Source of the DNA: Gossypium raimondii
Lineage: Eukaryota; Streptophyta; Magnoliopsida; Malvales; Malvaceae
Reading direction: 5' to 3'
Assembly: GCF_025698545.1 (NCBI RefSeq)
Contig: NC_068571.1
Location: 49,385,733-49,449,732, forward strand
Length of the DNA: 64,000 nucleotides
This document shows, one piece after another, positions 1 to 64,000 of this stretch. The notes beneath the pieces are model-generated. The model worked only from the letters and a program-made list of their open reading frames with translations, had not been told where the DNA came from and searched no databases. Within the stretch, counting starts at the first letter, position 1; each line of letters opens with the position of its first letter. Made by a program: the position numbers and the translations under genes.

Positions 1-578
1 AGAAGACAACAGTTCAATAGAAATAATTGATCAAGACTGGAAAATCTAGGCAACTTCTCTTCCACAAATTTTATAAACTTCAAGCAGTCTTTCCATACAT
101 CTAAAGAGTTCCAAAAATCTTATGTATTCATAACATAGAAAGTATAATTAAAGAAAATTAAAAGATAAAACACACCGTCCAAAAATTGCTTTTGAGAAAC
201 TAAGGCTCCATATTGTTGGTGCCAAGGCACTTTTTTTTTTCCATTTGCTTTTTACATTTTTCAACTATTGTTGATAAGCAAAATTGAAAGAAAAAAAAGG
301 AATGTAGTTAAAGCAAAATAATAACATAATCAAATGAATAAACAACTCAATTGCATCACAAAACTAAGTTTTTAACATAACCATCCCATATAAAAATTAC
401 AATAATACATTTATCTGAAACAAATTTTCGCTGTTTCTTCTGGAAGCAAAAGAAGTTGCAAAAGTAACAAGGTTCAACATAAATAAAAATAGATTCCGAA
501 CTTCTACATTGAGAAAGACACTGCAGCAATTTCATCATTCAACTAATTAACAATAGCAACAAAATAACATAAACTCAC
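1..578 (-). other. Part of intron 15 of the WDR11-like gene
   Basis: Downstream of the GTGAGT donor at 578 on the minus strand no further exon of the family is readable. The conserved next block of WDR11 proteins is absent here, so the intron is at least 578 bases and the gene continues off the left edge. The short reading frame at 356-538 matches nothing and is AT-rich intron sequence. Confidence 0.75.
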
Positions 579-3500
579 TCATGCACATGGTTCTGAATTG
601 CCTCCTCTCCTTCCAATTTCTCATGCCAAGGGATACGCTCATTAGCACTTTCCCATAAGTCTTCTTGCTCAAAAGCCATTAACCTAAGTTGACCTTGAGT
701 CTGCTAACCAGAAAATGTCTTGCCATCAAAAGTTTTAAATCACAAGAGATATACAAGACCAACCTAAATAGAACATCTCACCCTTTCAATTATTTTATTA
801 GGACTGTTAAAAACCACTAGAAACTTACCAATGCATCCCTTTGCCCAGTTTCTGATGTTGATTTCTCCTTTGATGTAATTCTACTAAGTAGAGATCTGTC
901 ATCAAGATCAGAATTTGGCACTGAAATAGGTGCTTTCTGTGGGGACTTATTTATTAATTTATTCATCAAGTGGTTAATAGCACGAGGCAATTGCAACCAG
1001 AAAAGTGCTTCTGAGACCTCACCAAATGTAGCAGCAGCAAAGGCAAACCTTGCAGCACAACCCTTATTGACTATGGTAGCATACAATCTAGCCCTTTCAT
1101 CATCGAGTATGCAACCTTGTGCAGTGAAACAATGGAAAAGCACAAGGATAAGGAAAATTAATAAAATGTTTAAGTAGTAGAATTGGAACACTAGATAGGT
1201 TATTAAAGCCTACCTTCCTTACGGTAAGGTTCTAATACTTTTAGGAGCAATTCTGGGACTACAGAATCACCAACAGATGGTAATTCAATCAGGTAACTGC
1301 GAAGGTCTTCTGAAGATGAAGCCATTCCTGGAACGAGATGGGGCCTCTTATCTATAGTTGTACCAGTAGTATTAAACCAAGAGGGTTTTACACCCAATTG
1401 TAATATCATCCGTAGTGCCTGTAATGACATGAAATATTGGGTCAATTGTAAGTAACTCTTTGAACAGTCATTTAACCTTTGAGATAGCAAACAAATAAAA
1501 TGAAGTTTCATGGAAAGTAGAACAAGGCCAGTAGGCCCATTTCAAAATACATTCCTCAATCCATTCAGGATTGTGACACCAACTCCGATGCATCACCATT
1601 AACAATTTTGTTTAAGGCCATTTTTTTTCTTTTCAATTTAACACTTAACGCAATAGTGTTCCATCAATCCATCTACTTTTAAAGAAACGTGAAATGTTGT
1701 ACATGTCTCTGCTAAATGCAAATGATCTGTTAGCATCATGTGTTAGAAGGAACCTTCAGTAGTTGGCGCTTGTATAAAATAAAACAGTAATATGGAATTA
1801 TAGGTTACTAAGCCAAAATGAATAGGCAGAACATTGTTACCAGAGCATGGGGTGTAGGAAGTAATACAGGACAACATAAAGGCATCGGTCGAAATCTCTC
1901 TTTTATATTTCTTGGCAGTGCCCCAGGGACCATTTTCTTGTCATTTCTGCATTTGCACAAGTGAGGTTAATAAAGTACAAAATATATCAACTTCATATGA
2001 ATCATATTTTAACTAGCAGTATTGTCCATTTCATTTCAAAACTACACACTGATTGTTTAACCTAACCAGTCCCTCTCTCCTTGCTAGCCACTCCAGACCT
2101 ATCTCAGCTATCATTCTAATAAAGCAACCAAAAAGTCCATTCTACCAGCTCCAACCAAATTTTAACAAAAACTAATAATAATTACACTAACTTATGCTAA
2201 CAAAAAATAGAGATTTCTATTTGAAACCACTCATATAGAGACTATCTACAAAGGGAAAAAAACCTTGAGAACTAAGAAGAAATTGTGGCACATACATGTT
2301 CACCTCAATAAGCCGAAAGCTACTATCAGCTCCTGCCATGCATAAAACCAACGGATCATTCTTGTTGGTCCGCAAGTGCAACCAATCCAATTCCAATACC
2401 AGGGTTCCAGGAAATTGAGGTTGTAAAAGAGAATTGGCCAATGGGTCTGGTGAATCCTGCAAATACCAAATACTATATATTATGCTCAAATCTAGAAATA
2501 TCCTTCAAAAGGTCCATTGGGGCGAAAAAGAACCATTTATTCTAACTCAAACTTCTATAAGTTCACATAACATGTACCATTCAAGGTCTCAATCAGAAAG
2601 AATCTAGCAATAAAAACCACATAATGAGGCTTCAATCCTCTAGTGTATAATTTGAATATGAGTTTAGAAAGGATAAAATGCCCAAGTGTGAAAACAGGTC
2701 CAAATTGGAAAGAATGTCCAGCAAAAAACCACAGAATAGGGTTGAAACCCTCTAGTGCATAATTTTAAGTATAAGGGCACATTTGTTATAAGGGAAAGCA
2801 TTCACTTTCCTTGGCATTTAATAGGCGGAATCTGATCCTCACGTTTGGTAAACTGAAGAGTGCCCAACAATCTTGGGAATCTAACTCTCATTTTTGGAAA
2901 TACTTTCCTTTAAACATAGAACATGATTCCTATCAGAGGTGGAAATGTAACTTTCCCATGTAGTTGAAAAGTTAAAAATTAGCTTTGAGAATCAAAATTA
3001 CCACATCCCTACTAGAGTATTTAGTGAACCAAACAAGCCAATGTAACTTTCTCAATTTAGTCAGCACATTCCTATGTAAAGCAAACAATGTAATGTTACT
3101 TTTTGAGAAATCACATCCTATCACAATCATGACATTGGAAAGCACCAAAAAACCTCCAATGTAGAAGGATGCAATAAGTAGTAACAAGCGCAAAAATGAA
3201 CTTGCTTTCTAAATTTATCTTCCAATTTATGAAGGCACAGACCAAAGGAAGTTCACAAATAAAACATGTGAATGTAGAAAATAAAATATGGTAGTCCCAT
3301 CTCAATTCTCAGGGGGAAACAATCCAACTTTCTAATGACTAAGAAAACACTCCAGAAACCTTTAAACACAAAATATGCATCAATTATTAAGTATAGCAAG
3401 ATAATAGTAGCAGATAGATAAATGGAAGGCAGAAAATTTGAAAAATGCATTTTCACACTTACAAGATCAAACACCGAAAATGTATTGTCATTAAATAGTA

Positions 3501-6500
3501 CAGCAACCCGCCCCCGACTACGGTCTCCAGCAACAACAGGAGAGAATTTTATTCTTCGAACTCCTTCTCTGTAAGTGTTGAAAGAGGAAGACTGGCCAGT
3601 AGTGACATCCCACCACCTTATGTTACCTGACCTGTCCCCCATGACCTGATAAATTAATGATATCAGTGAAGACAACAATCTTCAAGGCAACAAGATAACA
3701 TACCAACTGGATGCAATAATTTAAATATGATACATACAACATGAGGCAAGCGGTAGGCCATGGCTGTAATCAATCCATCAGATGAAACAAATGATGAAGA
3801 AGGCCATTTTGGTCTGGAAGACAAGCAAAAATCCTTCTTAGTGCAAGCAAAAAGGGAAAGGAAATGTGACTATATGCTATGAAAAATGTAGAATATAGAA
3901 AGAGAATACAAGTAATATGTGATCAGAAATAAACCAAAATGCCTATGGACTAAAAATTAGATTTTTTCTGTACAAAAAATATAAGGAAAACTTACGCAAA
4001 AAATAAATAAATAAAATGCAGAAAATAGAAGTCCCCCCGTTTTTGTCCCTAAGTACTTCATGACAAACTTGATGAGAAGGTAATCATTTTTCATTCAACA
4101 CAATATTGGATTTCTGCTTCCATGTTATGGACATTACCGAAAATATAACACATAACAAGTTACAAGATTGTTTGTCAACAAGTTTAGGTTCCAAGACAAC
4201 ATCTTTAAGAACCTGATTTGGCATTGCAACAATGGCAACAGGATGCATGTGTTAGGTGCATATTAATAGTGCTAAATCTACAGCCACATACAAATTTGTC
4301 AAGCTCCAAAACTGTTGTTGATTTGAGGTCCCATCACCAAAATATTATCACTTCACAGCTCAAGAAAGTTGTGGCTCATAGAAAAGTCAATGTCCACAGT
4401 AGCTAACACATTAAAAGTGAATTCTATATGTTCAAGACTACCACAGGGACTCAAATTCATGGAGTACAGATGTAAAGGCAAACACAAAACAAATGGCTCA
4501 CATGTAAACCAAAATAAAGAAGATTACACATTTTCTAGTAGCATCTAGGTTCAACCTGATTCTATTACATTATATTAAGCATTTACAACAAATTATACCT
4601 GAAGTCTCGGATCCTCCGGCCATGAACCTCAAAGACTCCGAGTGCACCATTAACTAAGGCAAATGCAAAACTCTCAGAAATCTCATCTTGCAAATTGTCA
4701 GAGTTCCCTGCTTCTGCATTTAGAAGTTACAGTTATTATAAGATAACCATTTGGGCAAGACAGAGGTCTTTGTAATAAGTGATGCCAAGTATAATATCCC
4801 ACTTGAATCCGATGAAGATGCAATTGTGGATGAGGTTGCCACTTCTGGTGCCACAGCTTTATTATCTTTATGGGATAATGACGATTCCCTCGAAGGACCT
4901 TTTTGCACTGGTCTGGGAACTGTTGGAAGAGTCCATTCCATTACCGTGAATGGAAGAGCTAATGATCTAAGCTACATGGAAGTATAGAGAATAATAATTA
5001 TCCAAATTAAAATATTAGACAGTAAATCAAGAAGAAATTTAGGACAGATGTCATATTGATTTATACAAGTTTTAGAATAAAACTAAGAATAAAGACAAAT
5101 CAATGACAGAGAAACAAGCGCTGAATTTGCCTAACGTAAATATATATTATATCAAGGAAAGTGAAATATGAAGACAATATAATTCAGCATGAAACCTTCC
5201 ATAACGAAAACTCAAGGGAAAAAATCATTAGTGGACCAGGGAACTCAAAAGGAAAAAGTAAAAGGAACTAACAATATACCCAAGATATTATTTCGGAAAT
5301 TAGAAAGTCTTACCAATGAAAGGAGCAATTAACACATTCGGAACAATGGCAACCCGAAAAACTGCTGAAGTGATCGTGGAGCTGTGAAACTCCAAAATTA
5401 CTATTGAGTTTCATTATGAGCGATGCAAAAATGAGTATTTTGGTTTTCTATGAATTCCTATAAGTTTTGCAAGTCAAAGATTTCAGGAGGCACTAATTCC
5501 GGTGGTCAGTTATGTACTTAATGGCACAACTGCAAACAATACCTAAACATTCTAATGCTAATTTATAGAACTTGATTTTCTCTTGAACAGAGAGATAAAC
5601 AATATTTTGCTTCTCATATGAAGACACTAGTATCTGCAAATGAATCAAATTTCATCTCTTTGGCCTTGCTTATGTAAGCTCAAGCAATGCATGCGCTCAA
5701 AATTCCACCAAAGAGCTATAAAATGAGAAAAAACGTCATTTTTCCTTCTACACTAATAGAAACATCGCAAATGACACTATTATGACAAATATAATCAGGT
5801 TCTTTCTATCTCGGGATATTCTGCATATTTTAAAGCAAAGCCATGTTTTTCAATGGAGTGCTGGTTGCTGGAAGGACTCAAACAAAAGCATTGCGAACAG
5901 CAATTTTGTATTAAGATGAATGATTTCTGAAATTTGAATATCATTATTACTTACACGTTTGGTTACCACATCCTTCAGTGTGACTATATCATCTAAGGTT
6001 TATTAATAATGTCTCAAGTAGGGGAAAGAAAAAGAAAACATAATAGAGAGATAAGGGGAAATGAAGACAGGAATTTGAGGTAGAATAGAAGAAACATGAA
6101 TAACTCATAAACTCTTAAGTCACTCAAAAAAAAAAAAGCACATCAAAGTATTATGGACATCGGACATAAAATCCTAATATAAATGCAAAATTCCTACTTC
6201 CTAGTTAAAAATAAACCCTAACTAAAACCTTGAGGTGATTCTCACTCAATAAGCCTCCAAGAACCATGACAATCTTTCTATCTTCACTCTTGCAACTTTA
6301 TTTCTGCAACAGCACCAATACAACCATTTGAGAAGCCTAATGAAATACTAGACAGACAAATGAGGGAAGGCTAGTGAACATCAACCAACAAAATGTTTAA
6401 CCCTTTACTAAGATTATCAGAAGCCAGTCATCAAGTCAAAATATCTCAATTCTTCACGTAGAAAGGTTTATAGTGAAAAGAACAAGCTTACTGTTAGCAA

Positions 6501-9500
6501 CCATTATCAGAAATACTGCAAGCCAGAAGAAGAGGAAGTTAAGCATCACACTCACCATAATTGGATTTTTTGTCATAGCCCAAACCTCAACAGGTGCATC
6601 ACGAAATAAAATCAGAAGATACCTGAAAAAGTTAAAAATAACAAGATATTACCACATGCCAGAAATCAGACAGCTAGTTAGACAAAGAAGGGAGCAGAAT
6701 TAGAAAAACATCAGAAAAAGTCAGCCATATTCAGAACATATAAAGGGTTATAATTATCACATTATTGACAACCTCTAACTATGAATAAAAATTGCAATTT
6801 CCAGAAACCAGGTCATTACATATTCCTTTACAAGAAATAAGAATCAAGGGAACCAGCAGGAAGAGATGATCCGCCATCTAACAGACAAGAATGCATATCA
6901 CATATTTTCCGAGATACCTTGGCTACCACGATAATTAATCACCAACCCAAACCGAGGGCCTCCATTCTCTATCTCCAGGGTTTGGTGTTATGAAGCATAT
7001 GCTAAAATTTTCTATTAGCCTTCAAGACCAACCTTGTGTGCAACTGCAGTTTCATTTTCCTTCTACAGATTAATTTTGACAACACAAGTCTAGGGTTTCT
7101 AATCAATATATATCACCATTGCAGTAAATACTGGCTGCATTGACTATTTCTAAGCTGATAATAATAATTATTAAATAACAACATACACAAATGGCAACAC
7201 ACGATAAAAACATGAAATATGGCAGTACAGCATCCATGTTACAGCATCTCTGCTTCCTCCTTTCCTTTACTTTTTGTAATACATGTTTACACTTGTAAGA
7301 GTAGCACACTTCTTATGCATCATAATATGTGGAAACAATCTAAAGTTGTCATATTGAAGGAGCAATTTTTGCATGAAGGGAAGTATGTATCAATTTAAAG
7401 GATGCTGCCAAATGAATGCATTGAGTAATCAAAACGAGAATTTAGAAGGAAAACCTTCCAGATGAAGAAGTCCTTAAAGCTCTTATAGGTGCACGTTCTG
7501 GCTTTTGTAAGACCCGAAAAGTTCTGTTAAGCCCACTTCTTAGACAAGTCACAACAAGTCTGTTAATGTAGCCTCCAGTTTTCTCATTCACCTAAGTCCA
7601 TAGAAGTACTACTAAGGATTAAACTGTCGAACAAAGCAATGATATTAAACAAAGGAAAGGAAGATATGCAGAGAAAGAAGAAATGAAGCTAACTATGATG
7701 CAAATGACAGATATAGTCCTTGGAAACTTGATACACTACCTGTGTGTATGAAAACGAAACCAGTCTTGAATTACCAAGCCATCGTAAGCCCCTCACCATA
7801 CTATTATGAACCGAAAAACTGGATGCAACAGCGTTGGTAGAGACATCAATGACATCAATTGTCCCACTTTGACTACCCAAAGCAACTAGTGGAACTGTTA
7901 TTGCAGGATTATCTCCCCCACCTTTGCAGAATATAGTGTGATTAATAAACTTGTAAAAGTTTCACAGAAATGGAAATTCAGCAGGTAGATTGAGAAGGTG
8001 GAACTAACGAGACATAGTAGCTGTTAAAGAAGGAGATGGTACTGCCAGCATGGTCACCGTTGAAGAAAGAACCTGAAGCTGTCCAACTAAGCTAATCTGC
8101 ACTAATGATTTGGCATATAAGTACGCATGAATAACCGAAAGAACTTGTACCAAGGCAAAATAAAAGGAAGTTGTTCAGAAATAATAAATGCTTTTCATTT
8201 CATTCTCAAAAACAACAAGGAGAAAATTATAAGCTTACAGGGCACCTAAACCATTCTTGATAAAGAAGAGAAACTCAATGACTGTTGTACCAAAATAAAA
8301 TAATGCAGTTATGTCAACAAAGGCTTGGCAGACAAAGAAACCCATTATTTATTTAAAGATCACAAAAAGTAAAATATCTGGCAAGTAATAAGCTTGTTGA
8401 TCAAATTACACTTCTTCCATTTCCAATGGATTCCATATATATCTTCCATACAGTTCAAATATGCAGTAGTTACTCTGATCTCATGGCATCATTTTCCAAG
8501 CTTAACCTTTGACCAAGCATAAAAAAGTAAGTTTGATTTTTCTCTCAATTTGACAGTTAGGTATGCTGCAGCAGCAAGTGAATAAGCATTTCAATGACGC
8601 TCTATAATAAATAAAATTCCAAAACGCTGTTTGGGCCAGAAGAGTACCATAATTAACATCATGTTCTTTTCTGATACAAAGTTCAACATGGCATCTGGCC
8701 AGTATTTTGAATCCCAGCTCAGCCAATTAATTTATGTTAAGATCACTTAATTTTATTGCACTTGCTGTCAATTCCAAGCAAAAATATGTTATAAAGCTAA
8801 AAGCTCAATGACCCAGCAAAAATTGGTCAAGTCTATACATGCCAAGGGCACTAGAAACAACACCCGAGAAAGTTTGTATCACAAACCCTTCAGCACAAAA
8901 TGCATTTTAGCCTGGCAATTCCCTAATCTACCACTTATTCATAGTAAGCCATTCCTAAATCATAAATTGCATCGTTAACAGAAGAGATTTGGGTTATCAT
9001 ACAAGAAAGAAGAAAATATTTCCAAATGCAATAACAACTCTTCCTTTACCAAAGCCGTAATATCATGTCAAAAGTGGACTGAGTCTTCATATAATTGTAT
9101 GATAGGAAAAGGAAGATATGCAATGTTAATATCTCCTATGTGTATATGTGTGGAGAGAAAGTAAAGTCATGACTTATAAGTGCAACTTCATAGATGGGAG
9201 GGCAGGTCAAGGAGCCAGCTAAAGGGGGAAAGAGAACAAAATGTTTCAAAGTTTCCCTTTGTTCAACTGATAAAACTACAGTCATCACATCAGCAAGAAC
9301 TGAGGAACATTCAACAAGAAAAAGGAATATTTTGGCATGCCAGTTAGAAAGTTAAAGAATTTATTTGCAAACCTTAAATGTCACATCTGCAAAGCCAAAA
9401 GTAGAGTTTGGTAGCTGAGTTCGGCTACCATTTATGTTGTCCAGCTGCCTGCTGCCTTCTGCAGCAAGTCCATCCTTAGTAGACACTATGGTGGTGGTAT

Positions 9501-11427
9501 TTGTTGAATCAAGAGATACATTAGCAATATTTCCGGAAATTCCAGCATCCTTCTGCATAACTCCATTCCCTTCAGCAGTCAAGATCCAGCTCCATAGTTT
9601 GCCATCGTCAGAGATGGAAAACAAACGTGTCTTAGCAACAAGAAGAGTATCATCACAAAATTCAAAAGGATTATCAGAATCCACATCAGATGCACCATTT
9701 GATGAATCTGAATAAAGCTTGCTAATATTATGAAGCGTTGACTCTGATTGGCTGACAAGGACTGCAAGAACTGATGGTGACGGGACAGGTGAGCCAAGGG
9801 ATGGCATCAACTCCTCCATTGTGCACATTACATGTACCTGTTCTCCTCTGTAATAATAACACCCAAATGAGAGCATCCTTTTAAATGCAGAAATTTGGAA
9901 AGTTGAATATCATTAACTACATTAAAGAAAACCACAAAACAAAAATATTTATAGGTTATAAGAGATAAATATGAAAATATGGTCTGATGCTTCAACTTGC
10001 TGTGACAACAAGGTATCACCTAGGAAAAGAATTCAACAGCTTTAATTGGTTGCAGATATGATTCTATCTTTACAAGAAGATAAACTAATAAATAGCTTTG
10101 TATGACTGAACCGGTGGATGTATAGTTCCCAATCACAATTTGATAAAAACCATATCATACTTCAACCAATGAGAACATTCATAACTAAATGATTTTATGT
10201 GCAGGAAGCCGAGAATCTCTTATTATATCATAAATCAAAAGGATATTTCAAAGTCTTTCCAAGTACTTTACATTGCCTAGTCTCCAATTCAAAACCTTCT
10301 GCGTCTGTTTTCCTAATTTTGTTACATAACATTTATGATTCCTTGAATACCCAAAGTGATGTGCACTGTAGGAGCTTATTTAATCGTATCAAGTTAAATT
10401 TGAATGAGGCCAGATATTGCAGGAATAAGATAGAAATAGAAAATGCTTACTCTTTCCTTCGCCAGATGCTGATCTTCCCATCAAGGTGGGCACAATAAAC
10501 CAACTCCTGATTTGGATCAGGCAATACATCAAGAAACTTGGCGCACCCGCGCGGCAATGGGGCAGAGAAAAGCGTTGTTTCATATTTCAAATCGAAAACC
10601 ACCAGCTCCCTAGGAAACGTCACGTAAATGACGTTTTTCCAAAGCGGAGAAAACGCCAAACGCACCGCATATAGCGGGAAAACAGCTGAAGCAGGAGAAG
10701 AAGAAGTTCCTCCAGCAGCAGCGGCAGCATCCTTTTCAAGCTTAAGTAACTCGGTACAATCAGTTCGAATCTGGAGTTCTTTGAGGGCAACATCATCATC
10801 TTTTTCTCCCAAAACTTTGATCGAAAGAAGAAACCCTTTGAGTCCAACTATACACAAATGGCGGGAGTCGAAAGGATCACGGCGGATACAGGATAGATAT
10901 TCGGGTGAAGCGTCGTATTTGAAGATGCATCGAGAAGAGGAAGTGTTGTAAAGGGAAAAATAAGAAGGGCCAGAGATAGAAGCAAGGTGGAAAGAATCGG
11001 AGCGGGCCTGTACCCAACAAAGGTCTTGGATACCGGATTTAGAGGAAGGATCGGGAGGATCAATGGAGAGGATGAGAGAACGGAGGCGGAAATCGAGGAG
11101 AGCAATACGGCCGTGGCGGTCGGCGGCGGCTAGGATGAGATGCGAAGAGGAAGGTTCTGTAGAGAGAAGGTCCCGACCAAGAGGGAGCGGGGTCCACCGT
11201 ACGGAAGTGACGAAAGGGGAGAGAGAAGAGGAAGAAGGAGGGAGGGGAATGGTGGCAACGAGCTGGAGGGAACGGGAGTCAACTACGGAAACGGAGGAGC
11301 CGGAGGCGAATGCTAGGAGACCGGAGGGATTTAGATCAGCAGATCCGAAGTTGTTGCGACTGGGTGGGCCTGGTAGTGTGCAATCCCATGACTCGTTGGG
11401 TAACGGTCGATGCGTTGGAATCGACAT
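579..11427 (-). CDS. WDR11-like WD40-repeat protein, 3' end outside window
   Basis: Fifteen exons read from right to left: 11427-10451, 9847-9373, 8096-8009, 7921-7740, 7591-7455, 6622-6556, 4971-4803, 4713-4599, 3813-3738, 3645-3463, 2456-2296, 1946-1841, 1418-1214, 1115-829 and 700-579. All junctions are GT/AG and the phases join without a stop, giving 3350 nt (about 1116 residues) of a family usually near 1350. The start ATG is at 11427. Recognisable blocks are MGDRSGNIRWWDVTTG, a propeller-blade strand in exon 10, and the post-propeller block GCILDDERARLYAT in exon 14. The family is the plant counterpart of WDR11, a two-propeller scaffold acting at the trans-Golgi network in animals; the plant role is inferred. 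The last exon ends in phase 2 and the next lies left of base 1. Exon 8 has two in-frame acceptors six bases apart. Confidence 0.93.
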
Positions 11428-13186
11428 TTTCGGAAATTCAGCTTCGAGTGTCCTAACGTGTAGGCGATGACGGAGGAGAGGAAAGGAAAGAAATGAAAAG
11501 GTACATTACTGAATTTTTTCCATGGAAAAATGTTGACTCCAATGTCACTCCTCCGACTATATGGACCAAGAGACACTATAGCCCATATAATTTGTTTATA
11601 CCAGTAGAGATTTGAAGAGTCGTGGAGGTAATTGGGAAAAAACCCCTGCGCTTCTCAGCTTGTTTGGTGTCTTTTAGGGTTGGCAATAAGATTGTAAAGT
11701 GTACGATGTGGGACAACGGAGTGTCCTATTGAATATCATCTAATTATATGAAATCAAGCTAGGAACAAAATTGTTGAATCGCATCTTGGCATGCTTAATA
11801 TATGAAGGAAACCAGTCAACTTCGAAGAAAGCAATGAACAATCATGATGTTGAATAAGTATAGGATGGGACTATGAATGTGATTATACATCCCTTTTTAA
11901 AAGCTTAAACTATGAATGAAGTTACACCATCTATTTTCCTTTCCAAATATATATATTCAATTTACAAACAAACATGTTTACACATAATTAATAACTTTTG
12001 AAAGAGGCAATGTTAATTATTAATTACATTTTTTAAAGGCCTATATGAAATTAAGGATAGTCAAAAGTTGATTTAAAATTTTTATGCAAGTTAATTATTT
12101 TTAGAATAATAATATTGGGTGCAATAGTATTAGATACAGTTTTAAACTTTGGAGATGATATTTTTATAGGGATAGTTTACATAAAAATAACTTTTAAAAT
12201 GATGGATTTTATGTAATTTTTTCCATTTTAGCTTTTTTTCCTTTCATTTTCATTTCCTTTTCAATTCTATATGACGATAAAAGATTGAAATTTTTTATCC
12301 TTACCAGAATTGAAGTGAATACCTGATCTTTGCCCCAAATGTGGAGGGCATTCTTGATTAAGTTTATCAAGCTCAAAAGAACATGAATAAATAATTTTCT
12401 ACTTGAAGATAGTGATTTATCATTTTATGCACTGAAATATTCATTAAAGGGCAATCTTCAGGAAATAAATAAATGTAATTTCCATTGTACCTTTAGAGTT
12501 TTATGAAGCATTTATGCGCATGAAGTCGTAATTTCTTTCTTTTATTCATTTCTAGTTTTTCTTGTATCAATGTGTTTTTTTTTTTTTTTGCAAAAATTAA
12601 GATTTCGTATAGCAAGAAGACATTTATTTGGCAAGGAACATGGGGTTGCATCCTTGAGGTTTAGTGGTGGTTTTATATTGCTTAGGTTTGGGGGAGTTAT
12701 GATTTTGTACATGTAGTGAGCTGCTATTTTAGCATTATGCTTCCAGCTCCAATTAGGTTTCCAAGTTGTGGATTTGGGTTTCAACACTTGGATTGTGCCG
12801 TTGATTCAAGGTAAAATATAAGGTTATGATAGATGACAAAACCATCACTGTAAATTATTTTAAGTCTTAAAGCAGGACTGGTTGCAAGTAGGAGTGGGTA
12901 TCATCAAATTATTGAGTGTAGCTGCCATCGACTTGCCCTGCCCATAGGGCCCATCTCTCATAATGAGGCTGCTAACTGATGTTGATTTTGATGGTAAGCT
13001 GAAGGAATACCTGATTTGTTTACGATGGAAGTGAATTAGTGGTTGAGTTGGGATGTGAAGCAGTGGTTGATTGACCCCACAAACCATATTCCACAAAGCA
13101 ACGTGAAATGAAATCTCTTTATCTATGCGACAAAACTTATAAACTTACTTCTTCTACCTGCTTTGCTTTCCTCCACAAATTTCAGG
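11428..13186. other. Head-to-head intergenic region between WDR11-like and LOR genes
   Basis: The WDR11-like gene (minus) and the LURP-one-related gene (plus) diverge from this 1.76-kb stretch, so it should hold both promoters. The first 200 bases upstream of 11427 are the likely 5' untranslated leader of the WDR11-like gene. The rest is AT-rich with a poly-T tract near 12575. No TATA box could be assigned with confidence to either gene and no coding signal is convincing. Confidence 0.6.
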
Positions 13187-16100
13187 ATGGGAAGAATGGT
13201 GATGGTGGATGAGAAATTCTGTTTCGAAGAAGAAACGCAGCTAACCGTGCATAAGACGTCAGTGTTTTATCGAGGAGATGGGTTTGTGGTATACAACCCA
13301 AAAGGGGAGCTGATGTTGAGGTTCGATTCTTACTACGGCCCCCATGGCCATCCACTACCCAAAGACGAGCTGGTTCTCATGGACGCCACTGGCAACTGCC
13401 TTCTCACCCTCATTCGCAAGGTCTGTCTCTTCGTTCTTTCTGCGCTTAACTATTTCCATCTTGCAAACCCCGTTTCTGGATACCCAACCTTTCAAACAAA
13501 AATAAGTTATAGGGTACTAGAACCTGAAACTTTTTTTTTCTAAATTGATACTCCAATTTATATTTTGACCAAATTACTTAATATTATTAAGGAATTTGTC
13601 ATCTGAATTTATCCAAAAGTATTTAGTTAATTCATGAATTTTTCTAAAAAATTATACTTTTTTAAATTAATTTATACTTTTAAAAGATTTTTAAGTTTTT
13701 AATTTATGTTCACCACATGTCATATTGAGAGGTTGCCATATATTATTATAAGATTGGCCATCAATATCACATCGGTACAAATTAACATTGTTAATGCAGA
13801 AATACTAAACCTAGGTGATGAATATAAATATAGGTATCAAAATTTATATACCAACAATTTTAAGTAGTTTTGAATATGTTCAATAGCAATTTACATGCTA
13901 ATCTCAAAATTATATTACATTATTAAGTTGCTGGTTTGAGTGAATTTAGAGGTGAAATGTTTTAGTTTTTTAAAAGAAATAAAGGTTTAATTGGCCAAGA
14001 TTTTAGGGTTTGAAAAGGAATAAAAAAAGGATAAAGTTTGATTTTTTCAAGGGATAAATATTGAAATTATATATCAACTTTGATCTAACGTGTAATGTCA
14101 TATATGAACTTTGGTTTTATGTGATTATATATATAAAATTTTAATTTGATTCAATTTTTAAAAATCACTAACAACATTATCAAATTAGCATCATATTACG
14201 TTGGATATTACATACATAAACAATTATATTTATCCAATATGAAAATAAATATATGTATTTGTTTCTTTAAATATGTACAATTAAATCAAAATCAAAGTTC
14301 CATTTATACATATAAACGAAAATAAAAGTTTAATGTGTATAATTACACTAAATAAAAGTTAATGTATCAAATTGCACATTAAATCAAAATCGATGTATAA
14401 ATTTGATATTTATCTTAATTTTCTAATTAGAGTGTCTGCTTCACTCGGAAGTTTAAATTTATATTATATAATTTATGTATAAATGTGAAAACTATTACAA
14501 AGTTTAAAGACTAATTTGGATAAAAAATTAAATCTCGATATGAGAGTAATTGTCAAATTCAAACTCCAAATAGTGATTTAATTCTTAATCTTTTATCAAG
14601 GATGAAATCATGGATGGAATTCCTCAGTGTAATATTAGAACTTTTGAGGTTAACCCGATTAAGTATGGAATTCGTTTAAACTTTTAGAGTTAAAAAAACA
14701 CCAAATCTAAAAAAAGTTTAGGCAAAAATATTAGGCTCATTTAAATTAATGGTTGGGTTCGTTTTAAAGTTTATTATATTATTTATTTATTTTTATATAT
14801 TATATAAATTATATGATAAGAAAAATTAAGTATAATATTTAAATATATATTAAGTTATTCTTTTGTACAACGATGATTCAAACCCAAATTATTTTTGGGA
14901 TAGATGAACACTCGACCAATATCTTGAGATTCAAATATATTAAATTGTTTAAGTTTAAAAACAGTAAAATAAAATAAAATGATAGTAAAAGATATATATA
15001 TATATATATACATAATTAGTAAATATTAACAAATAATAATTTTATTTTAAAAATTAAAGTTATAGACAGTCTAAATGAGTTTAAATTAATCATTTATAAA
15101 TATAAGTAGATTTGGGTAAAATTTTAACCTTATATTTTAATTTGCGTCAATTTTAAGTAACTTAATATAATATTAATATCAAACATAAACTTGACCTAAC
15201 TCGATAATAGACATCTTTATTCAATATATATATGTTAATATTTTTTATCCATAACAAAGTAAGAAAAACAAACTATATTATCAGGTAGATTTTAATTATT
15301 TTCAAATAGACTATACATAAACTATACTTACGAAAATTAGGTTTATTTTAATAAGTTCAATTTAGAAGGGCTTATGGAGTTATGATATTACTATATAATT
15401 TATGCTTATTCAAGTTGGTTGGATTTAAAATATAAGTTTTAAATTTTGTTTAAATATGTCTATAATTTTAAATAGTTAATTCAAGCCTATTTTTTTAACC
15501 ATAAGCGGTTTAATATATTAGTTAATATGTTATATATTATAGGTATAATATTTATGTGCTATAAATTATATAATATATAAAATAAAGTGTAAATTATATC
15601 TAGGTCACTTTGAAAAGGGTTTGTCTTATTTTAGTTATTTTAATTTGTTTTTTCAATTTAATCGCTTTAATTAAGATAATTATCTGAATTAGCCGTTGTG
15701 GTTAAAAATTTCATTAATCTATTGATGGATTGTTGACATGGTATATTAGTCAATTGAATGACACATGACAATTTTTTTTTACTTTTGGCTAAAGCCTAGG
15801 GACCTATATACAATTAATCCAAAAACACTTTCTTTTCCTTTTTTCCTTTCTCTTCTCCCTGTACCTCAGAAATGGAGCTGGCTTACATCCCTGAACAAAC
15901 AAATTCAATTGAAACCCAGAATTTATCAACAGCATAAAAACTCCAACTCAACACCATTATTCAAATATGAACACAATAAAGAAAAAAGTGTTTTTATCAA
16001 TGTTTGGTTTCAGTCGCAACCCAGATCAACTAATGAACAAAATCAAAATCAAACTGAAACCGAACAGATGAAGGGAAAAGAAAATTCCCATGGCACAAGA

Positions 16101-17423
16101 TAAAAAATGAGGAGATGTTCAACTAGAAAGCTAAGGAATTTACAACAGGAGGGTAAGTAAACATAATTGCGTTCTTTTCATTTGTGTAACTGGAGCATTA
16201 CCTTGAAAACTATGTACTTGCCAGAGTCAAGGATCAAACAAACATACAAGATTAGTCACATCATTTTTACTTTCTGTTCACAAATTAACACAACGAAGCC
16301 AAATGTTGAACCTCTGTCAGGCTAATGGCAGGTTTTTCTTTCTTAATCGCTAAATATAATACTAAAAAATATGGGATTTTTCTTAAGCCTTCTTTTCCTT
16401 TGATTTTGATTTTATTCATTAGTTTTTGAATAATGGTGTTGAGTTATGCTGTTGATAAATTCTGGGTGTTAATTGAATTTGTTTCTTCAGGGAAGTAATG
16501 TAAGCCAGCTCCATTTATGAGGTACAGGGAGACGAGAACGGAAAATAAGAAAGTGTTTTTGGATTAATTATATAAAGGTCCCTAGGCTTTAGTCAAAAAT
16601 AACAAAAGTGTCAGGTATTGTTATTCAATTGGTAAATATGTTACATCAACAATCTGCCAGTGGATTAACAGAATTTTTAACGGCTTTTTAAAGTGACTAA
16701 ATTGAAAGCAAAAATTTAGAATAATTAAAATAGGACAAACTCCTTTTTTAAAGTGACATCAAGTGTAGTTTACGCAAAAATAAAACATGTAATATTTAAA
16801 AATAGATTAAAGCGGAATAAATCGAAATCTTATAGACCATATTCGACCTATATCTTAAATGGACTTAATTCTTTTAACAAAAATTAATTTTTTAAGCCTA
16901 AAATATTACTAGGAGGTGATTCACTTAATTTGGTGATTTTGCCCCATATATTTTGAATTATAGATAATTACTGTTTTAAATGATTGTTATAAAACAGAAG
17001 CCAAGTCTCCATCAAAGGTGGGAAGGATTATTAGGCGAAAAAACAAAAAATGAAAGCCCAATTTTCTGTGTCCATCGATCATCCATCATCGGACGGTCAA
17101 ATGTTGTAGTGGACGTATACGGTGATCCAAGCCAGGAGTACCATATAGATGGCTCCTATCCCCATCGTTGCTGTACAATCTACAACACTTCTTTAGAGAG
17201 CTCATCAAAGGAACCAATGGCTGAGATCAAAAGAAAAGTGGACCCCTCAACTCATGTGATGCTGGGCAAAGATGTGTTTTTGTTGTGTCTTAGGCCAGGG
17301 TTTGACAGTGCATTTGCAATGGCCTTAGTCCTCATTCTTGATCAAATGTTTGATGATGCTGATATTGATGACGATGATACCAAAGAGGATCCTACTCATG
17401 TTGCACTGGATTCTTCCTCTTAA
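13187..17423 (+). CDS. LURP-one-related (LOR, DUF567) protein, two exons
   Basis: Exon 1 is 13187-13420 (78 codons, ends in LLTLIRK) and exon 2 is 16998-17423, joined in phase 0 across a GT/AG intron of 3577 bases; the product is 219 residues, normal for the family. The start was placed at the ATG of MGRMVMVDEKF because the frame upstream offers only a TTG and the family begins here. The N-terminal half (FCFEEETQLTVHKTS, then DGFVVYNPKG) and the block KPSLHQRWEG after the junction are typical LOR signatures. The protein is predicted to fold like the Tubby C-terminal barrel; members such as LURP1 act in defence against oomycetes, but the substrate or partner of this member is unknown. The C-terminus is strongly acidic (DDADIDDDDTKED). 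The intron carries at least two foldback repeats. Confidence 0.92.
14040..14400. mobile_element. Diverged foldback (MITE-like) repeat in the LOR intron
   Basis: The left end reads TCAACTTTGATCTAACGTG and the reverse complement of the right end has the diverged counterpart with the same order of words (ACATCGATTTTGATTTAATG). Imperfect inverted arms surround an AT-rich middle with no coding capacity. The arms are diverged, so exact ends and target duplication cannot be fixed by eye. Confidence 0.5.
15589..16773. mobile_element. 1.2-kb foldback element with ~370-bp inverted arms in the LOR intron
   Basis: The left arm (about 15589-15965) and right arm (about 16410-16773) are inverted copies of each other. 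For example, CCTAGGGACCTATATA on the left mirrors the right-arm TATAAAGGTCCCTAGG, and GAGCTGGCTTACAT mirrors ATGTAAGCCAGCTC. Outer ends read GTAAATTATA and, inverted, GTAAACTACA. The right arm lacks about nine bases found in the left. The central 450 bases show no transposase. Long inverted arms without coding suggest a non-autonomous DNA element, perhaps Mutator-like. No clean target duplication is visible; both flanks contain AAATAAA. Confidence 0.8.
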
Positions 17424-19729
17424 CTCGCTTTTTTACTACTTTTTTAAAATAAACTTTAATCTGATTAAGTCAAATATTAGAATTTTATTTTAGGTAAAAC
17501 CTTTTACTACATCCTTTCAAGTTTTTCTAATTTTATATTAAGTATTTTGTGTAGTATTATTTAAGTACTCGAATTGGTGTCACAAGTCAACCGAGCATCA
17601 ATTCAATTTAGGAAATTATGAAAATTCAATTACGTAATTAAAATAAGTTACATTATTCGAGGTTAATTTAGTCTTTTATTTAAAAAACAATAAAATTATG
17701 CATAAAACGACATTTGAACCCATACCACTAGGTTAGTAAAATTTTAAATTTATCACTCAACCAAAGCTTTATTTTAACACTCACACTTTTATTATCTCTA
17801 TCAACTGTATATATTAATAATAATGTTGTTGTTGATTGAGTTAGTGTCACAAATTAACAAGACACCAACTTAAAATTGATGAAAACACCATATTAAACAA
17901 TTGTATCCATTTAGTATCTTTAATCGATACATTTTGTGTTTAAACTCCGTTTTACTAACAATTTAATCTTTTTTATTAAGCCCTTTTATGTTACAAAGTA
18001 ACAAATATTATTTTGAGGGCATTTATGTTTTTTTTTATAATTTGATATATTTAGAAAAAACACACAATAAGAATCATGAGAATTAAACACAAGACAACAT
18101 GCTTTTCGCCATTTCAACCAAAATCATATTAAATTTGTATATTTTGTCATATGAATGTTTTCACTCACATCGTGAGTGTGTCATAATCTAGTATTATTTA
18201 TTAAACTGTGTTTTTGGAAAAGCTATTTTTCCGAATATGCTTTATTTGGATGGATATCTTGACACCCATAAGTGTTGAGTTTAAGGTGTTTGTAAACACC
18301 TCCAAATTTTCTGTGCCCTATTGAAATCAGGGTAATTATAATGGTATGATTACAACACCTCGACAACCACGAGTGATGAGTTTATTTTTATATATTTAAA
18401 ATCTCTACAGTAACACTTTAGTTTAATTTTGAAACGATTGAGGATAAATTTACTAAAATGATATTTTGATATATTGTTCTATATTTTGATTCAAGTTTAT
18501 CCAAAATAGATTTTGTTCATTCAAAAGTTTATCTAAAAACTTTGTCCAATAATTTAAACGAAAATTTTGAATAGTTTAATGATCAAATTGTAACTTTTTT
18601 AGTTAGTAGTCAAAGAAAACTTATCCATAGTTTAGTGACTAATTTGGTAAACTACACTCAATGTCACACAATTATTAGTAAGCTTATATTTTGGTCACTC
18701 AACTTCAAAAAGTTACAAAATGGTCATTGAGCCATTCAAAATTTTCAATTAAGTCATTGAACTATTCGAAAGTTTTTATTTAAATCATTGGGTTGCTAAG
18801 TTTTAACCTCATATTTTATATTCCATTCAGATAGATCATGTCAAATTTGATGTAAATTAAATTTTAACTATTTATTTTATGTAAAAGTTTTCTAATCGTT
18901 CAATTAATATTAATATGTACAATATTTTAGATTGATATGAAAATATTGAAACGGTTGAGAAAATTACATGCATGAAAATTATAATTATATTGATAAATTT
19001 AATAAATGTATCATTAAAATATTAATCGTACAAAAATATATAAAATTTAATTTTACATCCGAATGAGTGGATACTCTTCTAATTATTAATATATTTACCA
19101 TTTCAACTAAAACTACTTTAATTTTTAATAAATATATTTATTATATAATTTTTTTATCAACATCATGAGTTCTGATGTTAATAGTTTGATTGAAATAACT
19201 TAAAAAAAAAGTTTAATTGGAATAGTTGTGCCACAACTTTGTGCTTTCTTTTAAAAGAAAATTTTCGTCAATCGAGTGTTAACTGGATTGACATTATTAT
19301 CAATGTAGAAGGACGTAGGTTTAAGTGTGCTGAAGCACATTATCCTCCTATTTATGAATAATTTTAAGAATTATCTTAAAAATATCATATATAATCAAAA
19401 ACTATAATAAGAGAGTAAAATTTGCAACTCTTGACCCATAATTTAAAAGCTCAGAACTTTCCTGGTGTCTTATTCTACAAACAAAGATAATGACAGTTTT
19501 AAGGATACTCGTCTTTGTAATTTTCATAATTTTTACAACACAAAAAACTTTCCAGCCAATCATGTTTTACACCAAAACAGCCAATAGAATCTTTTTCTTG
19601 ATTTCAGTTTTGGAATCTTTCAATGAAAAAAATAAAACATTCTTTCCAGGAAATTATTGGGAAAACTATAAGTAGAACTGAAACAGATAGCTTGAAAAAC
19701 AGATTACCCAGTTTTAGATCCTGGGTGCA
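17424..19729. other. Intergenic AT-rich DNA with dispersed repeat fragments
   Basis: No gene is readable. The stretch at 18690-18790 (phrases such as TTGGTCACTCAACTTC and AATGGTCATTGAGCC) looks like a piece of a short dispersed repeat, with repeated wording within itself. The small frame at 19490-19675 has no recognisable similarity. The last part should include the promoter of the truncated USP-kinase gene that follows. Confidence 0.5.
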
Positions 19730-20938
19730 ATGGAAGATCAAAGAGTAATGGTAATCCAGGATGCATCTAAACAAGTATGTTCAAGTGCCATTAAATGGGC
19801 ACTTCATACCTTAATTCTTAAGCCTGGAGATTTGCTTCTCCTTCTTGGTGTCCTTCATCAGGTCAATCATCCTACACCTGTTGTGTCTCTCAAAGGAACA
19901 AGGAAGCTTGGTAAGATTTCATCATTATGGAATTATTTACAAATTTGTTTGATTGAATTTTTGCAAATTAATTTTGTTTGTTTTTGAAGTGGGATATAGG
20001 AAGAAAATGGGTTTCAGTTCAAAGTTTGCAGCAAATCACACAATTGTTGATAGGGAAACAAGGAAGGAGGAGTTTGAGAATAATGCTGAAATTTTAGAGA
20101 TTTCAAAGCTTTGCAAAGCACAAAAGGTTAGTCAAATTTTCAAGCCACTATATATATATATAAAATAATCAGCTAATGAGAGTTCTCCATTAGTAAACTC
20201 AGGTTGAGTTTAGGATAGAAGTAACTTCAGGAGCATCACCAGCAGTTGTGGCTATCCAATCCGCACAAAATGTGAAGGCAACATGGGTAATTCTAGACAG
20301 GTGACATTGCATTAGGGTGCAATATTTACAGAAATGCAAAATAAATTTGATTCAAAAGGATCTTTTCTGAAACAGGAAGATGAAGAAAAACAAGAAAATC
20401 TTTCTGGAAAAGCTTCCATGTGGGATATCAAGGATGAAGAAAAACAATGGCATCAAGTTATTGAGAGGACCAAGAACAAAATTTTGTTTAACTTATGATG
20501 ATATGATACCTGGGAACCCTGAAGAAGATGACCTTTTCAGCATTGAAGTTTTCCCAACATGTAAAACTATTTCTGATAAACCTGTTTAGTATTGGGTTAA
20601 TACAAAAATTAGTCCCCCAATTACATATCTTTTTCACAATTTGGTATTTAAACATTATTTCCGTAAAGCAACTTAACCAGTACCAATGACTAGAAAACAA
20701 GCAGAACGTTGTGATTAAACCAGCAAAAAACAACATATTCTTTCAAGAACCATTGAAATTCAAGTCAGAAATAGATGAACTCATTAGAGTCAGACACAAG
20801 AACGTAGTCATGTTGTTAGGTGACTGTCCAGAAGGAACTCATAGGCTACTTGTTTATGAGTATGTCTGTAATGATTCACTTGATCAACATCTATCAAGTA
20901 AGGATAACCATATGAAAAAGAAAACAATTCTGGTGCAG
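19730..20938 (+). pseudogene. Truncated USP-domain receptor-like cytoplasmic kinase
   Basis: Four exons join with correct phases: 19730-19910, 19990-20126, 20203-20300 and from 20376. They give an N-terminal universal-stress-protein-like domain (MEDQRVMVIQDASKQ, then VKATWVILDR) as in plant 'inactive protein kinase' USP-kinase proteins, ending with a TAG at 20587 unless an intron starts just before it. A later piece, about 20711-20938, is kinase subdomains II-V: a VVIK lysine, the alpha-C glutamate in FKSEI, RHKNVVMLLGDC and LLVYEYVCNDSLDQHL. The glycine loop, catalytic loop and DFG segment are missing, and an (ACAT)n repeat follows at once. Either a dead remnant or a gene now making only the USP part. 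Confidence 0.75.
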
Positions 20939-20986
20939 GTATTTCAGCATATACTTGGCATTATAAACAAGGTATTGAAAGCTAGA

Positions 20987-20988
<2 letters not shown>

Positions 20989-21017
<29 letters not shown>

Positions 21018-21031
21018 CATACATACATACA

Positions 21032-21061
<30 letters not shown>
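20989..21061. repeat. (ACAT)n microsatellite, about 18 units
   Basis: Eighteen uninterrupted four-base units directly follow the kinase fragment. In one frame they read as a spurious HTYI repeat. The tract lies where the rest of the kinase domain should begin. Confidence 0.97.
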
Positions 21062-21062
<1 letters not shown>

Positions 21063-21365
21063 GAAGTAGATCTTTCTCAGCAAACCTTTGGGGATGCCAA
21101 AGTTTTAGCATTCCTTCTTCTGCTGATGGGAAAGCTATAAATTTAAGAGCTCAATTACAAGAAGATAATTTAATTTACAATTATTTGTTAAAAATAATTA
21201 TAATTTAATTTTAATGTTATTATAGGAAAAAATTGTGATAATTTTAATTATAATTTAATTTACAATTATTCGTTAAAAATAATTTTAATTTAATTTTAAT
21301 TTTATTATGAAAAATTGAGGTAAAAAAAGTTGTGCTAATTTTATTGATATAGAATTGAGTTATAT

Positions 21366-22070
21366 ATGAAGGCAGCTGAGTGTGGCTGCCAATTTGCAAG
21401 AGTCGCCACCCATGAGAATACAAACGTTTCGGTTTCACAAGCTGCTCATCATTACCAATTGATGAGGATTGAACCTAACACTGCCAAAATTGGTTCAAGT
21501 CTATCCCCTTTATCACGGAATTCACTATCAAAATGCAGAGTGGCAAACAGGTTCTCCTGTTTGGGAAAATATAGTGTCCGATAAGATAAATGTTGGGGTA
21601 CCTATCGGTACATCAATTACAGAGCCAGCTGAAGCGGGTTCTTTGCAGAATCTCTTTTCCTCTTCTGATGTTGATGTTGGTGGTGAGGGAATCAGAAAGC
21701 AAGACATTAGGAACAAACATGAAATGTCGTTTGGGACGGAATATGATCTGTCCTTGCGGCTAGGTCTATTTTCTGACCCTTATGCATAAGTACAAAAGAA
21801 TTCAGTTTGTGAAGCTGAAGATGTTGGTACAAGCGACTCTATAGTTAAAGGTAAACTTAATGAGGTTTTCCAACAAAAGAGTAAAGAGTCCGGTTTTCTT
21901 CCCGGTGAGGACTGTTAATGACCATTTTGAATCTATTTCAGGAAAAGGGTTCATAGAAAGCGAAGCTTGAAACTTGGAGGCTACAATGAGAAAGCACATG
22001 TCAACATCCAGAGGCAATTCGGAAGAACAATTTTGCTGGCAGCCAGGGCCCCTATCTAATAATTGAAGAA
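21366..22070 (+). pseudogene. Decayed coding stretch of unrecognised family
   Basis: The frame 21469-21789 looks protein-like (GTSITEPAEAGSLQNLF, then FGTEYDLSLRLGLFSD) and stops at a TAA at 21787. Beyond the stop the same frame stays open and equally protein-like for about 40 codons (KLNEVFQQKSKESGFLPG). A further segment near 21985-22060 reads RKHMSTSRGNSEEQFCWQPG in another frame. Coding character that carries across a stop and a frame change is what a decayed gene looks like. The motif combination recalls a plant nuclear protein family, possibly KIX-domain coactivators, but I do not recognise it well enough to name it. The upstream frame from 21366 may be part of it. Confidence 0.45.
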
Positions 22071-23986
22071 AAGTACCAGGTTTGGAGATGATAGTTTTGC
22101 AATGTAGTTTGTCATTCAAACTTAATGGTCTCTTGATCATATTACTGAATCCCTCCTTAGTAGTGATTGTAAAATTTAAATGCTGACCATGACTTGCATG
22201 GTTGGGATGCAATAGATAGTGAGTTGTAAATAAAATCTGAGCATTATTGATATCTAATAGTTGGATGATTTAATTCTCGTGACACGTTTAACCACTTAAA
22301 GCCTTTTAATAAGTAAGAATTTTAGATCTGTAGGTTTTTACTTGTACTAAGTGAAAGAAGTTCTTCACTGTGAAATTAATCGGCCATTTGTAACTATGAG
22401 GTAGTGTAAGATATAGACCTGAGTTAATAGAGAGTGAAGTGAACCAAATGGAGTTTGTAACTATGAAGTAGAGTAAGATATAGACCCAAGTTAACAGAGG
22501 ACAATGGCTGAGGTTCGTTTTGGCATGTCTGCATAATATATTTCTTGCTGATAGGACAGTTTCTTTTTGGTTGGTCGAGCCCAATTTCCTACTGCAGTTT
22601 GTTGCCTGTCGTGGTCGGTGCCAGGTGAGAACAAACTTCAATGATGTATTTATGTCTTCTTTACCGAATCACTTGGTTTGTGGATCAAGATGGCAAGAGG
22701 CATCTGAGTGTTGTAAGAAATGTTCCTGGGTTTAATCCTGGTTAGCATTTTAACTTATAAAAGGATTCTTTGGTAGAGAGGACATCGATTTGGTGTTTGT
22801 AGAATTATGTGTTAAGCTGTGTGATTGATGAGTGGACTTCATGCCTATCTATTTTAAGAACCTACATATAATGGAAGTAGATTGCAACATGAATAGCTTC
22901 TACTGTTTTCCTTCAGACAAATGCCTGTTATTTTCAGTTAAGCTTCAGAGAAGAATGCCGGCTTCGAGGATTACTTCATTTTGGGCTCTGATTTCTGACG
23001 TTGTATGTGGAGCTGTAATAATGGTTGCTGGGTTTAATCCTGGTTAGCATTTTTTCCATTGTGGCCAGATTTTATGACTAATAACAAGATTTTTAAGCTC
23101 AGTAATTAATCATCCGCATCCGCATTTTATTATTAGGCTCATTAAAAAGATAAATGTTGATCATGAACTTTAAAGCTGGCTCCATACCTAAGATGAGGAT
23201 CAAACTCTCGACCACTGATTAAAGTAAAAGAGACCTTTACCATCTCACCCAACTCTCGTAGTTAATCATTTTATATTTTTTAGAGGTAAAGGAAGACATA
23301 AATTGATTAAAAATTAAAGGGTTCGAGACAAAATGTCCCTTAGGCATTAGCCATCAAAAGCCGGGTACATACGCACTTCCAAAGTAAATAAAAAAAAAGA
23401 AAAAGAAGAAGACCACTTCCAATTCTAGCAAGGGGCATCCGCAGATCAATTGCCTTCTCTAAAGATATAGATATATTTAATTCATCTTTGATCAAACTTT
23501 ATCAATCAAGAACACTCAAACCCACATCTTTCTACACCGATAACAATACCGATATTATTCAAGTTAAGACTCGGTTGGGATCAACTAAATTAATCTTTAG
23601 TTGTAGCTTGTTTATATTTGATGCATGTTATAACTAAAAACAGTAAGCACAAAAGATTACATAAGAAAGAGGAAAAAAAGAAAAAAGAGTGAAACCCCAC
23701 AAATGTATGTTTTATATACTAACTAAAGTTATAAGAAGAATTTATTCAGGCACAAGAGATATACATTTTTCTGAGATTTATAATCAGCAACTTCCCCACC
23801 ATGTGTTTACTAAAGGTACAAAAATCAGGTGTATTGGATTGTTCTCTAAGGTTTGAAATGAAAAAAATATATAAGTAGTAACCCTAAAACTAATTAAATT
23901 CTGGGTTCTGACTTAGCATTAAATGCAAAAATGCAAGTGCAGAACAGAATGAGCCCCGACACGCATTCAATGTTCAATCACCATCT
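22071..23986. other. Intergenic region with short local duplications
   Basis: No gene is supported. Two local duplications are visible: TTTGTAACTATGA followed by AAGATATAGACC near 22387 and again near 22453, and GGGTTTAATCCTGGTTAGCA near 22728 and again near 23030. Both may be remnants of the decayed coding unit to the left. The segment 23700-23986 is the probable 3' untranslated region of the glucanase gene on the minus strand. Confidence 0.5.
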
Positions 23987-26416
23987 TCACAACACAAGCA
24001 GTAGTGCAGTAGCCATCGTTAATATTATGGAGTAGGAGCCAGACCAACTGGATGCTCGAATTTCCTGCAGAAGTTCACATAGCAAAACAGAATGAAATGG
24101 GAGGGAAAAAGATCATACAGCATATTTTATTTTTTATGTGATGTCACAAGAGCTAATCATCACAAACAAGTGAATCATTCAAACCACGTATTTGCTATGT
24201 TCAAGGCTACATTTTATCGAACCTTAAGCAGAAGCAACATCCGATTGTTCCTTCACTAACAAATAATGGAAAGCAGAATGAAAACAAAATAATTACCACA
24301 CCAAGAACATGAAAAACCTATAATGTTCTACAAATATGCTTTATTCTGTCTGAGAATACTTGAAACTGATCTGCAAAATGTTAAAATATATGTCAAGGGT
24401 GGGAGGAAACCTTGTACCTTCAAAGACAGCAGTGATGAATCTGCAGATGAAGATTTAAACCCATGAAACCCAATGTCATATGAGATGCTTCCATCAGGTT
24501 TAAACAGTCCAAAATTCCTCTCAGATGTTGGCCCAGGCTTCAAATTTTCATTAAAGATTGCAAAAACATAAACCTTAAGCACACTTTTTGGCCTGAGTGG
24601 AGTTCCTTTCATCTTTGCAAGTCTTTTCCGCAAATTGTAATTATAAGTCCTTGCATTGTTTGTGGTTGCCGCAGCTTCATTCTCATCGCCATGTGAAGCC
24701 CACCCGGTCTCTGTGACAATGACTTCCATCTTTCCATATCCAGCATCTTCTAATGCAGCATAGGCTGCATCAATCTGAGCATCAAGCAAGTTATCATAAT
24801 GCAACTTAGTTTTTGGATCATCTGCTCCTTTTGTTGGTAGGAAGAGAGCATAATTTATATCAATTTGGTCTTTATTAGACATGTAGGCTAGAAAAGGGTA
24901 AGCATTTAAACAGAAAGGCGAGCCAATTTGCGAAAAAAACTCTAAGAGTGGCTTCATGTACTGAACAACATTATCTTTGAATACACATGATGAAGGAGGG
25001 AAGGAATCAGCAAAAACAGCCTGTGAATGTGCAGTGGTAATCTGAACTAAATGACTTAATTTAAGCTTATCTAATGCATTGTAAACATTCTTAACTGCAC
25101 CCAGAAGAAATCCTGAAAATTCATCACTGCTTCCTAAGACTTCATTCCCTATAGCGATCCCACGAATATGTGTATCGGGAAGATATGCCAATACATTGTC
25201 CTTCACCCAATTCATAGCATGATCTGCATTGGCACTCACATCTCTCAGATTTTCGTTTGGGAGTCCAACCACAAGTTCCAGCCCTGTCCCACTAAATGCT
25301 TTAAGGACACTCTGATCAAAATCATAAATTCGAACATTCTTTATTTTTGCTGCCCTAAGAAGTGTTACAACGTCATCAGGTGAAAGTATGTTATTTGCAA
25401 TCCTTCCATAATTAATGCCATACGTTCCTGTGAATGCTTGCACGGTCACAGATGCTGGAGAAAAAAAAACAAAAACAACTTTTTAATCACTGTCATATTA
25501 TTTCTGAGAACTAGCAATATAATCTTTACTTATCAACCCCGAAAGAGTAGAGATAACTATTTTGGTAAGAAAAAGAAAACTAAAGCTGCTGTTTCCCTTG
25601 CTAATGCATCTCAGTTCCTATGAATTCTACAATAGCATAGAAAGCTAGGGTGGAAAGAAGGTAGATATCAAGAGACCTATAGAAAGAGACTCCCTACTCA
25701 CACTCGTATAAAACAGTTCCAGCACGAAAACCAAACGACTGCCATTAACAATTGAACATAGTTGTACACTAGTAAAACCAGCTTTATGGACCAAAGCTGT
25801 ATTAAAGAAAAAAAATCTCATATTTTGATGAGACTTGAATCGAAACATTATCCACCAAACTGATTTCCTATTTAATCTAATAGCCCTAACAAGATAATAA
25901 TAGGATTCAAATCCCAAATCCAACTGAATATGTACAGCAACTAAAATACAATTGCAGCCTGAAAAAGAACAATCCTTTCAAGAGAAAAACAAGTAGTTAA
26001 ATAAATCATGATGCAAAGGAAGTAAATTTAATTAGGGCAAATTTCCAAGCAAAAGACTGAAAGAGTAGTTTCTTAGTTGACAACATCTTTATTTCTGAAA
26101 GGAGTTTGAAGCTTTCACCAGAGCTTTACAATTAACAAAATATGAGAACAACCCACTAAAATTCACCATTAAGAAAGCATGAATCCAATTTTAAACAAGG
26201 TAAACTTTCATTAGAAAAGACACTATAAACTGACCCAAACAATTAATTCAACATATTCCAATGTCAACCCAATTCAGAGAAAATAAAAAACTAACCAAAA
26301 AAAAAACAACCCACAAACGAATTGATTATGAACCTCAAAAAGAAAAGAGTAAAGGAGAAAGTACCGATCGCAGCAAGAAAGAGCAGGAAGAATAGATGAA
26401 CCCCAAAACTTTTCAT
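23987..26416 (-). CDS. Glucan endo-1,3-beta-glucosidase, GH17, GPI-anchored type
   Basis: Three exons: 26416-26365, 25454-24418 and 24064-23987, all GT/AG, total 388 residues. Exon 1 gives most of a signal peptide (MKSFGVHLFFLLFLAAI), cleaved about residue 24 before FTGTYGINYGRI. The GH17 barrel follows; the acid/base glutamate is E122 in GIAIGNEVLG and the nucleophile E266 in VIVTETGWAS. Exon 3 adds a hydrophobic tail (ILTMATALLLVL) after a small-residue stretch, a GPI-anchor signal, so the enzyme should sit on the outer plasma membrane and hydrolyse callose in the wall, plausibly at plasmodesmata. The closest family I recognise is Arabidopsis glucan endo-1,3-beta-glucosidase 14. There is no X8/CBM43 domain. 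If intron 2 is retained, a different tail without the anchor follows and stops at 24328. Confidence 0.95.
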
Positions 26417-29400
26417 GGCCTTATTTTTTTTTTCAAAGAAGAATCAATTGATCCAACTTTAAGAATCGATCCTCAGAAGGGAAAGACAAAAAGGAAATCG
26501 AAAAATGAAGAAATTTCTTCAATGCAATGCTCCTTGTAACTCTGGCATGCCATAAGACAGTAAAGATTCTCCCTTTATACTTTACTTTCCCACTTTACAC
26601 CACACTCTCTCCATGCCTAGAGTTTTTTAACACTCATAAAAATCTCAGCTTCAACTAAAATCTGGGAATGGAAGACTGTGAGCTATGACGAGGTTTTAAT
26701 AGAGAACAAAAGATTTTTTTTTTCTTTTTTATCTCTCTTTTGGCGGTCGTTTTCTGTGGGAGAAGGGTTTAGGCATTGGGCTTTGATAGAAAAATTATAA
26801 TTTTTAAAGTCTGGCTTAGCTACTGCTCTATTTAAATTACTAAAATAATATATATATATATATATATGCTTTTATTACACAGAAAAAAAGAAAAAAGAAA
26901 AAATTTTTTGGGTTTAGGTGTTGAAGCTGTTGTCTTGCTTTCATTTGTCTCTCGTTGGTCAATGCTTACTTGCCAATTTAGATGTGTTAGATCTTTGGTT
27001 TTCTACTCACTCGCTTACTCTTAGACTTTCTACACGTGCCACATTTCGGAAGGATTAAAAGCTTCTCTTTTATGTTACAAATATACTTAAGAGCAGAGGT
27101 GTACATGGTCGGGTTCAATTAAATTCTTAGGTTCGGTTTTAGTTTGATTCGAAAATTGAGTCTAAAATTTTATTTAAGTTCGATTTGATTCGCTCATATT
27201 AAATTTTTTATATTAGTTTTTATATACAATTTATTTTAATAATAAAATATTAAAAATATTAAACTCTAAAATAGTAACAAAATTAATAATAAAATAAGAA
27301 TTATACAATATTCAAATAATAACAATAAAATAGTAGTAACATAATAGTAAAATGGTAACAAAATAGTAAAAAAATAGCAAGAAAATATATATATATTTTA
27401 TTTTTACAAATTCGGGCCGAGCCAAGCTTACCTTGGGTCAAAAAGCCTTACTCGAGGCTAGGCCCATTTTTTAAACAAGCCTTTTTTTATTCAAACTAAT
27501 TTTTCAGAGCTATATTTTTATCTAAATCCTCTCACTTTTCGGATAAATCTTTGCTCGCCCTAGACAGGCCTAGTTAAGAGTTATAATAATTACCTTAGAA
27601 AAGATTGGATTGAGAGTTGGAATTTAGTTGAATTTAATTTAAAATAAATTTTAAAAAATTTTAAAAATTGCGGGATTTAAACAATAATAAAATATAGATT
27701 GATAATGTCATGGGACAAAAGTATAATATACATTTTAATATTGTAAATATTTTATGTAATTTTAAACTAAAAGATTTTACACATGCACTAGGGATAAGAT
27801 TTATAGAGTTAATAATTATATTTTATTACATTGATTTTGTGGTACACCTGCAGCGCAAGAGCACAAGAAAAAAGAGAAAAATGTAGGTGGTGTTAAGTGG
27901 TGAGGGGGACATTTTTATGACGATTTGGTCAGAAACTAGCGTAACCAACAACCATTTTTGTCACTTACTATATATTAAATTGTCGTTTATATGATATTTT
28001 CATCATCATATTCTTTTTCTTAAAAATTAATTTAGCATTTTTTTTCTTTGCAAGAATTATTATTTTGTTCGACACTTTTACGAAAATAAAGGTTTAATTA
28101 TGAATTTTATATATTTTATTTTAAAAACTGAAAAGTAATTTTTTAATTTTAATTTTCATAATGAAAAGTGATATTAAAACTTTATAGTTAAACTGTAATT
28201 TGGAAATTAAAAAAATGGTTCGAGAATTTAAATGTAACAAATTAGCAAACCTTAGCCATTCGTGTTCATGCTCTTATAAACAAATGGACTAACTTCTTAG
28301 TTTTTATAAAATACAAGAATTAAGTTATAATAAATTAACGTAGAGAAATTTACTTTTTAATTTTCGTAAAATGGAAGGATGAAATTGATAATTAGACCGA
28401 AAATAGCAATGCATAATAATTTTATAAACATGTATCGGACAATAAAATAAATGTTTGGGTACATTTATAAATCTCAATTACAATAATACATCAATAGAAT
28501 CATATTCAGAATTAAAGTACAATACATAAAAAAATATATAATCAAAATAAAATCAGAAAATCAGAATGATGTGGTTTATTTTAGTTGGTGAATGGAGTTG
28601 GGCATTTGGGTGTTGCCTTGGTGAGGGCAAGTGAATGATTAGAAGACAAAAGAAGGTTTCACATATAGACTATAAAGTAGTGAACTTTATGCTATTGGAT
28701 TCTGAAACTGTTGCAATGAATGCACATATTTGACGCGTATTCAGTACAAAGCCAATCATTTTGAAGAAGCTGTAGTCGAAGACTTGTTGGAAATTGAGAT
28801 GCAGTCAATGGAGGAATTTCACGTACAAATAATTAATTTTAATATTTATTATAAAAAGGATGATCTTCTCATCTAAAAAACAGAGTAAAAGTTCCCCTTA
28901 AATAAGGTGCTTACGAGGACCCCAAGTTGGATTATTATTATAATTATATAATAAAAAATATATATTATTTAAGAAAATTATTCTAGCTTAGCTTGCTTGT
29001 TTTAAAATCCAACCAAAGAGGGCATAGATAGAAAACTCTTTGATGCCTTAACAAACAAGAAACAAGACTGTTTTAATTTGGTAGGCAATGTTTATTTTTT
29101 ATATTAATTTTTTCGGGGTATCATTTCATGTAAAAGTCAAATAAACTATTAATGCAACATTCCTCGTGTGGATGGAAGACAATTTTTATATAAAAAGGGC
29201 TTTTATACTAATCTTTGCGATGAAGGATTTTAAAAGGAAAAAAGGAGTTTTGTTGTTTTTCCTTAAAGAGAGTAGTTTAATTTATACTGTTTTTTAATTT
29301 ATCGATATATGTTATTTTTGGAGAGATAAAAAACGCGTCTTATAAGCAATGAGCACATTGTAACAATTTATAATTCATTTTATTTCTCTTAAGTAATTTT

Positions 29401-30714
29401 CTGATTTTACTTGTGTTTATATGTGAATTTTTAGAAGCATTTGTAAGTGAATTTAAATGTAAAAGTTTCACAACTTAACCTAGGCTGTTGGGTTGTGTTA
29501 TGAGACACAAAATGCATTTATTTTTTTGTATATCTTATGATTCAAACTTCCAATCTTAAATAAAAGAGTGAACTCAATCGAGTGATTTAATTAGTTTAAT
29601 CGGTTTCATTAAATAAAATAATATTTATTTTTAAAGAATACACTATTTTTGTGTAAGCGCACTTACAAGTAATAAATTTTAAACTATTTATGAATATTCA
29701 AGAAATGACAAAAAGAAATAATGATGCAAATTCAAGGGTTAAAACATAGTGTAATGAACAAGTAAAAGAAGTAGGGAAACGATTATGAAGATTCAACTGA
29801 CATTTTTTTTTGTCTTTTTTCAGCGATGGTTTTTATTTTTTAAAATAGAAAAAAGAAAAGAAAGTGAAGCCATTGAAATAAAGATGTTCATCTGAAACAA
29901 TAGGACGTCAAGTCCGTACTTGCTGGACTTCAATGAAACCCTACTATAATTATGTGCAGGGGAAGAGAAGAAAGATGATTTTTAGAAAGCAAAGAACTCC
30001 CATATTTTAATTCATTAACCATGTAATCAAAGATAATTTTATTTATTTTGAGATTAACTTTTCCAGCTAGTATATATTGAAAATGATGTGTGGATCTCAA
30101 CACGATTAAGTCTTGTATTATCAAAATAAATAAAGATTTAGTGGTACAAAAGAAAAGAAAAAAAGGGCTAGTCTTTGCTCTTTAGAGCTGGCTTCGAAGG
30201 TATAACATTTTGGTGATTGTAGGAATAGTAAGCTTTTTGGAAGCCAATTCAGACGATCCACTCAAGGGAATCTACTTTTCTCTTCATCTCTTCAGTGGGG
30301 TAAAGGTAATTTAAAGCATCACCATTTTGTTTAGTGGCCCATCTTTTCACTGCATTTTTCTTGCCTTCTGCTTGGAAGAAAAGAAAAAGAAATGCTATTT
30401 CTGCTCACTCAAAATCCTGCTCAACAACATGAAAATGATTACATTTTTGATAATTTAATGTTCATTATATATTGAGTTAATAAGTTTAATTAACCTTGAT
30501 TCTTATTATTTGTTGAGGGATATGAGATGCCAACACGAATCTTGAACGATAGAGTTATTTTTTCTGGAGCATTTATGTTCGGTTTTAGTCCTGAAATTTT
30601 GTCTCTTTACTTCGAGGAAAACTTAAAGGGGATTCACGAAGTTTAGGTGGGAGTGCCTAAGTCTATCAAAGAAATGTTATTATCATTGGCTAGACAAGTG
30701 GTAATGTTCTTACC
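26417..30714. other. Long intergenic stretch, promoter side of the glucanase gene
   Basis: The first few hundred bases are the glucanase 5' leader and promoter. At about 27095-27560 there is a dispersed repeat with wording common to plant intergenic DNA (GTGTACATGGTCGGGTTC at one side, CGGGCCGAGCCAAGC further in). The rest is AT-rich. Short open frames at 29930-30124 and elsewhere have no recognisable similarity, and no RNA gene was found by eye. Confidence 0.5.
26849..26867. repeat. Short (TA)n repeat
   Basis: About nine TA units upstream of the glucanase gene. Confidence 0.85.
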
Positions 30715-31097
30715 TGTTAGAATTAAGTGACCCGAATCCTTATTTAAATAAAATACAGTGGTAAAATAAAATAAAAGTAAAATCCATATAGAACTACACT
30801 TCTTTTATTTTATTTTAGAATAAGGTTTTTTAAACCTTATTAAACTCCATCTATTTGAGTGATTAGAATAAGGTGTTTTAATCTTACTACACTCCTATTA
30901 GAATATGGTTTTACAAGCCTATAAATAGACATAGTCTACTCCTCTTGTACTCATTCGAATTTGACATAGTGAATTTTCTTCTCCTTTGCCCGTGGTTTTT
31001 TTTCCGAAAGGGTTTCTATGTAAAAATCTGTGTGTTCTTTATTTTTCTTTCTCTTTTCTTTGCGATATATTGTCATTACCGACATTCTATTTTTACA
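30715..31097 (+). repeat. 5' LTR of the copia element
   Basis: Starts TGTTAGAATTAAGTGACC and ends TATTTTTACA, with a TATAAATA box at 30920-30927. Immediately after, TTGGTTTCAAAGC at 31100-31112 resembles the usual plant copia primer-binding site complementary to initiator methionine tRNA, with two changes. A GAATAAGGT...TTTTAA...CTCC module is repeated inside. Confidence 0.75.
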
Positions 31098-31140
31098 AGT
31101 TGGTTTCAAAGCTTCCGGGTTGTTCATCTCAATCACGATA

Positions 31141-31938
31141 ATGATGTCTTTGAAGTATGAAATTCCGCTGTTGGATCGCAACACCAGATTCACGTTGTGG
31201 CAGATAAAGATGCAGGCAGTTCTTGCACAAATAGACTTAGAGGAAGCCCTACTAGGGGTAGATAAGATGCCTTCGACATTGATGGAGGAAGAGAAGAAGC
31301 GCAAGGATCGAAAGGCGTTAACACAGTTACATCTGCATTTGTCTAACAAAATTTTGCAGGATGTGATGAAGGAGAAGACTGTCGCTGGATTATGGAAGAG
31401 GCTAGAACAAATATCTATGTCGAAAACTCTAACCGGCAAGCTGCATATGAAGCATCGTTTGGAGGAAGGTGCGTCTGTGCACGAACACTTAACAATGTTT
31501 AAAGAAATTCTCTCAAACTTGGAGGCCATGGAGGTTCAGCATGATAATGAATATTTAGGGTTGGTTCTATTTTGTTTGTTGCCCCCTTCTTATTCAACCT
31601 TTAGAGACGCAATTTTATATAACCGCGAGTCTCTCACAATTGATGAGGTTTATGATTCTTTAACCTCGTATGATAAGATTAAGCATCTTGTGGTTAAAAC
31701 CGACTCTCAGGGAGAGGGTCTCATTGTTCGTGGGAGACAAGATCAGAATGCTGATGATGATCGTGGAAGGACACAGGAATGGAATCCTCGCGGTAAATCT
31801 AAGGGTAGATCGAAGTCTTCAAACAGAGGCAAAACTTGTAACTTCTGCAAGAAGAAAGGGCACATTAAATCTGAGTGCTATAAGCTACAGAACAAGATCA
31901 AAAGGGAGGCTGCGAATCAAAATGGAAAACAACTATAA
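31141..31938 (+). CDS. Copia gag polyprotein (retrotransposon)
   Basis: An intact 265-residue gag. The start is the ATG at 31141 because family members begin with SLKYEIPLLDRNTRF just after the methionine. The UBN2-type gag domain covers about residues 15-190, followed by a basic linker and a CCHC zinc knuckle at residues 233-246 (CNFCKKKGHIKSEC). It would form the nucleocapsid and bind the element RNA. The frame closes with TAA at 31936, while related copies read on into protease, so a stop has probably arisen here. Confidence 0.88.
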   Translation: MMSLKYEIPLLDRNTRFTLWQIKMQAVLAQIDLEEALLGVDKMPSTLMEEEKKRKDRKALTQLHLHLSNKILQDVMKEKTVAGLWKRLEQISMSKTLTGKLHMKHRLEEGASVHEHLTMFKEILSNLEAMEVQHDNEYLGLVLFCLLPPSYSTFRDAILYNRESLTIDEVYDSLTSYDKIKHLVVKTDSQGEGLIVRGRQDQNADDDRGRTQEWNPRGKSKGRSKSSNRGKTCNFCKKKGHIKSECYKLQNKIKREAANQNGKQL

Positions 31939-32093
31939 AATTTCGGTGAAGCTGATGTTGTAGAATACTACAGCGATAGTGAACTTTTAGTCGCTTCTGT
32001 CAACAATTCTAAAGTGAGCGAGGGGTGGATCCTTGATTCGAGCTGCATTTTCCACATGAGTCCCAATCGGGATTGGTTTACAATTCTAAAGTA

Positions 32094-35000
32094 GCCTTCC
32101 TTGACACGGTTCCAAGTCAGACCATCCCACAATACAAAGCCAAAACCAAAAGCAGTAAGTTGTGTCAGCCCCCAGCTTCGTTACTTCGTCCACTTCAGCC
32201 TTGATTTCTAAGGAATCAAATTGATTTAATTCAAATAAATTGGTTTAGCTGATTTTTCACTTTATCTCCCATAAGTAATCGCCTTCCATGATTTATTCCA
32301 CCAATTTCCTTCTTTTTTTTAAATATCTTGATTAAAACTCTAAATTTATATATCCATATGCTTGCCAAAATAATTAAATATTTAATATTCAAATTCCAAT
32401 ACCCTACACAACTAAACTCAATTACTCAAATAAATATCCAAATAACTCAATCCAAAATTAAAATTAAAAATTTTAATTAATTTAAACTTAATGCTACGTT
32501 TGATAAAAATATTATTTATTGATCATATTTTAGTATATAAGCTCGTAATAAATTAATTTCAATTGATAATTTTAGCCACTCACATGACTTATTTTGAGAA
32601 AAGATATATTTTTATTATTATTTTGAAGATGACATTTTTTATAAGAATCCAAGTTTAACAATGAAGTTGGTTCGATTTGATTTGATTTTGAATGATTTAT
32701 TAGTTTATTTTATTATTAATATATACACATTGATCTAACATAATGTCATTTTTATACTAAGGAGTTGATAAGTTAGAATTATGATAAGGAGGTTGAAGGG
32801 TATTATTGCAGATAAGAAAGTTCCACAGTCTGCAAGGGTTAGTGTTCATATATGATGTTCGTTAGTGGCTAAGAAGGAGATGGTAAAGACATGAGAACGT
32901 GTCCGACAGAGGTGAAGAAAGGAGCTCTCGTTCGTCATGACGATGACTTTGGCCTGCGAGACAGAAGTGATCCCTGGCGAGCAATGGTCTTGGACGAACA
33001 ACCACTTGTGGATGCACCTAGATGAGTCCTTCCTTCGTGGGGAGTCTTCGAACGAGTGAATTTCAAGAAAAGGAGTTAAGGAATGACCTTGGCTTATGGG
33101 GAAAGCCTTGGACGGATGATGTTGTCAAGGGATAATCTTCAAGGAGTAGTGCAAAGGAATGATCTTTGTCCAAGGAGAGGGCTACAGACAAGTGGTGGCA
33201 CCAAGTATAACTCCCTCTATGTGTATCTTGTGGCAAACTCTTCTTAGACACCTGCATAGAGAAAACTAACGTGAGAAAGCATCGGAGGTTGTCCTCCGGG
33301 GTGCACTCCGATGATTAAGACTTAGTTTGGGTGGGGCAATGTATTTATTTTCGGTAATGTTAAAAACAGCGGTGGCGGTGAGATTAGTTATTGTAGTGAT
33401 GAGATTGGATACTGTAGCGGTTAGATTAAAAATAACGATAGATGTGTGTTTGGATTCAAACGCAACTGTAGCAGTGAGATGAGAATAAAAAATGACCATT
33501 ATAGACATTAGTTTACAATGTATTTATAATAAAATAAATATTTATATTTATATTTATATTAAATAATATAACATAAAATAAAATTGTATTTTTTTATAAA
33601 ATGATTATTAAAATATTAAAATTATATGCAATACAATTTAAATACTTTTAAATTATATTCATAATAAATAATAAAATATATTTAAATTATTTTATATTAA
33701 ATAATAATTAAACTTATATATTTATGATAATAAATTTATATATTTAATATATTTTTATATAAAAATTATATAATAATATCTAATAATACTTTTACTTCCT
33801 ATAAAAGTAAAAAAAAAATCAAAGAACAAAGGTAATAAAGAAACTGACCTCAACTTTTTCTTCACTGGCAGTTTTGGCTCCAGTGAAAATTGAGAGCGAC
33901 AATAGGTGAGAGTGCACAATTGCACCGCACCTCAAATATTTCAAACAAGAAACCAGTGCGGTGAAAAGGAATATTCACCTAATATTCCATCTCAGCATGG
34001 GTAAAATCCAATCCAAAGGAAGCTTAAGTTAGTTATAAAAAAAATAAGTAAAAGAATATGCTAAGTAAAATAAGTAAAATTATTATATTAAATTATTTAA
34101 ATATTATTTATTATATTTACTTTTCAAATATTCTATATATAACCAATTTTACAAATAATTTATATTGATTTAGGGTTAGTATTTGGTACATTAGCATTAC
34201 ATTTTTAATTCCACAAGTAACTTTAAAAATTATTATGTATAGTTTCAAAAAAGAATTTATTATGTATCTCTTGTTTTTTAATATTTTATTATATGCTGTA
34301 AGATTTTGTCAATCCCTTAACTCTGTATGTGGAGTTCAAAACTCCACTTCACCAACTATTATTACATCATGACAATAAAACTAATATTTTAGAGATATGA
34401 TAAATATACATTTATTTCTTAGTTAAAATTTGTTATTAGTTTCTATATTTTGTGAAAGTTGTGGAGTTTGCCTTTGTACTTTTACTTGATCAATTTTAGT
34501 TTTTCTATTTCTCAAAATTTAAAATTTTAGTCTGACCTAAACCATAGCAGTTAAATTCAATTACTAATCCTATACTATTCATACAGGTTGTAGATTTAGT
34601 TCATATTCTCTAATTAGATCATGTTGAGTCCCTATACTTTTTAAAATTTTAAATTTTAGTTTTAACATAACTAACAGTTGTTAACCCATTAATTGGATTT
34701 TTAGTGAGTAATGTGTGGAATAATAAGTGACATGATATTACACTTAGGATAATATATTTGGCGTATCATATTATGAAAATAGCAAAATTTTACTTAATGA
34801 ATTTAATAATTATTGTTTGGCAAGGAGGGAAATTTAAAATCTGGAAAGAACAGAGACTAAAAATGTCCAAATAAAAATACGGGAATAAATCCATAACTTT
34901 TGTTAAGTACAGGGACTAATGGCAGAATTGAACCTTATTTCTTCTATTAAATTAAATCAGTGATCAAAAAAGAGAAAGCCTCCCAAAGCATCTGAAAAAT

Positions 35001-35108
35001 GACTGGACCAGATAACAGAACAGAATCCAGCAACCTTATCTTCTGAAAATGCCAATACCTCTAATTTTCCCACTAAATTTACCAGAAAAAAAAAATTAAA
35101 AAAAGAAA
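32094..35108. other. Intergenic DNA with mixed repeat fragments
   Basis: Starts at the break of the copia element. The segment 32760-33310 is much richer in G+C than its surroundings and ends with GTTGTCCTCCGGGGTGCACT, wording like an old LTR or other repeat. At 33360-33490 the phrase CTGTAGCGGT/ACTGTAGCAGTGAGA recurs, suggesting a dispersed element. From 34390 to 34930 a non-coding dispersed repeat is likely. The last 100 bases are the leader of the lumenal-protein gene. No gene is supported. Confidence 0.5.
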
Positions 35109-36253
35109 ATGGCAACTGCATTTCTCTCAACTGCTAATTCCTTCTTCCCATCATCTATTTCCCCTTCAACATCTTCTTCCTGTTCGTCATCATCATCATC
35201 ATTAGGGACTGCATTAGTTTACCTCAACAATCAAAATGTCCAAAGAAGAACCCTTTGCAAAGCATTCAATGAATCACCACCACCAACTCCAGCTTTAACT
35301 AAAAGAGGCTTCTCCCTTTGCTTCATCACCAGCTTAGTGTTGGCTGCTGGTAATGGTTGCTCCAATGCCATTGCAGCAATTCTAGAGGCCGATGATGATG
35401 AAGAGCTCTTGGAGAAAGTCAAGAAGGATAGAAAGAAGAGGCTTGAAAGACAAGGAGTAATCAGTTCATCGGGTCAAGAGAAAGGTTGGTTGAAGTTAGT
35501 TCTATGTTCTTCCTGTGTTTGATTGAAGTTCTATGAAACCTTGTTTATGTCTCAATGAAATTGAATTTGATAATCTGCTTTATTATTACGTCACCAGTAC
35601 AATATGAATATATGATGGCTTTCATTGGGGGGAGATGTAGTTTATAACATTTTCCATGCCATTTTCTCACATTCAATAGTAAATATTCATATCCATGATG
35701 CTGTTTGCTGACATTAGGGCAATGAAATGAAATGTTGCAGGGTATTTGCAGGATGTGGTGTATAAGTTAAGCGAAATAGGTCAAGCCATTGACAACAATG
35801 ATCTATCCACAGCTAGTTCAGTTCTTGGGGGAAGCACTGATACAGAGTGGGTCAAGAATGCCAATGTAGCCTTCAACAAGGTCACTAATAAATGTCATAT
35901 TAGTTCAGTTCTTGATGGCTTATGTTCTAGAGATGTCATGAGTGGTTTTCTTTACTGTTGTTCTTAACAGCTGAGCTCTAGCCCTGAAGAAAAGACTCAG
36001 GTGGAGACGTTCAATTCTTCATTAGCTTCATTGATATCATCAGGTGGGTCAATCTTTCAAATAAAACCTAATATTCTCCAGCATCGAAATCGAACAATCT
36101 GATCATGATCATGGCTTTCTCTTGTTTTGCATTTACTCTGCAGTTACAAAAAATGATGTTGAATCATCCAAAGTAGCATTTGTGACATCTGCAACTGCAT
36201 TTGAGAAATGGACGACCTTGACAGGGCTCGTTGGACAACTTAAAGGACTTTGA
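35109..36253 (+). CDS. MPH2: Thylakoid lumenal 16.5 kDa protein (MPH2 type)
   Basis: Four exons: 35109-35484, 35741-35880, 35971-36043 and 36144-36253; every junction is GT/AG, phases fit, and the product is 232 residues. The N-terminus is a serine-rich chloroplast transit peptide. A second hydrophobic signal (FSLCFITSLVLAAG) ends near NAIA and should direct transfer into the thylakoid lumen; no twin arginine precedes it, so Sec-type transfer is more likely. The mature part starts at ILEADDDEELLEKVKKDRKK and ends EKWTTLTGLVGQLKGL, as in the Arabidopsis 16.5-kDa lumenal protein, which is related to the PsbQ-like helical bundle and helps photosystem II assembly and repair under strong light. 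Residues 30 or so of the transit peptide are low-complexity serine. All four exons are intact. Confidence 0.95.
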
Positions 36254-36911
36254 AGATAAGGATGACGAATCTACATTTTGTTCTTTCTTTTAGCTTCCAT
36301 TTGAAACACATTTAAATGTTCCATGTATCATCCACTGGAGATTTTACTGGAACCAAATACTACCCTTTTTTTCTTTTGCTTCTTCGTTTTGACAATTCAT
36401 CTAGTCCAAAACTTGAGGTTAACAAGCTGTTTCTTTCATAAGAGTTGTAATAACTTTGCTCAATTTGTTTGAGCTTCGGTTGTTAGTAAGATTTCTCAAT
36501 CTCAAAAGCACCACAAATTTGTGATGCAATCATTGAAGTTAGCTGCCCTGGATCTTGTTTTATCAGTAAACCAGTTTGTGAATCTGCAACAGATTGCAAC
36601 ATACCAGAAGGGCATTAGTAGTTTCATCCATTACTGTAACTTATAACTTAACACCACATATTACATCCATTTGCTGTATTAGATGCCATGATATTACATA
36701 TATCACTGTAAACTATAGCTCTGACCAATACATAGGAAGCAGCCACATTAGACAGCTATCTACCATTATATAGAAAAGATGTTTCAATGAACAATCAGTT
36801 ACTATCCCTAATGAAACTAGAGTTGTTTGCAGCGTCCAAAAATCTAAAAGGGTCACAATTGGGGGAGTAAAAGAGACGCCTACATCGTGTTAATCTATTG
36901 CATATGGAAAC
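36254..36911. other. 3' ends of convergent MPH2-type gene and MBD pseudogene
   Basis: Holds the 3' untranslated region of the lumenal-protein gene on the plus strand and the former 3' end of the MBD copy on the minus strand. No open frame of note, and no canonical poly(A) signal could be assigned with confidence. Confidence 0.5.
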
Positions 36912-37743
36912 TCAAGGCTTGACCTCACCTGCATTACTACCGTTCTGAATTGCTGCTTCTGTTTTCTTACTAATTTCATTGCCAACTGAATAGTTTTGTC
37001 CCTCATTGCAATTAGATGATTGTTTCTCCTTGATTACTCCTTCAGGTTCACTGGTGCTTCTTTCTTGTTTCGCTTTTTCTTCTCCTCCCACCTCATTTTT
37101 TTTGTTCTGTTCCCCAGATTGAAGCTCTTTTTCAGCTTCAGCCACTGGTTGTTTAACCTTTCCTTCAATCAACAATTCCATTGGGGAAAATCCAGAAGCA
37201 CCAGCTTGAGCTCCATCCTGGGACTTCTCAGATACTGCTTTAACATTTTCCTTACGTTCTTTGATATCAGTAGATATATTAGCATCTTCTGCATGTTGAA
37301 CTTCTTGAGAAGTGGGTTCAGTTTTGCTATTAGCATCTTCTGTTTCATCTTTATTCTAATTTTCATTTTCCTTCGCAGCAACGTTTCCAACCTCTCCTTC
37401 CACATTCATTTTCTCAGACTTTTCAGCCTCTTCCATTTGAATGTCTTTAGTCTCCTCAATTCCTCCAGATGCAGTCTCGGATTCCTTGTTATCCTTCGAA
37501 GCCGCTGCCTCGTTTTTTTGAAAGTTCACTTTATGTTGTTGGCATTGCTTTTACCTTCTCACTAATCCTTGCAGATCTCCTTGGGGTCTCGCCGGTGCCC
37601 CAATAAAATTCTGATACTGCTGGACCCCCAGGGTGTGCTTTAAGGTACTTTTCCAATTGCCTCTTGTTACTAATTTCCTCCCCTGTGGGAGCAATGAATA
37701 TGATCTCATGTTTCGTAGGAGACACCCCTTTCTTTGGTATGAA
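36912..37743 (-). pseudogene. MBD10/MBD11-like methyl-CpG-binding-domain protein, decayed
   Basis: After a perfect acceptor at 37744-37745 the frame reads the back part of a plant MBD domain ([50 protein letters not shown]). It then meets a TAA at 37531-37533. The family's charged tail continues in another frame (KDNKESETASGGIEE), meets a TAG at 37356-37358 and reads on to its natural end (TEAAIQNGSNAGEVKP) at 36912. Thus there are two stops and one frame change. The first exon, which carries the front of the MBD domain, is not found upstream. Intron acceptor retention shows a DNA-level copy, not a retro-copy. The intact family binds chromatin in the nucleus. Confidence 0.87.
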
Positions 37744-38117
37744 CTGCAAGCAGAACAAAACACTTGAGATTGCACTGACCTGTTGATAGGAGTTATCGGA
37801 AAGGAAGGGATGCAATGAAAGCCCTACTAGTGTAGCCAACTTTGGAATTGTTTCCAAGTAATATATAATTAAATACATTGTGGATCCATAACGAGTTTAC
37901 ATACATTACACCGAATATTTAATAACTAATGCTATAATTTATCCAATAAATATTCTTAATTTATATTTTTTTCTACCATATTTTTACATATATACGGTAA
38001 AACTTTTTTTTTCCTATTTTTAACAAAATATTAATTATATCTAATCACGATAAAATAAATATACTAGCAATTAAAAAGTATTTCCAATTGTAGTTAAAAT
38101 AAGAAAAATAAGTTTGT

Positions 38118-38123
<6 letters not shown>
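37744..38123. other. Former intron and upstream side of the MBD copy
   Basis: The sequence just right of 37743 reads as the 3' end of an intron (pyrimidine-rich, then TGCAG). The open frame that runs into it from 37878 is intron sequence, not protein. Further right it becomes plain AT-rich DNA. Confidence 0.5.

Positions 38124-38167
<44 letters not shown>
38124..38167. repeat. (TA)n microsatellite, 22 units
   Basis: Uninterrupted TA tract; a second shorter one lies at 38222-38244 and a third at about 40486-40505. Confidence 0.95.
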
Positions 38168-38169
<2 letters not shown>

Positions 38170-39269
38170 TAATTTATCCTTTTATTTTGCAGTTGTTGAA
38201 GTCTTATTCATCACTTGTCATTATATATATATATATATATATATTATTTTTAGAATTTTTTAATAATTATTTATAACTATTATAATGTTTTATAGCTTTG
38301 TGTTCGTACATAACAACTCTGGATAAATGGGTATCTAAAATTAAATGAATTTGGATGTTCATTTATTAAGGTTCATTCTAGATGTGTACATGCCATGTCA
38401 ACATACTTATCTGTGTAGCATGACCCATGTTAACTTCTTATGATTTCTGTCTGTCAAATCAGTGATTATTAATAATAAAATCTATCAACAGTGAGTTTTA
38501 TTAATAGAAGATAACAATTAAAATTTTTTAATCAATTATGGTTCAATTAGGTGTACTTTTCTTTAAAATTTTAATTAATTTTTTAATTTTCTCCTAAGAG
38601 TTATTTCTAAAATTAGAAAAACATAATTTTCAATTTACCATTTACTAGAGAGTATAAATATAGCCCACTGGCTAGTATGGATTGTTCATTTCTAATCCAT
38701 TTAATTTGTGGGTCACCATTTTATGGCTTGTCCTGCCCATATAGGAATGAACAGAAAAAAGCCCATAAACGTAACTGGGGACCATTAACAGAGCCCGTTA
38801 ATATTATAATTTATTAACAGAAATTTAGGCTCATGAAACAAATTTTTTTTTTTTGAAAACATAGAAGAAAACGTGAAATGAAATTTTTTATTATTATTTT
38901 TACTAAAAATATTTTGTAAAAGTGGAAATGATAAAATAAGAGTTTTAACTTTAAGATGAATTGCTATAAAAAAATTGAGATGAATTGGTCCTAGTCTAAA
39001 CTCTATAAACTTAAAAATATTTATTTTTCAACAGTTTTTCTAATATTAAATCTAGTACATTGGTTCGAACTTCGAAGCTATATAAATGTAATAATTTTTA
39101 TTTTATTTTTGAAAAAAATAATTACCACACATGTTTTCATGTTTAAAAACAAATTTTATTTCTGTTTTCTAAACTTATTTTTCAATTTAAAAAATAAAAA
39201 TGAAATTATTTTCTGAAATGAAAATAAAAATGTAAAATATTTTCAAATTGTTGGACATTAAAAATATTT

Positions 39270-40150
39270 AAAAATCATTAAAATATAAAAATCATAAAAA
39301 ATATGGACCCAAAAATCATAAAACTTAGAAATTTATTTTAAAATTCATAACCTTTTTTGAAATTATAAAAAATATTTTTAAAATTATAAGTATGCAAACG
39401 TAAATAAAAATAAAATATTCACAAAAATTTTTAAAAATCATTTGCTTGAAAATCTAGATTTTTTAGAAAATCTTAAAATTTTATCATATTTTAAAAATTT
39501 TATGGACTTTTTTCTCTTAATGAAAGTTTTATATTTTTAAGGAATTACTAGATTTTAGTAAAAAATCATAAAATTCTTTAAAAGGAGTAGAAACCCTAAA
39601 TCAAAGAATGCAAAAGAATATATATATTTAAATTTTTGAGAGTTATGAGAGTATGTATCTTTTTCTTCTTTTGACATTTTAATTCCATACATTATAATTT
39701 CAGACATAGATATAACTTTTAATTAATCATTTTCTTCAAACCTAACAGTGAAAACTTCTTATACGTTTCTAAAAGGTATTATTTAACTATATCTATCCCA
39801 TTGAGCCAACTTTTAAAGAATTTTATGAATTTTTTACTAAAAAACTTAAAATTCCTTAAAATATAAAAAATTATTAAAATGCAATAAAAGCCCTAATTTT
39901 TCAAAAAAAAATCATAAAATTTTAAGATTTTCTAAAAAAACACTTAGAATTCCAAACAATCAAATTTTTCGAAAAAGTTTATGAAAATTTTTATATCTTA
40001 TAAAGATTCACATGACACATACTTATAAATTTAAAAATATTGTTTATGATTTTAAAAAATAGACTATGATTTTTAAAATTTCTTTTAATAATTTTCCAAG
40101 TTTTAAATATTTTAATTTTTTTAGATTTTAAAGATTTTTTAAAATTTTCT
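39270..40150. repeat. AT-rich foldback repeat, ~320-bp arms
   Basis: The left arm (about 39270-39590) and right arm (about 39815-40150) are inverted copies. For instance AGTAAAAAATCATAAAATTC on the left is mirrored by GAATTTTATGAATTTTTTAC on the right, and TAGAAAATCTTAAAATTTTA by TAAAATTTTAAGATTTTCTA. The central 220 bases are not repeated. There is no coding. Because both arms are extremely AT-rich, edges are approximate. Confidence 0.65.
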
Positions 40151-40465
40151 GATATTTTTTAAAATTTAAGATTTTTACTTTTAATTGACACGTGGCAATG
40201 TATTATTGGATGATTAAACTTTTTTAGCGAAAAATATATAGGTGAGTAACAGAGACAAATTAAAAATACATGAGCGTCGATAGAAAAATAATACATGTAT
40301 CAAAATGATAATTTAATTATAGTACAAGAGCAAAAACAAATATTATACCAAAAACTACATATAAGTTTGTTGCCAGATAATTGTACATAATGTTTAATGT
40401 AATGTAACAATTTTTATGTCAATGCCTATTTGGTTCTTTAATCATCAAAATTTTAAATGTTGCTT

Positions 40466-40935
40466 AAGGTGATCTTGTTGTAGTGATATATATATATATA
40501 TATATAAACATATGTTAAACTCATTTGCTCTTTTAATTTAGCTACAGTTGTTTGGATAGTAATGACACTATAAAGAAAATGCCATATACCAATAGAATAA
40601 ATCCGTTGGTGTAAGCCTCAAAATCCGTCGATATATATCTTAAAGATTTATATAGATGGTCAAAAGAGATACCTCGACGAAAAGGTGATTGTTGCTGGGG
40701 GGGGGGATGTCAGTATAAACCTATAGGCATATATCTCTAATCCTATAATGACGGCTTGTCCGTCAGCAAAACGTTTTAGACGCTACCATACCTTTATCGA
40801 CAGTGACCTCTAACGGCACATTACTATATGATATAGTGACGGATCAATTTCCGTCAATAAAGACATATTTGACTTTTTTTTATTTTGTCGTTGGTATAGG
40901 ACTGAAATCCGTCAGCAAAACTTTTTGGTAATAAT
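40466..40935. other. CCGTC-rich segment resembling a CACTA subterminal region
   Basis: The words CCGTTGGT, CCGTCGATAT, GTCCGTCAGCAAAACG, GACGGATCAATTTCCGTC and CCGTCAGCAAAAC occur within 330 bases, with a ten-G run at 40697-40706. Clusters of such words in both directions are typical of the subterminal repeats of plant CACTA transposons. A TTGTTGTAGTG end-like word sits at 40470, but its orientation does not fit neatly, so the assignment is weak. Confidence 0.35.
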
Positions 40936-41229
40936 TAAAAGTTTTTTAAGCATTTTCATAATTATATTTAATTCATTAAAATAACTATTTAAAAATTATT
41001 AAATGAAAAATATAATTATAATCATTCATATAAATTAAGAAAAAAAAAGGGCGAATCACAAATCTAAGCCAACTAAATTTGATGACATCTCCATTATCCA
41101 TACTACATCAAACAGATGTGTACACCAAGTAACTAGTTAATTTCCTTACATCAAACACAATTCCACGCATAAGTTTACTCATGAAAAACAAATTTACAAA
41201 TTTATTATCCCTAAAAAACAACAATTATA

Positions 41230-41940
41230 CACCACCTTACATGAAGTTTGCAAAAGCTTTGGAGGTCATAGTCTTCCATGGAAGCACTTCCTTATTCCTT
41301 TCGTGTAACTCGATCTTGTAAGTTTCCCTTATGAATGTACTCAAACACCAAGGCCCCTTCCTCTTAAACATATTAAAAAGTTTTCAATTAATCTAGAAAA
41401 AAGGACTTGTTTTTTTATCTTTTTGAAGAGTGAAGCAAAAGACTCACGCAACGTACATAAATCATCGCAGTAACCAAGAAGCTTAACAATGTTGTCATGT
41501 TGGAGTCGGAGCCAAATATCTAGTTCTTGTTCAAACACTTGGATAAGTCGATCACCTCTGATGTGGACTTTAACCGCACCTTGTCTTGAATTACCAAACA
41601 AGTTAGCCAAGTAGACAATGCTAAAACTTCCTCGACCAATCACAAGTGAGAAATCTTTAGTAACATCTTAATCTCATCCCAACTGAATTTCCTAACAAAC
41701 CCTTCACCACCAACAACAATATATTTTCCCTTGCTCTTGGTTTCTTTAGGTTGAGCAATTGATGTGGGATTACTTCATCAGAGTTTCTTAAGGCATCTGA
41801 ACAAGAACCCCATGACAAACAATAAGGCTAGAACCAAGACAAGAGAAACAATGACGAGGATATCAAGTTGAGGGTGAGAGTGGGGTTGAGTTATTTTAAA
41901 AGAGTTAAAACTATCCTCATTTTCCTCTGTTACTTTTCCC
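41230..41940 (-). pseudogene. Receptor-like kinase fragment, decayed
   Basis: From right to left: a transmembrane stretch (LDILVIVSLVLVLALLFVMG), a juxtamembrane part broken by a frame change, then KFSWDEIK and a glycine loop (IGRGSFSIVYLA), the ATP-binding lysine in GAVKVHI, LQHDNIVKLLGYCDD, and after a probable small intron ALVFEYIHKGNLQ. A second frame change leads to EVLPWKTMTSKAFAN, then homology ends. Catalytic loop, DFG and the rest of the kinase are absent. The order and introns match a plant receptor-like kinase of the kind with a short extracellular part, but the subfamily cannot be set. It lies between two probable transposon ends. Confidence 0.7.
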
Positions 41941-42014
41941 AAGAAACAAACAATAAGAAGGAGAAAAAAGAAAAAAGAAAACCTTACAAGCTATAGTTTT
42001 ATGTTGCAAATAAA

Positions 42015-42237
42015 CCAAAAACAAAAAGTGTTTTTGGACTAATTCGAGCAATCCCTAACTTTAGTCAAAAGTAAAAAGAATACCACATCAGTAATTCATT
42101 AGTAGAGTAATGGAATTTTTAATGGAAATGACCAATTCGAGCAATTATTTTAATTAGAGTGACTAAATTGACAAAAAAATTTAAAATGACCAAAATAGAA
42201 ACGTCGTTATTTAAGAGTGACCTGCAGTATGGTTTAC
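42015..42237. mobile_element. Single arm related to the foldback element of the LOR intron
   Basis: Reads AAAGTGTTTTTGGACTAATT, then CTTTAGTCAAAA, then TAATGGAATTTTTAATGG, ending GTTTAC. The same order is found in the right arm of the element at 15589-16773. No inverted partner arm was seen to the left, so this is a solo or broken copy. Confidence 0.65.
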
Positions 42238-42379
42238 CTTTAATAATATAGTTGGTGAGATGTGCTACGAATTACGCATATAACTGAAAGGCATGGATGA
42301 AAGAGATGGTCCAAATCCATAAATGGAATAGTAGGAAGATATGTGTACGGATCATTGAAAATGAAATAGTATTAGGAAT

Positions 42380-42600
42380 ATGGGCGAAGTCAGAAATTTT
42401 TTTTAAGGGGGTCGAAATTAAATTATAATTTTTACGATTATTTTAATAATCTATATCTTTATAATTTTTAAAGAGTTAAATTAAATATTTATTATTTTTA
42501 AAGGGGTTAAAGTGTAATTTTACCTTTATTAATATAAAATTTTAAAAATTTTAATGGAGCGTAAATGAAAAATTTTCTATTTGCCCCTGATTAGGAACAA
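42380..42600. mobile_element. Short dispersed non-coding repeat, copy 1
   Basis: Wording such as GTCAGAAATTTTTTTTAAGG, AAATTAAATTATAATTTT and AAAGTGTAATTTTACC recurs inverted at about 48790-48980 (AAATTGCACTTTGC, ATAGATATAGACTATTAAAA). Two copies of one short repeat family are therefore present in the window, in opposite orientation. Confidence 0.5.
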
Positions 42601-44636
42601 GTACATTGATTCTAACCTACTTTCAGATCTAATCTGTTTCTTTCAATTGTGTACATCATTGGAATTGAAATTTGTATTTAACCGCTAAGAATTTTAGAAT
42701 ATACTCAATTTAATTATCACACTTGTACGAAAGAGCCCAACATTATTATTTATTGGCAGTGCCACTTTGTGTTAGGATCACGCTTTCGATTTCTCAAGGA
42801 ATTTCTTCAGATTTGAATATTCATCACGGTCGTTTGATAAAGCATTGATAGTTGGAATATTCTTTACTGGGATATTGATGTAGTAATTAACCATGCATTC
42901 TCAAAATGAAAAATAGATACCCCTCGTTAGGCTGACCTCATCAGGTTTATGTCCCTAACTAAAAGAGACTAAGACCGATCATACTTCGCCAAGTAATATA
43001 CTTGGCTAAGCAACATATCTTGCCACGACAAGATTATTGTGGCTCATCATTCACTCATCTGTACTAGAGTCAAATCAAATCATGCTCAAGAGCTCCCATC
43101 ACTCTAGAACTTCCATAATCGTACGACCCTCAACCTACTAGATGAATTATCCACGATCTCTAACTTAACATCCTTGTCAACAAGACATCAGATGTTGATT
43201 AATAAAGATCAAACAAGCTGCAGGCTAGCTAACAATAGATTCAACACCATTCAATATATGTATATTGCCAAATTCAACAATAATGTTCCAAACAACACCG
43301 AATGATTCAACCTTAAAACCCTATAGCTGAACTATATATAGTGACAGTAGGAAATGAACATGATATATATGATAATAATTGTTGATCCGTCATGAGGTCA
43401 AGGGGCTTCTTCATTTGATGACAGATAAGCTATATAATTCAATATCTTGTAATGAAACATAAGATCACATCACATGATGCACATGCAATGTCATGGCGAT
43501 GATTTGGACCATCAGAGAGAGAAACCAAATGCTATATGCTGCTGTCAGTGTCACCAAATTTGAGAGATCAGTAAATTTGTACATATTCCTCTCCCTGGAA
43601 AGTTAAGTATGTGGCTCTCAGGTTTTGAATTTGATTGATCAACAAGGCTTTTATAGTTTTGATATTATTAATATAATTATTTTTGTTTTGCACAAAAAAA
43701 AAAGAAGAAGAACGTATACATATCTTCATTGTTAGTAAATGCACAATGTAATGGTGGGACAATTACTGAATTTAATTCTTATTTCAACTAAGGGCAGTAA
43801 TTACAAAACAAAAAAAAAGAAGATCATTTGGAATATTGAACCATGAATTCACCACTTTTATATTGCACCATTTTACATGAATTGAAGCAAACCTACTGAA
43901 TGCACTTCTTGTTTTATATTTGCGATCGTATAGCCTTTTACTTTTACCAATGAACCTTGGGAAGGGTAGAAAGAGCATTTTCAAGCAGAAGACTCAAAAC
44001 CCCTTCCTTATTATTTCGGGGCTGTAAGCTAATAGTTTTTAACTTTGCCCCTACCCAATAGGGACCAAAAAGCTATATACAAACCAATTTACATGGTATG
44101 AATTCTGAAGGACCAGAAATGGTCATCTCATCTTTTTCTACATCTTCAGATATCTATCTAATGTTCAGAAGCAATGTTTCCTTTGCATTTTTTTCCTTAA
44201 CCCCCAAAATAGTATTTAAATTTTACTTTTTTTTTTCCTCATCTTGGTATTTAATTTCTTTTTGCCACAGGAACTTAAACTATATTTTTTTCTCAAGTTG
44301 GTACTGTCGTTAGACAAACCATTAAGTCTATTTAAAAAAAAAAAAAGCTTAACCCATAACTTAGTACTTAATTGATGCCTTTTTCCTATTTTGATACTGA
44401 TTGCCTTAATTATTTTTTTCTCAAGTCGATAGTTAAATCGCTAAGTCCATTTAAAAAAACAAGCTAATTAAAAATTGACATATGATAAAAAAAAGAAAAA
44501 ATAATATTTTCTCTTTTATATATTTCCAATTCGATCAAATAATTTATTAAAAAATTCATAAAAATAAATAATACTTTAAAAATAGAGAAAATTAATTCAA
44601 CTATTTTTTAGCTTGGTTCATCAGTTCAATTCCTAT
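42601..44636. other. Intergenic AT-rich DNA
   Basis: No gene is supported. A direct repeat near 44220-44340 and 44395-44460 shares TTTTTTCTCAAGT and CATTTAAAAAAA, suggesting a fragment of a dispersed repeat. The remainder shows nothing I can assign. Confidence 0.5.
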
Positions 44637-44641
44637 CTCTG
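44637..44641. repeat. Target-site duplication CTCTG, left copy
   Basis: Five bases directly before the element start TGTAACACCCC; the same five follow its end at 47707-47711. Confidence 0.85.
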
Positions 44642-47600
44642 TGTAACACCCCTTACCCGTATCCAACACCGGAATAGGGTACGAGGCATTACCAAAACAC
44701 ATACGCTTGTAAACGTATTTAAGTGAGTTATAAAATTTCAACTAAATTAAAACTTTCAAAATAATTAGAATGCTTCTATAACTTTTCACAATATATCCTC
44801 AAAATATTATAATCATAATAATTAGGGCCTACGAGACCCGGTACATACTCATACAATTCAATGCTTCATTTCCATTTCATTTAATTCGCAATTTCTCATG
44901 CTCACAATTTAGATCATATCACTAGCAATTTCCATTTAATTCACGTACAATTCAATGTCACTAAGTTTAACACTAATACGTATTTACCATTTAACTCAAC
45001 GTTTATCGATTATATCATTCAATAACACATTTATGAAATTCTTAATTTTGCAATGAAAATATCACTTTAGCTTAAATAACAACATCATCCCGGTATAAAT
45101 ACACTACCACTTATTCATTTACTTTAATTCATTTGGGCCCATTTGTCACTTACCATCCTTAATCAAATTAGGGAACAGTTACGGAAAATTGAGTACTTCA
45201 CTTTCACTTTGCCATAGTATAACTATGGTCTTACGTATGATCACTTATCACTTGTCCCTGATCAGATAAGTGTAGCCACTTATCACTTTGTTTCTTGATC
45301 AGATAAGTGTAGCCACTTATCACTTTGTCTCTTGATCAGATAAGTGTAGCTAAAGCTATCACTTATCACTTTTCACTTGTCACTTGATCGGATAAGTGTA
45401 GCCAAGCTATCACTTATCACTTTGTCTCTTGATCGATAAGTATAGCGAAGCTATCACTTATCACTTTCCACTTGTCACTTGATCGGATAAGTGTAGCCAA
45501 GCTATCACTTATCACTTTCCACTTGTCACTTGATCGGATAAGTGTAGCCAAGCTATCACCTATCACTTTGTCACTTGATCAGAAGTACTCAAATCCGGCG
45601 TTCCGCTCAATTTGATCATTTATTCAATTTTCGCATTTTTATTTTACTCTCTTTTCAACACTAAATACATTTCATCATACATTATATAATTCATGAAATT
45701 AACATTTAATCATTAAATTTCAGTCATATGAACTTACTATTTCATTATCTTACCACACTTGTTTCCTATACACATCACACAAGATATAAACATAGCATTC
45801 AACCATAGTCACAAGCTAGTATATTTAAACATAACTCTTTTTTGGAACTAACCACATGATAAACCATTCATGAAATTATTTCATGCCAAATCATATACCG
45901 AATATACGATACACACATACTATGAAACTTTATTTTCACACATGAGCTTAAACCAAAACCAATAATTCACAAATATAAGCATTATTTCTATTTCATCGTT
46001 TATCAATTATAATCAAGCATATGACCAATTATACACAAATCATTCATATACTTCGCAATTTTCCTCCTCTTCCTCTCCATTCCACATCCTTAATGTGTAT
46101 AACACACTTAAACAACATTAGCTATAATTTTACTATTCACTCACATGTATATTCAAAGCTGTTTATCCGAGTCAGAGTCACTAAATTATTTTTATCCGGA
46201 GATACAGAGCTCCAAATTAAGATCCGTTAATTTTACCTAAAACTAGACTCACATACTTTCTTACCATAAAATTTTCAGAATTTTTGGTTCAGCCAAATAG
46301 TACAGTTTATTCTTTAAAGTTTCCCCTGTTTTGCTGTCTGACAGTTCCGACCACTCTTCACTAAAAATTAATTATCTCATTGTACAGAATTTGGATGATG
46401 TTTTAGTTTGTTTCTTATAAAATAGACTCATTAAGGATTCTAACCATATAAATTATAACTCATAATCATTTTTGTACAATTTTAATGATTTTCCAAATTC
46501 AGAACAGGGAACCTGAATTCATTCTGACCTTGTCTCACAAAATCTATTATATCTCATGATTTACAATTTCATTACTTACACCGTTTCTTCTATGAGAAAC
46601 TAGACTTAATAAGCTTTAATTTCATATTTTATTCACCCTCTAATTCAATTCCCACAATTTTGGTGATTTTTCAAAGTCAGACCACTGCTGCTGCCCAAAA
46701 CTGTTTAGTGTAATATATTGATTACCAATTTGACTCTAAACTTTTAATACATGATAATTTCGTCCCTAGGCTTGGAAAATGAAATTCTTGCAATATAATC
46801 CTTAATTCAAGCCTAGTATTTCTCATACATATCAATAACAGCCCATAGATTCCATGAAATTTTAGAATTTATCCATGATTTCAATACTTTTCAATTTAAT
46901 CCCTAAAACATGTTTTCATCTAAAATTCTTTAATAAAACACCTTTAAACATCCATTAACATATCAATTTCATCAAAAAATAACAACAATCATATGAACTT
47001 ATCATTAGTATCTTCCAAAACTTTCAACAAAATGAGAAACTAGTAGAATACTAAGTTGGACCTAATTGTAAAAATCTAAAAATATAAAAATTTCAAGGAC
47101 AAAGCAAGAATTAAACTTACGTGAAGCCAAAATATGGAATACCAGCTCCAAACCCTCTTCCATGGCTGTCTCCCACCGAAATTTCAAGAAGAAATGGTCT
47201 TGAAATGCTTAAAATAAAATTTGGCCACATAAACTTTATTGTAATTCCAATTTTGTCCTTAATACATAAAAATCTTAGATTTTTTTTAACGGTATGTCAT
47301 CTCAGCCCCTAAATTGGTCCATTTTCTCTTTTAGTCCTTCCTTATTTAATTGTTAAGCTATTTAATCACTTTAGCAAGTTTTGCATCTTTTCAATTTAGT
47401 CCTTTTTAATTAATTAACTGCCAAAACATTAAAATTTTCTGACGAAACTTTAACACTACCATATTGACACTCCGTAAATATTTATAAAAATATTTACGGC
47501 TCGGTTTATAATATCGAAGTCTCGATACCTCTTTTTCTCAATTTCTTGACTTAATAAATTTTTATAAAATACAAATTACTAATTTAAAAATCTCTTAAAA

Positions 47601-47706
47601 ATCATATTTGGCTCGTAATTATTGATAATAAATTTACGAGCTTATTTTCTGAATTTGGTGATCTCGTACCACTGTTTTCGACATTTTTGAAAATCGGGCT
47701 ATTACA
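44642..47706 (+). mobile_element. 3.07-kb LTR-like insertion (solo LTR or non-autonomous element)
   Basis: Begins TGTAACACCCCTTACCCG and ends AAAATCGGGCTATTACA, with TG...CA termini and a perfect 5-bp CTCTG duplication on both sides (44637-44641, 47707-47711). That is the signature of LTR-retrotransposon integration. It has no gag, pol, primer site or internal LTR pair, so a solo LTR of a large-LTR (possibly Ty3/gypsy) element is the simplest reading; a coding-free retroelement is the alternative. Three further relatives lie at 54.6-64 kb. Open frames inside are short and not protein-like. Confidence 0.85.
45212..45588 (+). repeat. Tandem array of hairpin units inside the LTR-like element
   Basis: Starts with a single 17-base hairpin CCATAGTATAACTATGG (7-bp stem). 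Then come about seven units of 40-57 bases built on GATAAGTG, TAGC, and CACTTATC. In the simple units the stem is GATAAGTG/CACTTATC with a TAGC loop. In longer ones GATAAGTGTAGC pairs with GCTA and CACTTATC around a CAA loop with one bulged base. Confidence 0.85.
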
Positions 47707-47711
47707 CTCTG
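47707..47711. repeat. Target-site duplication CTCTG, right copy
   Basis: Matches the five bases at 44637-44641 exactly. Confidence 0.85.
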
Positions 47712-48400
47712 GACCAATACCTCAATCGGTTCCCAGTCCAGTTGGTCCTACTGTTAGTGTGATTATGAAAAAAACACTAGTTTTGATCAATGACATAACT
47801 CTTTTGATCGTGTCATGTAGAGCAAGTAGGCAGGGAAGCTCGAAAACAAGAGGATAATGCGCTTTAGTACTGTACCCGAATTCACATCCTCTTGCACTAG
47901 CAACAATGCCTATGCTAACTGAACTAAAACTCAATTAGTAGGTTATAAATTACTTACTTTAACATTCATTACAACTATTAATTCAGAAAATTCACATTAA
48001 ATTCCCTTTAAGAAATTTCTCTTCACTCTTGGTTCGTGATGAGTAGAGATTTTGTCGCGGGGATAATGTTTCCACAAACCATCTGCACCATGGTGGGGAA
48101 ACTATTACCCTAAAGAAGCTTCTTCTTCTCCGCCAAGACAACTCTAACCCATATCATTTTAGACACTTTTTTCAATAAATGAAAGTGAATTTTTTTCTAC
48201 ATTGCCGATATAAAAAATGGTAAAAAGAATCACAATTTAAAACGAATAATGTTGCCCCAAGAAAAGTATAATAAAGTCCACTGTTTTCAATTTATTGTCT
48301 TTTTATTTCTGCAGGTTATATTAACTGCATTTTTGTTTTTTTTTTGGTTTCCTTAGTTTATACTGCCTTTCACTTTTGCATGCATTTTCTTGGAGACGCA
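47712..48400. other. Intergenic DNA between LTR-like element and MITE
   Basis: A small open frame at 47722-47934 (minus) shows no recognisable domain. Nothing else stands out. Confidence 0.4.
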
Positions 48401-48710
48401 TGGTTGCAAACTTTGATGGCCTCAACTAAGAATTTCAATGGATCTTAAAGAAATGGGTATTGTATTTTTTCACCTTCAACTTATCTGTTTGTATTTAATT
48501 GATTTTTAAACATTTTTTAGACTTAATTTATATTCTATCACACACTGTGCTACCTTTATAGTAGCACTATTAAATTTTGTTAGAAATATACATAAATAAG
48601 AGTCTAAAAATGTTTAAAAATCAAATAGATAAGTTGAAGGTGAAAAATACAATACCCATCTCTTTAAGATCCATTGAAATTTTAGTTGAGGCCATCAAAG
48701 TTTGCAACCA
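48401..48710. mobile_element. 310-bp MITE, nearly perfect long hairpin
   Basis: The left arm begins TGGTTGCAAACTTTGATGGC and the right arm ends with its exact inverse, GCCATCAAAGTTTGCAACCA. Pairing continues for about 125 bases per arm with few mismatches (CAATGGATCTTAAAGA against TCTTTAAGATCCATTG) around a loop of about 60 bases. There is no coding. The near identity of the arms indicates a fairly recent element. No target duplication is obvious. Confidence 0.88.
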
Positions 48711-49575
48711 TTAGTAAGAGTTTATTCTTTCTAACTAAATTATTTATGTATTTTTTATTGAATGTCTAATTTATTTATGTATCTTTTAAAAATTCTTACC
48801 AGAGGTGAATTCAGTTGTTTTGGCTCTCTAGAAAATTCTAAAAATTTAAATTAGTAAAGGTAAAATTGCACTTTGCTACCCTAAAATTATGAAAATTTCA
48901 TTTAATCCTTTAAAAATTATATAGATATAGACTATTAAAAATTAAATTTTCATTTCAGCTTTGGGCTTAGAGTCCGAATGGCTTTAGGGCCCGGAGGGAG
49001 TTTTGAGAAATTCTTGAATAGATTAGTATAATATTATTTAGTTAAATAGATTTACTCAATAAAAAATTATTATCTTTATAAATAAAAATTTTAGTTTTAT
49101 TAAAATATTTATATTAAATGAATTTATATAACAAAAATAAAAAATAAAGTTTTATATTAAATTACATTATACTATTATGTTTCTATCAATCAAAAGTAAA
49201 AGGAAAAATAATTTTAGGGATCAAATTTTAATTATTTATGCTAAAAATTCTATCAAACGCAGATGTGTTATGAAAATTATGCATTTAGAACACAAAAATA
49301 ATAAAGTATGCATAGTACTATAAATATTATATTAAAATAAAGTTTTGATTTAATGGTAAAATTAGTGTATTAATAATGTAAATAATATGGGTTCATATTC
49401 CATCATGCTCAAAATTTTTATTTATTTTAAAAATAAAAAAATTAAGCTACTATAAAATAATATAACTTATTTTAATTATGGAAGAAAATTTTGATAATTT
49501 CTTTAATCGAGTTGGTGTCCAAATTCTTGTAATAACAATTCAATCAATGATATAGGTAATAAATAATTTTATGTT
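48711..49575. other. AT-rich intergenic DNA with second dispersed-repeat copy
   Basis: About 48790-48980 is the inverted relative of the repeat at 42380-42600. The rest is AT-rich with no gene. Confidence 0.45.
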
Positions 49576-50064
49576 TCATATATAAAATTTTATAAATAAT
49601 ACAACTTTTTTGGTGATAACAAGAGGGACATACCCGAAGCAAAACATCAAGGAACAAATGTAGGAAAGGCAACAGGCAACACCGGCCGTGTCAGCAATTA
49701 ACAGGTTAACAACGCCCGGCGGAGGCTCATTATACACAATCAAACCCCTATCTAACGACAAACTTTCCTTACCAAGCCAGTCTGCAACGAAAATTTCCCC
49801 CCTTGGTGCATATTTCAACCGCCATGACCCATCCCTGTTGAGCAACTCTCGTATAGTTTCAATAATACAGAAAAACGGAAGACAGTCACCAGCTCCCTGG
49901 GGAATCATTCGCACCGTTGTCTCCGAGTCCGACTCAATCATCACAGCCTTAATGCCAATACTCCACACTACAGAACAGCCATAGAAAATACCCCAAAACT
50001 CAGCAAAGGCAATATTACAGTTCCCCAAATTAAACCTAACCACCCAGGCGCCAAGACTGTACAT
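49576..50064 (-). pseudogene. LINE retrotransposon 3' end, RNase H-like domain
   Basis: The translated stretch has the pattern of the plant RNase H-like (RVT_3) domain at the end of LINE polyproteins: GNCNIAFAEFWGI, then VMIESDSETTVRMI, then APRGEIFVADWLGKES, then EPPPGVVNLL. In intact copies acidic residues lie in the first and second of these motifs and near VADW; AE, ESD and ADW are all here. Reverse transcriptase and endonuclease domains are not found upstream, so it is a 5'-truncated insertion, as is usual for LINEs. The final 40 residues to the stop at 49576 are probably untranslated in origin. Confidence 0.8.
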
Positions 50065-53000
50065 GTTATATATTATATGTGAGCTATTATAGTAAATTTA
50101 TTGGTTATTAAGAAAAAAATTGAAATATTCTTTTTATAGTTTATACAATGATTTAATAATGAATATTTTTTTATTTGCACTATATTTGAATGATGAAAAT
50201 AATTTATATACATTAATTATGTGATCTAGTTATTATTTTGAATCATGTTGCTTTGTATTAATTATATAAATTAAAATCATATTTTCTTTTGGTATTCTTC
50301 ATGTTAATATTTAGGGTTCGTAATTATCCTCTTAATAATGTGGTCTCAAAGATTTAAACTTGCGCCTTACCATTATACTCGATACTTGGTAGTTAAAATT
50401 AAAGTTATAAATATGGTAAAAATGTTTTAATTATGATTTGAAAAATTCTTATTATTATAATATTTAAATTGTTAAATAAATTAATATATTTTAATTAGGT
50501 TTAAAAATTCAAATAAGGAATATTTATTTATACTGAATATGGTAATTAAAATATATTTTTAAAATTAATGAAAAATTATATAAAAGCGAGTTGAGCACTA
50601 ACTTGTTCACATATTTGCAATTGAAAGGATAAAGATAATGAAAAAGATATAATACATTCAATTATATAATTTTTGTCTAATTTAAAAGTTAAAAGGAATC
50701 ATAAACAAAGATAGTAACAGCATAAAAAAAATTAAGGGGACGGAATATATATATATTTCTCTTGGAACTCAATTCATGTACAGACACTGGTCACAAGATC
50801 CAACCGTTGAATGCAAATTAGATGGAGATGAGTTATGGAGATGTCGGTTTCCTTGCAGAAAGAAGCAAATATTGGGTTACAATGAGTCAATGTTTGGGTG
50901 TCTTGGCTTAGGTAACCCAGGCGGTAGTTTGTCGTCCTCCCATGTTGAGCTTATCTTCTCTGACGCTGATGTTTATATGGAGTGGGGTACGTAGTTTTTG
51001 ATTGGTGGCTCTTGATTTCCAATTTACCTCATCAGATTCAGAGGCAATAGCAAAAACAAAAATAATGGGTCCCTATGCCATTATGGAGGCATGATTTCTT
51101 CACTGCTACTGCCCACCCTTTCATATGCTATGAAATGTTCAATCTGGAGATGGTACACCTTCCAATTACAATCTTGATCTTAATCAGAACACCAGTTTTG
51201 GAAAATAATATAACAAAGGGGAGGATTTTGGTGGAAAAAACAAAAAAGAAACAGGAAAAGAGTTAGAGCTCGCAAAACGTGGTTGATTATAAACAGGGTG
51301 TACTGTATTATTTATGACAACCTGTCGTATGTGTGCAGATAAGATGCAGACACAAAACAACACCTACCATCTCTCTAGTATTGATTGGATGATAGATTTA
51401 ACCCTAAACAACACTACATTACATAATGCATACTTTGAGTAGTTAATAATTTGTTAATCAGAAATAAATATAAAAAACCCTTAATATTATATGCAAATGC
51501 AAAAATAAAAAGATATTTTAAGTATTGTTTGTGTATGTCTAGTCTAGGATATCCCATATAATAAATAATTATCATATAAATATTTAGTTATAGAATTTAT
51601 TAAAATTACTAAAAGATTTAAATTGATTATTTATATTTATTCAAAACTATATTTTCTAATTTATTAAAAATAATTATAAACTTTGAACCATACTTACATA
51701 AAATATATCTGCATTTTTAATACAATGATGTTTCATAACCCTCCTCGAAAAACACAAAGACAGCTACTATCATATAGGCATTGTAAAAATAAGAAAACTG
51801 ATGAAATTTCCGTCAGTGACACAGTAGAGAAGAAAAAGAGCAGAAATTTATTTCAACTTGTCATGTAATATATATCTCATATAAAATTCTTTGAAATAGA
51901 AGATGTTTATATAATAAAAGATTACCACTACAGGCAACAGCCATTAAAGATTACAGTAAAGGGTAAGCAGTAAGTTGCTGAAAAAGAAAAAGTAAAAAGA
52001 AGGAAAGAAAGTAAACCTTTTTCAGGGCTATGAAATGGAATGGAGAGAGTGCTACCCGCGGCTAACAAAGTCCGCAGAGAGTTGCAGTCTGTTGCAGAGT
52101 CCTTGCCCATTAAATGGATTGGCTTTCCCTTTTTTCTCCCTTCACATGTTGGATAGTGGATACATGAGATTATTATTGTTTTATTAGTACTTAAAGTAAA
52201 AAACCAGCACAGTTGTCAAGATGCCATTTACGTTTTGTTGAAGTGGAGGCCAAAGATATTCTGTTCCTGAATTCTGTTTCCATTTTCCCTCGTGTTTTCC
52301 TACTTTCAAACTTTTATTCGGTTCCTTTCCGTTAATGTATTTAATTATATTGTCACTGTTGAAGGATACAAGTTTAAGTGTATTGAAGTACATTATTCTC
52401 TTATTTATAAATTGGTGAAGAATTATGAGTAGTTTTAGGCATTGTTTCAAAAGAAAAAGTTGAATTACATTTTTTTTTGTCTTTTTTATTTTAAAAAATA
52501 AGTAAATTAGTCTATTAAAATTTTTATTTATTTTTACTTTAAGTGACAAGGCGGTTGGTGAATCAAATACGCAACCAAGTGGAATTTTTTCATGTAAATA
52601 AACATTTAAAGATAAAAAATCTTAACAAACAAATAAAATATTTAGTAATTATTTGAAAAACCACATACAAGATGAACCTGGACAACCGCTTGTCTAGATT
52701 TATATTGGATGCAAATTTTCAAATGTTCAAATTCATCCTAGACATCGTTTTTCAAATAATTATAAAAATATAAAAAAATATTTAAATTTTATTGAAAATT
52801 AATAATTATTATTTTAAAATCACAATAAATATTCAAATTGCAAATTAGTAATCATCATCAAGTTAAAATTATTTAAATATTTAATAATTATTATGATGAG
52901 TTACTACAGTAGTTGTTGACACAAGTATTCAACAAGGAAGAGAAAGAAGTGGAGATGGGAGACTCAGTTCACCTATGAAAGGCGGAGACCGAAGTTCAAT

Positions 53001-53707
53001 TGGTAAGAGAGAAGGATAAGGATACACAATTGATACTTAGGTTTTCTTGGGGAAGAAGGGGATCATTTGTCATTTGTGCTCTAGGTATATATAAGGGGTC
53101 ACTCCTTGTCTTGCAGTTTCATGTACCCGATAGTATGATGGGTAGGCATGATCTATGGCCGACTAGGTGGTAGGGTCATTACAGGTCAGTTGCCGCTATA
53201 TGACATACTGTGTGTTCTTGCTCTGACACTCTCCTCCCTAATGTTGTACGAGGTTGTTGCGTCTCAATGGTCCCTATAAAGGGTACAAATCAAGTAGTCC
53301 CTGGGAGGGGTTGTGTAGCAGAGTGTTTCTAGGCTAGTCCATATAAGATATGCAGAGGATTCCCTACGGGTTGTCCTGAACGAGGGGTTGTTGTGGATAG
53401 TTCTCAGCTCGAAGTTGTGTACAAATCATTCTCAGTGGAGGGTCATCTGAGAGTTGTTCCACATTTGGTCACGTGTCTAGCTCTTTTAGGGGTATAACAA
53501 AATTGTAATGGCACAATTACATGATTTATATATTTTTTAAAAACATATTAATTATTATAAAAAAATTGTTAGTATGATAAAAAAAAATTTTTAAATGGGT
53601 AACAAAAATTCAAATCAAATAATCATATGTAATATATTAGTCTAAGAAAGTAGCCAATAATACGACTACTAGTAAAAATAATAAGAAAATAAACATCATG
53701 TACATCT
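50065..53707. other. Intergenic DNA, no recognised gene
   Basis: Short open frames at 50776-50994 (plus) and 51928-52110 (minus) have slightly better base composition than their surroundings but no motif I recognise. The segment 52900-53500 is richer in G+C, with TATATATAAGG at about 53090, and may be an old LTR or promoter fragment. Everything else is AT-rich. Confidence 0.4.
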
Positions 53708-54185
53708 TTATCGAATTGCTCTAGTATTGCAAATTTGTTGGGTTGTTCCCACTTTAACATTTATCATATACTCATTATCATCAATTGTTGGTTCTTGACA
53801 GAGTTCTTCATCATCTAAATCTGAATCTGTATCATCAAGATTATCAAGATCTCCTTCTTCCATATATTCTCCAATGTATGGATCATCCTAATTCCACCTA
53901 CGAATGAAGTTATGAAGAATGCAAAATGCTAGTATGAACCAACCTTGTTTTTTATGCTATATTGAGGTGATGTTGTTAATATGAGAGATCTTTTTTTAGA
54001 ACAACAAATGTCCTCTCAACCACATTTCGAAGCTTTGGATGTCTCAAATTAAAGAGTTCACAAGCCATCTTTAGTGCTTGTATTTGGCTTCATTCTCTCA
54101 AATGGTATCGTATCTCACGATATGGTGCAAGAAATTTTTTTGTATTTGAATAATTAGCATCTACCAAATGATATTTGGGTTCACG
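53708..54185 (-). pseudogene. PIF/Harbinger transposase (HARBI1-like nuclease), decayed 3' part
   Basis: Reads PKYHLVDANYSNTKKFLAPY, then REIRYHLRE followed by a stop, then ELFNLRHPKLRNVVERTFVV; these are the hallmark C-terminal blocks of the DDE nuclease encoded by PIF/Harbinger elements. A second stop follows, then NFIRRWN and a third stop, and the acidic tail (EYMEEGDLDNLDDTDSDLDD) runs to a terminal stop at 53708. The N-terminal part with the first catalytic aspartates is missing. It is a dead fragment. Confidence 0.82.
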
Positions 54186-54590
54186 GTGAAAATACTCTAT
54201 AGTTTTGATGATAAAAACTCGTATAAACTTAAATTACGAAAAACCTTATGCTTTGTTATAACCCTTTTATAATAAGTAAATTAGGTTAAAATAATATTAA
54301 ATTTATAATATATAACCTTTTTAATAAAGTGTGAAATAACTTTAATAACACTTCTTAGAAATAATATATTTTTTACCAAAATTTTGGAAATTTATTTTTA
54401 TAAATAAGTTATTGAAAAATTATAACAATATTTTATAAATAAGTATATTATTTTATAATATATAGCATTGACACACAAATATGTTACATCTATACTTTTT
54501 GCCATAACCTTTTATAAATAAGAATATTATAACATATAATTTTTTATAATATACTTTTTATCATAATTTTAGAAATTTTATAGGATTTAA
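54186..54590. other. AT-rich stretch upstream of LTR-like copy A
   Basis: Over 80% A+T by eye with TTTTATAAATAAG-like words recurring. No coding signal. Confidence 0.4.
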
Positions 54591-57157
54591 TGTAATACCC
54601 GAAAATTTCTACAAGAAGAAAGTAAGATAGTATCCTTGATATAGTAAAATAAGGAAATAAAGTGACAAAAGGAAATTTTGAGTTATGTCAACATTGTGAA
54701 GTATATTATGACATATTAATTCAAGAAAGGATTAAATCAAAAAGTGAGAAAAATTTTGTTGCTCAAGAGTAAATACTCAAAATTTGAGGGGTTAAAGTGT
54801 AAATATGAAAAGTTGAAGGACCAATAATGAAAATATTTTAAGGGTGGAAATGGATGAATTAGGACCAAATTGAATAGGTGAAGAATTATGAGGGACTAAA
54901 TAGTAATTTTACCAAATTAAGTGATGACTCAAGGATGGAATTTTAAAAGATCATGAAGGGCAAAATGGTCAATTAGAAAGAGAGAGAATTCTAGAAGGAA
55001 ATGATGATATTAGAGATATTTTGATAATATTTTATGATTATTTAATTAGATAAATATTATTTTAATAATATTTAATGATATTTTATTATTATATTTAGTA
55101 TATAAGCAAAGAAAGATGAAGAATTCTCTTCATCTTTCCATGCTACAACGTGAGAAGAAGAGAAAGAAAAGAAATTTTTTTTCTTTACAATTTGGTCATT
55201 TACTTTGAAATCTCACTTTTTCTCTCAAATTCTTTGGAAATTGTCACAACCACCCAAAAGAAGAAGTGAAGTAGAGACATTAGAGAGTTAAAATATCATC
55301 TTGGAAGAGAGAAATTGGAAGTGAAAGTGGAGAAAATGGTAGAAAAAGTGAGGAAATTAAAGAGACAAGGTAAGTACTTCAAGAAATTTACTTTATTTAA
55401 TTTTAATCAAGTATAGAGTATGCTTAATTAGTTGAATTAATTGTGAATGTGCTAATATTATGTATGAAAATTAAAATGGTATATTGAAGTCATAGAAAAG
55501 AGAATAAGTTGTAAAGTAAACAAAATAGGTTATGTGAATTTGAATGTTTAAAAGAGAATACAAATGAAGTGTGGTGATATAAAAAGTGAATGTGTGGGAA
55601 AATTTCAAATTACATCAATTTTTTTATAATAAGAACTAAATTGTAAAGTGTACAAAAGTTTAAGTGTGAAATAGAGTGTTGTGTTAGGAAGTTTAAATGG
55701 AATGTTAAGTGTTAGTGAATTAGTTACAAAATGAAGTTAAAGATTGAAATCAATAGGACAAGGTAAGAACATCAAGATTTCAATATATTTTTGAGTTTGA
55801 TATTATTGAAAAAGTATGAAATTGATGTTAAAGTAGAGTTTTATTATATAAGGTTCTATGTTCTTGATATGTTAGTGAAGGGAAATAAGAGGAAGTGATG
55901 GGAAATATTGTAGAGAAAGGAAAGGAGGGTGTTCTAAATTTGGTTATCAACATTTTACACTAAAACAGTTTTGGACAGCAGTAGTAGTCTGACTTTGAAA
56001 ATTCACCAAAAATCGTAGAAATTGAATTAGAGGTTGAATAGAATATTTAATTAAATTTTATTGAGTCTAGTTTTCCATAGAAGAAACGGTGTAAGCAATG
56101 GAATTGTAAATTATGAGATATAATAAATTTTGTGAGACAATGTCAGAATGATTTCGGGTTCCCCTGTTCTGACTTTGTAAAATCATCAAAAAAATGCAAA
56201 AAATAAATAAATAGGGGTTTAAATTTATATGTTTAAATTCTTAATGAGTCTATTTTTAATAGAAACAAACGGAAACATCATTCAAACCCTGTACAAAGAG
56301 ATAATTAATTTTTAGTAAGCAAAGGTCGAAGCTGTCAAACAGCATAACAGGGATAAATTTGAGGATTTTACTGTACTTATTGGCTAAACTATAAATTTTG
56401 AAATTTTTATGGTGGAAAGATATTTGAGTTTAGTTTCAAAAACATCAAGCAAATCTTAATTTATAATTTTTTAGCTCAAGATATAAATAATTTATTGACT
56501 ATAACTCAAGTGGACAACTTTGATATGAACATAAGTAAATAGTAGAATTATAGATAATATTACATATAAGCATGATATATACATTAAGGATGTGGAATGG
56601 AGAGGAGGAGGAAAGAAATATATGAATATTCAACTAGCATGAGTTTTCATTAAAATGGTTAATTTGAATGATTCGGGCTCAAGGACTAAATTGAATAAAA
56701 TCAAAATTTTAGGGTAATTTTGTAAAAATGTCAAAATGACCAAATTGTATGAAATGAATTATTTTATTATCTAACTTAATAAATTTAATGAAATTATTTA
56801 ATTTAGATCGAGATTGGGAGGAAAATAGAGGAAAATAGAAAATTACAAAAATGCCCCTGAATCTTGGTATTTCTGCAATTTAGCCTGGTAAGTTCGTATG
56901 AACTATATTTTGTATAATTTTGATTAAAGTGAATGTTATTTGGTGATGGATATTATGTATATATGTGTTCTATTGTTGGAATTGAATTTTGATTAGTGAA
57001 TGAAAAAAGTGAATTTGACATTGGAAGTAAATTTTGAAATGAAAGTGAATTTGAATTGAGAATTAGAAACCCTATTAACTAGTCGGGCTGAGTCGAATAT
57101 AGTTGGTATGCCATAGGATTGGAAGAGTTCAGGGATAATTCGACCTCGAGTTGATGA

Positions 57158-57286
57158 GACACTGGGTGTCACTATTTTACTTCGTATAGATTCGATGAGA
57201 TATTGGGTATCACTTTACTTCGGCTAGGCCGATGAGACACTGGGTGTCAACATTGCTTCGAACTATCAAATGAGGCACTGAGTGCC
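57158..57286 (-). repeat. Four 13-base hairpins with changing stems, copy A
   Basis: The four units are GACACTGGGTGTC (57158-57170), GATATTGGGTATC (57199-57211), GACACTGGGTGTC (57236-57248) and GGCACTGAGTGCC (57274-57286). Each is a 5-bp stem with a three-base loop, spaced about 38-41 bases and often preceded by GATGA. The stem pairs stay complementary (one T-G pair in the second) though bases differ. Confidence 0.85.
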
Positions 57287-57540
57287 AATCTGATGTGTTT
57301 GGTTGGATCCGTGAATCTGCCAAAGTCGGAGTCTGTTAATAAGGGTAATTAATTGAAAAGTTAGATCGAACGAAATGAATCAGTTGAGCCATTAAAAAGA
57401 AACGTGATTGAGGAATATAATTTGAAAGTGTGAATTGAATTATTATTATAAATATATATTATCGAATTTAATACTCAGTTTGGATTAACGCGGGATTGAG
57501 TACAATCGTTCTGTGGCAAAGGATGAATAGACGGATAAGA

Positions 57541-57727
57541 CCATAACTGGGTTATGGCATTATGAACGTAAGACCATGGTTGGTCGACCATGACCGTGTT
57601 TACATGTAAGACCATAGCTGAGCTATGGCATTCTGATGATAAGACCATAATTGGGTTATGACATTACAAATGTAAGACCATGGCAGGGCCATGGCAATGC
57701 ATGTGTAAGACCATAATTGGACTATGG
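57541..57727 (-). repeat. Six 17-base hairpins with covarying stems, copy A
   Basis: Units follow CCAT-NNN-loop-N'N'N'-ATGG: CCATAACTGGGTTATGG (57541), CCATAGCTGAGCTATGG (57612), CCATGGCAGGGCCATGG (57678) are perfect 7-bp stems. Those at 57574, 57645 and 57711 are near-perfect. Units are 33-38 bases apart and start with GTAAGA or ATAAGA. Confidence 0.88.
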
Positions 57728-59669
57728 AACAAAAAGAACGATGTACTCATATTCGTAAGCTGTTCTTCGATTCAGTAAGAAATGGTAAGAGACTTATGTA
57801 ATTGAATTAAAAGATTTATAGATTATTATTAATATTGGTCTGAAGGAAGTGTGTTTATTGATTATATTGTATTTGACAAGGAAATTATGTATGTTGAGAC
57901 GAGTAATAAACTCAAGTGTGACATGTTGAGAAAATAAGTTTATCAATGTTGAATTTATATGTAAAATGTGCAAGTACGCTAACCAGTGTTGTTGCTTGAT
58001 GTTTAGGCAAGTGCCAAGCTATTGGTTGATTGGTAATATGATTATTTATATAATGTATTGAATTGGTAAGTATTTAAGTGAAAATATGCTAGTGCTCATG
58101 AAAAAGTGGTAAGGTTTAAATTATGCAATTTCTTATGAAATGATTTATCATGTGAATCAATTCGAAAAAGGCTTTGGTTAAATGCTCTAGCTTGTGACCA
58201 TGGTTGAATGATATGTTTAGGACTTGTGTGTCATGCATATGGAATAAGCATGGAAAGTAATGAAATGCAAATGAAAATAAAGAAATTCGGAAGAATGTAA
58301 AGTTGTTTAAAATCCTATTATGCTAGGGATAATATGTACAAGTGATGATGTGGATCTATTTACCTTGTGAGTTGATGAATATAGCCACATGAGGATTATG
58401 GTATCAATATTAAATTATTCTTGATATTTATAAATTTCATAGTTGAAATGAATGGACCTGATTAAAGTTTATACGAGCTTATTAAGCATTTATTGTGTGA
58501 CACCCATAACCCGTATCCGTCGCCGAATTAGGGTTATGAGGCATTACCGGACCTAACAGGATAAAACATAATCACGGAACACTCTTAATCACTTAATCAT
58601 GAAGTTACTTTTATGACTTTGACAACATAACTAATCACAAATAGATTCAATTACAAATCAACACTAATAAAATTTATCATTTATTCCATACTTAATAGTC
58701 AACTTCACTGACATATACTAAACCATCAAAACAATTAACGATGCAAGTATTACCATCACAATCGAATTCTAATACTCAAGGCATATTAGGACTTAGATAC
58801 CTTTCATATCAATTTACAATTTAACTTATTACCAAATTCATATATAGATGTGCAATTCATTTGAGTCAAATAAATAAATAAAAGCAAAACATCCACATAT
58901 AATACATTATGTCAAATAAATATATTTATTCACAAAATCCAATAACTTATCAATTAACAACCATACCATCACATATTCATGCTATTATATCAAATAATTT
59001 GCCATGACATTTAAATTTCTCAAATATATGAGTCAAAACCGAATGCATGTATTATTAAAACGATAGATATGTCATGCTTAAATAGCCAACAAATTTCATG
59101 TAATTTATACACATTTAATCATAATCATTTAACATATTCAAACCTAATATTCATCCAATTCACGTATATATATTTATAACATTATTTAACCATTTAAATA
59201 CATATCATGTTCGAAAATATAATTTCTTTACACTTAGACTTATAACAACATATAAGGCCGAACATGCATAGGTGATTACTCATCCATTAACTTATCTATT
59301 AACTAGTCACTTTACTCATATTTTCTTTTAAGCCCTAGCTTAATACAAACATTCCTTAGTAGAGCATATTAACCATATCACATCCATGATACAGCTTAAT
59401 CGGAATCTTACACAAACATGTCTATAGCAACTATAATTCACAAATTAGTTCCTCAAAGCCAAAATGATATAATCCGAACCTAAACCTAATAATCTAATCC
59501 ATAAACAAACCTATACACTTTCAAATGTATGATAAATCTCATAACTACATACAACAAGTCTCAACCATAAATATCACTCACATATATGAACCATACAAGT
59601 TGCATCATCAACTATGAAATAATATTCAATTCATGAACCTATTTCTAAGCCAAATAAGCTTAACCACAG

Positions 59670-62600
59670 TGTAACAACCCGATTTTTGGGTCTAGTTGGA
59701 ACAATGGTTTCGGGACCACAAATTCAACGAGGAAAATTTTATTTTTATGGTCTACAATTTCACAGAATGATTTCGTGAAAATTTCGTTCGAAAATTTCGA
59801 CGTTTGAGCACTCAATTTATTTAAAAAGTCAAAATTGATATGTAATACTCCAAAAATTTTTACAGTAAGATATTATCTTTGATATAGTAAGGAAATAAAG
59901 TGACAAAAAGCAGAATTTTGAGTTATGACGACATTGGGAAATATATTATGACATATTAATTAAAGAAATGATTAAATTGCAAAAGTGAGAAAAGTTTTGT
60001 TATCTAAGAGTAAATACTCAAAATTTGAGGGGTTAAAGTGTAAATATTAAAAGTTTAAGGACCAATGGTGTAAATATTTTAAGGGTGGAATAATCTAGAA
60101 ACTAAGGAAAATGGATGAATTGGGACCAAATTGAATAGATGAAGAATTATGAGGGACTAAATTGTAATTTTACCAAATTAAGTGATGACTCAAGGATGAA
60201 ATTTTAAAATATCTAAGGAAAAATGGTCAATTAGAAGAAAGATAAATCTAGAAAATAATGATGATGTTGGAGATATTTTAGATTAAATAAATAAATATTA
60301 GTTCATTAATATTTTAATTTAATTTTTAAATGACATTTTATCATTTTATTATTATTTTATTTAGTATATATATATGGAAAAAAGATGAAGAATCACCTTC
60401 CTTTCCCATGCATTTCACGTTAGAAGAGAAGAGAAGAAAGAAAGTTTTGCTTTATTTACAATTTGGTCCTTCCATAAAAAATTTACCATTTTCACCTAGA
60501 AATCAAAAGAATTTCCATAGCTACCAAGAGAGAAAAATGTTAAGGAGACTATGGGGAGCTAGAATATCAAGTTAGATTCAAGAAACAGATGCTGGAGGAG
60601 AGAGAAAATCAAGTTAAAGATTGAAATCAATAGCACAAGGTAAGAACATCAAGATTCCAATATACTTTTGAGTTTGATATTATTGAAAAAGTAGGAAATT
60701 AATGTTAATGTAGAGTTTCATTATATAAGGTTCTATATTCTTGTTATGTTAGTAAAGGAAATAAGAGAAAGTGATGGAAAATATTGAAGAGAAAGGAAAG
60801 GAAGGTTTTATAAATTTAGTTATCAACATTTTATACTAAAACAGTTTTGGACAGCAGCAGTAGGTTAAGTTTGAAAAATCACCATAAATTGTGGAAATTG
60901 AATTAGAGGTTGAAAAAATATTGAATTAAATATTATTTAGTCTAGTTTCTCATAGAAGAAACGGTGTAAGTAATGGAATTGTAAATCATGAGATATAATG
61001 AATTTTGTGAGACAAGGTCAGAATGAATTTGGGTTCCCCTATTCTGACTTGGAAAAATCATTAAAATTGTATAAAAATAATTATGGGTTATAATTTATAT
61101 ATTTAAAATCCTGAATTAGTCTATTTTAATAAAAATAAACGGGAAATCATCCAAATTCTATAAAATAGATAATTAATTTTTAGTGAAGAGGGGTCGAAAC
61201 TGTTGAACAGCAAAATAGGGGAAACTTTAGAGAATAAGCTGTACTTATTGGCTAAATAAAAAATTCTTAAAATTTTATGGTAAGAATATATGTGAGTCTA
61301 GTTTCAGGTAAAATTAGTGGATCTTAATTTGGAGCTCTGTAGCTCGAGATAGAAATAAAATAGTGACTCTGACTCAGACAGACAACTTGAATTTACATAA
61401 AGGAAAATAGTGATAGTATGGATAATGTTGATTAAATGTGTTATACACATTAAGGATGAGGAATAGAGAGGAGGTGGAGGAAAAATTGGAAAATATATGA
61501 ATGATTTGTGTGTAATTGGTAATACACTCGATTATAATTGATAGACGATGAAATAAAAATGATGCATATATTTGTGCAGTATTGGTCATGGTTTAAGCTC
61601 ATGTAGGAAAATAAAGTTCATAGTACGTGTGTATGGTATATTTGGTATATGATTTGGCATGAAGTAATGTCATGAATGAGTATTGAATTAACACATGTTG
61701 GTAAGTTTGATACATGAATAAATATTGTGATCATGAAATGGGTGGTAAGGTTTAAATTATGAAATCTTTAGTGAAATGGTTTATTTTGTGATTATTTCCA
61801 AAAGGAATTATGTTTCAATGCACTAGCTTGCGACTATGGTTGAACGATATGTTTATGTTTTGTGTGATATGCATAGGAAACGAATGTGGAAAGGTAATGA
61901 AATAGTAAATTCATACGGCTGAACTTTTATGATTAATTGTTAATGTGAGAATGATATAATGTATCAATATGTATATTGTTGTTGAATTATGATTATGGTA
62001 AAAATGAGAATAAGATAAGATTGTTAGTTCAAATTAAGGGATACGCAGGATTGAGTACATATGTTCGGTAACCAGTGATGAATTGACGGATAAGTCCATG
62101 GTGGATCCATGGCAAAGTGTGAAACGTAGGTATGGTATTTCAGTGAAGAAAACCATACTGAGTTGTGAAAAGTAGGTATGGTATTTCGATAAAGAAAACC
62201 ATACTGAGTTGTGAAAAGTAGGTATGGTGTTTCAGTGAAGAAAACCATACTGAGTTGTGAAAAGTAGGTATGGTGTTTCAGTGAAGAAAACCATACTGAG
62301 TTGTGAAAAGTAGGTATGGTATTTTCGTGAAGAAAACCATACTAAGGTATAGCAATGTGAAATATTCAAGCAAATCATGGCACCGGGCAAACGATGTACT
62401 CAAATCCGTAAGACGATCCTTAATTTGACAAGTATTTGTAGTACAATTGAAGCTAAATGTTGGAATATAAGTTGACATCTGATATTGAGCTCGACTGAGA
62501 AAATTCATTATTTGAGATTGTGGTTGGCAGGAAATGTTACATTATATATATTGTGAAGAATTATAAAAGCATGTTAATAATTTGAAAGTTTTAATTTTTT

Positions 62601-62701
62601 TAATGAAATTTTATAACTCGGTTCAATACGTTTACAGTGTATGTGTTTTGGTAATGCCTCGTACCCTATTCTGGTGTCGAATACGAGTAAGGGGTGTTAC
62701 A
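59670..62701 (-). mobile_element. LTR-like family, copy 2, nested in copy C
   Basis: On the minus strand it starts TGTAACACCCCTTACTCG, with TAGGGTACGAGGCATTACC as in the element at 44642, and ends (plus-strand left end) TGTAACAACCCGATTTTTGG, the counterpart of that element's CGGGCTATTACA end. Its length of 3032 bases equals that of the first copy within 1%. Flanks are CACAG (59665-59669) and CAAAG (62702-62706), a 5-bp duplication with one change. No coding. Confidence 0.75.
62097..62342 (-). repeat. 46-bp tandem array, five hairpin units, copy 2
   Basis: Begins with the single hairpin CCATGGTGGATCCATGG (62097-62113), corresponding in position to the first hairpin of copy A. Then five units start at 62130, 62176, 62222, 62268 and 62314, exactly 46 bases apart. 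Each holds GTATGGT and ACCATAC as a 7-bp stem around a loop of 15-16 bases. Confidence 0.9.
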
Positions 62702-63525
62702 CAAAGCATCATCTAAATCCAATATGTCAAAAGCAAGAGTACTAAACTTTACCCATCAAACATATTTGCCTTAGCCGAATATATACATTACCTAAATCTA
62801 ATTAACCATGCACATGATAACATAAGCATATACTCCATATTGTCCATTAAACTATATGCATCAAAGTCAAATTCAAACAAAAAGAGATAAGCCATTTTCG
62901 CATGGCTTTTAAATATGCATACACATTGGTTCCAAAATCAACATTTTAACTATGCTATACATGTCATATATTTGAAAACAATTTAGCAAAGTACCAAAAG
63001 AAAATGTCAGTGTGATGGGCTTAGCTGACGATCCCCGAACACATAGCGATCACCAAAATCTATACATCAAAACAATTATCCAACACATTGTAAGCTAATT
63101 TAGCTTAGTAAGTTACAAGCAAATAAACTCTACAATTTAACTTGATATCTCGAATAATATTTAACCAATTCATACTACTAAATCATCTTTCCTTTAGCTT
63201 ACCATATCATAAGATAATTATTAACTTAATACTATGATTTAACTAAAATCAATATAATTACACAACCATAAGCATTTCTTCAAATTTAAATACAAGGCCA
63301 AATACATTATGCATTTCATCATCATGTAATATAAAGAATCATCTTATATATATATGATTCCAAATATAATCAGCACATAGGTTTAATACTTACAAAGCTC
63401 AACCTTGAATACAACCATAACGGTTATTACTCAAGAACTCCAAGTATTTACTCATTTTACTATCATGATTTCTCAATAAGTCAAATACTCAATGCTAATA
63501 GTTATTCAAAAATATTTAATAAGTT

Positions 63526-63665
63526 CACACACTTAGTGCTTAATAATCAAACTCGCACACTTAGTGCTTTACCATTAAACTCGCACATTAAGTGCTTTAC
63601 AATTAAACTCACACTTAGTGCTAATCTCATTATTATAAATTTTTATACCTGCACACTTAGTGTCG
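63526..63665 (+). repeat. ~28-bp tandem array with GCAC...GTGC units, copy C
   Basis: Five units containing CACACTTAGTGC or variants (CACATTAAGTGC, CACACTTAGTGTC), two of them followed by a shared TTTAC-ATTAAACTC spacer. The core CACTTAGTG is an imperfect palindrome. Confidence 0.75.
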
Positions 63666-64000
63666 AAAGTCAGCAACTCAATACATATTATTTCAATAAT
63701 TTTATCACTACATGTATATATATATACCATTCAATTCATCATAATTACATAGATACTAAGATGATTTAAAACGATACAAATATATATGCTTAATAACTTA
63801 CCTCGAATGTCGTCGACTAATAGATCGGCTACTCAACTACTTTTGATTTCCCTCGAACTAAATCTGATTTCTTGGTTTCTTGATCTAAACATATTCAAAT
63901 AAATCTCATTTAAATATATTTTCATTCAATTTAGTCTAAGAACACATAAATGAGAAAATTACATTTTTACCCCTAATATTTCACATTTTCACAATTTAGC

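Follow-up and report, generated by a model that had tools for sequence, protein, structure and literature searches.

The DNA analysed here, a stretch of 64,000 nucleotides from Gossypium raimondii (referred to below as the window), contains a tandem array of six short hairpin units (57541-57727) located in a fragment of a long terminal repeat (LTR), copy A, as well as two other LTR copies, viz. B and C, which carry arrays of different hairpins (Table 1). No LTR end was found for copy A, and the terminus of another element starts at 58496. A candidate start of copy B at 59841 (TGTAATAC) was rejected, as the flanks CACAG/CAAAG place its start at 59670. The LTR ends at 62636-62706 and 44637-44707 are of the form GTAATGCCTCG...GGGTGTTACA, and the terminus at 58496 (TGTGACACCC...GAGGCATTACC) resembles an inverted form of these ends, so that such LTRs may be bounded by inverted repeats some 50 bases long. 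The segments 58496-59669 and 62702-64000, on either side of copy B, have the appearance of a single older element split by the insertion of copy B, with the CACAG/CAAAG duplication. Further, a 312-bp self-complementary stretch at 48400-48711 (arms 82% identical) resembles a fold-back element, and a neighbouring element has, at 63528-63622, a 28-bp array of GCACTTAGTGC palindromes, which is perhaps of the same kind as the arrays considered here.

Table 1. Features of the hairpin arrays and of the LTR copies carrying them in the window
Feature	Position	Strand	Description and basis
Copy A	54591..58495	+	LTR fragment holding the array; block similarity to copy B and sequence
Left closing-stem arm, copy A	57493..57512	+	GGATTGAGTACAATCGTTCT; sequence and RNA minimum free energy (MFE) fold
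Hairpin unit U1	57541..57557	+	CCATAAC-TGG-GTTATGG; perfect 7-bp stem; sequence
Hairpin unit U2	57574..57593	+	CCATGGT-TGGTCG-ACCATGA; loop of 6 bases; sequence
Hairpin unit U3	57612..57628	+	CCATAGC-TGA-GCTATGG; perfect 7-bp stem; sequence
Hairpin unit U4	57645..57661	+	CCATAAT-TGG-GTTATGA; one T.G pair; sequence
Hairpin unit U5	57678..57694	+	CCATGGC-AGG-GCCATGG; perfect 7-bp stem; sequence
Hairpin unit U6	57711..57727	+	CCATAAT-TGG-ACTATGG (AAT/ACT); one A-C mismatch; sequence
Right closing-stem arm, copy A	57735..57754	+	AGAACGATGTACTCATATTC; sequence and RNA MFE fold
Copy B	59670..62701	+	Solo-LTR-like; flanks CACAG / CAAAG (one mismatch)
Copy B cassette	62048..62407	+	Closing arms GGATTGAGTACAT / ATGTACTCAAATCC; T3 units at 62118-62343 (GTATGGT..ACCATAC); fold z -7.19
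Copy C	44642..47706	-	Solo LTR; flanked by an exact 5-bp target duplication (CTCTG, + strand)
Copy C cassette	45183..45596	-	Closing arms GGATTTGAGTACTTC / GAAGTACTCAATTTTCC; T4 units at 45240-45577 (GATAAGTG..CACTTATC); fold z -8.00

The array of copy A is part of the LTR of a Ty3/gypsy family. In one element of this family (locus L068) the structural features of a Ty3/gypsy carrier are present, viz. two LTRs of 2.1 kb (280-2378 and 7203-9288 of the locus; 92.7% identical), a primer-binding site (TGGTATCAGAGC, which we take to be a tRNA-iMet primer site) after the 5' LTR and a polypurine tract (GGGGGAGGG) before the 3' LTR. The Pfam domains RVP_2, RVT_1, Integrase_H2C2 and SH3_Tf2-1 (protease, reverse transcriptase, integrase zinc-binding and Tf2-1-like SH3) follow one another in the gypsy order, and a gag match scored 20.4 bits, below the cut-off of 24.1. 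Models of the chromodomain gave no match in the six pieces scanned; the assignment of the carrier to the Tekay/Del clade of chromoviruses is our guess. The initial annotation had placed the array in a non-coding retroelement and overlooked that the family includes coding Ty3/gypsy elements.

Within the copy A array, direct reading of the sequence confirms U1, U3 and U5 as perfect stems, and the frame CCAT...ATGG, which had been ascribed to all six units, holds for U1, U3, U5 and U6, whereas U2 and U4 end in ATGA, the outermost pair being broken in 2 of 6 units. The inner triplets had been given correctly for five units, but the AAT/ACT of U6 was absent from the list and the loop of U2 has six bases. 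The statement that pairing is mostly kept is borne out, as 16 of the 18 inner pairs are Watson-Crick and, when the 3' arms are re-dealt among the six units, this number is reached in 4 of 720 permutations (mean 9.3). All differences within the array are transitions and, due to this, the array taken alone is no more than suggestive. The A-C mismatch copy of U6 recurs in the genome-wide list of matches with A.C at pair 6. In the RNA MFE structure, 17 of the 20 bases of the left closing arm pair with 57735-57753. When folding is unconstrained, U5 is the sole unit forming a full local hairpin and U2 forms a partial one; U1, U3, U4 and U6 pair across units, which is possible as adjacent units are palindromic. 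This cross-unit pairing of 4 of the 6 units, together with the penalty of 9.4 kcal/mol incurred when all six local hairpins are imposed, counts against interpreting the array as a structured RNA. No Rfam covariance model matched positions 54500-63000 at E values up to 1. Just upstream, at 57153-57249, is a second hairpin array, GATGAGACAC-TGG-GTGTC, with the variants GGCAC/GTGCC and a TGG loop; its frame has 426 matches in the genome (54 for the reversed control), and its diversity genome-wide is low, most of the matches listed being GACAC/GTGTC.

The tandem hairpins are confirmed as real and genome-wide. The genome searched was that from which the window comes (750.8 Mb, 281 contigs), and the frame AAGACCAT-NNN-TGG-NNN-ATGG (AAGACCATNNNTGGNNNATGG), in which the inner bases are free, has 8,365 matches in it (4,230 + 4,135) as against 0 for the reversed control. 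Among 100 matches listed, all from one contig, the inner triplets are fully Watson-Crick complementary in 84, the types being GTC/GAC (48), AGC/GCT (10), AAC/GTT (9), GGT/ACC (7), AGT/ACT (6) and ATC/GAT (4). A sample of units of this frame, referred to as T1, was obtained from the window and 80 fetched regions (L009-L088; 60 around listed matches of the left flank described below and 20 around listed frame matches) by fixing the outer bases and flanks and leaving the inner triplets free, which gave 234 units from 59 sources. The units with a TGG loop are of the types GGT/ACC (29), GTC/GAC (29), AGC/GCT (22), AAC/GTT (21), AGT/ACT (19) and ATC/GAT (5), and the GGC/GCC units have other loops. 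As one frame is common to all T1 types, they are not derived from several separate chance palindromes, an origin the initial annotation had considered.

In the 47 arrays with at least two units (214 of the 234 units), the inner bases pair in 574 of 642 cells when the two arms of one unit are compared, and in 1,513 of 2,844 when the arms are from different units of an array; none of 5,000 within-array permutations reached 574. Pairing within the unit is favoured in 41 of these arrays and the reverse in none, with 6 ties. The independent events are fewer than the cells, because this permutation keeps the make-up of the copies but not the descent among them; pairs altered in both arms, in excess of what relatedness would give, are brought out by it, with few independent events. 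The initial claim that pairing is retained despite sequence change is thus upheld in excess of the relatedness within arrays, and the other copies extend it. The excess also indicates that it is local complementarity that has been retained, despite the free fold of copy A. It could be supposed that a few chance palindromes in an ancestor decayed by C-to-T and G-to-A changes on both arms and were then multiplied by copying. The exclusive occurrence of transitions in the copy A array is in accordance with this, as is the descent of many copies from a few masters, due to which the counts overstate the independent events. However, this explanation is improbable in view of the permutation result, the double transversions that separate types (GTC/GAC within T1; AGCTC/GAGCT and AGCAC/GTGCT within a second family, T2) and the unrelated self-complementary arrays found at one site; further, decay yields one-sided changes, such as those seen in recent copies.

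The array lies in a cassette bounded by an inverted repeat, TTGAGTAC.../...GTACTCA, at a fixed place in the LTR (in L068, about 1.3 kb into each LTR and about 800 bp downstream of a TATA-like motif). This closing repeat and the other arrays at the same site, including those of copies B and C, had been overlooked in the first reading. The pattern of the left flank, TTGAGTACNNNNNTTCNG, occurs at 607 places in the genome (reversed control, 140), and the fetched regions and the window provided 47 cassettes with both flanks (3 of them from the window), those lacking an exact flank being excluded. T1 arrays are present in 23 of these cassettes, T2 in 10 and T3 in 11, T4 is represented by copy C, and 2 are unclassed; T2, T3 and T4 are hairpin families separate from T1 at the site of the latter. 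The T2 units (AGCTC/GAGCT, AACCC/GGGTT, AGCAC/GTGCT and others) have a TTAT-like loop, the T3 units are of 46 bp (GTATGGT..ACCATAC), and those of T4 are GATAAGTG/CACTTATC. With its inner stem bases free, the T2 frame has 332 genome matches (reversed control, 96); all five pairs are complementary in 59 of the 100 matches listed, viz. AACCC/GGGTT (29), AGCTC/GAGCT (20), AGCAC/GTGCT (8) and two others. A looser extraction of T2 (76 matches from 28 sources) includes non-hairpins. In the cassettes of L017, L047, L019 and L048, T2 hairpins come after T1 hairpins, which gives the impression that parts of arrays can be joined or swapped.

The cassettes fold better than their shuffles and the flanks do not. 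The median z values of the sense strand are -3.5 (T1), -2.8 (T2), -4.7 (T3), -7.2 (T4) and -0.5 (unclassed), and those of the antisense strand -3.9, -4.2, -4.2, -7.0 and -1.1, respectively, whereas upstream and downstream flanks of T1-T3 give medians of -0.2 to 0.1. In separate folds of the window cassettes, z is -4.68 for copy A, -7.19 for copy B and -8.00 for copy C. The antisense strand of T1-T3 thus folds as well as the sense strand, which does not favour a structured RNA. An alternative that we regard as quite improbable is that the units are symmetrical DNA sites bound by a protein dimer, viz. enhancer dyads of the LTR. LTRs do bear transcription-factor sites, and the outer CCAT/ATGG is constant in T1. 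However, a binding site fixes letters, and here the letters vary and complementarity alone is kept; T1 and T2 are also without a common half-site, and a closing repeat around the array would not be expected.

The closing repeat itself varies in a paired manner. In 46 of the 47 cassettes (one lacking GTACTCA was dropped), the positions immediately following GAGTAC and immediately preceding GTACTC are occupied by A/T in 24, G/T in 10, T/A in 8, A/A in 2, A/G in 1 and A/C in 1, and the two bases of this closing pair change together in most cassettes, T/A being the state of copy C and of one T1 subgroup. The outer part of the closing stem is GAACG..CGTTC in most T1 and T2 cassettes, compared with GGAT..ATCC in T3. 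Another group of LTRs with GTC/GAC units has a closing stem of its own, CCCGTTGA..TCAACGGG; 6 loci of this group were found, two of them outside the search pattern, and in the 4 examined this stem pairs completely on folding in L073, L075 and L079 and with one gap in L084. One of these loci, L075, aligns with the T1 locus L029 over 74 bp and with the T3 locus L010 over 773 bp (77%), on account of which this group and the cassette LTRs are partly related. An unbiased search for closing stems in flanks of 230 nt gave a weak result, with 6 of 41 arrays exceeding all 60 shuffles. A rough tree of 46 cassettes based on short flanks, which has long branches and in which the placement of copies B and C is doubtful, would require the closing pair to have changed 9 times and the cassette type 8 times; it is given no weight here.

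A comparison of copies provides information on when pairs change. Of the 234 units, 160 are exact matches to one of seven types, 52 have one change, 2 have one change per arm, 10 are further off and 10 are in another frame. In four LTR or neighbour pairs, of which only that of L068 is shown to be both LTRs of one element, 134 stem pairs are unchanged, 32 are changed on one side and 2 on both sides with pairing kept, where 1.5 would be expected. As regards the possibility, raised in the initial annotation, that stem changes in other copies affect one arm only, recent changes private to a copy do hit one arm, but the types differ on both arms together. Since recent genomic changes are nearly always one-sided, resident copies drift, and pairing was maintained or created chiefly in the replicating lineage and not by repair in the chromosome. 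A cruciform or hairpin of the DNA that functions in the chromosome or is corrected there, to which the initial annotation had also pointed, is therefore already disfavoured and, in our view, very improbable. Under DNA parameters the copy A strand does fold with local hairpins (z -3.76), but changes in resident copies affect a single arm at a time, and substitution in stems (3.4, 3.7, 4.1 and 4.3% in four subfamily groups) is only slightly lower than in unpaired columns (4.6, 3.8, 6.2 and 5.1% in the same order).

The strand on which a fold would be required can be approached from imperfect pairs. In a perfect palindrome, the outward context is the same for a 3'-arm C as for the C that lies opposite a G of the 5' arm; selection on sense RNA is predicted to leave more G.T than A.C pairs, and no selection equal numbers. 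At the variable pairs 5 and 6, the genome counts are 222 G.T vs 125 A.C and 85 G.T vs 52 A.C, respectively, whereas at pair 2, where all types agree, 204 T.G and 204 C.A are found, which suggests that mutation itself is strand-symmetric. However, the independent G.T events are few, since part of the excess comes from inherited types such as GGC/GCT, which accounts for 16 of 100 pair-5 G.T matches listed, its mirror AGC/GCC accounting for 4 of 100 A.C matches listed. The outermost pair 1 goes in the opposite direction in the sample (C.A 34 vs T.G 5), and this excess is probably an inherited ATGA form. T2 is without a wobble bias (AACCT/GGGTT 6 and AACCC/AGGTT 6 among 100 matches listed), and within subfamilies there are 27 G.U vs 21 A.C. 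The strand counts are mixed and lean toward RNA; the partly inherited nature of the G.T excess, the unbiased T2 and the weak closing-stem search nonetheless weigh against a structured RNA.

The main and serious rival to selection on a fold is templated copying during reverse transcription, in which the growing strand folds back or switches template inside the hairpin, so that one arm serves as the template for the other (quasi-palindrome correction), slippage multiplies the units and the pairing is a by-product. We consider it possible, although unlikely. Tandem arrays and palindromes favour template switching, and this process would account for pairing arising only in the replicating lineage and not in resident copies. 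However, it does not readily explain that the closing stem, whose arms are 200-400 bases apart, also changes on both sides, or that several unrelated array families occupy one fixed site, and inherited G.T types outnumber A.C types. A requirement for a fold in a replicating single strand would best explain the fixed site, the unrelated self-complementary arrays, the two-sided closing stem and the mostly one-sided loss after insertion taken together.

Based on these considerations, the array is interpreted, with a probability of roughly 0.5, as part of a structured domain in the Ty3/gypsy LTR, most likely of the element RNA. The data show a fixed site, bounded by the inverted repeat, with short self-complementary units, whose sequence differs between units and subfamilies although the arms remain complementary, and genomic copies that lose pairing one side at a time. 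On this interpretation, selection would have maintained the fold of one strand, in all likelihood that of the element RNA, in the replicating element, while unit number and sequence would turn over by tandem duplication and replacement. Because the cassette is downstream of the TATA-like motif and upstream of the primer-binding site, it may, by this less firm argument from position, lie in the 5' leader, and perhaps also in R, of the genomic RNA. By analogy with known leader and R structures, a multi-hairpin domain of the leader could have a part in packaging, dimerization, strand transfer or 3'-end formation. A more specific form of this interpretation, which we put forward tentatively and at slightly less than even odds, is that of an RNA module defined by structure only, where selection asks for nothing but a closed bundle of hairpins, and sequence, unit number and unit family are repeatedly replaced (T1-T4, T1-T2 hybrids) with the closing stem covarying.

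Plant LTRs form a large share of many plant genomes, and few functions are known for their long non-coding stretches. In the open literature, covered by titles and the beginnings of abstracts and with most subscription journals and preprints outside this coverage, no earlier description of such hairpin arrays was found, and two exact patterns matched 0 viral contigs. Residual conservation in long R regions has been tied to stem-loops (PMC3601003), and the cassette is similar to these retroviral leader and long R stem-loops in being a non-coding part of the LTR, and putatively of the leader, that is conserved in structure. However, the latter are defined single elements, whereas the units described here are tandem, multiplied and replaced by unrelated hairpins. 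For yeast Ty1 and Ty3, the portion available of another account describes structures of the genomic RNA for dimerization, packaging and priming, and calls the Ty3 RNA structure uncharacterized (PMC4974528). The predicted domain would likewise be a cis-acting structure of an LTR-retrotransposon RNA, but that portion speaks of pseudoknots and palindromes and does not mention a tandem hairpin array (PMC4974528). The quadruplex motifs of plant LTRs are also recurrent structure-forming sequences at discrete places in the LTR, although the available part of that report deals with quadruplex and triplex motifs and not with arms changing together (PMC3902901).

If a fold is indeed kept while its letters are replaced, this would suggest that plant retrotransposition depends on an RNA step, be it packaging, dimerization, strand transfer or 3'-end formation, and would provide a handle for testing it. 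It would also help in telling structural selection apart from copying of a template by reverse transcriptase, both of which leave covarying pairs. Further, if the module is defined by structure only, an RNA domain that is functional and hitherto undescribed would be represented in one genome by thousands of copies, which would amount to a library of natural mutants.
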